A stretch of 64,000 nt of DNA, from assembly GCA_949317995.1 (NCBI GenBank), contig OX439047.1, positions 35,998,950-36,062,949 on the forward strand. Reading direction: 5' to 3'. The notes beneath the pieces are model-generated. The model was not told the origin of the DNA, did not search any database, and saw only the letters and a list, made by a program, of their open reading frames with translations. A program made the translations under genes and the position numbers. This document shows, in pieces, positions 1-64,000 of this stretch. Source of the DNA: Acholoe squamosa (Eukaryota > Annelida > Polychaeta > Phyllodocida > Polynoidae). Numbering within the stretch: the stretch's first letter is position 1; each line of letters begins with the position of its first letter.

Positions 1-258
1 ATGGCATGATGCATTAATGCACATTTAACCCTTCATGGGTGGCATGATGCATTGATGTACACTTAACGCTTTCGGGATGGCATGATGCATTGATGCACAC
101 CTAACCCTTTATAGATGGCATGATACATTGATTTACACTTAACCCTTTAGGGATGGCATGATGCATTGGTGCACACTTAACCCTTTATGGATGGCATGAT
201 GCATTGATGCACAATTAACCCTTTATGGGTGACCTGCTACATTGATGCACACTTTAAG
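1..258. repeat. 38-bp tandem repeat array
   Basis: The core GGCATGATGCATTGATGC recurs at 3, 41, 79, 117, 155 and 193, and a diverged seventh copy starts at 231, so the period is exactly 38 bp. Each unit also carries a TTAACCCTTTAT-like segment. Copies differ by a few substitutions and the array is cut by the window start, so its full length is unknown. It has no coding potential. Confidence 0.93.
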
Positions 259-345
259 CATTATAATTAACCATGACAAAATAAATCACCACGGCTATGC
301 CGTGCTTAACTGATTTCCTTAATCCATCAAATACACGCCTCCTAG

Positions 346-2610
346 TTGTTTTCCATGTGTGTCAGCCATCTTTGTTTTAGGAAACACAGGGATCCAGCTC
401 ATATATTGTCAATTTTAATCTTCAAAAGTTATCAGATGGATGTTAGTGACCATTGGGACACCTCAACTAGCTAATTTTATTGTTCTCACTATATATCGGC
501 CATCTTTGTTTTAGGAAACACAGGGATCCAGGCCATATATGGTCAACTTCGATCTTCAAAAGTTATCAGATGGATGTTAGTGACCATTGGGACACCTCAA
601 GTACCTAATTTTATTGTTTTCCATGTGTATCGGCCATCTTGGTTTTCGGAAACACAGGGATCCAGGTCATATGTGGTCAATTTTGATCTTCAAAAGTTAT
701 CAGATGGATGTTAGTGACCATTGGGAGACCTCAACTACCCAATTTTGTTGTTTTCCATGTGTGTCGGCTATCTTTGTTTTAGGAAACACAGGGATCCAGG
801 TCATACATGGTCAATTTTGATCTTAAAAAAAAAGTTATAGATGGATGTTAGTGACCATTGGGACACCTCAACTACCCAATTTTATTGTTTTCCATGTGTG
901 TCGGCCATCTTTGTTTTAGGAAACACAGGGATCCAGGTCATATGTGGTCAATTTTGATCTTCAAAAGTTATCAGATGGATGTTAGTGACCATTGGGAGAC
1001 CTCAACTACCCAATTTTGTTGTTTTCCATGTGTGTCGGCCATCTTTGTTTTAGGAAACACAGGGATCCAGGTCATACATGGTCAATTTTGATCTTAAAAA
1101 AAAAGTTATAGATGGATGTTAGTGACCATTTGGACACCTCCACTACCCAATTTTATTGTTTTCCATGTGTGTCGGCCATCTTTGTTTTAGGAAACACAGG
1201 GATCCAGGTCATATGTGGTCAATTTTGATCTTCAAAAGTTATCAGATGGATGTTAGTGACCATTGAAAGACCTCAACTACCTAATTCTATTTTTTTTCAA
1301 TATGTGTCAACCAACTTTGTTTTAGAAAACACAGGGATCCAGGCCATATATGGTCAACTTTGATCTTCAAAAATTATCAGATGGATGTTAGTGACCATTG
1401 GGAGACCTCAACTACCCAATTTTATTGTTTTCCATGTGTGTCGGCCATCTTGGTTTTAGGAAACACAGGGATCTAGGTCATATGTGGTCAATTTTGATCT
1501 TCAAAAGATATCAGATGGATGTTAGTGGCCATTAGGACACCTCAACTACCTAATTCTATTGTTTTCCTTGTGTGTCTGCCATCTTGGTTTTAGGAAACAC
1601 AGGGATCCAGGTCATATGTGGTCAATTTTAATCTTCAAAAGATATCAGATGGATGTTAGTGACCATTGGGACACCTCAACTACCTAATTCTATTGTTTTC
1701 CTTGTGTGTCGGCCATCTTGGTTTTAGGAAACACAGAGATCCAGGTCATATGTGGTCAATTTCGATCTTCAAATGTTATCAGATGGATGTTAGTGACCAT
1801 TGAAAGACCTCAACTGCCTAATTCTATTGTCTCCATATGTGTCGGCCATCTTTGTTTTAGGAAACACAGGGGTCCAGGTCATATATGGTCAACTTCGATC
1901 TTCAAAAGTTATCAGATGGATGTTAGTGACCATTGGAAGACCTCAACTACCTAATTCTTTTGTTTTCCTTGTGTGTCGGCCATCTTGGTTTCAGGATCAC
2001 AGGGATCCAGGTCATATGTGGTCAATTTTGATCTTCAAAAGTTATGAGATGGATGTTAGTGACCATTGAAAGACCTCAACTACCTAATTCTATTGTTTTT
2101 CATATGTGTCGGCCATCTTGGTTTTAGAAAACACAGGGATCCAGCTCAAATATGGTCAATTTTGATCTTTCAAAGTTATGAGGTGGATGTTAGTAGTCAT
2201 TGGGAGACCTCAACTACCCAATTTTATTGTTTTCCATGTGTGTCGGCCATCTTGGTTTTAGGAAACACAGGGATCCAGGTCATATGTGGTCAATTTTGAT
2301 CTTCAAAAGTTATCAGATGGATGTAAGTGACCATTGGGACACCTCAACTACCTAATTCTTTTGTTTTCCTTGTGTGTCGGCCATCTTTGTTTCAGGAATC
2401 ACAGGGAGCCAGGTCATATGTGGTCAATTTTGATCTTCAAAAGTTATCAGATGGATGTTAGTGACCATTGGGACACCTCAACTACCTAATTCTTTTGTTT
2501 TCCTTGTGTGTCGGCCATCTTGGTTTCAGGAATCACAGGGACCCAGGTCATATGTGGTCAATTTTGATCTTCAAAAGTTATCAGATGGATGTTAGTGACC
2601 ATTGTGACAC
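346..2610. repeat. Satellite of about 17 copies of a 135-bp unit
   Basis: The landmark CGGCCATCTTTGTTTTAGG followed by AAACACAGGGATCCAGG recurs at about 365, 499, 631, 765, 902, 1037, 1173, 1308, 1441, 1576, 1711, 1845, 1978, 2112, 2247, 2377 and 2512. Spacing is 130-137 bp, mostly 134-136. Most copies contain a BamHI site (GGATCC). Short ORFs of 73-89 codons inside are simply the unit read through until a stop, and length changes of 1-3 bp move the frame between copies. This is satellite DNA, not a repeat protein. Confidence 0.95.
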
Positions 2611-2637
2611 CACCACCACCAATACCACCACCACACT
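2607..2637. repeat. CCA-type microsatellite at satellite edge
   Basis: The last 135-bp unit runs straight into an interrupted CAC/CCA repeat, which ends the satellite array. It marks the boundary with unique DNA. Confidence 0.8.
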
Positions 2638-2834
2638 ACTCCCAACCCTCACACACATTCCTTATTTGCATATTTTAATCCAGGCATAGGTTTACTCCAT
2701 ACTATAGCAATGGGACAGGATTTTACATGGAGAGAGAGGAAGCACCACAATCAGAGCATATATTTAAGTATAGGTCCATTCCAAAGGCCATAGAGTTCAT
2801 ATATAATGATCTTTTTTCCTTGGATCATAATAGG

Positions 2835-3076
2835 AATATGCACGGCATTACAGCATTGCTGTGTTTACTTTCCTGAAAATATGTTATAGATTAATAAATT
2901 GCAAAACACACAACATATGAAGGGCTTTTATATTCCGTATTAAAATAATATTTGTTCTGAAAATATTGATCTAAGATCATATTAAAAATGTTGTAAATCA
3001 ATTCTATACTTCTTAGAACATGATATGAATATGCACGGCATTACAGCTTTGCTGTGTTTACTTTGCCGAAAATATG
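2835..3076. repeat. Pair of about 49-bp direct repeats
   Basis: The segment starting AATATGCACGGCATTACAGC at about 2835 is repeated at about 3028 with few differences: both read through GCTGTGTTTACTTT and GAAAATATG. The spacing is about 193 bp and the intervening DNA is AT-rich. This may be one duplicated dispersed repeat or remnants of two insertions. The rest of 2640-3830 shows nothing else supportable. Confidence 0.7.
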
Positions 3077-3657
3077 GGATAAATTTCTAATCCGGGAAAC
3101 GCACTGCAATTTAACTGCTTTTAGAATTGATATTAAACTCAGAATTGATCGTCAAATTTAAATATGAAATCCTAATATCTTGATCATAGACAGATCCTAA
3201 ATTCAATCCTCTCAATTGCATCCTTAACACGGGCCTCTTGATCATAGATCTTAGATCCTAAATTTTCAATTGAATCCTTAACATAATCTCCTAACCATTG
3301 ACCCCTTGTTGTGCATTTATGGCATTCTATATCTGTTTTGCCGAAGAAAACAATGGGAATTGCAGACCGAAGATGCAGCGAGTTTCAATTTTCTTTTCTC
3401 GATCTCCACTCTGAAACTAAAATCGTTTGGTGCGTATGGTGAAAGAGAGTACGAGGAATTCTGAATTAAGTTATACTTTCAGTATTATCACTCTATATTG
3501 ATATTGCATCAGTCTAATTATTGCTGCTCAGTATCACCCAGTTGCATGTTTAAATATAGAAGCAAGCATCTAAATTCTGCCATTGCCTTCAAAAGAATGA
3601 TCCAAAGTAATAAAATGGACTCTGTGAGCCAAAGGTAATAATCTATTTCACCACAAA

Positions 3658-3717
3658 TGGAAACGGTGATGAGATTAAAACCTCCCGACACCATAGAATC
3701 CTCGCCACTGGACACTG
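3658..3717 (-). CDS. Weak candidate exon, unknown product
   Basis: On the minus strand an acceptor-like AAATCATTTCAG precedes a 60-bp open stretch whose translation includes SSGEDSMVSGGFNLITVSIC, followed by G|GTGAAA. The codons look coding-like, but the segment is very short and the same frame stays open past the donor for about 45 codons. No family is recognised and no neighbouring exon was identified. Confidence 0.15.
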
Positions 3718-3830
3718 AAATGATTTGATTTGAGGGTACAATGTGCCCTATTGAAAAGAGGGGAAATGAGAAAGAAAAGAAAATAGGAAGAATTATTAAA
3801 TTTCACAGCTGGCATATATCCATACTCCAG

Positions 3831-4079
3831 TCTACTACCAGCAGCCCCATTACCTCTTGCACCACACCCTACAAAGCATCCTGAATCGCCTGCTTAACAT
3901 CGAACCCAATTCTACCAGGGCTACTAAACCCCAGCTTCAGTCCACACTCCATGCTCCGACATCTCACATCACAGCCCTGTCCCTGCAGCTAATGAGTTTT
4001 GCACCGACAGCCAACTCGTTAAAGGCAGTGCCCATCAAAGATTCTGATCACATTAAATCAAACATATTAGATCTCCGGT
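3831..4079 (+). CDS. Candidate internal exon, unknown product
   Basis: One frame is open for about 83 codons, from a CATACTCCAG acceptor-like site to CTCCG|GTGAGC, with a TGA overlapping the donor. The segment is GC-richer than its flanks. The translation contains the segment QQPHYLLHHTLQSILNRLLN and matches no family I recognise. The acceptor has only a modest pyrimidine tract and the donor is sub-optimal. A chance open frame is a real alternative, and the opposite strand has an overlapping open frame (4048-4308). Confidence 0.25.
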
Positions 4080-5940
4080 GAGCCCGCTGCAGCCTAGAAA
4101 ACAATATTAAAGCGACACGTGTGATCCACCAAAGAAGCACTTCCTTCCTCAATAACATGCCTAGAGCCCTGACTCTAGAGCCTCTATTACTGTTGGTGCT
4201 TAGAGGACAATAGTGGAGGGAGCAGCTATTTATTTCCTGTTGGAGGGCTGACAATATGATGGATGTAAGAGAAGAGAAATGCCTGCGTATCAGAAAGATC
4301 CTTAACATTCCCTTTATACAGTCAATTTGCAGTCTTATAATCTAGCATACAGGTACTGTGGAGTTATCTAGTTCTAAGACTTTCATATTAGCACATCAAC
4401 ATAGCCTTCCCAATAAGAATTAACTGGGGCCCGTCACAAAATAAAGTCAGCTTTTTTATGCGAAAGGCCCTTGATATTGTAACACATTTTTGCTGAAATT
4501 ATATCAGACAAATACTTGTACGGTTTTACACATTAATTAAATGAGAGATTTCAAAAATCACAAAAAGCTTTGGGGGAAGTCACATCATCCATCTCAGAAA
4601 CGTTCATCACCGCTGGGGAGATACCTCCAGGATATGACTTTCCTATAGATTGTAAACAATACTAGCAGTTCAAGTTTTAAGAAAAACAAACAAATAACGT
4701 TACCATAATCAGTATAATAATCTAATTAACTTCTGATGAATAAAGTCCCCTATTGGTAAAATAATTATATAAGACGTTGGACATTAGAATAGCCTCTTAG
4801 CATAGCCATTTTATAGGGGACGATGGGTTACATACGCCCTATTTGTAATATACGTCATCTATACAGGCCTGGCATTTATGTCAAGTAGGGAGGACCTGTC
4901 ATTGCTCAGATTTGCTATACTTTTAGTATTATTGGACTGATTCTCCAAAATGCTATGTAGATGTAGCGGGCAGACCTGTATTATGAACGCTATAAACTGG
5001 ATCAGTGAATGATCAGCACTGACTTGATGTGCGACCTCTGCTGGCTTAGCAAGCTGTAAAGACTCACCCTTTGGTATGTCAGGAAGTCATTTCTCAAACA
5101 CTAAGTTTTGGGCACCCTGAAATCATACTGACCTGGCCAGGATCGGAAGGGAATTCTTCATTGTACAGGGTCAATCACTATGATTACAGCAGATACAGGG
5201 GGAAAAGGCATGCTCCTGTATTGGCAATCGTAGGTAATACATGATCACCAAGGGTCAACCACTACGATTGGACTGGATCGTAGGGGTGGTTGGAATCGGA
5301 GGGAGAGGGGTACGATCGTAGTGTTTGAGAAATGGCTAGCAGGAGTGGTTGCGAGCATAAAGCAGTCTTGCCCAAGAGACGTTCTGACTTTAGAAGGGAT
5401 GCAATGAATCATCTAGAATGGCTGGGTTAGTTAACTAGATCAGATGAGTAAGTTATGTAGACTAGCTCACTGAGTAGCTCCTTCCCACTGCCTACGCCTC
5501 AGGCTCCAGCCAGACCAATGTAGCTATAGCCATTCATCAGAAACAGGAGCCACAAGAGTTTCTTATCAAGATGCAGTTCATGATGAGGCCCAGTCCATGT
5601 TCATTTAGCTACATCATTATGGTATCAAACAGGATCTAAAGTAATAAAACTGTCTGGATTAAGAAAAAGAGATGACTTGGGAGATATGAAAAAGGATATG
5701 AGTAATATCTCACTTCGGAGTGCTGTCTTTAGGTAGTTGAGAAATTCATTTCCCAAGGGTAATATCCAAATCGTTGTGCTCAATAGTAGTATTAATATTT
5801 GTCTTGGTCTAGCCAACACCCCTCCTCCATTCCCTCCCCCTACACCTCTTGGGCTGATTGGTTTTCCCACCCTAACCACAGGAAATTGACATTCTCGCCT
5901 CCAACGACGGAGAGTTCTACTGGTTGCCTTCCCCTAAATC
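4080..5940. other. No supportable gene
   Basis: This is AT-rich unique sequence. Several short open frames occur on both strands, but none has convincing splice sites or recognisable protein content. Confidence 0.5.
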
Positions 5941-5955
5941 TAACCCGTGGGATCG

Positions 5956-6016
5956 GTTGCCATGGTAACCCGTTGGTTATTGTTTTACCCTGGCTTGGCC
6001 CTCAACAACCAATCAG
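5956..6016. promoter_or_regulatory. X-box-like site with nearby inverted CCAAT box
   Basis: GTTGCCATGGTAAC at 5956-5969 fits the RFX/DAF-19 X-box consensus (GTnnCC AT RRnAAC). CCAATCAG, a CCAAT box as bound by NF-Y, follows at 6009-6016. No start codon or exon could be tied to it, so promoter function is inference only. Confidence 0.4.
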
Positions 6017-6019
6017 TAG

Positions 6020-8490
6020 ATTTACGGTGTATTGGGACGTATAACCGTCACCCTCTTGGTCAAGGGATGCATCTAAGGCATTCCAAACTCATCTATAATC
6101 CTCGGATGAGCATAGAGGTATCGCAGTGGGCATTTAAAAGGCACATATATACGTGTGTCTATGTATAATTATCAGCAGATGAATTAGTGTGATGAAAAAA
6201 GAATACGTTTCCATCTGAGTATAAACTCCTGGGATAGATATTGGCCAGAAGTGGCAGCATATTTCAGAAACCTATTTACTTGGTATAGACCTCACCAATT
6301 TTAAGAACCAGTGATCTTCTGCAAATCATCCTCAATGATTTGTGCTTATCACTTGATATGACGACAGCAGACCATGAATGCCGTATGGAATTAATGCTTT
6401 CCTTTCAGACATATAGTTGATAACTGCCTTTTATCAACTTTTGTTCATCGTCCATTTAGAATAAAGTCAGTGCAATCACTTTAGGACCTATGAGGCTACT
6501 TCCTAAGATAAACCGTCAACGTATTTACGCTTCTGAGAAATCCCTTATGACAAGTAGGCGGTGAAAGCTCTTTGAAGATGATATTACATCTTCCATTTCC
6601 ACCTCAGCAGAGCCGCAGGAACAGACAAAGTGCCCCCTCTCTCTGATATCAAACTACTATGTCAACATAAGCTGGACCCTGGTCTGTAATTGAGTATAGC
6701 AGCTCCCTTAGAACAAGTCCAGTTCGTGTAGAGAGGTTAAAAAACCATTGTTTACATCCGCAAAGATGTCTGACAGACTTATAGAGAAGGGGATCCAACA
6801 TGACAGCATGCACTCACTTTTTCCCCATTCCTTTTCCTTAGGCAATCAAAGACAGTTCTTTACTTAGTAATTTAGCCCCTGTGTGGTCTGGGTGCAATAT
6901 TGCTTCTAGATGTAGTGGAGATGTAGAAGGGACTGTGGCGATAGTGGGTGGGGTGGGGGTAAGGAGGGCCCGATCCCTATCTCTGTGGTGATAACGGGGT
7001 TTAGGGGGACTGAGGTAATTACAAGAGAGGGTTGGATGGAGGGATATCAACTAGAAATCCCATTACACAGGGGGGTTCTGAGGCTGCATTTAAAAGGAGC
7101 CGCCACTAAGGCCGAGGTAGAGCCACAGGAGAAAGGTGAATGGAGAAATAGGGAGAGAGAGGTTGAGCTGAGTCCCACCCTAGTGGTTTAGAACCGAAGG
7201 TCTCTTTGTACGAAAGTGATGAGAATCCTGTAAATCCTTTTGTACTTCAGCCTGCGGTTCGAGGGTGGAAGTATAGGTGTCACCAATAATTATTGGCATT
7301 TGTGCAACTAAATGGAATATGGAAATGAACACAACTCTTGTAGATCTCATGGAATATAGAAGTGCATACCCTTAACATTTATTTCAAAATGCAATTAACC
7401 ATCAAGGTCAGAGTAGCCTGAATCTCCCACCCATATAGTTGGAGCAGATGGTGCCGAGACTAAAATGTCTCAACCCTCATCGGTCACTTTGCCTAGGTGA
7501 ACCACCATAGCATGCATTGGCGATGCTGGTTGGCACAATTATTGCCACTCTATTCAAACTAACAGGTGTTTTGTCTACTTTGCAGGTGTTATCTGACAAA
7601 ATCCCCCATAATAGATCTAATCTCACCCCTATCCCAGCTGAACTCATCCTCTGTGCCATAACCATAGTGTCAACTGATTGTGATTTGGTTTTATTTTCAA
7701 TGGAATTTGCCAAAGCATACATGATATATTTCTCACTTGCAAATTAAAGGTCACCGAGAAGGGAAGGCATCTTACAGTTTCGATCTACTATGCAGCCCTA
7801 ACTGTGAGATAATCTAGGATAATGTATCTTATAATTATGTACTATGTCATCTTTGGGTTCCTAAAGAAATTTCTTTTCAGCATTTCAACCCAAATTCCCG
7901 AAATAGAGGACAGGTGCACATGCAATATTAATTTAATGTTACAGACGTAGGAAGTACTGTGCACAAAGATGAACATGACTGTTCCTTATGTCTGCTAGTA
8001 TGGATAATTCATCCAAACCTACATAGAAGATAACCCTGATCGACTCTACCTTAAAGCACTTGGATAACTATTCCTTGTTGGCTTTAATTTCTACTTTAAC
8101 TCTTCTTCTACCAAATTCTACATAAATATAGGTCTATCAAAACCAAATAATTTTAGACCTTATTAAGGTGGAGATTTTGTAAATAGACAATGAAATGGGC
8201 TTTCAGGAACTGAAAGAATTTTCTAGATATTCCAATAATAAGTCAAGTTATGATGGAATATGCTGTCTCTAAAAATCAAAAATTGAGACAGCCCTATTAC
8301 TGTACATAGGCCCTTATTGAAGAGATATTGCATTATTAATAATACTGGTAAATGAAACGACCATGCAATACAATCAATTTTGAAATTGAAATATCTTAGT
8401 TAAAAATTGATCTTTCAATATGAAATAAAGTGCATGTGTTAGATTATTTCTATGACTTATTAGATTTTTCACTGGAAAGCTATTTAGGAA
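6020..8490. other. No supportable gene
   Basis: This is unique AT-rich DNA. Open frames at 6985-7191 (+), 7477-7722 (-) and 7517-7747 (+) lack credible acceptor/donor pairs and overlap each other on opposite strands. They are left uncalled. Confidence 0.45.
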
Positions 8491-8495
8491 CATTC

Positions 8496-8570
8496 TTTCC
8501 TGTTGCCATGGCAACCAAAATAAACAAAAAGTTTGATATCTAGTTGTTTTGTTGCCATGGCAACAGGAAA
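8496..8570. promoter_or_regulatory. Perfect 20-bp inverted repeat of X-box palindromes
   Basis: TTTCCTGTTGCCATGGCAAC (8496-8515) and its exact reverse complement (8551-8570) flank a 35-bp AT-rich spacer. Each arm contains the full palindromic X-box GTTGCCATGGCAAC, the high-affinity RFX site. It could be a paired RFX site or a small hairpin element that carries RFX sites. Confidence 0.6.
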
Positions 8571-11510
8571 GGACGTGGATCTTACCCATAATGCATCAGA
8601 ATATGTTTTTGATTTTGTAACCAACATTTTCCTCATGAAAAATTACCCTTAGTCACTTTTCACCCCAATAATGATAATTTTTTTCACATTTCCCCCCTTA
8701 ATATTGCTGAAATCATTCAAAGCAAAAAGTAAAACTCATCCATGTTCACCTACCTCTCATCAAAAGGGAAAATATCTATACAGCCGAATGGTTTAGATTG
8801 CCCAGAGAGAATATGCCATAGAGAACATCCCCAAAAAATTGTGAGATTTCACCCATTTTTAAGGAAGTAATAGAGGGTCAAAAATCGGTCAAAATCGGCC
8901 AAAAATCGGTGAGTAGCTCGCAAAAATGCGCGTCTGGTAAAGCACAGTAAACTCGCAAAAATGTTGAAAGGTTTTCATTGGGGGAGGGGGGGCTGACATT
9001 TTGTGCTCCCTCCCCTTTGCGATGGAGGCGGGGGTGCAGACCCCTTCACCACGCCCTCTCTGAAGGAGTTTTACCTAATACTGGTAGTCTGTCCGATCCC
9101 AAACTCCACTCACCTGTAAGACAAAAAGTAAATTGTTACACAGGTATAAATATAGATATGTCGTCATATATATCAAAGGGATTAATAATACATGAATCAA
9201 TACGCACAGCTGACAGCATTGTTTCTTATATATATACTGGCTTTATCCTATTTTTCTTTTGTAACCCTAAAATAATGTGCCTTGGGGGGGGGGTAAGAAG
9301 ACAAGAGAAAATGTAGATCTTAAAGTAGAGAGCATCAAACAGAGAAGCACAGAGGGGAGAGGAGTAGGGAAGGGTATAGCTACTTTAAGAGTCAGTCCAA
9401 CCCATTATTTGCTTTCCCTACACAACCTTAGCAGGTCAAATATTCCATGAGGATAGTTATAAACAGGCATACGTGCTGCCCTTAGTCAATGTTATTCAGA
9501 ATCTGGGTTTAGATCAAATACTCTCACTGAAGGCTGGAACTAGGGACCTGCCTACCATGGGTAGATATGGATTACACGTGACTGGCTCAGGGATGGGGAT
9601 TTGACACCCTACAGTCGTTGACAGTGGGATGAGGGGTAAGGACCCTTGAGGGGATTTTGGGACTTTCTGAAGAAGGAATCCTTATTAGCATTCAGGTCAG
9701 CAAATGTCAGGGCCCTTTTTGTAAATACCTGCCAGAGAGAGGTGATAATTTAATACCTGTAGATCAATATTGACAGCAATACGAGGTATCCACCACTGTC
9801 TTCTTCATGTTCACCAGATGATTCAGATGTTAAGTCTTATTTCAAATATCTGTCTAATGTCTTAAGGGATCCCTACCTTATGCTTGTAAAAGGACAGGTT
9901 AGGAATATCCCACCTGCAAGCCACAATACAGGCATACAACAATAAACTCACAATCAGGGAAGGTAGGGAAGGGATGTCAGATCACAGCAATATAATTTTA
10001 TCATCGGATAGGCCTATAGTATAGTTTTCGTAACTTTTCATTTGTCCTTTTTCGAGGAAAGGTAGCTGCACATTCCTTGCGGCGTCCAAACTTTAACTTA
10101 AATGTTAGGGGAGAGTCTTTTCAAAAGAAAAAAAAAAGAATAGCAATAGAGTTTGGCAGATTATACACAATGCCTAGGAAAAAGCTCTTGGCATAATCAA
10201 TTATTCCAGTCCCCTCTCTTTGTCTTTTATCTCTCCATGCTTGGTAACTAAAGCACAGCCATAGGTGTCAGTATAAACACATCTATATCCACCCTCCAAC
10301 AAAGCCTGCACAGTGCCAACATGGAAGCAGCTTTAGACACAGAATCAGGGGTGTCATTGAGAACGAAAGGAGTTCCACCCCTTCTTTACGGCCATAACGG
10401 ATCGACTCCAACACTATGATCAGTTGATAGGCAGAATAAAGGCTAACGCATCTAAAAGATACAGCTAGCATCACGACAATTATATAGATTAATCCCTCTT
10501 GCATTTACAGGAACATAAAATATAGGAACCGCCAGCATCCCCGGGGGAACAAATCCAAGATGGCGGCCTTTATGGGGTGACAAGTTATAGTCGTATAGCC
10601 CCTTGATGGATGTTGGATGGTCAGTGCGGTCAGCGATGGTCACTCCATCTACTCAACACTAACCCCTCTCTTGTCTCCTCCCCCTCTGACCCTGCTGTCC
10701 CTGGATGGTCCGTCCATTGTTGGGAGGTCCCAGCTCTCTAGTACCCTGATTGTAGGTCTTCGTATTGGTCAATTGCCTGATACCTAACCCCTGCTAGCCA
10801 TATACCCCCTTGCTGCTTATCCAATAACATCAAATCATGTTGTATACTGATTCAAAGCTTTCTAGACGTCTAGCTGATGTCTAGGACATTGTATGGTCTT
10901 CTTTAGGCGGAATACATATCAATTGTATAAGCCCAAAGATATGAGGTACTATGGTAGCAGCCATTGTCTAGTCTGGGATAAAGAAAGGTCTACTGTTAGG
11001 ATGGAACAAATTTAGGATAATAACTTTGTTGTCCTTGTTGATTGGGCGGGGTGGGGATTAAAATTCTCTGTTAGAATTTGCCTCTCCTCGGTAGCTGATA
11101 AAGCTGACCCCCTTGTGCGTGTTGATCAAATAAAATGCCAAACGCTTGTGGGTGTGGTTGATATTAAGCAGTATTAAGAGCCTTAGAGCCTTGTCAACAC
11201 TGACGGCTAATTTCGATCTTTTGATAGATTACCATAATTGGAAAGCATGATTTTTATCTTCATGCCTCGACCTTTGACCCGACCCTCTCCATCTCGCCAT
11301 GATCTAATGCCCATTTCCTAATACTACTACCACCTATCCTAGCCACCAGTTCTTCTCTCTCTATCCCTCTTTATGCTATCTATGTAATCTTCTATCTTGT
11401 ATTAAGATCTTCAAAACGCATATCTTAGAACAGCTGCATATGCTCTTTGATCCTAATGCCATCGGTCACTTAACTGGCGGGCATGTTTTTACCTCCCTCT
11501 GTTGCTGATG
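8571..11510. other. No supportable gene
   Basis: The region contains short ATCGGTCAAAA-like repeats (about 8880-8910), a G-run (about 9283-9292) and a YY1-type AAGATGGCGGC (about 10557-10567). A 39-bp minus-strand micro-exon candidate near 9075-9113 (TTTGTCTTACAG acceptor) was too short to call. No protein-coding gene is supported. Confidence 0.4.
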
Positions 11511-11519
11511 GAAAAAGTC

Positions 11520-11690
11520 GCGAGCTAATCACCCAGGCGCGTGCGCCGCGTGCCACTTCCGTTATCATCACACGTGACCACTAGGTGACGTCACAGCTCA
11601 GTGAGCAGCATAGCAGCACGCATAGGCGCCTCTTTCTGGCGCGAGCCACTCCCACCTACTTCCCATAATGCAGTGGGACAAAGGAGGGGG
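11520..11690. promoter_or_regulatory. CpG-rich promoter-like cluster
   Basis: This local CpG-rich patch in AT-rich DNA carries an ETS-type CACTTCCG (11554-11561), an E-box CACGTGAC (11571-11578), a full CRE TGACGTCA (11586-11593) and a ZNF143-like ACTTCCCATAATGCA (11658-11672). Clustering of these elements is typical of housekeeping core promoters in animals. No adjacent coding exon was identified on either strand, so the transcript direction is unknown. A non-coding first exon or an lncRNA promoter are both possible. Confidence 0.5.
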
Positions 11691-11699
11691 TGGGTTGAT

Positions 11700-14600
11700 G
11701 GGAGAGGAGGTTGTTTTGGGACGTGCAGGAAAACATGGCAATGGGACCACAAGGGGGAACTATGTGGGGCAACAAGCCTGGCTAGGCCGAGCAATGTGTT
11801 GGGGTCGGTGTGTAGACTATGGGGGAGCATTGGGGTAGGGATGCACGCAAAAGGCGTGGTGAGGAACAGGGGGATGTTACCGGACCCTTGGGTGTTGGCT
11901 GGGAGTAGAGGGTTGGATGTGAGTAGGGGAAGAAGGGTTAGCTCCCTTAGGAGGGACTTTGTTGCAGGGTTTCCTCTAAATCTGTCACTGTCTGGAGCTG
12001 TCTATTGATATGTTACGGAGTGAGGCTATCCCTTAAACTACCTGTTCATCTCTCTCCCTATTTATCTGTCCTCTTCTGGGCGTATATTGGTCACATGATT
12101 ATGGTCTTGGTTTTCTTATTGGCCTAAAATGTCAATGACGTTTATTTTCATAGTTGTTAAGAAAAACACGTCTTTGATCTGTCCTGGTTTGCTTGGTTGG
12201 GACCGGCATCATAAAACACACATCTGAATTGAATATTTTGAATTCAGCTCACTCTTTATAAGTCATCCACTGAAATCGTACTCAATTGACGTGCCACAGA
12301 GAGATGTCAGCCTCACTTTTGCAGATGGATGGTAGTGGGTCCGGGCGACACTAGAGGGAGCCACAGTCTCACATGTGGTCTCGCACCACAATATACCTGC
12401 AACATGAATAAATGAACTGACTCGGGGCGCCTCCTCCCGATTTTTGGCTCCCTCCAAGGGCTGTGGAAATTGGTTCCTACATTTGGGAATGGTGGATGTC
12501 TGGCTTTCTATCCTATTTTTTTTGTAAACTCGGTGAAATGCTTAAACTGTCTATTTCCTGACCTATTCTTAGATTGAATAGGTCTGGGATCAGGAATACC
12601 CATATCAATGTGTAGCGAGACTCTACATCGGAGAAATAGGTTCGTGGTAAATGTAAATTCTACTTTTTATTGTACCAGATGAAGCATGATACTTTACTCC
12701 CAAGATCCATAAAGCGGTTTTGATAATACCCTCCAATACATATGAATAAATTAGCTGTACATATTTAGTCTCCAAAACTTCAAATTGCACCTCAGGTTGG
12801 ACAGTTCATGCCAGAGTTGACCCTAGAGTCAGACACTTTGTTATCTAATTGATAGAGAAACAATGGGTCATCGTATCTGAAATATGCTATAGAGGTATAT
12901 AGCATATAACACTAAGGAATCCAAGCTAATGCAAAACTCCTCTCCAGGATACTCTCAGATGTTTGATTTTGCATACCAGTAACTGGCCAGTCTACAGGCA
13001 CAGATAAGTATGACTTCTATGGGCAGATTGCATAGTGATTAGATTTAGGTGTTAGATAGTAGGTAAACTAAACACAGATTAAATATCACTATCTGGGAGT
13101 ACATGTATATCATGAGGAATTCTGTTTGTGATGAAATATGAATTATTAAAGTATCTCAATCGCGATATAATTGTGTCCAGGGTGGGGTGTAATTGGTGTC
13201 TGACTGTAAGTGTAATCTAAAGGTCTTTTAAGAATAACTCCTATATTGTAAGATGAGGGATATATTCAGGTTTGTCAAGTCAAATTATTAGCAAAAGTAT
13301 GTATATTGCCATTGACATGTATAGAAGTCCTAGAAACATGAAGGTTAAGACATGACAAATTAAGAAGTCAAACCAAGATCTCCATTTAGTCACCATTCTT
13401 CATCCTCAAAATATAGCAAAAACACCCTCGATTTGCACTGTTGTAAAACCATGTATTGCAGGAGTTCTATATTTTATTCCGCATTTGTTAGAGACTATGA
13501 TACCTGAATTTCCATCTCTAATTCAAATGATAGCTGAATTCTTCATATCTATTATGTAATTCAATGCAAAAGGTGTCCGACTTTAGGTGTCTGTCCGACT
13601 CAGGGTGCCTCTACCCTAGCAGCCAATGAGAAAACTGCAGACTTTTTAGGGTGCATTGTGTTGACAATTGGTAGCCATCACGCAGGCTATCACTGCTTAT
13701 CTAGCAAGGTACCAGCAATGGCGTATCCACTGGATGACCTGGAACCTCGGTATAGAAGATCCCCATACTTGATGTATCTAACCTGTCTGGTCTTAAAGAA
13801 ATATCATTCATAGACAGACGTAACTATTACATAATGATGAAAATATGAATATCCCTGATGTCACTATCAATCGTGTGTACAGTATCTTATTGTTGGTTTA
13901 GTTGATAGTTAGATTGTGAACTGGGTTGCAATATAGGCTATATATGGCTATTATCTATGATAGATCCTCACCACAAACCCAATAACTGTAATGCTATATG
14001 CATAGCCATGATAATAGCCCCATATACAGCTAAGGAGGGGTACCTGGATGCTAATTCTATCACGGCTAATCCCTCTCATAACCACATCAGATGGGCTTCT
14101 CCTTCTAAAGGCAATTGCTGAAAGGATCTGGACATTGTGAAGAGGGGATAATCATTCCTCTGATACCTGAAACTAGTGGAAGCTATGGGACAGGCACCAG
14201 AATGTGAAAGTAGTATTGAGTTGTCAATACAATGGGTTATATTTAGGTGCCACAATGGGTACCTTTCACATAGTCTCAGATTAACACTCCAGGACCCCTT
14301 CCAGAGCCCACCTGATACCTGGCATTAAAGGGATGGGACACACCTGTAAGCCGTCCACCTTGACAACTCAATTACTTGTGCTACCTATGGGGGAGGCAGA
14401 GGGGGTAGAGGTGGGTGCCTTAGACCTCCAGGGTTAGCCAGTGGGGCGGAAGGGTCAGAAAGTTCTAATTGACTTTATACTGAGAAGGTAAACCCCTGCT
14501 GGGTACTGGGCCTCCAAACAGCCCGCCGCCATATTGTGGGGGTACAAAAGGTGGTCCCCCAAGGCCAAGGTGGGCCAACACAGGAGGGATCTAATTACAT

Positions 14601-16740
14601 TAAGGGTCTACTGAAGTCTACACAAGTCTACCATCCATCAACCTGTACAAGGCCTTAGGCCTTTTAAAAACCTGCGACTCCCTGGTTCTGTCTATTTCAT
14701 CTGAATATATAGTTTCCCACACTTTCATTAAGTATCATGGATTTGTAATATCCATTCTCTTCAACTTTTGGTCATGCGTCTTCAATATCTCCTTTCCAAT
14801 TTCAGTGCAATATCTCCAAGAAAAGCAACAGTTCCAATGTGTCATATTACAGATGATTTCCTTTCATGGAAGCTTTGGTATAGTTATGGGAGTTTTGATA
14901 TCCATAGTGCAAAAATTCTGAACCCATGTCTGTGTCTCTGCCTGTGTCCTTGATTATCATACATGTATATCTGTCTCTTGACCTTCTCTGTCTTCCCCTA
15001 TGTTTCATTTTATATTCCATCGTTTCCTTTCCAGCATCAGTGATTGTTTCCTGTTGTTGTGTGACTTTCTTCATCCCACGCAGTCTCCCAGAGTCAGTGA
15101 TCTGACCCCTGTTTATCAGTTTAGACCATCTTATCCTTCGTAGTATCATCTTCCCTATCTGCTCACTGTCGGAGTATCCCACAGTTTTCTGTCTTCTCCC
15201 TGATCTGATTGAAGACCGTCATTTGCCTTTGTGTTACTTCCATTTGTCCATCAGGGATGGGCATTATATCAACTAAACAGCTTGGTATCACAACACATAC
15301 AATTTTGATTCTTTTACAAATATTATAAATGCCATCCCCTGAACAAGGGAAATAACATACCCGTAGTTCAGGAATATCACTACACATCTTTAGGATTAAA
15401 GATGCATTGTATGTATTCATTAAACTGACATGATTACAAGTCAATTGATCACGTGATTACAAGTAAAATTATATAGCTTCAGGATGAAGGGCATATGAAG
15501 AGAAAGATCGAGGTGGGTATCGCAGCAGTCACAGTTTTTATTAGAACTGACATTCAAAGGGAATTATGGACATGGCATCTCACTGTACAAGAAACATGAC
15601 AACTTAACACCGACCCTCAGTGGTTCTAGGGTGCCGTATAATTACCGTGACAGCAGTAAAACCCATTGACACTTTCTTTTAATTCTGACACCACCATGGC
15701 CAATGCTCGGAAGGCAACCAAAACCCTCTTCTCAACCCACCTGTTTAATATCCCGCAATGGTTTATTTTATCCCTGCTATATACATGGGTGATGCCTTGG
15801 ACGTTAGAATGGTTATTTCTTGTTGACTCCTGACTATAGCTGTGTTCCTAAGATAATCCATCTATTCATCAAATAACCTCATCTAATGATCAGAATTCCT
15901 GACATTCTTCCTTTTTTTCATGCATTTGACTATTATTGGTGCTGGGCGTATTTGTTGAATAGATCCCGTCCAGCCTGTTTGCTAAGACCAGAGAACCATG
16001 TCTTATTTAAATGAATATATGTATAGACACATCTTCTCTCTGCTAGTCTGTGAACCAAGGACGTCTACACCAGGGATCAAACAAATACTCTATGGTTAGC
16101 CTTGTTTAGGGTGCCCCCTAGCAGTGTTCCTACAGTCCCAAAATGCATTGTCTATGCAGATCACATAGCCCGAATTCTATACACCAATTTATGTAATAGA
16201 TATAGATTTATAATGAACCAAGACACATTATACAGACATGTGAGTGTAAACAATCATAATCATAGGAATACAGAAATTTTCAATAACTGTGTGTGAACGC
16301 GCATGCTCCTATCAGAACAAGTCCTGTCAAAGGAAATAAGTCAGGTTTTGATATTGGGGTCTTTGTTATTTCATAATAGTTATTCAATATAGATGTGTAT
16401 CTATAAATAAAAAGCACCCTTGCATTCGATGGACAGCCTGTTAAACTTAGTATGAGTGTGATGAAAAATGTTCATATTCTCTGCACTATTTATGCCATGT
16501 TTCCAAGTTAATGAAAAGATTTACCTCTCTGTCTTTAGGATTTGAATATTTATTAGAAAACTCCAGACAAGTCCAACTTTGTAAGCAGTAGCCACTAGCA
16601 GTTACACTGGGACCCCAGCAACCATACATATTCCACCAATCTCAACCTTTTAAAGAAGCATCCATAAGCGTTAGCGGCCCACACCCCGTCCAAACACCCC
16701 CATCCCCACAGCTAACCATCCACAAACCAAAGGGCCCTAG
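11700..16740. other. Unique DNA without a supportable gene
   Basis: The only longer open frames are two overlapping minus-strand ones at 15163-15444 (93 codons) and 14847-15182 (111 codons). They lie in different frames, lack recognisable domains and have no convincing splice sites. They could be a decayed coding sequence but are not called. A small hairpin-like TGCTATAGAGGTATATAGCA lies near 12886-12905. Confidence 0.4.
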
Positions 16741-16754
16741 ATCCCACAGGTCCT

Positions 16755-17186
16755 TTGTCATCTTCCTATTGCCAATCGCATGTCTGCAAATCAATTATTC
16801 CCACGCCCGGAGCAAGGTGGACACTGAGACTTTCAATAAACGGTGCTGGGCCCTGGACAGTGCGGTGGGAGGGTGATGGGGTGGTCATAGAGGCAAGTGG
16901 GTGGGAGTTGGAGAGTGGGGGGGGGGGGGGGGGTGGCATGACCGTCAATCTTAGGGTTACATGCCTTGGGCTAGGAAAACATTTCATTCACCATAACATT
17001 TCCACCTTCCAGTCCCCTCTGGTTAGGCTACCCTTTCACTATTTCTTGTTTTTGTCACCGAAACAGGTGGTTAGTGGGATACCTCTTAAATTCATCTTAA
17101 GCCTACTAGCCTTTACCTCACCCCTCACCCTGTTGACCCCTTGCACTCTTCCCAGTCGGCTTCCATATATTTTGTATTCTCTATGA
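16755..17186 (+). CDS. Longest open frame outside repeats, unknown
   Basis: The frame is open for 143 codons from a TTG and ends at TGA. The first part has a plausible beta-rich composition (for example NGAGPWTVRWEGDGVVIEAS). It then runs through a 17-nt G-run coding for glycines and continues with a hydrophobic tail. Inside it, a strong acceptor (TTTTTGTCACCGAAACAG) precedes GTGGTTAGTGGG, so the 3' part might be an exon. One ORF of this length is roughly expected by chance in a window this size, and no family is recognised. Confidence 0.2.
   Translation: MSSSYCQSHVCKSIIPTPGARWTLRLSINGAGPWTVRWEGDGVVIEASGWELESGGGGGGGMTVNLRVTCLGLGKHFIHHNISTFQSPLVRLPFHYFLFLSPKQVVSGIPLKFILSLLAFTSPLTLLTPCTLPSRLPYILYSL
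16917..16933 (+). repeat. 17-nt G homopolymer
   Basis: An uninterrupted run of G, likely hypermutable, lies inside the open frame at 16755-17186. Confidence 0.95.
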
Positions 17187-17684
17187 AGGTAATGTGCCTC
17201 GATCTCAACAAAAGTCCTGGACGATGAAAAACATGTTTTTTTTTAATGAATTTTCACTGTGTGGATGCTATGGCGGTTAAGGTGCGATTCCTGTAACGAT
17301 TTAGAGCATCGAAAGTATGATACGACACAAACCTATGTTTTCAAGGGTCATTCTTTCTAAGCTCTTAAAGTGCAATTTACAAAGCGTGTTACACAAAGAG
17401 TATAAAAGGCAAAATCAATGGGAAACCAGCAGAATAGTCACACATATAAAAAATCAACATGGTCATAAAAAAGTTGACAGGATTTCCAACTAGACAAGCT
17501 GACAAACTACTTTTGAATAAACTAGAGATCCAGTTGATGTTGGCATACACTTTAGCAAACAGTCCGTGCTGACTAGACATTTGCATTGTCAGAACTCCGG
17601 CCCTTCCTTTCTACCTTTATTTATGTGCTCCCACTAAAAGCTGGCCAGTCTATGTCCAACCACGTGCACAGCCACAGCCAATAC

Positions 17685-17740
17685 GTACCTGACCTTATCG
17701 TGACCTTAATCTTTGACCTTAGCTTGACCTTGTGACCTGG
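17685..17740. repeat. TGACCTT-rich short repeat
   Basis: TGACCTTA, TGACCTTAATC, TTGACCTTAGC, TTGACCTTG and TGACCTGG occur in close succession. Such runs of nuclear-receptor half-site-like sequence are common as simple repeats in some molluscan genomes. No function is implied. Confidence 0.55.
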
Positions 17741-17759
17741 GAGGTAAAGGCTACCACAA

Positions 17760-19640
17760 ACCATTCATCTCACTTCAGTGTCTTGGTCTAGGAATCCCAC
17801 TGGGAAGAAATCTCTTGTATCTGACATTATCTGATCTGTACTAGTTTGAGAACCTCCACCTACTAACACTTCCACTTGCATGGCTGGCTACGAGTTGTTA
17901 GAGGTTACATCAAAGGCTGAAATGGCTGCTTGAAGCCAAGATAGCATGGCTGAAATAGGATCCAATGGGCTGACGTTTTCTGTCCTTATTCAGATATAAG
18001 AATTATAAACATTATGCTTGTCAAAGTATAATCCTAGGTATGTGCTGATGTAAGTTTATTATTTATAGGATTTAATTCTAAATAAGCCATTTGAAAGCAT
18101 ATGAAAAAAGTAAACCCAGACGTATTAAGGTGGAAATCGTGTGGAATTAGTTTGAAGGCAGTATGTTTATTTTATTTGCTTTAGCCTCTTTCTCAAACAC
18201 TTTCTCAGCTTATCCCCTCTAACCCGGATACATTGTCTGGCCTGCACACAACCCAAAACCCCTTACAAGGCTAACAAATGGGGTATGTACTAAAGCTTTT
18301 ACCTTCAAACCAGAACAGAATAAACCTTTTTTATTTGGTCTCTTTATTGAGATCTTTCACAACACATCTTCCTTGATCCTACATAAGCGCTTCGTACGAT
18401 TACCAATGTTAGACTACAAAGAGACTAGTTTCCCTGGGATGGAGACTTGGTGTCACGGAGGCTAGGAGAATAGGGGTCTGTATGGTGGTGAGATTAGAGT
18501 CAGAGTTTGGTGTGATTGAATGCATGACAAGCTGTGCATAGTATGGACGCCCACGCACCTTTACCACAGATTTATATCTCCCACAGGTAAACCACAGGAC
18601 AGGTTCCCACCTGTTTGACATAGGTTCTACTTCCAGAATAGTGATATTTGACACGTGCATTTTGATGAGGTTTGCCAAATGGTGTAATCATGTAGCAAGA
18701 AGTATTTTCTATAGTCTATTGTATCCTTATTTAAACGTTGGCAGAGGAACGACCATGATATCACAGTGCAGTAAAACAGGTTATTTGTTAAAAACAAAAA
18801 CCCCAAAAAACCCAACAATTTTAAAAGAAAAAAGATAGTCTCAAAAGGGGTTTCAATCATTCATAATAGTTTCCAAGTATTGTAGCATTGGCTTCCTCAC
18901 CCCGCGTTTTATGTATGTATCATATACCTTTAACTAGGACAACCTTTTTTACTTGAAGCTGAATACTCCTCCTTTCACTGTTAAATTGGTACGTGTTTAA
19001 TAGGGTCTATTCACGGTGCTTCAGACCCTAGTTCCTCAGTTACTTTTAGAAAAGTTTCAATTAGTGTGGGCAAAAAGAAGCCCTCCTCCTTCAGAATAAG
19101 TCAGATCGCGTGCCGGACAGCAGTCCTTCAACTTCGCCTTTCACACAATGCACTCAACATTTTTAGTGTCTCCTAATGGAATCTGAGTTAGATTTTTTGT
19201 TTTCTCCATCCACTGAAACTCGTTCTCATGAGGAAAGCTACTGAGCCGCCGCAGGCAAGACTTTCTTGAAACCATTAAATTGTTATTACTCCATTATTCT
19301 GATCCGCTGAGTTACTCTGAGTCACAAGAATAAAGTCAATCTAATCATCCATGCTGCTCAATAGAGAGGAAGTAATAATGTCCAAAATGCCAACTCTGGA
19401 ATTCTAATGTGAATCAAGCATGATAGCAAGTAGTCCAATTTTAGTAGAAGTTAGGGTGGGAATTAAGAAGGGACAAAGAAAGAAGGCTCGATGGATAGAT
19501 AGAGTAGGTGAGATTGAGAAAGAAGGAGGGAGAAAGAGGGAGAGGATTTACTTGGACTCTCGACTTCCCTTGCCTAACTAAAAAAGGGTACACCGCTGCT
19601 ACCTCATCCATAAACGCCTGGTGCACAGGCATGGACATTT
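17760..19640. other. No supportable gene
   Basis: A minus-strand open frame at 18409-18678 contains a segment reading RWEPVLWFTCGRYKSVVK between AACAG| and AAAG|GTGCGT. It overlaps other open frames and cannot be confirmed. The rest is AT-rich unique DNA. Confidence 0.4.
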
Positions 19641-19647
19641 GCCTTAA

Positions 19648-19831
19648 GGGCCGTTTTCCACCACCCGATATGGTCCATCTATCGGCCGACAGCAGCACCA
19701 CACTACCAGCTCGGCCGACTAAGCTGCCATAGGATTCAATGGAGGGGCATGGCCTCTGTTGGCCGACGGGAGCCTCTACTATGGATCTATCGGCCGACAG
19801 AGGGGCCATATCGGGTGGTGGAAAATGGGCC
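19648..19831. mobile_element. 184-bp MITE with about 28-bp inverted termini
   Basis: The left end GGGCCGTTTTCCACCACCCG continues into ATATGG. The right end is its near-exact inverse (CGGGTGGTGG then AAAATGGGCC). TTA flanks both sides (with one extra A on the left), which suggests the TWA target duplication of PIF/Harbinger elements. The interior carries four TCGGCCGAC-type or TTGGCCGAC-type palindromes. It has no coding capacity, so it is a non-autonomous element. The superfamily call rests on the flank only. Confidence 0.75.
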
Positions 19832-19834
19832 TTA

Positions 19835-22040
19835 TCTATCAAGTTGATGTCTGATGTAGTTCTCTCACCACGAATAAAGCCCTAGCTATCAAACTGGTGT
19901 CAAAGAACCATTGATGAGTCACCTCACTTAGACCTCACTAAAGTGAACAACGACCTTTATATTATCTATGGTGACTGTCTTAAAAGAACAACTAACAACT
20001 GTGGTTTACTGTACACACATCTCCTTGACACACCAGTCTGGCGCCAATGAAAGAACCCGTACAGGGTGCCAATATCTGGAATGGTACAAAGAGGTCTTAA
20101 AGCCACAGGTAATTCACCTGGACTATGACAGCTCTGTGGCTTTTCCTACAGGTAGGTAGGTGAGTGACACTCTCCTAGACACAGGGGCCTATCCAGGGAT
20201 GCCTGCTTGTTTGCTGTCCCTTTTCCAGCTTTTACCTTTACGTCCTCCCACTTCACACGCAGACTTAACCCTTAGGGTTTTCTACTGCATACATGACAAC
20301 TGCATACACCACTACTTGGTAATGATAATAAAACAATGTGACATTCTAATGCTATGATAGCTTGCTTTGGATACACATTATATTACAGGGACTAATGTTA
20401 ATATATTTTCACTTAAGTCCAGAATATATAAAAGAACAGGTCACACAACTCTTCAAAGTGGCTTAGAAGGAGGGACTTTAGAACTGGTTGGACAGTTTCC
20501 TGCTGGAGCTCTTCACACCTCAGGGCCATAGTCTGTCACAAATGGTCCCTTGTGGAACACTGTAGGTGGTAATGAACCTTCATGGACCCCTTAACCTGTC
20601 CTGTTCACAGACCTAACACTTTCCTTAATGGTACAAGTCCTATAGGACTTGTGGCCAGACAGTCTCCAGAATATTTGAACTGTACCCTAACACAGAGGGG
20701 TAGTCTAGTGTGTAAATGGCAGATAGAGAGATCTAGCTCTGATACAAATGAGTGCCACCTTATCTTGGTTTTCGGTTTGTAATATCCCTAGAATAATAAT
20801 TATCCATGGAATAATAACTTTGTATAATGTGACTGTTTTCTAAGCCATCTAACATTCACAGGTATATGTGACACGATCTGCGAAAAGTGGGCTTAGTGCA
20901 GAGGGTTTTAAGACCCCTTCTCCCAGTCCATGTCACATATATCAATCTCACATTTACAGGTATATATCATAGTAATAAAACAATAACCTAAACCACACAA
21001 AATTAGAAGAGATTTGTTGTAAAATACCTACGAAAGTAATCTTCAGAAACAGTTCCCCAGAATATGACATTGTCACAGATAAAGCTTTAGTTTGAGAAAA
21101 GTAAATATCTCTAACAATCCTCCCACAGAAACCTCAACTTAGCGTGCTGTCTGGACTTTGCCCATATTTGGAAGTAGGTTTGAAGCATTTTTGGAACCAA
21201 ATTTCAATTATCCGTGTCTTCAATTTTGAGATAGAAATCAATACCAGCAAATCCCCCCAATAGGATTGCAATGACATTACACTAATGTAATTCTGTACTG
21301 ATTACAAAATGAACTTGAGACTTGTCTTCATCAGATCCGGCAGTGAATCCATAGGACACTCGACTGCCACAAGTATTTCATTTGATACTATCTGTGTTGA
21401 GGAGTGACAACCAAGTCTGGACTGGCGTTACCTGTTCTGTCAAACTGCCTGTTATTTTTAAAATCCAGGTAACTTCTTCGATCCAGTGCACTAACAATAC
21501 AGGTACCAGTGCTCATGAAGCCATAGAATAGTATACAACTTATTGCGTTATTATTACTGTGTGTGTTACTCCCAGACTCTGTCCCTACCTATTCTAACCA
21601 TACCAAGGTGTGAAGATCATATCTATATGGTCTACTTCCAATGTTTTTATTTATTTATCTATTTTGAGTTGCCATGTGATTTGTATACAATCGAGGTTAG
21701 TGCTATACCTTACCTAAGTATGGAAATACCATACTATATTCCACACCAGTGACTCATGAATCTCAGAGTTGACCCTAAAGTGCATGAGTTGTGCATTGTG
21801 TTGCCAAATATTGGCCATTCCTGGTGTCTGAATGATTCTTATAGTAGTCAATATGATAAGCAATGATAAACTGACACATTGTCTAAAATTGTATCATTTT
21901 CTTTTCCAAATTTCATTAAAGATCGTTGGGAAGGGTTGGCCCTGTTTTTCTACGTGTTAGCCGGACAAGCTGACACACTCCTCCCAGTCCTCACCTACCC
22001 ACCCCGCCCATGACTCCCAGGTGATACCCCAGGTGACAGA
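19835..22040. other. No confidently supportable gene
   Basis: A minus-strand stretch at about 21432-21490 has an acceptor (TACCTGTATTGTTAG) and a donor (ACAG|GTAACG) with two frames open between them. The frame cannot be chosen, so it is not called. CCTATAGG-centred AAGTCCTATAGGACTT (about 20636-20651) is a short perfect palindrome. Confidence 0.4.
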
Positions 22041-22047
22041 GGGGTAC

Positions 22048-22141
22048 TTAAGTTAGGTGTCTGTGGACAGTTAGGTACTGGAGCCGGTCCCTTGATGTCT
22101 CAATCACGGCCAGGTGGGCAGCTTTGTACTCATTACACTTC
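22048..22141 (-). CDS. C-type-lectin-like exon fragment
   Basis: On the minus strand the acceptor TTGGTCCTTATGTCAG| precedes an open segment whose translation contains KCNEYKAAHLAVIETSRDRL followed by QYLTVHRHLT and a TAA stop. The pattern Cys, about 6 residues, then (A)HLAVIET with a following helix is typical of the second helix of C-type lectin domains (Cys...GAHLAxIxS). Only this frame is open. The domain should continue for about 80 residues, but no good donor precedes the stop (best is CCA|GTACCT). It is therefore either a truncated or pseudogenised domain or an exon with an unusual donor. It lies on the same strand as, and downstream of, the secreted-protein exon at 27515-27674. Confidence 0.4.
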
Positions 22142-22149
22142 CTGACATA

Positions 22150-23800
22150 AGGACCAATGTAACTCCAGAGGGCAGGAGGTGGGGTTGGATAGTAAGGTTA
22201 CCTAACAGGCCGAATAGACCTAATTGGCGCATTCACCCTTCACAATGCTGAGCCAATTATATGACACCAACATTTAAGCAATCTCCATCTGATGAAAAGG
22301 GTGTTTCATAATAATGGTTAGCATCTGAAATTTACAACATTTTGTTTCAATTTTACATGGTGTTGTCATGAAATTACCAAAATATCACTTTATTTATGAC
22401 CTGATGTGGAAGCTATATTTACAAAGGGAATTGCTAGAAAATAAACCTAAATGAGAGGATTTGTGAAGGTCCTTTTAACAGGCCACCCAATTATACCTTC
22501 AACTCAAATCCTTGGTTCGGCAGCACAATCTTCCTGTTCAATCACCTTTCCCTACATTAGAATTACATGTTCCAACACATTAACAACTAACAACCATATG
22601 ATCAATGGCCTATTTGGTGCCTTATCCGCAGTGATTTACAGTTAGTTCCCTCCATGTTACATACCCCTATCCTACATGTTCGAGCCTTGAATGGCCTTAG
22701 AGGGTGCCTTGTGCCCTCTGTCAGTGAAGGCCAACATTACCAACTAGATGTCCGTTAACATAATCATAGTGACATAGCGATCAGCGCTAACAACAAAGGC
22801 CCCCTCCTTTTGCCATATCAAGCATCAATGAATAATCAACGTCGGAAAGCATTTGACACACTCGAGTGGACTCCATGCATCTCCCGACCTCGGGGATATA
22901 AGCCAACGGGATATATTGGGTCAGGGAGGGTTTTTGATGGGGGGATTATGAATGGAGGGACAAAACATCGGGGAGATGATGGAAGTGATGGTAGAAAGGG
23001 AGGAAGAACGGAGAGACGCATAAAGGGATGAGGGAAGGTAAGAGCGCCCGCGAGAATGGAGGATTAATAAATTAAGGGGGAACGAGAGGGAGGGAGAAAG
23101 AGGAGATGAAGAGGAGAGAGTAGAAAACAAGTGAAGCAGGAATTGATGAAGGGAAGGCAGGTGGGCAAACATATGGGCAGGCAGACACACATGAGGGCCA
23201 AGAGGCAAGGAATAGAACAATTTTGAAGTTATGGAGAGTGCATGTTACTGGTAAAAAAAATGAGCAAGAGATAAGGTGACCTTCAAATTTGGATGTTTCA
23301 ATAATCTTTGATGATTGGTTATTTGTGGAGATTTCTAATTAGGCCAGGGCACAGGGATCAACTTTAATTGGAAAATCTGATATTATCCATTAATTAATCA
23401 AAATCTAATTAATATAGAAAGTCTAAGAGAAATAGAATATATCATGCAATATTTGAGCACAGGTATCCTGGAAAAGTAAAATACCCATTAATATGTACCA
23501 GAAGAGAGGTAAATTCTATATATTTCTTTAAGTCTCCGAAGGTTATACTAGTCTCAACTCTATCAGGGCATACACTGCATTGTTTACTTATATAGACCTG
23601 GAATGGGGCAGAAGTAGGTCAAGGAACCTGGGCAAATGGATGGTCAACGACTGTATGGCTTAACACGGGAGTTATTGGACCTATGGGATCAGACCTATCA
23701 TTTATTCATTTCCAATAAATCAAGCTCCCCATACAGGCAGCCATTGTGGGCCTGGGAAAGAGCAATGGCGTGTAGGGTTGTTAGTCGTGGCTCAGGTATG
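22150..23800. other. No supportable gene; purine-rich stretch
   Basis: About 22900-23210 is strongly purine-rich (GGGA/GAGA type) on the plus strand, which creates long pyrimidine-strand open frames that are compositional artefacts. No exon is supported elsewhere. Confidence 0.45.
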
Positions 23801-23813
23801 CTTCTAAATACGC

Positions 23814-23994
23814 CGGCCTTCCTTAACAATGGTTTCATGTTGAGTTCTCTTGAATACTGCACATATCAGTTGCAGGGAATTTCCTTCACACAGATTGTGG
23901 TTTTTGGAGTAGGCTGTATCATTATGGATGGAGATGGTCACTTTCTTAGTTGTCAACCCAGTGTTGGAGTCAATGTGAAGCGATTCTGTATAAT
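23814..23994 (-). CDS. Candidate Ig-like exon (B-strand-like motif)
   Basis: A good minus-strand acceptor (TGTCTATTATCTTAG|) opens a 57-codon frame containing VTISIHNDTAYSKNHNLCEG and NSLQLICAVFKR. The pattern EGxSLxLxC matches the A'/B strands of immunoglobulin domains, with the B-strand Cys in LIC. The partner Trp and second Cys would have to come from a later exon. The frame ends at a TAG; the possible donor before it (CGGC|GTATTT) is weak. The opposite strand carries a longer open frame (23636-23998, 120 codons) without recognisable content, so this is tentative. Confidence 0.3.
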
Positions 23995-24141
23995 CTAAGA
24001 TAATAGACATTTTGAAATTTAAGAAAATTGGCCTCAAAGTTCCATGCAATATCGTTGGGCAGGATAAAACCTGTAGTGTCCTATTTACACATGATCGTAA
24101 CCAAAACCAACGTCACAGATTCATTGCAGACAAAACGGCAT

Positions 24142-24188
24142 TTCAAATCGTATTCGTCTCTCCATGCCCACCATGAATACGATTTGAA
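24142..24188. repeat. Perfect 14-bp inverted repeat
   Basis: TTCAAATCGTATTC (24142-24155) and its exact inverse GAATACGATTTGAA (24175-24188) flank a 19-bp loop. The right arm overlaps the B-box of the adjoining tRNA-like sequence. Confidence 0.85.
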
Positions 24189-24250
24189 CCTGAGTCCTTG
24201 AGATTGCAGAGCACCCTTCCCAGCCACAACCCACTCTGGCTAACCTCATT
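24173..24250 (-). mobile_element. tRNA-derived SINE head or tRNA pseudogene
   Basis: Read on the minus strand, TTAGCCAGAGTGG (24231-24243) matches a pol III A-box (TGGCnnAGTGG). GGTTCAAATC (24181-24190) about 45 bp downstream matches the B-box (GGTTCRANNC). The order and extra arm length resemble Ser/Leu-type tRNAs. The T-arm does not pair properly, so it is not a functional tRNA gene; a SINE head is more likely. Confidence 0.45.
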
Positions 24251-24259
24251 ATGAAGCCA

Positions 24260-26540
24260 CAATAATGAATGATCTGCAGGTCGATGTGCAATCAATGGGG
24301 CCATCGTTATGATAATGGAACCCAACATATTCCTCCCCACAACAACCCCTATCTATAATACTAATATTATGACCTGGCCTCAGCAATTGCTTCACTCAAC
24401 AACACTGGCATGTTTCAGCACTTAACTTCCATCGACTGGCACTGCATGAGGGGCTGGGTGCTGGGGTGTCTTTTGTCTGATTGGCTTGAGGGATGGCAGG
24501 CAGCCAAGCCTTTTAGGTCCTATCTAATCTATACTGGATGTAAATTTATAATGTAAATACCACCAGTTAGATCTGCAGATGTGGCCTAGGGAGGTTAGGG
24601 GATGGTCTTATAGCTGTGGGGTCTAGGGTTAGAGGTTTGGTGGTAGCATTGGTCAGGTGGATTAGTCCTTTTAAGGGCAGGGTCCAGTAATAGTATAAAT
24701 TGTAGTAGTATAAAAAGATAACACATGAGATAGTTGCATTGTATAATGGTATAGAGCTGTCCCAAAAGAACAGGCGCTGAAGACTATGTAGGTATATAAA
24801 ACCTGCATTCTGAAAGGAAAGATAAATATAACGAGATATTCAATAGAGAAAAGATATAATTAGCCTCACAAATCAAACAAGGTAGATAAAATAAGATCTG
24901 ATGAATAATAATTATAGTTAAGCCTTGGACAGCAAGGTCAAGACAAAGCAACCTCTGTGCCTCTTCTGTGGACCAAGATGTATTGTAAGAAAACCATCAG
25001 AATAGCTGTAAGGGGAGACATACATGCACTTATGGAAATGCCAGTTCAATACAATCCCATCAACAAAGTATTATGTTAACCTGACCTCAGCCAGAAAAGC
25101 CAGTCAGGAGGAAAAGAGCACAAGCCCCCTACAGAGCAGTCACTGACTGAAAGCAGCGCAGCAGGCACCACTGTTTGACAATAATATCCTATGTTATCCA
25201 ATTAAGTTAGATTAGTTAACATGAGGATTTGGCCACTTATAAAAAGATCAGCAAGGCATCAGGTGGAGGATAGCTTCCCACAGTGCTGGCTTAAGTACAA
25301 AATGTTGAGAGAGGTGTTTGTGAATGATAACATATACTTATACATGACAGATCCTTCCTATAGGGTATATTATACAATGTCTATTGTTAAGATTAAGCAA
25401 TGGGAAGTAGTAACTGGTCAAACAGAGACAATCTGACATAGCCTTCCTTATAGACATGAAATATAGTTATCACCATAACACTTAAATCTTCCTGTTCTCA
25501 GAGAATCCAATTATTTTGGAAATAACCTCTCTGTAGGCTATAGCACAAATATCCAGTGCACTATCGACGGGTGTGTCAATTTCCTGTTGGGTTCCAATTT
25601 GCAACTAAATAATATCGAGGAGTATTCAACACAAAGTCACTAGGTGAATATTTGAATAGGATACAGGCAATGGCTGGCTGAGACCTATGTACCCCCTTCA
25701 TGGTCACATAATGTATTACATGTAATGCATTATACATAATGTATTACATGTAATGTATTATACCATAGGGTCGTCATGATCCATGAATGCAGCACAGGAG
25801 TAATTTGCCATATTAGAGACAATGCTGGAGGGTCTGCATGTAGTGCAGTCCTGGTGAGTAGACTCTAGTACTGCAATGACACAGCATGATCACAAAGGTA
25901 CATGCATTGTGTAACCTCTAAAGTGCCAAACATGTGTAGTAGCCAGGGTCTACTCCAGTAGGTACACCTAGTTCATGCTGAAGTGGGTTACTCCAGGGTT
26001 ATATAACATCTCACTTATGTGACACCTGGACAAGAGTAGGGCCAGACGAACGTCTTATAATGGTATTTGTGTGCTACGCATATATACTTTACACAGTACA
26101 TATATAATGTAAGCACTTGTGTGCTTTCTGTGCGTTGAGGGTCATGTTTATGAACATGTAGGGTTCTATGGGTTGTCTGATTTATTGGAATGAGAGAAAA
26201 GGGAGGAGGAGTGGGTAGAAAGGCTTTACTCTTCCAGCCAAGTTTATTCGATTTCTCTAATCTAGAATCCAAGCTAAATAGTCACTAGCACCTTGATGTT
26301 TACAACATTAGAGGGGAATGACACATGATAACCTTGAAGGCCTTTCTGGTTGGCTAACATACTAATTAACAATTGTATACTTTTAAAAATCTTTTTTTTT
26401 CTTTGATCTAATCATTGTCGTCCCCCACTATAGATAATTGAAAGTAATGAGTCACCAATGTCTTGGTTGTTCACCCCATCATTACGATTACATGTATACT
26501 CAGCTGTTCAAATTAGGCCTACATGTGTCCCTCAAGTGCC
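24260..26540. other. No confidently supportable gene
   Basis: A strong minus-strand acceptor (TTATCTTTCCTTTCAG, exon start 24809) leads into an 80-codon open frame. Its Tyr/Phe-rich translation is AT-bias-like and no donor follows. The plus-strand open frame 25221-25436 (71 codons) has no recognisable content. The palindromic direct repeat at 25706-25762 is listed separately. Confidence 0.4.
25706..25762. repeat. Two tandem 28-bp palindromic units
   Basis: ACATAATGTATTACATGTAA followed by TGCATTAT or TGTATTAT occurs twice back to back. The unit centre TAATGTATTACATGTAATAC is itself nearly self-complementary, so the pair can form a cruciform or a long hairpin. Confidence 0.8.
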
Positions 26541-26545
26541 CCCAC

Positions 26546-26779
26546 CTGGTTCAGGAACAGCCTCTCTCAGCATAACCACCCAACCACATTCTCCAGAAGC
26601 ACTCTTCCTCTTGCTTCTCAACATGGCCAAGTCATGATATTGAAATCCTTGACTATTGACTATTGGGTAATAGGCCAATATTTCCACAGCAGCTGCTCTT
26701 TTCGCCACACGTCTAGTTTTGGGAAATCCCCCCCCCCTAACACTGTGTATTGAACCCTTTACAGTGTGTCCAGTAGTGA
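26546..26779 (-). CDS. Candidate internal exon, unknown product
   Basis: A minus-strand acceptor (GTCGACTCCTTCAG|) starts a 234-bp stretch open in one frame, ending at ACCAG|GTGGGG. The translation includes KTRRVAKRAAAVEILAYYPI and ASGECGWVVMLREAVPEP. It looks protein-like but matches no family I know. The donor is weak, and the starting phase does not fit directly onto the exon at 27515-27674, which ends in phase 0. At least one more exon would be needed between them. The plus strand is also open in places. Confidence 0.28.
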
Positions 26780-27514
26780 CTGAAGGAGTCGACTTAAACA
26801 CTTGGGCCTCCTTAACATTGTATGGCCAAGGCAACCCCTTATGTCATCCCAAATACAGACCCTCCCAAAGGGTCAAACGACTTAGAGTGCCTTGTAAGAA
26901 ATAATAATATTGTGAAGCGGGCAGGATTCGGCATGCACGTTGGCAGATTAGACTCCCTTCAAGTTAGTGTTGTTTAGAGTCTCACGAGTGGTTAGATAGG
27001 GCCCAGAAAGGCTGAGCAGGGAACAGGGAGCGCAGGGGGCCATGGCCCCCTCCATGGCCCCCTCCACTTTGAAGTTGGGTGCCAATATACCATTTTTTTT
27101 TAGAGAACTACGGAAATTTGGACTCAGATTGACCTAAAATACAGCAAAATCCAGGTACAACTCCTAAATTTTCTCCGACAAAAGGCAAATCCATTCAAAA
27201 TACAATAAAAAAAAGAAGTAAAACTAAAATGTTCTTGGGCCTTTGGTGCCATGATGAAAATTCATATCTCCGCCAAACTATCACCCCTAAATATCTGCCC
27301 CCCCTCAACTTCACTCACGTTCTGCCACCCTTGTTAGATTAAATTGAAAGTGAGGAACACCTGATTACTCAAGGGGTCTCCTGGATTTCAGGGTTAGACC
27401 TAGACCATTACGGTCGGTGACTGCAATAAATATGTCCCTAGAAAATGCCGAATTCCTAGAATGTTGAGGAATTCACCATTCTTTCTCATAATATCAAGGA
27501 CATTGCAAACTTAC

Positions 27515-27674
27515 CTTAAAAGTACTTCTGATGATAAAGTGGGCAGGCATCCGTTGAACAGTGGACGGTAAATCTCGGAAAACCATCACCTGATTGGCTG
27601 GTTGCTGGTTGCCAAAGCAACCAGAGAGGCCAAGCAGGCCAACCAGGACGAAACGGACAATTTGTCTGAACATT
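27515..27674 (-). CDS. First coding exon of a secreted protein gene
   Basis: The minus strand shows an excellent acceptor (CCCTTTTCCCCTTTTTCAG|A). The ATG (27673-27671) lies one base into the exon, followed by 53 in-frame codons to an excellent donor AAG|GTAAGT. The translation begins MFRQIVRFVLVGLLGLSGCF, a classical signal peptide with likely cleavage after CFG. It continues NQQPANQVMVFRDLPSTVQR and MPAHFIIRSTFK, ending in phase 0. The acceptor just upstream of the ATG implies at least one upstream 5' UTR exon. The product is secreted or a membrane protein with cleaved signal. The mature N-terminus matches no family I recognise. Possible downstream exons on this strand are at 26546-26779, 23814-23994 (Ig-like) and 22048-22141 (C-type-lectin-like), none confirmed as the same gene. 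Confidence 0.78.
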
Positions 27675-27679
27675 CTGAA

Positions 27680-29160
27680 AAAGGGGAAAAAGGGTCAATT
27701 GATAAACTGTTTATTTAATGTTCAAATTACAATCTTAAGAAAACACGGAAATTTATCTTTTCTTTATCATTAATTCCACTGATTACCATCATTGGCAGTT
27801 GGAGCCAAACGTTTTTCACATCAGGTTAATCGTCATTTTGTTTATAAGATGCCATAATATAGAATTTGTTATAAACAGTCTTAATTCCACTAACTGGATA
27901 TAGTACTGCTCCATATTATGCAGGACACTAATGGGAGTTCTTAAGCACAATCCATTCACATCTGCACATTATAACATGTTCTACAGGCTACATAAAATGA
28001 AGTTCATATTTATGTATACATTTTGGCACCCACATCCTTGTAGACTAACATAAGCACAGTATAGTGGGAACCCCATTTACTACACTACACTATTCGCAGT
28101 TGTGTGTGAAATGGAGGAAGAGGAGAATATTGTGTCTAGAAGAGTGGGGGTGGGGTGGTGTAGGGGGGATGGGGAGGGGGTAGTTCATGGTCTCTGGCAG
28201 GTGTCAACAGGTCTGGGCAGGTCAGGAGGACGAATCCCACACCTATGACACACCTGGTCGCCCTCATCAGGGGGGCCCAGGCCCCAAACCTGTATGGACT
28301 AGCTGATGTATGACTTGGATCTTCTACATAGTTATATGTGTGTATACATCAGGCTTTAGGGAGGTCTAAAATTTTGGAGAAGGCTTGGGGGAGCAGTCAA
28401 CCGCTTTTACGCCCTTTTCATAGAGTATGACACATGGTGACATGCCCACCATTTGAATTTAAAGCTCACTACACACAGTGTATTTAAATCAAACCTTTTA
28501 TTTTGTCAGGGTTTGCAATTATAGCCATTGACCAAATTCAGATGTAACATGTAATGTATTGATATTACAATATTACCCACAATCCATCAGAATGAGGGGA
28601 GGCTTTTTGTGCATGGGTGCAAAACGTCTGGCCAACACTTTTTGGCTGCTACATAGTTTTTTTTTCAAAGCTCCTAAACCTATGATAGGTGTAATAGGTC
28701 GCTGTCTTATATTATGTAGGATATAACTAGAACCATAGAATCACTGGGCGACCCTACCCCCCCCCCCTCCGTCTAGATTCTGATACCAGACTAGTCAATA
28801 TATAATCATACATTGTAATCAATAGACAGACTGGTTGCCCTATATATACAGTGCATACCGATTCAATGAATATCATAAACCCCATGATCAGATACAGGCA
28901 TATCACCCTGTTATGATGGACTCTACTTCTGTGACCTAGATCTATGCAATGGCAATGGGGGAGTATTATGGTACCAATCCAATGTCCATTACCTTAGGGA
29001 TACGTTTAAGTACGCTTATAGTGAGCCGAGTATGTTTCCCTACCCTTCCCTACCTTATCCATAGATTTCCCTAACCTATCCCTGTGCTTCAACATGACAG
29101 AAAATCATTTGAGAAGCGTAAAAGTTCATATTAAAAAAAATAACTCAATACCTTCCTGAC
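27680..29160. other. Probable 5' intron of the minus-strand gene
   Basis: There is no exon-like segment. The region between the coding exon at 27515-27674 and the possible 5' exon donor at 29166-29171 is AT-rich with GT-rich patches (about 28140-28190). Confidence 0.35.
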
Positions 29161-29165
29161 TTGGC

Positions 29166-29171
29166 GCTTAC
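29166..29171 (-). other. Possible 5' UTR exon donor site
   Basis: The minus strand reads CTCAA|GTAAGC, with exon sequence at 29172 and above. It lies upstream of the secreted-protein exon and could end a non-coding first exon. The same exon sequence has an open frame (29168-29380), but the ATG with signal peptide in the next exon makes a UTR role more likely. Confidence 0.3.
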
Positions 29172-30946
29172 TTGAGGCGAGCGTATCCAAGAGCATAGTG
29201 CGTACACCTACAAATACAGTACTGATATACAGTAGGATGGGGGTGGGGTGGGGATGGTTCACTCAGGGGTATGGACTCTTCCTGCACCCTGGGGACAATA
29301 CATGCACCCTGGAGTGATTGAGGGGTGGTCGGGCGTGTACCACAACATGATGATTGATAGGTCACATGGTGCTCCATCATCCAATCAAATGCAGCACAAA
29401 CTGCTATTATTCACAACATAGACTTATCCACCCATATCACTCACACACAGGGATGTTTTATACATGTGTATGAAGGTAGCTTCCGCCAGAATAGAGTACT
29501 ATCTATTCCTGTTCAATGACAGTTGACACCCCCCAATCCTACACATACAGAACCATGCATTGCAATCCTACGTACATTAGATTTTACCACCTACATAGAT
29601 AAATTGTTAATCTAGAGCTAATCATGCAAGAACGACTAAACATAAACAGTGGTGCAGTCCCTTTTTTTTTATCATACACTATCTATAGTTTATGATGGTT
29701 TTATAAAAACCATTTCAGAATTATTCAGACACAATTGGTTTAGGTGAAAGCATCATCATTAGGAGATCTTTTCCCACTTATATCTCTACCACCCAGTGTT
29801 ATTAACATCCAAAGGATTAACCATAGTCTAAGATTAAAAGATGTAAAATCAATCAATCCCCGATGAATAATTCCTTTATAGGAGCCATACCAATGCCTCT
29901 TCTAGCATCGATTCCCCACGTTGGTCTATACCCATTGATGTGGCTATAAAAAGCCTTCCTCTTGCATTATTCACAGCAGTTGTAGATATGCAATCGGACA
30001 AGTGTACCACAAAGCTACCCTATAAAAAGTCTATTTACTGCTCAGCTGGGTTGGTATTTTAGTATGGCAGGGCATGCACCATCTCTGGAATAATATGGTC
30101 GTAAATAATACATTAGATAAGGCTGTTATCTACTCTGGTCACCTCTAATTTGCTATAATCTGGTGCCATTAGGTAGTTCGAGTATAGAGGACGGTGTGTA
30201 AATGGTGGGAGGTTGGGTACATTAGGAATGTTTGCTCGATACACCCAACGCCTATCTATAGTATAGATCTACTGTTAACCCTGTGTTATATGGGTCCCGT
30301 GCCATTATATGACCTGTAAAGATGTGGGTCGGTCATGCATACATTTGACAGCTGCCCTGGTTTTTTTCGGTAACGTTGACAGCTTGCTGGAAGGCCATCT
30401 GACAGCAACCTACATAGTAGAAGCTTGATAGCACCATCGATTGGTGGTAGGAGGGAGGCAATGTCGGGATCCGTGTCAGGATCCAACCTCTCCCCGTCTA
30501 ATACCCCATCCTCCCCGGGTGACAGTGGCCTCATCTCCCCTCATCCCCCTCCCCATCCCCGTCACACTGTGTGCTGTCACCATGACCACCCTGTCCTACA
30601 AGTGGTATGATGCTGTGTCCCACAGCCTTCCTACGCCTGCATCTTCTATGGCATCACTATAAGGGTACTCTACTGAACCTTAACAATGGGGATATGTAAA
30701 GGGAGTGGTATCAGGAAGCTGGTAAGAAGAGGTAAAGGGATGAGTTCTGTGTTTATAATGCTACATTGTATATTGGGGGATGGCTGTTTTCCTCTAGTGT
30801 CCCCACCTGGTGAGAAGCAGACCCACTAAAAGCACGGATGGCGTACAGCTTAAGGCTGCTTTGACAGCGCTGGATGGCTGGGGCTATGCCAGTGAAGCCG
30901 AACGACTATGGCCGATCCCTACAAACCTGAGGGTGAGATGTGGTCC

Positions 30947-31168
30947 TCCAGGGGCCTCCTCCGGGGTGCTTCTCCTGTTTGTTGGTGTCCACAGGGTCTA
31001 GGCCACCATCCCCAGCCTCCTGCTCTGCCTTAGTCCGCCTAGGTCTGTCCTTAAACGCCAAAATTGCCCATGTTTTTGGTCGCCCTAGTCCACTCTCCAA
31101 TGCCTCCGCTGCCGATGTACACAATTCAATAGGCTGTTCCAGGCTACGCCCACACCCACTCCATTAAA
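30947..31168. other. Segment open on both strands, strand undecided
   Basis: Plus strand: a strong acceptor (TTTGTTGGTGTCCACAG|GG, exon from 31000) leads a frame with LVRLGLSLNAKIAHVFGRPS that ends in TAA at 31165-31167. Minus strand: about 87 codons are open, containing KTWAILAFKDRPRRTKAEQE, up to CCTCAG|GTTTGT. Only one, or neither, can be real. The minus reading has the more natural charged composition, while the plus reading has the better acceptor. Confidence 0.25.
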
Positions 31169-32272
31169 GCATTCAGCCATGCAATAGCCAAAGGATTCTC
31201 GTGAGTTCTTTTAGATGAAACGGCCCCAGCACTAATGAATGCTTTACAACATCGTGTGATGTAAGCACGTGAGTAGTATGGGAATATTAGCGGATGGTCA
31301 AGCAGAGCAAGGGCTATTATTTATCGTGGGAAAAATTAATGCGGAGGGTGGAGGTGGTATGCTGGGAAGAGCAGGTTGGCTGTGGTCGGTCGCTGCGCCT
31401 GCTATGCCTGCGGTTCCCGCTCGCCAGTCGTCTGACTGACTTTCCAATGGAAATACCATCGGGCGGAAAGGCGGCCAGTCCCTGCAAATGAACGTGGATT
31501 TTACCTTGGAGAGGCTTGGCGGCAGTGAGTGAGCGGGTGAGGGAGAGCAGCTGTGAGTAGGAGGTGATTTGGGGGTTTGGCTCAGGAGTTTATCTATTTT
31601 TTTCGCTTATAGTAAGTGCCAACCTTTACGCTGCTGCATCCCTTACTTCTCGCCTCCTCCTTCTATCGCCGTGATCCCGCCGGCCTACCCGGCCTGGGCT
31701 GCTGGGCGCCCGGCCTACCTAGCTCAGTACAAGCGGTCTCCTATGGATGTTAGTAGTACATGGTGTGGAGGTAGTAGTAGTATACGCCGTATCTGAGGAC
31801 GTACCTACGGCCGGTACTGGGGGCAGGCACGCCCCGCCACCGCGCACCAGGCAACGTCGCCACCGCCACCACCGACGTCGCCCACGTCGCTGCCTATCGT
31901 CGATCACTTCCGCTGCCGCAGAAGCAGCAGCAGGCACCGCGCCCTTTACATGTTGATGCTATACAGGCGACCCGGCGCCTCGTCAGCTCTGTGGTGAACG
32001 ACAAAAGGGGCATATAGCAGGCAATGTGGCCCTGCAGTGACCCACCTACCAGCAGCGACGTTATGGCCTCCTCCCCGGCTCCTACCGGGGGCCAGGCCGC
32101 GCTCTCCGGATCCTCCTCCCCCGATCCCTGTATCCGGGCCCGACGACAACTTCACCCCTTCACCTGTATCAACCGCCGCCGAGGTGGGAACAATCCCGGC
32201 GGCGGCCGTTGTGGATATTCCAATACCTTAACCACTAGTCACCATTATTGTAGCTCCGATAGCCCCTGGAGG

Positions 32273-32464
32273 ATGGGGCCTCTGCTCACGGCCCTTTTAC
32301 TAGTAACCATAGGGCTGGGATCTCCTCCTGTGGCCTCTGCCGCCCTACTATCGGATACCTCCTGGGCGGCCGACTGCCAGAAGTTCTCCCTCTCTGATAA
32401 GATAGAGGTGGGATGGGCGGACGCTGGCAACCTGGTGGAGCTACACATCCGTCACAATGTCCAG
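32273..32464 (+). CDS. First coding exon, secreted/DOMON-like protein
   Basis: The exon runs from ATG in a good context (GGAGGATGG) for 64 codons to an ideal donor CAG|GTGAGT, ending in phase 0. Residues 1-23 (MGPLLTALLLVTIGLGSPPV, then ASA) form a signal peptide with cleavage expected after ASA. The mature part reads DTSWAADCQKFSLSDKIEVG and WADAGNLVELHIRHNVQ. A single Cys followed by a strand pair ending in I-V-W...ELHI resembles the start of a DOMON domain, but this assignment is tentative. In-frame ATGs at 32024 and 32063 exist. They would bury the signal peptide, so 32273 is preferred. It lies in a CpG-rich island. No second exon was identified in the 31 kb downstream. Confidence 0.75.
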
Positions 32465-33058
32465 GTGAGTACCCCATGAACTGCTCATTAGCATAGAAAT
32501 GAGCTGCTCATTGTGCTGGTGTATGTAATAAACTTAGGTAGGCAAGGCAGCCTGACCCTCAGGTACTTCATGATTTAAGTGCAATGTGCACATGTGCCAG
32601 CATGTGCTAAGCATTTATAAACCGAAAAAATATAATTTTCATCCTCCAACCCAGCTCATACGCTTTATTCTATACCGCCCGCTCCCCACAGCAGCACAGC
32701 ACACAGGCTCCATGGCTGAATGCGTTCATTTGTGTCCCTAAAAGCAAGCACTGCTCCTTTCTGTATAAATAAAATACCCATGGCAAACGGACCAATCCAC
32801 ACAGACCTTAGGTACATCACAGACTCAACCACCCGTCACTCACTTAACAACAACTACCTTACTTATTTTATTTTTTCTTTTCTACTTTATTCAACACTCC
32901 TCCCTCAAATGGTGTATATCTGGTCCACCATCAATTCGACCCCCCCCCCCGGCCACCACACATGTATAAGGGAACCTTATCCTTCTACCCCCTACACTCA
33001 AATCAGCAGGAGTTGGCAGAGAAGGGTAGCAGGGAGGATTCAGGCATCTACTTCCTCT
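32465..33058. other. Start of intron of the plus-strand gene
   Basis: The sequence begins GTGAGT and is AT-rich, with a C-run at about 32941-32950. No exon is supported. Confidence 0.5.
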
Positions 33059-33308
33059 GGAGGGTCTTGACAAAAGTGAAACGAGAACCAAGAAAGAAAA
33101 CATGCACGTTTTTCTCTTGCTAAATAATTGTGTGGATAATCGTTTAGAGAAAACGTGCACATTTTTCTACATCTCAAAAAGAGTTTTCCATTGATTCTGC
33201 TATAGTTTCTTTTTGTCAACACTATGAAAATGAGTTAGGCCTTTTCCTCAGCACTCTATGAAAATATTTATGGATATGCTTCCTCGTTTACTTTTGGCAA
33301 GACCCTCC
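33059..33308. mobile_element. MITE copy 1 of the GGAGGGTC family
   Basis: The left end GGAGGGTCTTGACAAAAGTG continues into AAACGAGAACC. The right end is its inverse (TTCCTCGTTTACTTTTGGCA then AGACCCTCC). The subterminal AACATGCACGTTT and AAACGTGCACATTT form inner inverted repeats. At 250 bp it has no ORF. The same family is present at 44102-44456. No clear target duplication is visible. Confidence 0.75.
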
Positions 33309-33309
33309 T

Positions 33310-34690
33310 GAAGTCTCCGTGAGCCTTCCCTGCAGTCTACACCTCAGCAAAGACACTGAGAGTCAATGCATGCTATACACAATCAGGACTCACTCCAGAG
33401 TGGCTTGGGAATTTCTTGGGAAAGACTTGGGATATTCCCAGGAAAGACTCAGGATATTCCGAGGAACTGGACATGTTTTATTTTCTTGAGTATAAGATGT
33501 TCTGGCATGTCCAAATTTCCCGGGAAAATCACGTTTTCCTTGCCCAAGTTGTGAACGTTCCCAACTCGAGTCCTGTTCAGTGGGCAGATACCAAAACTTC
33601 GCAATTGCTGGTTAATGTTAATAGCCCCGGGTTAAAGCATTTGTGGGTACATCATAAACTCACGTCCTTTCAGGAATTCCAATATAAAAAATAGTGGGGT
33701 AGACCTCTCCTTGAAGGGTAGACACTATCATGTATACTCACCATGCACCTGGTAAATTCCTTATAAAACGGAAAAACTTTTTCTCATCTATAACGAAGGC
33801 AATGGGAAGAGATAGGGGGAAGGCAAAAACATATTCAGCTACTATGGCCAGAGACTCGGGGGCACCTAGCGGCATAATAGCAATCCAGGGAAAGGCGGGA
33901 AATGCATTGGCAGACGACAATTCGCTATAAGCATGTTAATGACGCCCATATCCACACCGCCGTCCATCATTCCATATTAGTCCAGCAGACTACCTTGTCC
34001 TCCTCGGTGCAGATAGCAATAAAGCCCCAAAAGCCCCGAGCAACCAGCCCCCAGTAACTCCTAGACTCGTACCATAGCAGCCGACAACAGGAAATGGCGG
34101 TAAAAAAAGCGCGCCGAAACAGACTCGCGTAGCAGACGACATTGCAAGCAGGCTGATACCAATATGCATAGTTATGAGCGGGCGACGCGCATCGGGCCTA
34201 GGGATCAACCAACACTGATTCGCCGTGCTGATAACGAGCAAGATTGGATTTCGGCTTGAATAATTGCAGTTTTCCCGCCTGTAAATCAATTTGCCAATGT
34301 CGAGCCAGGGAATAATAACTAGCCATGATAGGGTCGTTATTAGCATCAGGGACATGGGATGGAAGTTGTCTTGACGAGACTTGGTGGGTGGGTGGTTGTG
34401 GTGGGTGGAAATGTAGTATATGGAATGGGACTTGGACGCTGGGATATAGTGTGTTCAAAATAACGCCTCTCATGATGTCGATTGATTTATTACCGATCGT
34501 CCTGTCGCGACCACCATCCTGCCAACAAAATGAGCACTGGTTAACGAGGGTTTACATTTTACTTTCTGGTTGATAATGGACCATGATTTCAGGACTTTAT
34601 TTTTTATGGCTATAGAAATCCTACATGGCGCCTTTATGATTCCCTTGCGTCATAACGTTGCGCGATACTGATTTCTCACTGCTTTATAAT
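33310..34690. other. Mostly unique DNA with a CpG-rich patch
   Basis: CpG density rises at about 34080-34210 (GCGCGCCG, ACTCGCG, GGGCGACGCGC), with AAATGGCGG at about 34093. This could be an internal regulatory island. Direct repeats of a GGATATTCC motif occur at about 33428-33465. No exon is supported. Confidence 0.35.
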
Positions 34691-37600
34691 GCTTAACCCT
34701 TTAGTGACCGCGGAGTGCATAAGCATTAATGCGTTGTCGTTATGATGCATAAAGGTTATTGTAGCCTAACTGGCGAGTCCTCTATCCAGACCCACAATTC
34801 ATGTCTCATGCCAATCCTACACATCCGGTTGACATGATGCATGCGTGAACCCCTGGTGAATATATATACTCGACAAGTACGAGCTATGCTTTGGTAGTAC
34901 CATTATATAGGGCTTAGAGGTTTCACATACCACATCAGTACTTAACTTTATCACAGGCTTAAGTAATTAATATATTCTGCTACATCACAAAAGTACAGTA
35001 TAATCAGTCAATCAACACGTCTGCCCGTCATGTATCAATGGGGATAATTCTACTTGATTGATAAAGACGAGTATGAACAAAAGAACTCAGCAGACAAAGT
35101 CTCTCATAAGTGGCTACCTGTTTCTTGGAAATCCTAATGGAAGGAGTTTAAAATGCCAATAGACTAATCATTTGTGTTGATTAAAGAAAGGGCTGTTACA
35201 TATTATGTAGGAATTCATGTGGAATCAAGCCTCTTTGCTTTCCAGATTACCATAAGCCTGCACATAATGTATTTGTATAGATTACTCCGTGTTAATTAAG
35301 GACTAGCATACGCCAACTTAGCACGTTTTCTATCGAGATAAATCACCTTTACACTGTTAGACGGCGCTAAGTGTTTTGCAGTAGATTGCTTCTATTTTTG
35401 GTAAACAGTGTAAGTTGCTGTCAGTACAAATCCTATGGTCTGATGTGGGTTGTTCTGCAGCTACTACAGTGGTCTTTATAGCCCATTTTCAATTGGGGCT
35501 GAGAGTGGACGACTTATGTTAAAACCAAAAGCTAGGCAGTCTCTGTAACCTTAAATGCTCTCTTTAAACATATTTTACAATGGCACACATGAACAGCGTG
35601 GGAGTTATCCACCGACAAACAACTCAGTGATTATGATTGTAGCGTTTTTATAACTGTTATTTATCTGTTATGTTAACATTAGAGTAAGCTTTTGCGTAGG
35701 CCTAATGTCAGACACCAGTGAAGTGGTTTTGAATAGCTGGTTCCCACAATATAGGCGTTTGAGAATGTGGAGGCGGGATAAAACATGTATACGGCCTTGA
35801 CGCAACATTATGTCCCGTCTATTACCAATATCATTATCACCCTACCCACATATTACATGACGGTTATTACAGTGTTTATATTTCTCATGAGAAAACTGCT
35901 GATTCTGCGCCTTTTTAGCATTGTGCATTCATCACTTATATGTGCACATCTGTGTATATCACATCAAACTAATCAGGCATGGCTGGTACATACATCTCCT
36001 AGCTCTAATATAAAACCTTTAAAGGTTTATACTAGCTACCTGACTAGATAACTCTTATCAGTATTGTATATTTCCCACTGCTGCCTACAGTTCCCAGCCT
36101 GTAATACAAGGATGTAGTCTGTCATATCTCTGGAATATATCCCCACTGCCAACCATGTAAATATTGAATGATCCCTGGCGTAGTTAAATATTTCATCTCG
36201 GCAGCGACCAAGACGCATGGGTGTAATTTATCTGACTTGAAGGGCAGCAAGACGTCTATCTCACTGTATGCCTGGTGTCACCCTGGTATATACTGCATGG
36301 CAGGTCGGTTTGTGTGGCCAGCCATTGTGCCTCCCTTTGGGGGTTGCTTGTTACTGGCAGTCCCACATTATCGGTATAATAGCTCAGCTTTACATAGGCG
36401 ATGGTATCCCCAGTAACAAGGACTCCTATAAAAGAGTGACAACTAGGAGAGTATGTTTCGAATGAAATACTGGATAGCCATGAAGAACAGCCAGCGAAAG
36501 TAGATTTTAAAAACCCACAAATACCCGAATTGACGTGTACATATTTAATTTCCTTATAAACTTTACATGACATCTAATTGGCTTTAAACTTCCAGTTGTT
36601 CTCCATGAGCTGCTATTATAATTGACCTAATGGAACAAGCTTTCAGTCTTTTAGACCTTTCAGAGCTGGGACATCTATCCACCTGTCAGCATGTTCAGGT
36701 TGACATCTCAATCCACAGCTCCACCAACATGACTCCCATCTCTCAGGTTTCTCCCTAATGGTGTGTAGAAGGTCGACTGCAGCTCAGAGGGAGAGAGAGC
36801 GGCTGGGAAGAACATTTGAGTGAGAATTTGAGACAAATATAGAAAGGGAGCTTGTAATGGATAGATAGAAAGATAGATAGAAAGGGGGTATGGAGAGTTC
36901 GTCCTTTCCTACCCTCCAGTACTGGTCTATGAGAGTTAAAAGTGGTGGTAACCTAGGGTAAAAGATGGCAGTCTTCACATACACCCCAATGACAGAGCTA
37001 CATCCCTACAGAGTGTTTGTGCATTCTGAACACAAGGTAACCGTACTACTGAGGAGACGCAGGTCACGTGTCATAGTTGAAGAGTCGGTGTCTCGGCACA
37101 GGTTGTGCCTTGTAATAAGGATCCAGACTGGGTGGTTTATTTACTTGGTGCATTTTGGGGCCACAGTCAACATCCCTTTCACCCCAACCTGTACATACCT
37201 CTTCCCTCCACTCCTTCCCCACCCCACACTTTACACACACTGTCCCTACATACTGATACGTGTTCATGCCCATGCCTATTCCACCAGCTTAGTCCACATA
37301 ATATAGACCATGTATATCCTCCATCGTCCTCCACCCATCCAAAGGGCATCACCCCTAGTATGTACTACAGGTAGCACATCACCATTAACCTGTCAATAGC
37401 CCCCCGGTTTGTCCATCTGACCAGCAAAGCACCGCCCCCACCTCCACTACCTTACCCACCAGCACCACCTCCCCCATGTCAATCACACCACAACCATGCC
37501 TCTGGGTGAGCAAACACTGGTACCTTTGTTAGTTCTTGTCCCTGACACTTGTTTGACTTGACCTTTTAGTTTCTCCTTCCTCTCACATTTCCTCCTTCCC

Positions 37601-40600
37601 TGTGCATTTCTCATTGGCACCTGAGGGATATGGGGATGCCTCAGGATAAAGTCAGAAGGTGTGGATCCCTATACATTGTAAACAGATACAGGTATAAGGT
37701 ATAAAGTACTATCTATATAATATGACCTCTGCAATTGGTCTAAGACCCCACCGATGCCTACATTATGTGTATGGCATATACGTGTGCTTGTATCAGCATC
37801 TGTCATTTCTAGCTGTCCCTAGCGGTGGAATACAATTGTCACAGACAGAAAAAACATTTGACTGTATCGGCCACACCCCTGTATATGGCTATATACCCCT
37901 GTATAGGGATGTATACCCCTCGTATAGGGTTCCTCTGCATATCCCTATTATATATAATCTGGTAAAGATGGAGTTGTGTATATCTACTGCCCAGGGCTAA
38001 TAGTGGTAAACTAAAACACTACAATTGATTACCTATAGGGTGGGTGTCAATACTGCAGTGATACAAGCATTACATTGATCGGAATTATAGATCGAAGAGA
38101 GGATCCGCTCTACTATACAGAGTAGCAGAAGTAATGATTGTATATTAGACCACCCTCATTTCATTATCATTAATTTTCGAACTACTATAACACACAGATA
38201 AGAGAACTGATAGCAAACACATCTGCAGCATCATTGTATATCGCCCCATGCAATTGATTCCTTTGGTGATAGTGACACATATTTTCAGGTAAATGTTAAA
38301 GACTGAGAAAAGAGCACCTATCTGACGATCCAATTAGATATAACCCAGACATGTCTATAAGAGCTTTAAAATAGTTAGTATTCAAAATATACCTGGGTAA
38401 TGGAATGATCTTTCATGCCAAGAACCATTTCTCACACAATCTCATTGAATATTCATACTTTGTCGGCAATTCATTTATAGGGACTATTACTAGTCATCGC
38501 GCCATATATTAATCAATTTTCAGAAATTGTTAATCCAAAAAGAAAAGTGACAACAGGACATAAATCACACTGCCCGACTGCCAAAGGAAACAAAAAAGCC
38601 ATTGATTATTTATATCCCTTGAGAAATACCATACCTGTCTATAAAATATTTAGGGAATGCATCTTTCCGCTCTTGTAATCCTAACCAAAGGCTAACATCA
38701 CAACAATCAAGAGGGCTAACATCACTTGAGTGATAAGACCTTTCATAGGTTGCCTCCAAATTAGTTATGGTATGATCATATAGCAGGTAATTTATCCATT
38801 ATTCTTGTCTTCAGCAGCATTCCTCAATGAATGGGAAACCAAATATGGAAAGGTTGTTTGCAACAGTTTGTATTTGAAGTTATTGTCTGGGATGCACCAT
38901 AGGGAGTGGGAGGGCCACAGGAGATGGGAGATGGTAGGGTTAGGTCTAGTTATAAAAAGAAGCAAGTCTTTGATAGAGATTAATCAGAAATTATGTAATG
39001 CTTTGCCTCAATAAGAATCAGGTAGAAGTGAATTTACCATTACTTCTATGCACATTGCTGAGGCTCCACCGATGGTGTGGTGGATGATAAAGCTTACTCT
39101 TTTAGTGTGGCAGTATTCTTGGAGATTAGACCTAACATTCAACCTAGCAATTGTTTAAATGTTTAAAAATAACATGATGAGCAGGAATTGATTGCGTTTT
39201 AGAATAAGGGCGTGCATCTGATTAATACTACTGCTTCTCCTGCTTCTTCTCTACCTGACCTTTGCCCAAAGATGGTAACCAAAATAGCTGACAATACGAT
39301 GCGGTTCAAACCCCCCTCTGGGGTGGAATCCGAACACTACAGGGGCGTCTAGCAACAATCGTCCCCATGATTCAATTTGCCCAACAGATGGGCTGTCTGG
39401 CTATCTATGATCTGAACAAGAAGACACATGTTAGGGGGTGGTGAGAAGTGCTCCTTTCGAGAATGATATACAGAACAAGAAAACATTGAAAGTGATATAC
39501 AAACCATAATTTCTCTTCAGGCTGAGTGGCCACATCCGAGGAATACTAACACAAAGGTTATCAACACCGTAGTCTTGTGCGTCTCCCGTCATCTTTCATG
39601 TATTTTTTCTTACCTATTCCCTTATCTTTCTCTTGTTTTGGGCTGACAATGTGTCATATAACCAAGGAGAGATGTCCAATATATCAACCCAAAATGATTT
39701 GAGATTCAGCTGAGGGATTTCCCTATAACTATTTCCTCCTAATAAATCAGTGTTCTTTCATGACATCCCACTATATAATCAAGGTAGGCTTGGGTATGTG
39801 TGGGTGTTGGGTATCCCCATACCCCCTCACGTAACTACATCTCTCGTTTTGTCTAGACTTTTAACGGGAATAGATTCACATTGTGTCACCGTGTCAGTGC
39901 TAAGCATGCCCATTGGTTATTATTAGAGCTACCACAGGGCTCCCTCCCCCACAAACACACCTTCATGGACTCCCATCTAAAGACCGTATAATTTACACAT
40001 CACCCTTGTTATTTTTCTGAGAGATTTACCCCATTTGATGACATGAACTTCCCTCTAAGGTGTAACCAAATCCTCTTGATAATTGGTTGACTCCAACTTT
40101 AACAAGTCAAGCATATCCATAGGATCGATGAAAAAAAAAGAGTTAAAATCAAATAGTGGAAAACAGGGATATCCATTACGCCCTTGGGTGATTCATCAAA
40201 TAGAAACACATGAACACTCTTCTGAAAGTTAATTTCTCATATAGCAAGCAGGGGCTTATTTATCCATAGCATATTAATCAACCCAGGACAAGTTCCATTA
40301 TCTTGCAGACTCCAATATTACTGTGACATAACAGTGTTTGGTAAATGGCAAACGACAGGCAAAGCTGCTAATATGAACTGACTGATAAATTACTGGTCTA
40401 ATAATCAGGATGCTGGGTCCCTGATGTGTGCCAACCAGAATGTAATTCCAGCTTGCTGATTAGCATTGTGTTTGTGCCAGTGATGCTGGCGATATTGTCC
40501 AACCTTTCAACACCACACCTGTGATAAATGTTATGTTTTAGACACAAACATTGTAATATCTCATATTGGGAAAAGTTGCAGACTTGTGGTGATGAACATG

Positions 40601-43600
40601 AATACATGTTCAGAGGAAAAAAGGCAATAACCATTAATCTAGATTTCGAAATGAAATGAAAAATATGATTGCATCGAAGCAGTCTACAAATGGATATAGA
40701 ACGAGGAGGTAAAGAGTGATGGTCCATATGAACGTTTGGTATGAAGTGAAGTAGCCTAATCTAGGTTTTGAAATTGAAAAGAAAACAATATTTCAAACAT
40801 ATGTGGATCAGGTAAAAGGTACGCCCACGAGGGGCGTGTGGATAGAACCCAGTTCTGTACAAGCAATGGGTATATAATTAAAGTTAAAAATATTTACATT
40901 CTCTTATTTAGAACATGGCGGATGGTAATTAGAAAAACTTTGCAAGTACATGTACAGCATGGACTGCTCAATAACCCTGGATCAATGTCCCCAGAGTGAT
41001 TGACTCCTGCAGGCTCGTAAATCCCAAACCACTGACCTAACACCCCATGGATGCCCTCTCCATTCTGTTCCCATTGTCCACATGTGCATGTAATAGGTGG
41101 CTGAGCATGTTGGAAGTGGAAGGGACGTGCGTGGATCCTGGAGAGGTGTGAGTCCGGCTGTTTTCAATTACACCACTGGTGTGACTGGTGGACGCTTGTG
41201 ATCCTGGGTTGTTAACCCTTTCAGTTTTAAGGGCCACACAGTGCAATGATCTCCATGCCCATTGGTCCCCATGATGCAGCCCTGGCAAGTAACTCATCAG
41301 TGCGCTCCATGCAGGCATCATGCTTGGACTACAGAGGGGTCAGCATGATGCTCTGATGCATTGCTTTGGTTCATCATGACGACCATGTAACCCTTGAAAT
41401 ACTAGCTGATAAAGGGGTAATAAACAGTGTCTTTGGCTGTTTAAAATGACCAATGCCTCAGTAAATCCTCCAGAACCATGCACTATGTCTGCACTAAGGC
41501 TAGGTAACTACCCAGTGAATTCTGCAGAACTCAGAATATCTGCAAAAATATAGGGCTTAAGGAAGGCAAACTGTCTGAAAGAGACTTTATATAAGGCCAG
41601 AAAGTCCTAAGATATATAAACCGATGTTCGCATGGGCATCAGCTTTTGGACATTTGGATCCCTCATCTCGGTAAAATCAGGGGGTCATGGATTCAGAGTC
41701 AGGAGACCTTGGACTTCCAGAGTCAGGAACATAGACCTACCCCACCGTCCAAACTGACTGTCAGAGATGAAACTGCAGATCAAAATTGACCGGACCGAGG
41801 TCTTTCCTAGAACACCGCCTCTGTCTTTCACTCTCTCACTTACATTAAGCATACAGAAGACGACCATACCCACCTTTCGGCCTGATTACGATCATTGCTG
41901 GTGTTACTTATACACTAAGTCCAAGGAAGCTGTAAGATTATCTTTGCAACCGTTAGATTAATCTAGTTTAAAAGTAAAATTGTCAAGGTAATTTGCATCC
42001 AGTATTCATCATCATGAACACTATTAAACATCTTCGATTAGAAGACAAACCAACACTTATTCATCCTGTCATTAGTTAAGCAAAATGAATGTGAAAATGT
42101 TCTATTAATACATAAGATGAAAAGGGTGGGGTGTACAGAGCTGAATCACAGCACTTTAGTTGAGGAAAGAGGGCTGGTAAATATGAAGCTTGGACGGGGA
42201 GGTCTGGGGCTGAGGTAGTACTGGTATGGGCAGTAGGGACTGAACAGTGTGGCAGAAGGGAAGGAGGTTTTTAGTCATGCATTGCTGTCATTCCCCTGGC
42301 TTACTGGACTGACTATGCACACTTTTCCTTGTGTATAAAACGTGAGTGGGTGAATGGGGGATTTGTTTAAGAATGAATAGAATTCTAGGAACATGTTTAT
42401 ACACAGAACATGTATGCTTCTGTTTTTTTGTTTTCTTTTGTTTGAGAGATAGGTGGGGTCGGTAAGGTATGGTATGGTATGAAGAAACAGGTCATAGAAT
42501 TGATCTAAATATAGGCATCTATATTGCTTGGCAGGCATGCATCACCATCTATATATGCTTCTCCATTTCCTACAAACCCCCTACAACATACATATTGCCT
42601 CACAGGAAGCCCTCCATACACCCCCACCCTACACCTGTTTACCACCCTCCTTCACCTGCCCCCCTGCCCTACCCCCCTACCATCCACACCAGCACCCACT
42701 ACCGTCTCAAGTCCCGTACATCTCCCCTACCTCCTAGCCCGACACATTCTTCTAGCCCACAGTCTGTTTCCATCTACTAAACAGCCACATCAATTCTGGC
42801 ACCAGCTATCCTCATGGGGCTTCTGAGAAGGGCTTACAGTAGACTGATGATAAGGGGATAGACGATCAGGGTGTCCTCCCTGTGCTACCAGCAGTAATTA
42901 GCTGCAGACACTAAGCACCCTGAAGTTCCAGGCTGCAAAAGTAGGTGGGTGGGTGGGAGGTAGATAGATACATGTATAATAAATATATCCATGTGAGTTG
43001 ACATTTAAAGGGAGTGGATGGATTGAGGGAAGGAGAGGGAGAAAGGGAGGAGTGAGGTCGGCGGAAAAGAAGGACAGGATATCTCAGATCAATGCCATGG
43101 GGAGAAGGGGGATGGGTAAGAGGGTAGAATCTAGAAGGAAGACAGGGGAAGTAGGGAGAGATAGGGAAGGGATGGTGAACGGAATACAATGTTGTGACGA
43201 AAGGGTAAGAGATAAGATCAGTACATTTAATGGTAGGTAGTATAGAAAAGTGGGGTAGGGGGGCGAGGGAAGAAAAGGTGAGACGCAGAGTTGTATGATA
43301 AGAGACATTTTGGTGGGGAAGGGCAGGCTGGGTGTGTCTTTCTGTGACAGACCAAGCTGGAACATGGTAGCAGACGGGCTGCTTGGTGTAAATGCTGCGT
43401 CAGCATTCTGCGTTATCACCTGCTATCAGTGTTATGATCTGTGTACCTCACAGCTGGGGGTCGTCGTGTTAACGCTGCCTTTTGGTATTGACTATGTGTA
43501 GCGGACATAATTTTCACTATTAGCATTGTAGGTCCAATATTCTGCACATATTTATCCGCACTTAATTGGAATGTGGCAGGTGTTAGAGAATACTTGCCGC

Positions 43601-44090
43601 ATAAAGGATATACCTGTTTGTCAATTTGTGTAACACTATCCGGCTGCCCCTTCCCACATATCCAGCGGTCGCATGCAGAGGGTTGTTTGCCCAGAATGAC
43701 CTATAAATAGAAGTTATCAAGTGCAATATCAAAAGTACCCTATCCCACACTCCAGCAAACACCTGTTGGGCTTGTGTAGGGTTGTTTGTGCATTTCACCT
43801 GCCTCACGGCTCTGGACCCATAGAAGACCAGAGCTCAGTTTACTGCCGAGGAAACCAATTTAGTGCAAGTTGATATGCCACCTGTGGATAATCAGATTGT
43901 GCGGAACTGTGCAACAACAAGTGGATACCTGAAGATGAACTAGCGAGTTTGGTGTTGCAGATGAGGACTTCCGGGGAGGATAATAAGTCAGGATCAGGTG
44001 GAGAAAATGACCAGGTAGAGCTGCACTTTCCATTTATAATGAAAAAAAAAGCAAATGCCCAACGTCACCAATGTTACTCCCTACATTTCA
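34690..44090. other. Long stretch without a confident gene
   Basis: This is probably intronic to the plus gene or intergenic. Weak exon-like segments were seen at 36965-37036 (ATGGCAGTC... to CACAAG|GTAACC), 38797-38835 (TTCTTGTCTTCAG| then AFLNEWETKYGK in one frame) and 43961-44014 (GGTGTTGCAG|ATGAGG to CAG|GTAGAG). Each is short and unsupported. There are simple repeats: GATA-like at 36857-36882, C-rich at 42600-42700 and purine-rich at 43020-43290. A GATGCAT-rich patch lies near 34686-34860 and another near 41270-41400. Confidence 0.35.
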
Positions 44091-44101
44091 CTGAGTGCCC
44101 T

Positions 44102-44456
44102 GGAGGGTCTTGCCAAAAAGGAAACGAGAACCAAAAAATTTAAACGTGCACGTTTGTGTATTTCCAAAAGAATTCTCGTCTAACCAGGCAGTTAAACGTG
44201 CACGGGAGCCTAAGAAATGATGTTTGGTGATATCATCTGAATGAGCTCTATTAGTGATTTAGATGGATCAACCATCAATAATAGATATAGGAAAAGTGGT
44301 AGAAGTGCATCCTGTACATTCCATTCCTGTTTTTCAATCTGTTCCTTGAACTATTTGGCAATAGTGTGAAAACGTGTTAGACCATGCACGTATCTATCCA
44401 TACTCTCTAAGAGAATTTAACAGGTTCTTCCTCGTTTTCCTTTGGCAGGACCCTCC
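44102..44456. mobile_element. MITE copy 2 of the GGAGGGTC family
   Basis: The left end GGAGGGTCTTGCCAAAAAGG continues into AAACGAGAACC. The right inverse end is TTCCTCGTTTTCCTTTGGCA then GGACCCTCC. Internal TTTAAACGTGCACGTTTG (a perfect AAACGTGCACGTTT palindrome) and a second TTAAACGTGCACGG match the subterminal motif of the 33-kb copy. At 355 bp it is about 105 bp longer than copy 1, so the interior is variable. It has no coding capacity. Confidence 0.75.
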
Positions 44457-44459
44457 TGA

Positions 44460-46880
44460 ACACTATCATTGATTACGCAGAGCTCTCTAATCTAAGCAAC
44501 TGCTAATCGAGAAGCAGTTAAATTTGAATTTCATTTTATACTGAGTTCCACATTATTTTTGAAGGTAAAGAAAGCTAGGTATACATGTGAGGAAATCATT
44601 GATCTTAGTGACCAGAAATACATATATCTGAGGTCTGATTCCTATAACTGTCTCTGTGTAACATCTTCTAAACTAAAATTCTGTAGGTCTATTGCATATC
44701 AAAACATCCTCCTTCATCCATCCATACATCTAACTTCATCTAGTGACACTGTATGTGTATAACGCTCTGGGGATATTTTTCCATGTTTGCCCTATTCAAA
44801 ATACATCATATACAGTGTCGAAGATTGCCCCAAGTGCTATGCTATACTATAAATGATATCGACTCTAGTCTCTGCACCAAAACACCAGCAGCCGGTACAG
44901 CCACCCCCCCCCCCATACACCAACTCTCCCCTCCCCCAACCACAGTAGTAACCACTGGTCCAGTCAGCCTGTTAATTAATAATGCAGATCCTTTTTGCCA
45001 GGACAGCCTGTCCATGGGCTCCAGGGCCTGTAGTATAGCGTGCAGCGTACCACTCCCTGACCGTTCCCCTGCATCGATCTCCAACTAAATACTCTTAAAG
45101 TAGTCCTTAACCTGCCGCCACCGCACAGTCTTATTCTGGTCTGATTCCGATCAACAACAGACTCGACCACATTAGAGTCTACTAACAGTCTTATACTAGT
45201 CCATACTGCAGATAGATAAGCTAGGGTTCACAGTAATGCTCATTGGTGGATTGCAGAAAAGGCACTGGGTACATGGCCAATTAAGGAGATTTGTATTGTA
45301 TGGCACAAAGCAAATATGGGATTAGATAGGGGTTTGTATAAGAGTCCTAGGTGTATATGAGAAGTAATTTTTGGATTTGTAGGAAGGTCGAGGGATAAAC
45401 TAATAGCATTGCTCTGGTGTGAATAATGGGGGTCTTATGAATATGTTGTAAGCATTGCATCAGTGAGCAAATAAGTGTACATTACTATGTGCTTATGATG
45501 TTGTACATGCACAAAGGCTATTGGTGGTTGCTGCTTGGGGTGGTGCGACCATGTGTTACTACTACTACTCCTTTCACCTCTGTATTACCACTTCTCCATT
45601 CCTCCAGGTCCTTAGTTCCATGTCCAGTTGTAATATCATGAACTGTACTCCCACCTGTAAGCTCCTCCAGATGCCTTAGACCAGGGCCTCCAGTGGGAAA
45701 GGCACTGTGTATGTGTCAATAGACCAGAGCAATATCCCCTGAGCAAACGTAACTGGACCTAGCAGATTATGCTCTTAGGGGTCCATAGGTGCTCTCTCAT
45801 ATATTTACACTGTCAGCATAATATTATCATTCACAGGTCTCTTATCAAGGCATTTTGAAGAGAAAATAAACGTCAGGGGCATGGGGAATTAGGGGAGCTA
45901 TGTTTGTTCTGCTTGGCATTAGCCACTTAGCAGTTCCTGGTGCATTATATGGGGCTAGGTAATAAAGGCACATTAGAATGGCTATGTTTTATAGGTACAC
46001 AACTTCTGAATATAGAATTATAGTCAATCATGACTACACCTTATTATAAGATATGCCAAAATCGGCGCAGGTAGAATTCCAGACTAAAGTAGAGTACACA
46101 TGTACTGCGCAAGTGCATAAATGTCATTCTCAAACCAGTTGAGGGGTAAACGAGAAAATGATAAAGTGTTTTTTTTTCTCAGATATATGAAATGTTGTCG
46201 TATTTATAAGCGAAGGTTCATGTAACACCATATCATGTATACATAGCTCTTTTTCAGTTGTTGTTCAAGTTCAATACGAATGTATAAGTATTAATGGTAA
46301 TGTCCCAGGTCAGGAACCTTTCATGAACTAGACCTAATATAAGAGCTCATTAAGTTTGGTAAGCAATACCTGCGTGTACTACCTGATCCTTTCATAATAC
46401 ATGCCACGATATATTACACTACTTTGAACAAGTTTCCTGATTCAACCAAATACGTTGTGTAAACCCATGGAATTAGTTCCAACTAGAAGATGTATATACC
46501 TTGAACTCTATGTACATTCCACGTCAAAATGGCAGAAATGAAGCAGACCTATGCATCCTGGGAACATCGAGGTAAATACTTAGGTGGGGAACATAGCGAT
46601 TAACACCCCTTTCAGAGTACTCTGAGAAGATTAAATACCTTCTTCAGGTTCTGTACATAGAAAATCACATAAGGAAAGATTTGGGGCATTAGGGAGTAAG
46701 CTGGGAAGATGTACAGTTGGAGAGCCAAAAAACATCCCCTAACCTTTGAGTAGGTTTGGGTTTACTACCAGATAAATTCTGAATCATCGAAGAGTTGTTG
46801 GAGACCTTCCACATTCCCAAAAGCTTTGAGAAGAGCTAGTTCCCTTCATGGTTTTATTATTCCTAATGATGGGGGCGGGA
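44460..46880. other. No supportable gene
   Basis: The open frame at 44753-45088 covers a C-run (about 44904-44912) and overlaps minus-strand open frames at 44842-45170. It shows no recognisable domain. The remainder is AT-rich unique DNA. Confidence 0.4.
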
Positions 46881-46882
46881 AA

Positions 46883-47384
46883 GTACGAGACCCCTAATAG
46901 GACATACTAAAAATAATTTTTCCCCCAGAAAAAATATTCTTGTGGGTACTGAAGAATTCTTGCGGATACTGTACAATATCTGCATGTACAAAAACAATTC
47001 TTGCAAACACTGAGCAATTGTGTGGATACTGAACAATTCTTGCAGATACTGAACAATATCTGCATGTACAAAAGAAAATTCTTGCAGATACTAAACAATT
47101 CTTGCAGGTATGGAGCAATATATGCAGAATCCTTCAAGAATCCTCCTGTATTTTCAAGAACCCTCCTGTATATGCAACAATGCTCCTGTACCCGCTGGAA
47201 TCTTCCTGTACCCACAGGAATTCTCTTGTACCCACAGGAATATATTTTGCATGGAAAAACCTTTTTATGTTTCCTGTTTCCGCAAGAATGTTCCTGTTTC
47301 CACAGGAATGTTCCTGTACCTGCAAGAATATATATTGCATGAAAAAAATCTTTTTAGCATGTCCTAATAGGGGCTTCATACTAC
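46883..47384. mobile_element. Foldback element A with 20-bp-repeat arms
   Basis: The left end contains CCCCTAATAGGACATACTAA and the right end its inverse (GCATGTCCTAATAGGGGC). The left arm is made of 20-bp units like AATTCTTGCAGATACTGAAC. The right arm consists of inverted units like GTTCCTGTACCTGCAAGAAT. A 16-18 bp TATTTTGCATG-like motif occurs near the inner right end. The structure matches Foldback (FB)-type transposons, where the inverted termini themselves consist of tandem subrepeats. There is no transposase ORF. Confidence 0.8.
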
Positions 47385-48131
47385 GCCCCTAATAGGACAT
47401 GTCAAAGAAAACATTTTCATGCAAGAAATATTCCTATGGGTACAGGAGTATTCCTGCAGGTACAGGAGTATTCCTGCGGATACAGGAGTATTCCTGCAGG
47501 TACAAGAATATTCCTGCGGGTACAGGAGCATTCTTGCAGGTACAGGAACATTTTTGCAGAGGCAGGAGCATTCTTACGGATACAGGAACATTCCTGCAGG
47601 TACAGGAACATTCTTGCGGAAACAGGAGGATTCTTGGGAGCACACTCATATTCTTTGGAATGATGAAGATGATGATGACGATAAACTCTTCAAGCTCCCA
47701 AATAAATGTTTCTGCACCTGTAAGAATCGTTTCTGTACTGGCAGGAATATTTTTCGTACCCACAAGAATGTTTTGTACCCAAAAAGATTCTGTCTGTATC
47801 CGCAAGAATAGTTATTTTTTGCATGTTCTTCTTTAAACAATCAAATTGCAAGAATGTTCCTGTGCCTGCAGATCTTCCTGTATCCATAGGAATCTTCCTG
47901 TATCTGCATGAATCTGCCTGTACCTCCAAAAATGTTTCTGTACCCGCAAGAATTGTTTCTGTACTCGCAAGAATTGTTTTTGAACCTGCCAGAATTTTTC
48001 AGTATCCGCAAGAATTGTTTAGTATCTGTAAGAATTGTTCAGTATCCACAAAAATTGGTCCGTATCCGTAAGAATATCTTTCTGGTGAAAAAAATTATTT
48101 TTGGTATGTCCTATTAGGGGCTCCGTAGTAC
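47385..48131. mobile_element. Foldback element B with 20-bp-repeat arms
   Basis: It begins GCCCCTAATAGGACATGTCA immediately after element A and ends with TATGTCCTATTAGGGGCTCC. The left arm (about 47440-47640) holds about ten 20-bp units of the form ATTCCTGCAGGTACAGGAGT. The right arm (about 47700-48080) holds the inverse units (for example TTTCTGTACCCGCAAGAATT). A unique centre near 47641-47695 includes GATGATGATGACGATAAAC. The outermost right arm is nearly the inverse of the left arm of element A. Long open frames on both strands here come from the repeat and are not genes. Confidence 0.8.
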
Positions 48132-48139
48132 AGCCTTTT

Positions 48140-48870
48140 AGATCGGACCTAAACGGGAATAGAATACAAAGAGCACTATGCCTATAGGGAAGTGAAAAAG
48201 ATAAAGCGACAACATCATAACCATTTCCAACCTTTAATGACAAACAAAGGGATAATATGCAAGTCACATTGGTAATAAAATCTATCGTGCAGTTTGAACC
48301 TGTTCGAAACACAACACTTTTATATATGAATTCCTAAGTGTTACAGTACGCCACCAATGATTATAACGAATGACCTTTAAATCACATGGTTGTCTTAAAA
48401 ATCCCATTAATAACCACAGGAAACCATCACTGTTCAAAATGGAAAGGCTTTCTTCTATATAGAAAACTGATATACATACACTCTCCACAGATTGAGATGT
48501 AATGATGGTTATTTTTGTCATTTTCTCTCCATTAGTATACAATGAGCCAATGACTGACAGTGCAATTCTCCACATCGATCTCCCCAGCCTTTATCTCTGA
48601 CAATCAATTACCTCTTTTTTACATCAACCCTCTGCTGTCTGTAGTTGGGCTGGTAAGCACTTTAAGGACCAGGTTGTCAGTAGGCATACATATTCCTAGA
48701 TCGACATGATGCACCAATGGTGCAGTGCTGGCGATTAGACTGACTGGCCATTAATATGCAAGCCTCCAGGCGTGTATAGATTAACCCCCAGAGGGGCGAT
48801 ATGCACCTAGTCCTTATGGATTATACACATTGCTACTGTAGAGTATCATGTGTTCATCAAGGAATTAGAG
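48140..48870. other. No confident gene; strong acceptor near 48648
   Basis: ACATCAACCCTCTGCTGTCTGTAG| at about 48647 is an excellent plus-strand acceptor. One frame after it reads WAGKHFKDQVVSRHTYS before a stop, with a possible donor at ACCAG|GTTGTC. It may be the exon preceding 48874-49005, but this cannot be shown. Confidence 0.3.
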
Positions 48871-48873
48871 TGA

Positions 48874-49005
48874 GACTGTGCCTGTGACCTTGACAAAACA
48901 GTCCTATCCAGCTTTGACGCCAACCTGACCTACCTGTCAACCAATCTCTGTGATGAGCAGATGAAAGACAAAGGGGATGTGGCGAAGACAAGTGGGATCA
49001 TCTGA
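48874..49005 (+). CDS. Candidate 3'-terminal exon, unknown product
   Basis: A 44-codon frame ends at TGA. Its codons look strongly coding-like and its composition is natural: SFDANLTYLSTNLCDEQMKD then KGDVAKTSGII. A plausible acceptor is TTGACAAAACAG| at about 48902, although its pyrimidine tract is weak. The frame is the only long one here on either strand. No family is recognised. If real, it ends a plus-strand gene, possibly one entering through the acceptor near 48647. Confidence 0.3.
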   Translation, partial: DCACDLDKTVLSSFDANLTYLSTNLCDEQMKDKGDVAKTSGII

Positions 49006-49112
49006 TTAGCTGCTCGTCGAGGCCACATTAGCCTAATAGGTCACTCTTCTTCTAATCTATTCGTCAAAAGCCCACAGTTGCTACAACGTCCTGGCTTATT
49101 TAAAAAAAGGAA

Positions 49113-49117
<5 letters not shown>

Positions 49118-49164
<47 letters not shown>
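49118..49164 (+). repeat. (GA)n microsatellite
   Basis: About 23 uninterrupted GA dinucleotides, preceded by a purine-rich AAAGGAAAGAA stretch. Confidence 0.95.
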
Positions 49165-49167
<3 letters not shown>

Positions 49168-49917
49168 ACAGCAGACTGTTAAAACTGTATTGTCACGTGT
49201 TTAAAATGCATCATATCCCATCTAGTGTCCTAGTTCCTTATTCATCCTTTAAAGTGGATTATTTTCTTCTCTGTGCAGAATAATGTCCATGCATAGTATG
49301 TCAGTACAGTTAGATTTTGATCTATACTTTAATAGTGTACATCAGCTGTGAGTCACCATGCGTGTGATTCAAATACAGTATCTTAACTTAAATAAAGATA
49401 CTCTGGTTTTAGATAAGAACAATACTCAATTCATGTCTGTATGAATACTTACAACCCGCATATCTGCAAACAGATTTATTTACGAGAACTTCAAACACGT
49501 AGCCCTTTAATATTATTGCCAAGGTAGGGCACATATAAACATGGATTCAAGGGCTTTTATCATTAGCCTCTTCATTCCCATTTTTTTCTTGTTGTGGCAC
49601 ACGCAATGGGAATATGCCAGCTGGAAAATGATCCTGTAGCAATTTATACGTCCGTGTTATTGTATGCAACCGGCAATTGTAGGGCAAGCCGCCTGTAAAT
49701 CGACAACCTATCTTTTCATACCTAAAGCCAAGTGCTCTCTATTAACGTCTACAACAGTGTTCAGATATCATACACACGTAATCATTTTATCTTATTTACT
49801 ACACAGGGGAAAACGTGTTAAAAGGTAAAAGAAATGAAAAATACAGAAAGAGAGAAAGGAAAAACCATACCAAACATGTTCATACTTTGTAAATAACCTG
49901 AATGTGTCATGACCTAC

Positions 49918-50110
49918 CTCAGGTGCAAAATAACTACTCAAGTTGTCTAGTTTTGGGCAGCCTACCCCTTGTGGGTGGATAGTTGGCAGGAAGGGGATGG
50001 GAGCTAGGTCTCTGTGTGTTGGCTGGGAGTGAGCGAAGGCACACAGATGGCTTTGAGGGGCTGGATCACCAGCCATAGCATCATTAGCTATCGTTTTCCT
50101 TACTTTTTTT
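49918..50110 (-). CDS. Candidate internal exon, unknown product
   Basis: The minus strand has a good acceptor (CTCACTTATATGTATTCAG|) and a good donor (CCTGAG|GTAGGT) 193 bp apart. Exactly one frame is open throughout (64 codons); the other two have stops at once. The translation includes KKVRKTIANDAMAGDPAPQS and HPQGVGCPKLDNLSSYFAPE. I do not recognise the family. Both splice sites agreeing with a single open frame makes this the best of the unsupported exons. No partner exon was found. Confidence 0.38.
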
Positions 50111-50371
50111 CTGAATACATATAAGTGAGGAGGCAAGTTAAAAGGACCGTCCAGGGGGGATTAGTACCAATTCTGGCCACCCCAGGGGGACACCACTATG
50201 GCCTACAAAGGGGGAAAATATACCAAAAATTGTTATATACTATTTTTTTATATAGATTACAATAGTCCTAAAGGGAAATTCCCATTTTTGAGGGAAACCT
50301 TCCAAATTTGGAATGTAAATAGAATGTTTTTAGGCATTTGGGGGCAAAAATCAGTGCTTTTATTGATATTG

Positions 50372-50385
50372 GTTGCCATGGAAAC
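50372..50385. promoter_or_regulatory. X-box-like site
   Basis: GTTGCCATGGAAAC fits the RFX/DAF-19 X-box consensus. It sits in AT-rich DNA without an identified promoter. Confidence 0.35.
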
Positions 50386-50389
50386 ATTA

Positions 50390-51870
50390 TTTTTACTAAA
50401 AATTGAGAAATCAAAAAAGCCTATTTGTAGCCACACCCACGAGGATCAATGTGTTGAAAAAATGGTAAAAATCTGATTATCAGATCAGATTTTATGAGAA
50501 AAAGAATGTGAAGAATATGACAATCACCTCTATGACTCCTTAGTTGTATATTTATATTATTACTTTATTAAATCATGTGCCAAAGTTTTCGTACATATTT
50601 TGGGAAGATAGGTAGGACCAGAATTATCAACCTAACACTGCTACAGTGGGGATGAGGTCCCCTACCTTCTATTTGACTTATGCTATCGATCGTATTACAT
50701 GTAAACTATATATATTTATGTAAGAAAACATTGTATTTCTATGTTAAAACAGGATGTTTCAAACATATTCGACAGCTATCCTGACCTCTGTACTGTATTA
50801 TCTATGCTCGACAGGTATTGAGTCAATAAAGTAAATTCAAACCAAAAAAATTTCCCTAATTTGTATAATTATGCTTAATTATACATATCATCTGAGATAT
50901 CTCATGAAATATACAAGTTAGACCTTATTTGGGATTTGGATAGGTCGGCAACCATCTAAGTTCATAGAGCTGTAACTCTAAAACTAGCAGAGATATTTTC
51001 TCATGTAATACACCATTAGAACGTTAATGGCCTGAATTTAAAAATGGACTTTTTCCCTGTGTGGCTCTATTTGCTTGGCTATACACATAAATTCAAAAGA
51101 ATTCTTTTCAATCCAAGGGGTCACTACCTACTTATTCAATAATGTTTATATTATCATTGAATATTCAGTGAGTCAAAAAATATATCTCTAGTCATAATGG
51201 CCTCAGTGCCAAGAATCTTCCGTTCAGCAAGGAAACCATAGCGACATGATATGAAAGGTCAAGAGGAAATTTTGCCCACCTTGACATTCACTGCACACCT
51301 AACTGCTGAACATTGCCTGATTTAGCCATTCACTGTATTAGAAGGTCTGCCTCGCCTCCTATGTACTAGTGCCTACAGTATGTAACATTACCAACAGGTG
51401 ATATTGACAACACAAGAGGCTTAACCTTAACCCCACAGTTGTCCTAGCTCAATGCCAGCACTATCTGCATCACAATATATCCAGTCATACAAGAGCCAGG
51501 GGGTGCACAGACCAGAAGTGGGTTGTCTTTCACATAATATACCAAGCCAGACTCATTATTACCCTGGGGATCTGGATCCTGGGTATCCCATATCAGCAAC
51601 ATCTGTACCAATTATGTGTTACCTAATAGGTGTGATGTAAGCACTGCTCAGGGCAAGTCTGACCAGCTGAGGACGACCATAGCCCAGACTACAATGGTCA
51701 ATAATTACCTCTATAATGTAGTATATGGAAGTCATGACCTATCAACTCTGGGCAACGCTGCACTGTGCAATCTATAAAGGCTATATTACAACACCCTTTA
51801 GAAATTTGCATAATACAAATGCCTCATTGGTGTGAGCGATCGGTCTTGAAGGGTTCGTAGAGGGGTTCGT
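50390..51870. other. No supportable gene
   Basis: AT-rich unique sequence. The open frame 51452-51640 has no splice support or recognisable content. Confidence 0.45.
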
Positions 51871-51884
51871 AGAGGGCTTCACTT

Positions 51885-52140
51885 ATATCAAATTGCTTAT
51901 TTAAGCACGGGGGTCTCAAATAAGCATCGGCCTCGAATAAGCACCGGGTGCAGGGATATCAAAATCAATAAGCGCCCGGGCGCTTACACTGGCCCCTGTG
52001 ATACATTGTACATGATGGTCCACTGAAGCACCTTGGTACTTCATCCCTGGTGTTTACACATGGCCGGGGCTTATTCGACTTTATGATTTTTCAATACCCC
52101 CATATCCCTGGTGCTCATTCAACCGTTTTCGAATACTTGC
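51885..52140. mobile_element. Imperfect foldback repeat (AATAAGCACCGGG type)
   Basis: The left part has three related units (AAATAAGCATCGG, GAATAAGCACCGGGTGCAGG, AATAAGCGCCCGGGCGC). The right part has their inverse (CCGGGGCTTATTCGAC, ATATCCCTGGTGCTCATTC, TTTTCGAATAC). Overall this is a degraded inverted repeat of about 250 bp, probably a MITE or foldback remnant. Confidence 0.5.
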
Positions 52141-52209
52141 TACATAAATTGGCCAATGCGATAAATGGACCTACATTAATGCTATCACAGCTATTATCAA
52201 GAGCTGCAG
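52020..52209 (+). CDS. Candidate exon 5' of an ideal donor
   Basis: One plus frame is open for at least 62 codons up to an ideal donor CAG|GTGAGT at 52209/52210. The end of the translation (FEYLLHKLANAINGPTLMLS then QLLSRAAG) looks like an amphipathic helix. The upstream half lies inside the foldback repeat at 51885-52140, so the true acceptor is unclear. Either the repeat was exonised, or only the last part is coding, or the frame is chance. No family is recognised. Confidence 0.28.
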
Positions 52210-52214
52210 GTGAG

Positions 52215-53460
52215 TAATGATAGTGTATTTGCCATAGATAACCTATTGACACACCTGTATTTGAGAATGTACAGTAGGGCTGCAGCAGCAGGGACATATG
52301 GCATCATCAACGGCTTTGATATCATTGATGTTATTGGTATAGGGTAAAATATTTACACATCTGGCTGACATACTTTGCCTTTGATATATTATATCATTTG
52401 TCAAGTGCAATTGTGACAGGAATTCAATTGACTTAGTTGTTCCTGGGGTTCAATGTTACACAATTACCCTTATTTGGATACATTATACACGAAACCTGGT
52501 TCAATGTCATTGAGGTAGTGCGTTGTTGTGCGTGTGCACACAGACATACCCTTTATGGATTTATGAGAAAAAAATGACCGACTCCCAAACCCTCTTCCCT
52601 GTGTTCTCTCGTACATTTTACCCTTCAATTCCACCCTTGTGATGTTCAGAGTCTCAGGTGTGGCAGTAAAAACTCACGTAATGTCATGGGAAGGTCTGGA
52701 CCAGTATCATAACATGCAATGGTTTACATTATTTATCAACACTCCCTGTAATGTAGTATCCTTGTGAGAAAATGTACCTCTGTGAAAAAGGCACAGAAGG
52801 CTTCAATTTTACAGATTATGCCATCAGGAATGGATTCGTAAAAGATACCAGTGTCAGATCTGTTCGACTTTGATCATTCAGCGCAGACTCAAAACAGAAT
52901 CCTCTTAGAAAAAAACCCAGATAAATCAAGCAATGTTGGAACAAAGTCGGAGGTGTGGGTATGACTCCATTTGAAGGACATGGGGATATGGACAAGGATG
53001 ACTACCCACAGCTATACCACTTCTCATTAATGTAGTATATTGAGGCCAATCTAGGGCCGCATTTGTCATGAGGAATGCACTGCACGATTCTGGCGAGTTA
53101 CTGGGTTAGATAAGTGCATTAAGATAAATTAATAAGGCCGTCACTTCGCTCAAATGTCACGTACCTAAGTGTCATAGCAACTTAAACCCATAGTCCACTT
53201 GGCCTCTGTTGCGCGATGGAGCCATACATTTCCTATATAAATTTCTGCGACAGAGGCCTAGTGGACTCTCGATGTTAAGCTATCCCTTTCACCCCGTATC
53301 GATGTGCTATAGAAAGAAAGCCCTATGTCCCATACTGTCTGTCCGTCAAAATCCCAGACTCACCATCTAACATCTGCCATTTCTTTTTTTTTCATGTACA
53401 TAAATTATGAGTGGGGTAATACATCTTAAACGTAGCTAGCAAGTAGGATGGCTGGAAGGG
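52215..53460. other. No supportable gene
   Basis: Unique AT-rich DNA. Nothing beyond short, unsupported frames was seen. Confidence 0.5.
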
Positions 53461-53470
53461 GGCAGAGGGA

Positions 53471-53505
53471 TGGAGGGAGGGAGGGAGGGAGGGAGGGAGG
53501 GAGGG
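53471..53505 (+). repeat. (GGGA)n repeat, G-quadruplex-prone
   Basis: About eight GGGA units in a row on the plus strand form consecutive G-triplets spaced by one base. This is a typical G-quadruplex-forming sequence. Confidence 0.9.
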
Positions 53506-53519
53506 GTAGGCTTTAAGAG

Positions 53520-54190
53520 GCCGAGGTGCTCTGAGGAGCTCTTTACCATATTCCCTGAGTGCTGTAGGTCATTGATCACTGTCACGCTGTTTAGCACAAC
53601 CTCAATCATGCCGCCGACTTCCCCCCCCACAGTACCCGCTGCCTTAGCACATGCCACCTCTCTAAATTTCTTACTTTTCCCTCCTCTTCTCCTTCCATCT
53701 TAAGGCATCAGTGTATGGAGATTCTCAGCACTACTGAATGATGGTGTAGGCCGGTTGGTGCACCAAGTGACCACTCTGGCCGGTCACTACTTGCAATAAC
53801 CCAAAATGCATTCTCTCATCATTCCCTGGATAAAAAGAAACTGTTACATGAGGCGTATCAGGGCCCTTAACCAATGTTTGTGTGTTCACGTCATTGGTGA
53901 AGGGAACGACTTTGCTCTGGTTGGGGGACAAGGTTGGAACTACTTCTATAGGGCGGTTTCGATCACCTTCTTCCCATGACATTATTCGTTGGGCCTTTAG
54001 TTCCTGTTTCATTGGGGTTGGGGGGGATGCACGTTGGTCTTTGTTGAAAAGGAGATACTAAGGGGAGCTAAATCCATAAGCTGTATTAAGCTGGTACAAG
54101 GCATCCAGTAAGATACTGGCTCCAATGTGGTTGTGTATCTGGTCTCTATCAAATTATAAAGAGTATGCATATGACCCCAGCCTACAATTC
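53520..54190. other. No supportable gene
   Basis: Open frames at 53731-54012 and 54009-54206 (minus) overlap end to end. They lack splice sites and recognisable domains. Confidence 0.4.
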
Positions 54191-54200
54191 GCGAGATTAG

Positions 54201-54294
54201 AGCCAACGTGGCTATACAAATGCCGATTCACCAGATAAGATCCATATTTTATACAATAACCCAGCAATGTTCAGGACTGCACTACCTCCAGAGG
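54201..54294 (+). CDS. Candidate internal exon, unknown product
   Basis: A frame of 31 codons runs from GCGAGATTAG| to CCAGAGG|GTAAGT, a strong donor. The translation includes QRGYTNADSPDKIHILYNNP and AMFRTALPPEG. Its natural-looking composition and strong donor argue for an exon. The acceptor has a poor pyrimidine tract and the segment is short. No family is recognised. Confidence 0.25.
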
Positions 54295-54692
54295 GTAAGT
54301 TGAATAATTTCAACCTGTATCAACAGCAGAAGGCAGGCTACAACAGCCTCTACTAAAAGCAGGAGAAGCCGCTAATGTGATTTCTCTCCGACAGAAAAGT
54401 ATGATCCATTAGTTCATTTAGCGTCTGTACCTCCATGCCTTCACATTCACAGCTTTCCATGGAGGTCTCCTACTGCCTTATAGACCTCTCAATAAATTAA
54501 CCCCTCCAGGCACACCTTTCCCACAAGATACACACATTCAGTTGACAAAACTTGGGACTTTATTTAGCGTAGCTACTCTCACATTTACTCTGTTCACACG
54601 GCACTTAGTTTAACACTTTGGGTTCATATTTGTAGCTAAAGGGAGTGCAATTATCCAGGCTAGAAAGAACAATGTTGACACCATGATATAAA

Positions 54693-54818
54693 GGCAATAT
54701 GTGACACCTATTGACACACTTGTTGGTGTTAGCCCCTTGATATATCCACTCTTCTGACGGCTCGTGGATCTATCTGGGGCTAACACCAACGTGTGCTTCG
54801 ATAAGTGTCATATATTCC
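54693..54818. mobile_element. 126-bp hairpin element with about 55-bp arms
   Basis: GGCAATATGTGACAC...TTGGTGTTAGCCCC...ATATCCAC is mirrored by GTGGATCTATCTGGGGCTAA then CACCAAC...GTGTCATATATTCC. The loop is only about 15 bp, so the whole element is one long imperfect hairpin. This suits a small MITE or a precursor-like foldback. Confidence 0.7.
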
Positions 54819-55143
54819 CTAACTATCATGACTGTATACCAGAAGATATTACTGGTTAAACTTTGTTTGAATTTTAGTTGGAATGGAATTGAAGTGATCA
54901 AACAGTTAGCAATGGTGCTCCCATTTGGCAGAGATTGTGGGATTTTGATATTGTATTCCCATGAATTTGCAACAAAAAAACAAAGAGAAGGAAATGTACA
55001 CTGTAAAAAGATGCCGTCAAATTAACAACGGTTCTTCAGGACAAAGCTTTCACGGATATCTTTACAGTGTTCTCTTCGGGCTTCCCTAGCCCACTTAAAA
55101 GAGTCTATATCTCCTCTTTCCTATCCTCTCTGATGTGTGTGGT

Positions 55144-55262
55144 GCACATATGCGTGGGCACTGACACGTTCCTCTGTGAAATTGTGTAATGTAGTTCTTG
55201 CCATGAATACGACCTCAGCTGTCGAAATGGCGTTAAACATCTATTACTCACTCACTCACAGT
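55144..55262 (+). mobile_element. SINE-tail-like fragment
   Basis: The segment CGACCTCAGCTGTCGAAATG then GCGTTAAACATCTATTACTC, followed by a (TCAC)n tract, resembles the 3' end of dispersed repeats common in marine invertebrates. Other copies would be needed to confirm it. Confidence 0.3.
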
Positions 55263-55269
55263 GCTCTCT

Positions 55270-56385
55270 TGTAACGCAGTGCGTTGCTGTGCGTTACTCT
55301 ATTACCATCTGGGGCCTCGTGATAAAAAACAAGACACACTGCTTCACTGCATAACAATTATGGTGGATCACTGTTCAGTATGTCACCCTGAAATATAAAA
55401 TCATTGCCTGAAAAAGTTTATTGACAACGAAACGTTGCATTCAAATGATCATCACCCATACTGTCGACGTTATAAATCCCAATGAACTTTATGAACTATA
55501 ATTGAACTTGTCTGGTTTTGTTTGGATATTTAATCACTTCAATGAAATATGATATGCACATTTGTCTTGGTATTGATATTGCTTATTGAATATAAAGTGA
55601 CAACAGTTACTTATGGCGAGAAAGGAACTTTATGACATAAATGTTCTCATGAATAGGAGAGGATGTTATGTTATTTACAGGGAACTCTTTAAAGAACCTT
55701 TCAAAGCACAAAAAGGTTAAAATCCCTCTCTATGGTTCTGCCCACTACGGTCTGAGAAATGTAACTGACCTGGGACTAGGCTGCAGACTATTCTGGGACT
55801 TCCTACAACCACTTCTCCCAACCCTATGAGCTGCTCAGCCAGCTGAGGCTCTCTTCAGCTCCTACCCAACCCACATCCTGATTCACCCACTGTAGGGGTG
55901 GATTAGACCAACCACAGCGCCATGCTGGTATGAGATGTGGCATAGAAAACAACTAGAACATGACCTGTGCCCTCCCTGGTTACTGGATATGATTAGGTTG
56001 CACCATCAGTAACAGCATTGGGAGGTGCCTGGTATTCTGAGGGGAGCAACGATGAAATATAAGGTGGTTGGTTACATAGCATGACCCATTACAATATTAT
56101 ATACAACTACCCCAAACAGCCTTCCTCTCCCATAGCCTCCTGTACCAACACGTATCTTCAGTCCTGTGTAAGTAGTAGAGGGATGGTAGCTTCTACCCGG
56201 GCTACCTCCCTATACCCAGGGCAATCCCCCCAGTGGCCGCTTCCATATTGGCCGTGGGTAGCTCTCAGAAGCCACAGCATGACCGAATTGCTCGCTACCT
56301 ACTCACGGCTTGCTTCGGCAACTCAAACTCCATTAGGAGGAGGAGGTCCCTTCCCCATAGCTGTATAGTCGTGACTTGGGCTTGG
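55270..56385. other. GC-richer region without a confirmed gene
   Basis: Open frame 56081-56368 (+) has no recognisable domain. A weak donor-like GTGTAAGT occurs at about 56166. The raised GC content may accompany the candidate exon at 56394-56523. Confidence 0.35.
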
Positions 56386-56393
56386 TATTGCAG

Positions 56394-56523
56394 TAGCTGA
56401 GAGCTATTCCTGCAGGGTCCGAGTTGCTCAGGCCGCTGGAGTTTTATGCATGAGGGAATCGATGGTAAAGCAGGGCGGGGGCTACTGCTGCATAGGATAC
56501 TGCATGGCTGAGGCTGGACCCAG
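56394..56523 (+). CDS. Candidate Cys-rich exon, unknown product
   Basis: The acceptor CTTGGTATTGCAG| and donor ACCCAG|GTGAAT bound a 130-bp stretch open in one frame. It reads AESYSCRVRVAQAAGVLCMR ... QGGGYCCIGYCMAEAGP, with five cysteines. The motif ESYSCRV loosely resembles an Ig F-strand, but the spacing after it does not fit an Ig domain. A small Cys-rich secreted module is the alternative. The segment is GC-rich, which lengthens chance frames. Confidence 0.28.
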
Positions 56524-57820
56524 GTGAATGCTAGAAGAATAGTAGGTGGAGAAATCTATGATGGCCAATGTGAGATTTGATTTAGTCTACGGTACTGCAC
56601 ACTTACTCCAGTCTGACAGGACCACCCTGCTGCCTTCTACATGTGCAGTTAGAGAGAGTCCTCTATCTAACCTAGGGTAGAACTGCTGTAATAGAAACTA
56701 CTATGATTCTGGATGTTGGCATAGATCAAGGTAAATTTAGTAACACAGGCTTTGTCCAAATCTGCGTAGATCATGTGGCTATGGATCTGTCTGATAACCA
56801 AGCTTCTTTATAAGGATGAACGCGAACATGATCAAGACATAACAAAGACAGTATGCAATTACTCTAATTCTAAATGTATTCCCTGCCTGTATACGTCACT
56901 CAAAAACAGAATTCCACAGGGGATCTGCTGTCTAAGGCTAGATATCTTATTCACACCTTACCAGTGATTCATATCCTAGATGCAGACACTATCTACCCGT
57001 CAGCACCACCAAAGTGGCATCGCCACACCATACTCTTATCAGCATGGCCCTTAGGACCCACAGTATCTCGAGCAGCTCAGACAACAGGTCGGAGCAGCTC
57101 ATACAAGTAGAGCTACTCATATTGGTAAGAACGGGATGAGTAGCCCTGGGGTCTGACCTGTTGTGTTGGCTTTCTAGGTCTGACATCACGGCTAGATTAA
57201 CCCTATATTCACAACCTAGAGGATTTGGGCACTCGAGGAAAGTAACTTGAGAAGGGGTTGTGGATTATCGAGTAGTGGGCTGGGGAGATTGGGCATAGTG
57301 CCCACCAGGGCTGAGTAGATGGTGAAGTCTCTAAGGCATTGACTGGTAATGTGAGGTATGCCTATTTGCCAAGACATATGTTTCATATTGGATTGGTACG
57401 GTCAGGCTTTACTCATTTTGTATGGTGTTTTTGCTGTATTGTAGGGCAACGGCCATACACGCCTTAACCAGTAGGTTGTATCACCCCACTATACAGTCCA
57501 ATCCAATATATCCAGATTGCTAATGTCTTGATTCCCCTGTCTAACTCTAAGTCCATCTGGCGCTCACTTAATGTTAAAGTTCAGGGCTACCTAGACCTTT
57601 GGTATACAAATTCCCCATGGAGAGAGTTAGGTTTTACACTGTTTACTCTTCTTGCTTTGGCCTTGGCCTTGTAATTTTGCTAAATTCATTTATTCTAGGA
57701 GTAATCTAGAAGATACTACCAACTGTTTTCTCCATGGATCAGCAGCAACTGCAAGATATCAAGTAACGCTGTAGCATGTAATACTACAGGGCAGACTTCA
57801 TGGTCACTTACTTTGATATA

Positions 57821-58077
57821 CTGATACACTGAAGACATGGAAGATCCAAAACTAGTCAGTGGTGACCACTTTAGGTCCTCAAGTTGACAATACCTAAAAC
57901 TACAGGTTTAGGTAGTCAAGATAATGACTTTGGGTTGACATCCTGACAACCTGAGTCGTCAACATGATGACTCGTCATTTTGACTATGTAAAGTTGTAGT
58001 TTTAGGTATTGTCAACTTGAGGACCTAAAGTGGTCACCGCTGACTAGTTTTAGATTTTCCATGTTTTCAGTGTACCG
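57821..58077. mobile_element. 257-bp TA-flanked MITE with about 85-bp arms
   Basis: The left arm CTGATACACTGAAGACATGG ... CTAGTCAGTGGTGACCACTT ... CAAGTTGACAATACC is mirrored on the right, ending in CCATGTTTTCAGTGTACCG. Arm identity is about 90 percent by eye. TA lies directly outside both ends (57819-57820 and 58078-58079), which fits the Tc1/mariner target duplication. The centre contains a further GACTCGTCA/TGATGACTC palindromic area. It has no ORF. Confidence 0.85.
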
Positions 58078-58089
58078 TATAAAGCATTT

Positions 58090-60660
58090 GCCGTAGTCTG
58101 GTATTTAATCAGATTAGAAAATTTAGCCATATGAATGTATACAGCTATCTTGGCTTACTGGTAGGATAAATTTACAAAAGAACTGGTTCTAGCCTAGTAG
58201 AATTTGATTGAGCTGAAATCGGAGAATTCACACTGAGAATATTCTAGTCTAATAGATTGGAATGCCCTCCCTGATTCTCCTGTCCGACTAAAGCCTGCTT
58301 CGGGGCAGCAAAGGGATAGGTCTGCTTCATTTAAATTGTAGTGCTGGATTGGTGGGCCCTGGGGACTTACATCTAAACCTTGCTCATTGCCGAGTCTACT
58401 CAGGTATCACCTACTACAAAATCTTCCACTCCCAGCATCCTCCACGCCTTATCTCCTACGCCTCCTTTCGGCAGTGGCCAGAAGGCGATAGGATTCCAGG
58501 GGAGAAATAATTAGCATGGGATGCACAGGGGAGAGAGAGTGGAAGAGGGCTTAGGGGGAAATATATTGATTGTTTTTAGCCTGAGGAGAGTAAGAGAGGC
58601 AGGGTGGATCAGGAACCCGAATGGATGTGTCCTATGAAGGCCACTGTATTGAATGGCAATTCAGGGGCTGTGGTAGGAAGGCGAGGTGGGGCCGGGTGAC
58701 CTCACCCTTGCAGGAAGAGCCTCTGGGTCCTTTTTGGATAATGAGCCAGAGCATTGAAGGTTGGGACCAGAGCCAATACATTTAAAATGCACAGTTTATC
58801 ATTGCAACACTGGTGCCCTTCCTACCCAATAAACCTGGTCCTTAATCACAGCCCCTATTGATGCAATGACAAGGGCAAGACCAATTGAATAGCTAGTTCA
58901 CCAACATCATGCTGTGAGAACACCCTGCTGGTTTAAAGTGTATCTTTGAATTTAACTTGCTACCTGGAAGATTGATTCGCAACTAATCGGGGCTTGATCT
59001 TTATAGGACTAAGTATGGAGGCCTAGTGGAGCCACCATTTTGAATTTCGCTGGTTGAGCTAAAACCTACTGATAAGACATACCATGATGGGTACCTTGTC
59101 CCTGGTTAACACCCGGTTACAGGGACATGCTGGTCTCACCTTATCAGGTCATATCAGTGTGTGTCACCGGAACCAGTTCCAGACCAGCTAGAAAGAAGGT
59201 AAACATACATACGCCAACAGACGGTTTTAAAAGCATAGGCCCAAAAGAGGAAACAGAAAAACAATATAGCACATCAGTGTCCAAATGCATGTGAACACTT
59301 TCTATAAATCACCAGTTCACACTATGCATACAAACATTATATGGCAATTACCTGCCACCATGGAGTACGTAGTAATGGGGTAAATGGCAATATCAATAGA
59401 ATGGCATTCAGCTGAGGAATCTATCTAGGTTCCTCCTAGAATAGAACTGGAGGCAGGTGTGTAGGCGGTCTGGTGGGCAGCTGGTAGGTCGTTAAGCTGA
59501 CTGGGGTTGCTCAGGCACTGCAGAGCCCAGATGCCAACCAGCCCTAATTGTGTGACCTGAGTGAGGGGAAACCAGGCTGCCCACAGTCGGAACCATTCCT
59601 AGTCCAGACCTATTTAGCCATTTAAGGTCCTCATGCTGCCTCCCGATTCATAGTCTTTGGTCAAAATGATGTACAGGTGCGGTGTCGGTGAGTGCCCTAA
59701 CCAGCAGTGTATTTGAGTATCAAGCCGACCAATTGGGAAGGAATCAAACCCCATAGTCTCAGCATGGTATATGAGTGTAGCTCTTGCAAGTTATTTCCCA
59801 GGGCAAAAGGTATGTGTCATGACAATATAATGGCATAGTGATTGTATTGAATCACCCAGCTGCCTTGAAGGTTTATGCCCCGTAGCACTCAGTAGCTGAA
59901 TGCAGCCTCATTTGTGGTCTTTCCTGTTGCACCAAAAAGCTGCTACTTGCATGGGAAGAGTTCTTTCCTGTGGTCTTTTTCCTCCTGACCTTTTTAGCGT
60001 TGGGATTGTGGTATAATTAAGGTAAAATGGGATCGTTATTGTCGTCAGGTTTTAGGTGCTCGTTGTCCTTCCTGGAGCCACGTCGTTCATGTAGCCAGCT
60101 AGCATGTGTACTAACTGCTCCCCCCCCGATTCATATACTACTATATTTTATCAGCCATAATAGTTTAGTGCATTGACAGAAAATTTACTATGTGTAAAAT
60201 TTGTATCTTGAGAGTTGTCACCTAGAACCATTGACCTGAATTATAGTGGCGATAGCAAAACTGATACCAGTTTTCAAGGAGTGATGATTCCGAAAGCACA
60301 ACATAATATTGCCAGCAGTTTTGATGCCTCTATTTGCTGAGGACCATGCATATATTCATTTTGTTTTATTAGTTCCATACGTTTAAGGTACTCACTTCTC
60401 CTGGAGTTCAGATTTCCATGGTACTCACTTCTCCTGTTATTGTCCACTCTTGTATTGGAGGTCTGGGAGGTCAAGTCTTTTTTGGAGTTCCTGTTTTTAT
60501 CTTGGCTTTTTTCCCCACGACCATGTTAGTTCCCTTAGGTCTATAGGCATTCAGAACACATCATAATAGAACCCTTTTTACAAGACCGACCTTTTCTCAG
60601 GACACGACCACTCCTTGCTACCAACCTTCCTTCTCACTGTTAACTGACCCACCCCTCTCT
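58090..60660. other. No confident gene
   Basis: A plus segment before CGGTGTCG|GTGAGT (donor at about 59686) reads ASRFIVFGQNDVQVRC in one frame, with a weak acceptor. It is too short to call. The rest is unique DNA. Confidence 0.35.
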
Positions 60661-60683
60661 TCCCGACATTCCTTTGGGAACCA

Positions 60684-60732
60684 CACGTGACACCCAATGG
60701 TGCTCATGGGACGGTTGCCATGCGCATGCGCA
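60684..60732. promoter_or_regulatory. E-box + CCAAT + NRF1-type promoter cluster
   Basis: CACGTGAC (60684-60691), CCAATGG (60694-60700) and the full NRF1 palindrome TGCGCATGCGCA (60721-60732) lie within 50 bp, next to a GGTTGCCATG half X-box. This is a typical TATA-less core promoter layout. An ATG (about 60789) downstream opens only 28 codons on the plus strand. The gene itself is not visible. Confidence 0.45.
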
Positions 60733-60879
60733 GAGTGGAGGGAGTATGGGCAGTGTAGTCGAGGTACAGGGACATGGACACTGGAAGATGTTGAACATGG
60801 CCGGGTCAGTCAGTTATGTGCCCTTTGATTTCAAATACACAGACATTTCCAGTTATACAAAAGCCCTGACCTGAATGTG

Positions 60880-61430
60880 ACTTATCTGTAAATTATATGT
60901 GTTATAGTACTTAAAAAAATGACGGCATCACATTTGGCACTTTGCACTGCAGAGTCTGAAGACGTATGTAAATATGGCTTAGAGTCACATTTCTGTGTTG
61001 TGTATTGCTCTCGGAAAACTTCTTAGAAACGGGAATATGTCTTCAATTTATCTCTGAATAGGTGCACTATTCAACATTACAACCTCAACGCTGTGTTCAC
61101 CCAATAACGATATCCAGATAAATCGGAATCTGCTAACCCTGTCCATAAAACACCAATTTGTGTCTGGATCCTGACAAAGTGTCATATCAATTTCATCTAA
61201 ATACCTTTAAGTTGTTGTAATATCAGCTTACCAGGTGTGAAAGCGCTGCCTGTCGTCACCTTATGATATATGGATGCAGCACGGAGAACACTATACCCCA
61301 GTCTAACCATAGACCACCCACACGAGACTGCTACCCTGCCACCGCGTGGACAACTCCTAGGCCATATTTCATATACAATATATACCGAGGTAGCAGATTG
61401 CCCAAGGGACGCGGCCATTGCTGAAGCTGA
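60880..61430. other. No supportable gene
   Basis: Open frames on both strands (61197-61418 minus; 61270-61563 plus) overlap. The plus one extends through the GA microsatellite. A minus-strand donor-like CACCTG|GTAAGC near 61230 has no convincing exon. Confidence 0.4.
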
Positions 61431-61432
61431 TT

Positions 61433-61435
<3 letters not shown>

Positions 61436-61488
<53 letters not shown>
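61436..61488 (+). repeat. (GA)n microsatellite
   Basis: About 26 GA dinucleotides. It accounts for the Arg-Glu run in the overlapping open frame. Confidence 0.95.
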
Positions 61489-61491
<3 letters not shown>

Positions 61492-62639
61492 ATGAGAATA
61501 GAAGTTTGTGGTCACAATGAGTTAGTTAGATGTGTAAAAGAGAATTACATGAAAAACAGGTAAGAAACAGGAAGTGACTATTGCTCTATCGCCTGGCTAT
61601 AATTAACAAGTTATAATTAGCCTCACAAGGGAACATGATATAGATGGATGTGGTACATGGTGGAGTTTACACTCACCAATAATAGACATGGCAATACTCT
61701 ATATAGAATATACCTCCCAGGCCCGGTGCCATAGTCTGATTTAGCCCCAAGTGGCAAAGGCACTCTATTCCTAAATGAATCCATTCACACTGATTGGGCT
61801 ATGGGCAATTGACATTTGGGACGGCAACTCTGGGATCGATATAAAAAGGGACTTGAAGGGCAGGCTAGGACCTTGTGCGTGTTGTTGGTGGGGAGATGTG
61901 AACTATAGGGTCACTTCATCTGGGCGTGGCTTTCACCTGGTTCTGATTGCCTGCCCGTATAGGCATGTAAAGATAAAAGCGATATTGAATTGAGAGTCTT
62001 TTACAAGAAATAGGCAAGACTGATTGAAGGGAAGAGAACGATTATGGAAGGGCAAAGGAAGTGCATAGAAATGCGATGTGCTTGAAGAGAGGAAATATTG
62101 CGAGGCATCCAAACAGTTTATAAGTGGGGAATGGCAATATTTTAGATAAGCTATCTGGGCCACTGCAGTGGAATGACACTTGCAATGGGACACTTATAAG
62201 GATGACATCTAAAATCAGATCAGGATATCATATCCAAAGAACATGCAGTTGGAAGCTTTACAAAATGGCATGATATAACAAAAACATAGACTAGAGCAAG
62301 ATGGTCAATATTGGCAACACTGATAGGATGCCCGGAGCGACCTTTAGAGAGGAAGAGAGATATTGAGAGATCGTGAGAGAGTCAGAGCCAAACGAGGTAA
62401 ATCCAGCCCCCTGCATGCAATATGATGGGGTCAAGGTCACGTCCACGAGGTCAGGCCATGACAGAGGGTAGCGGCACCTGAGTCCTGTTCTTTGGTCTCC
62501 AGTACCACATCATCCAGCAGGCCTCAGGCCCTCTAACTCTCCCCCTCCATTGCATTGGGGCGTTGGGGCATAGAGGGTTAACCTGCTGCTTTCTTCCTCC
62601 ATGGTGTCCCTCCACCCGTCCTTAACGGCCCTTTCATCT

Positions 62640-62700
62640 CAGCCACACCTGCTGCGGGCGGAAACCATGGAGACGCGCCACGTGCCACAGCCACGTGATT
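62640..62700. promoter_or_regulatory. Paired CACGTG E-boxes in a GC-rich patch
   Basis: CACGTG occurs at 62679-62684 and 62692-62697 within GC-rich DNA (GCTGCGGGCGG). Two E-boxes 13 bp apart suggest a bHLH-ZIP site. No start codon is assigned. Confidence 0.35.
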
Positions 62701-62759
62701 TATGAGGCATTCTCGGTAGTGCCAGAAGGTGTGGGGATGTGGATGGATGGTTTCAGAAT

Positions 62760-62910
62760 TTCAGGGTTGCAGGCTGCATTAATGCATGATGCCAACTGGA
62801 TGTCCTGATGCATGACCACAACCCTGAGGAGGAATTCACCAGGACTGCATGAATGCATCGTGTCAATCCTATATGAAGAGTCAACATAATGCACAAATGT
62901 AGTGTTTGGG
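62760..62910. repeat. GATGCAT-rich patch related to the 5' array
   Basis: TTAATGCATGATGCCA, CTGATGCATGACC and ATGAATGCATCGTG recall the GCATGATGCATTGATGC core of the 38-bp array at 1-258. It may be a dispersed, diverged relative. Confidence 0.3.
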
Positions 62911-62914
62911 ATGC

Positions 62915-63820
62915 ATTTTCCGTGTCATGAAGATCTAGTAACATTTTGTGGCATTGTACATTATATAAAGGGCTAAGAGCTGGAGAGCTAGGGGTGACAG
63001 AGTGGGAACGGTGACGTCCAAGAGGCATTGTAAGCCTGCCTGGACGACTGCCATGTTGATCTCTGACTCTGGCACGGGTATCAAGAATGCCATCACACCA
63101 TCTCTGTAATGCAAGCACTAGTCAGGGCACTTCCCCTTATCCACCTGTCCCCAGCCTCCCATGTATTACAGCAACAAGATATAAAACATGCCACAAAGCC
63201 ATATGAGGTACACAGGCCAGCCCATTTATAAATCCCAATATCCACCCCACTGTCACTGGAGGCATAACTGATCGGCTTCGTCAGGAGGGGTGAAGGAGTG
63301 TAGATCTCCTGGCATAAATATTATCTTTTATTGATTTTGGGATCAGAATAAAGCAGACATGTCCTCCTGGGGACTCACCCATGCATTGGGACCTGACTCA
63401 AAGCATGCATAAACAATGGGATGAGGTAGTAGGATCTTTGATGGTCCGTGCCTTGGGTGAATCAGTTGTAAACGCAATGCAAAGTATGACATACATGCTC
63501 CAAGGGACATGCGATGATATTCTGCACGATGGCATTCATAAAACACTTCAAGAACCAATACTGAAGTGATAAAACAGCTTCAAATAAACTAGCCTTATTG
63601 CAATGAAGTTTGGAGAATTAATTCACCAGAGAAGATTGATGTTATAGAAGGTGTTGAAATAGTTACCATCATTCCCAGAGGCAGCAATGTTGGCCTACAT
63701 AATTCAGGTGTGCAAATAAATTGTTTGCACAGATCCTCACTTCACAGCCCACGAAGCCCTCAAGTGGTCCCTCTCCCCACTCCTCCTGCCCATCATTTAG
63801 TCTCCTGCCCATTCACACAC
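62915..63820. other. No supportable gene
   Basis: Unique sequence with short open frames only. Confidence 0.4.
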
Positions 63821-63826
63821 CCTTAA

Positions 63827-64000
63827 GGTAGGCACACACCAGAGACAAACCAGAGCAGTCAATTAATTACCCGAGGCTCAGTTAAGGGCCTCCCTTTGTT
63901 GACTCTGATTCAGAGAAGAATTTCTTCAGGAGCCCTGCCCTATTTATCTGCCCTGCCATTAGTGCTCAGCACCGCCATGGGCGGCGGCACTGGTGGTGTC
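63827..64000 (+). CDS. Open frame running off the window end
   Basis: After a TAA at 63824-63826 one plus frame stays open for 58 codons to the last base. It includes SGALPYLSALPLVLSTAMGG then GTGGV. A strong acceptor (CTATTTATCTGCCCTGCCATTAG|, exon from 63951) lies inside it. The ATG at 63976 has an ideal context (CACCGCCATGG). So the end of the window may hold either an internal exon or a start codon of a gene lying to the right. The family cannot be named from so little. Confidence 0.3.

What the first reader, a model, noticed from the sequence alone, without database searches (positions are those of the whole stretch)
46883..48131. Two head-to-tail foldback elements built from 20-bp repeats
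Both elements end in CCCCTAATAGGACAT-type termini. Their inverted arms are tandem arrays of a 20-bp unit (ATTCCTGCAGGTACAGGAGT and variants), forward in the left arm and inverted in the right. Outer arms of A and B mirror each other, as do the two inner ends at the junction, so alternative hairpins of about 0.5 kb, 0.75 kb and 1.25 kb are possible. This is the architecture of Foldback/Galileo-type transposons and may be an undescribed family. The unit itself is close to self-complementary (CCTGCAGG).
Basis: partly seen in the sequence, partly recalled or inferred. Interest (0 to 1): 0.75.

Follow-up and report, generated by a model that had tools for sequence, protein, structure and literature searches.

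The report
Foldback transposon of the IS3EU kind

Summary
Confirmed: two abutting foldback elements (A 46884-47380, B 47379-48127) whose arms are inverted arrays of a 20-bp unit. They belong to a genome-wide family: the exact tip TACGGAGCCCCTAATAGGAC occurs 1,396 times (reversed control 0). Copies carry 6-bp target duplications (62% match against 29% between loci, no excess at other lengths; 45 of 48 loci). TACGG..CCGTA ends plus 6-bp duplications are the published marks of IS3EU, not of Galileo (P) or Mutator foldbacks. A related family in the same genome (tip TACGGAGCCCTGGAAAGGACAT) includes two 98%-identical copies with a 21-bp subterminal array and an rva_4/IS3-like integrase gene, and a 442-bp foldback of the same tip. 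Best reading: non-autonomous IS3EU foldbacks, arms grown from a subterminal, presumably transposase-binding, array. New variant of a known kind. Unexplained extra: 261 of 1,396 exact tips follow CGTA-N, the inverted tip (reversed-order control 4); in 10 of 10 altered clean copies the edge bases of the 6-bp duplication still match while the middle does not.

The parts
46884..47380 (.). Foldback element A (497 bp): tip TACGAGACCCCTAATAGGACAT at the left, CTTCATA-type tip at the right
   Evidence: tips; arms; fold of 46884-47382 z -10.3
46936..47107 (+). A left arm: 8.5 copies of a 20-bp unit ATTCTTGCAGATACTGAACA
47133..47329 (-). A right arm: same unit family in inverted orientation (TRF rows 47133-47190, 47179-47241, 47271-47329)
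47374..47385 (.). A/B junction CTTCATACTACG: 12 nt between GGGG and CCCC; the two tips share TA
   Evidence: 5 of the 16 exact junctions in the genome also have 12 nt
47379..48127 (.). Foldback element B (749 bp): left tip TACTACG.., right tip CTCCGTA (exact family consensus)
47439..47633 (+). B left arm: 9.8 copies of the 20-bp unit
47872..48084 (-). B right arm: inverted 20-21-bp units
46878..46883 (.). Left flank GGAAAG: candidate left copy of the 6-bp target duplication of the A+B pair
   Evidence: matches right flank at 4 of 6, first and last base included (row L001); not conclusive
48128..48133 (.). Right flank GTACAG: candidate right copy, with TAC at positions 2-4 as in the family's altered duplications
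   Evidence: row L001; the window copy itself was left out of the class table by its worn left tip

Best explanation
The stretch is an end-to-end pair of non-autonomous foldback DNA transposons belonging to, or moved by, the IS3EU superfamily. Shown: shared tips, two arms of inverted 20-bp arrays, 6-bp target duplications in the family, more than a thousand exact tips in the genome, and a related coding family with a similar tip and the same type of subterminal array next to an IS3-like integrase gene. Inferred: an IS3EU transposase binds the tip and probably the repeated units, cuts at TA, and inserts the element with a 6-bp stagger. The arms arose when the subterminal array expanded on both sides after the coding middle was lost. 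Pairs such as A+B arise at least partly because new copies insert into the tips of old ones.
For: 1,396 exact 20-mer tips genome-wide, reversed control 0; 1,873 of the 16-mer, control 1. 6-bp duplications: 0.62 match against 0.29 between loci at n=6, no excess at n=3-5 or 7-12 (45 of 48 loci); 10 perfect among 28 unaltered copies, 7 of 14 in the clean single-pair subset. Period-20 arms with the unit pointing one way from the tip: 1,144 unit matches forward against 60 reverse in the first 250 bp of 192 distinct arms. 24 single-pair elements of 333-1,635 bp, in 19 of which all forward units lie left of all inverted ones. IS3EU marks in print: TA..TA ends, usually 6-bp TSD (PMC10045372 passages); TAYGG..CCRTA and 6-bp TSD in a set of fungal members (PMC12730594 passages). 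Coding relatives on C5 and C7: tip TACGGAGCCCTGGAAAGGACATCCG (19 of 25 bases as in the foldbacks), alignment between the two copies starting exactly at TACGGAG, 21-bp arrays of 8 and 15 units, gene matching Pfam rva_4 (E 5.8e-26) and, below NCBI's curated cut-offs, the IS3 (4.2e-5) and IS481 (1.1e-3) transposase models. L086, a 442-bp foldback with the coding family's tip and inverted 21-bp arms. Self-insertion: TSDs that lie inside another copy's tip, 6/6 in L060 (CTCCGT) and L061 (GCTCCG), 5/6 in L052 and L056. Fairly recent movement: L022 and L023 96.7% identical over 692 bp with different perfect TSDs.
Against: No coding element with the exact tip of the window's family was found. The coding family's tip differs at 6 of 25 bases, its unit is 21 bp and, relative to the tip, points the other way (core GTWTCCGCAAG shared; 57 and 16 of 2,000 shuffles do as well), so cross-mobilisation is inferred. 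The IS3 and IS481 matches score far below the curated cut-offs (22.9 against 160 and 18.5 against 224 bits), the related C9 protein reaches only IS481 at E 0.012, and the C1 protein none. The window's own flanks match at only 4 of 6. No tree of the transposase with named IS3EU members could be built. Eleven of the 15 fetched junction loci, and the window's own junction, show no self-insertion TSD of 5 or 6 of 6, and with this many comparisons a 5-of-6 match can be chance.
Confidence: 0.82

Rival explanations
1. A Foldback/Galileo-type (P superfamily) or Mutator-type foldback element.
For: Long inverted arms made of short tandem units and arm length varying between copies, as described for Galileo, Tm1 and Tetris (passages).
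Against: 6-bp duplications, against 7-bp flanks in Galileo, 9 in Tm1, 8-10 in Tetris; TACGG..CCGTA ends; IS3/IS481-like transposase in the related coding family. P- and MULE-type transposases were not searched for.
Confidence: 0.05
2. An ordinary minisatellite or satellite cluster that happens to be inverted.
For: Arms are tandem arrays, and termini are reiterated head to tail in some copies (L026 and L028: 5 and 7 tips at about 80-215 bp).
Against: Over a thousand dispersed identical tips, period-20 units of fixed direction from each tip, 6-bp duplications.
Confidence: 0.02
3. A and B are one element: an inverted dimer of an asymmetric monomer, inserted as a unit, rather than two insertions.
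For: Outer arms are most alike and inner arms are most alike by identity; the outer flanks (GGAAAG/GTACAG) match at both edge positions, whereas for A alone and for B alone the flanks match at 1 of 6.
Against: Identity differences are small and B left with B right scores as well as the inner pair; a 4-of-6 match has roughly 6% chance odds (my estimate from the 0.29 background); self-insertion is seen for other pairs.
Confidence: 0.35

Closest known systems
IS3EU / GingerRoot DNA transposons (Repbase superfamily; PMC10045372 and PMC12730594, passages seen)
   Same: TA..TA (TAYGG..CCRTA) ends, 6-bp TSD, IS3/IS481-like DDE transposase in the related coding family
   Different: No foldback arms of tandem units in the passages I saw; the window's copies encode no transposase that I could see
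Galileo (P superfamily foldback of Drosophila; PMC3573991, passages seen)
   Same: [quoted passage not shown] subterminal repeats proposed there as transposase binding sites
   Different: 7-bp flanking sequences, P-type transposase; here 6 bp and IS3-like
Tm1 (Mutator/Phantom foldback of root-knot nematodes; PMC3169594, passages seen)
   Same: Foldback TIRs with a short (about 14 bp) repeated motif, MITE-like and coding members in one genome
   Different: 9-bp TSD, MULE-domain transposase
Tetris (foldback of Drosophila virilis; PMC4079207, passages seen)
   Same: Apparently non-autonomous foldback with internal tandem repeats that can seed arrays
   Different: 8-10 bp TSD, assigned there to Mutator, no coding partner found
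Sea urchin TU elements (recalled; nothing read here)
   Same: Inverted arms of short tandem repeats (recalled)
   Different: 15-bp unit and 8-bp TSD (recalled)

Membership tests
IS3EU superfamily | TA..TA / TAYGG..CCRTA termini | tested here: met
   TACGGAG in 113 of 177 sampled termini, 150 of 177 begin TA; 1,396 exact genome-wide. In the window one of four tips is exact, three have 3 mismatches in 22
IS3EU superfamily | 6-bp target site duplication | tested here: met
   Family: (0.62 against 0.29 at n=6 only). Window copy alone: 4 of 6, inconclusive
IS3EU superfamily | IS3/IS481-like DDE transposase between the tips | tested here: inconclusive
   Present downstream of a related tip on C5 and C7, far end not seen; none found with the window family's exact tip
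IS3EU superfamily | Transposase groups with named IS3EU members in a tree | not testable with these tools
   No Repbase sequences on hand
Galileo / P superfamily | 7-bp TSD | tested here: not met
   No excess match at n=7 (0.23 against 0.21)
Galileo / P superfamily | P-type transposase | not tested
   No search for P-type transposases was made
Mutator-type foldback (Tm1, Tetris) | 8-10 bp TSD | tested here: not met
   n=8, 9, 10: 0.27, 0.24, 0.26 against 0.25, 0.24, 0.25
Foldback architecture (structural class) | Long terminal inverted arms built of short tandem units | tested here: met

The most novel reading that the evidence does not exclude
These elements leave hybrid target duplications: the first and last base of the 6-bp duplication stay target-derived, while up to four middle bases on one or both sides are rewritten as the inverted complement of the element's own tip (N-CGTA-N-TACGG). 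This would record a gap-repair step in which the freed 5' tip of the non-transferred strand folds back over the 6-nt gap and serves as template: a palindromic-nucleotide process, somewhat like P nucleotides in V(D)J joining, in an integrase-type transposon. (Probability raised from 0.30 to 0.35 after the clean-subset recount.)
Probability: 0.35. Interest if true: 0.68.

Novelty: new variant of a known kind. Interest (0 to 1): 0.47.

Why it matters
Foldback elements are known mainly from the Mutator group, with Galileo in the P group (passages); a case in an IS3-like, integrase-type group would support the idea that the foldback build arises repeatedly by expansion of subterminal arrays. This genome holds both a putative coding element with such an array and a foldback with the same tip, so the step from one to the other can be studied. 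The altered target duplications are a quantitative sequence signature that makes a claim about gap repair after IS3EU insertion testable.

Tried and rejected
Circle-junction origin of pairs (bacterial IS3 style, recalled: head-to-tail ends with a short fixed spacer): considered because the 16 exact junctions have discrete gaps of 9, 12, 13, 17 and 20 nt (1, 5, 4, 4 and 2 cases). Set aside as the main account because two pairs are self-insertions with exact TSDs and two more at 5 of 6; it is not excluded for the rest.

CGTA-N flank as a remnant of a joined neighbour: disfavoured, because that would need 15-nt junctions; none of the 16 exact junctions has one (a single 15-nt junction of worn tips turned up in L050). 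CGTA-N flank as a longer terminus of a subfamily: disfavoured, because first and last duplication bases still match the other side (altered copies: 21 of 25 and 19 of 25 over all loci; 10 of 10 and 10 of 10 in single-pair loci; 0.39 and 0.29 between loci). CGTA-N as chance: 261 of 1,396 against 4 of 1,396 for the same bases in reversed order.

Other rva_4 genes as partner: the stretches of 9.0 and 8.0 kb around C1:117166045 and C9:9211091 show no tip better than 9 mismatches in 25; the loci at C1:61.69, C4:6.07, C12:25.9 and C1:79.2 Mb were checked only in the roughly 3-kb loci returned, not further. The 5.4-kb pair C2:35900692-35906135 with the coding family's tips was not read.

Tip in viral contigs and in prokaryote genomes: 0 and 0. 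Rfam and tRNA scans of the window: nothing. PDB sequence search with the C9 transposase: nothing. The host species was not identified. In print: among the results listed (30 of 35; 15 of 695; 10 of 38) and 89 I saw no title or abstract start that describes an IS3EU foldback or this altered duplication; passages were seen in six papers, and no whole text was read.

Sampling limits: of the 48 loci behind, one is the window copy, 7 are its best BLAST matches and 40 come from contig C1; 3 (L037, L041, L046) had no usable pair. add the 15 junction loci, most of them from other contigs; one search dropped 2 duplicate loci and 8 without usable outer tips (L001, L017, L033, L041, L045, L046, L049, L062). 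The altered classes were defined after the flanks had been looked at.

Full report
What was checked. The reported feature is there. Four copies of the tip lie at 46884 (+), 47359-47380 (-), 47379 (+) and 48106-48127 (-), with none elsewhere in the window and none in 100 shuffles. Between them lie arrays of a 20-bp unit, forward in the left arms and inverted in the right arms. The palindrome is far beyond chance, and element A alone folds with z = -10.3. The element ends are not at CCCC but 7 bases further out.

A family, not a local oddity. The 16-mer CCCCTAATAGGACATR occurs 1,873 times exactly (reversed control 1), and the full 20-mer tip TACGGAGCCCCTAATAGGAC 1,396 times (control 0). In the 63 loci read, 192 distinct arms share the tip consensus TACGGAGCCCCTAATAGGACATACCAAAAAT (mostly above 90% per position from base 8 to base 30), followed by period-20 arrays that run in one direction from the tip (1,144 unit matches against 60 reversed). 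Twenty-four elements with a single pair of tips are 333-1,635 bp long with a mean arm identity of 0.71; in 19 of them all forward units lie left of all inverted ones, in 5 the two sets overlap. Some copies reiterate the tip head to tail, up to seven times at 81-113 bp (L028). Two copies, L022 and L023, are 96.7% identical over 692 bp and have different, perfect TSDs, so movement was fairly recent.

Target duplications. Immediately outside TACGGAG..CTCCGTA, 45 of 48 loci gave a usable pair of flanks. The match is 0.62 at six bases against 0.29 between different loci, and at background for 3-5 and 7-12 bases. Perfect cases include GTCACC, GTGATG, GTGACG, GTAACG, TAAACC and GAAACT. The window's own flanks (GGAAAG, GTACAG) match at 4 of 6 and prove nothing alone.

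Superfamily. In print, IS3EU elements have TA..TA ends and usually 6-bp TSDs (PMC10045372, passages), and a set of TET-bearing fungal ones ends TAYGG..CCRTA with 6-bp TSDs (PMC12730594, passages). The window's family fits both. A search of the host genome with the Pfam integrase core rva_4 (chosen from recall as a likely IS3EU domain) gave 16 matches (487 candidates, 150 scored). Two of these, on C7 and C5, are copies of one element, 98.4% identical over 3.3 kb. Upstream of the gene the similarity between the two copies begins exactly at TACGGAGCCCTGGAAAGGACATCCG, which matches the foldback tip at 19 of 25 bases. Directly behind it is a tandem array of a 21-bp unit, 8 copies on C5 and 15 on C7. 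The encoded protein matches rva_4 (E 5.8e-26). In NCBIfam it matches the IS3 (4.2e-5) and IS481 (1.1e-3) transposase models and nothing else up to E = 1, both far below the curated cut-offs, as one expects of a distant relative; the C9 protein matches IS481 at 0.012 and the C1 protein nothing. The homologous region of this copy is spread over more than one frame (intron or break), and it was left as it is.

The bridge. The coding family's tip occurs 962 times with up to 2 mismatches (control 0), including, in the 100 places listed, several facing pairs about 420-490 bp apart. The one such pair read, L086, is a foldback: the same tip and arms of 21-bp units (GTTTCCGCAACTT..) forward on the left and inverted on the right. 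So in this genome a putative coding element with a subterminal array and a foldback of the same tip family exist side by side. The window's family is a sister set with a related tip. The unit cores of the two families resemble each other (GTWTCCGCAAG) but point in opposite directions from the tip; 57 of 2,000 and 16 of 2,000 shuffles do as well, so this is suggestive only.

Why A and B lie end to end. A strict search found abutting tips at 16 places (16 forward and 12 reverse matches, symmetric places being counted on both strands). Of the 15 junction loci read, two show one copy inside another's tip with its own exact TSD (CTCCGT in L060, GCTCCG in L061), and two more match at 5 of 6 (CTCAGT/CTCCGT in L052, CGGAGC/CTGAGC in L056); the other 11 show none, or one partner tip was out of reach. 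Self-insertion is therefore one real route to such pairs. The window's junction has the 12-nt geometry of L061 but no matching TSD for A or B alone (1 of 6 each), so its own origin stays open; an inverted dimer inserted as a unit is the rival.

An unexplained regularity. In copies that lack a clean TSD, the first and last bases still agree while the middle four do not. On the left positions 3-5 read GTA (usually CGTA at 2-5), on the right positions 2-4 read TAC. Among 53 loci, 28 have no such alteration (N1 agrees in 21, N6 in 23), 12 are altered on the left, 5 on the right and 8 on both sides; pooled, altered copies keep N1 in 21 of 25 and N6 in 19 of 25, against 0.39 and 0.29 between loci. 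These use outermost tips, so nested copies add noise. In the clean subset of 24 loci with exactly one pair of tips, 10 are altered: N1 agrees in 10 of 10, N6 in 10 of 10, the middle in 7 of 40 positions; among the 14 unaltered, N1 agrees in 13, N6 in 12, the middle in 39 of 56, and 7 are perfect. The classes were defined after looking at the flanks. Genome-wide, CGTA-N precedes 261 of 1,396 exact tips, and the same four bases in reversed order precede 4. CGTA is the reverse complement of the tip TACG across one base. In the 150 sampled termini whose tip begins TA, the letters A, T, G, C at flank positions -2 to -5 fall off outward (0.60, 0.53, 0.43, 0.31). The coding family shows it too (79 exact cases; L086 has GCGTAC/GTACTC). 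My inference is gap repair that copies the folded-back 5' tip; nothing here shows it directly.

Verdict. Observation confirmed; foldback interpretation right in architecture and wrong in affiliation. A new variant, an IS3EU foldback, with a coding relative in the same genome.

Noticed in passing
L004, L024, L035, L047, L048 and others; 261 places genome-wide: Middle of the 6-bp target duplication rewritten as CGTA (left) or TAC(G) (right), the inverted tip, while its edge bases still match the other side
   Followed up: partly
G000:C3:19167301-19167742 (L086) and 962 tips genome-wide: A second foldback and coding family with tip TACGGAGCCCTGGAAAGGACAT and 21-bp units
   Followed up: partly
G000:C1:117166045-117166590 (L064), G000:C9:9211091-9211624 (L065): Further rva_4 integrase-core genes without a related tip nearby; L064 is the best match to the family (E 6.5e-56)
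   Followed up: partly
L026, L028, L054: Tip modules reiterated head to tail at about 80-215 bp, up to seven tips on one side: a possible route from transposon end to satellite
   Followed up: no
window 346-2611: Tandem array of a 134-bp unit, 16.9 copies, 90% matches, next to a 38-bp array at 1-254
   Followed up: no
L035 flanks: The inverted match continues beyond the 6 bp (TGAGTCTG..CAGACTCA around the insertion), perhaps a palindromic target
   Followed up: no
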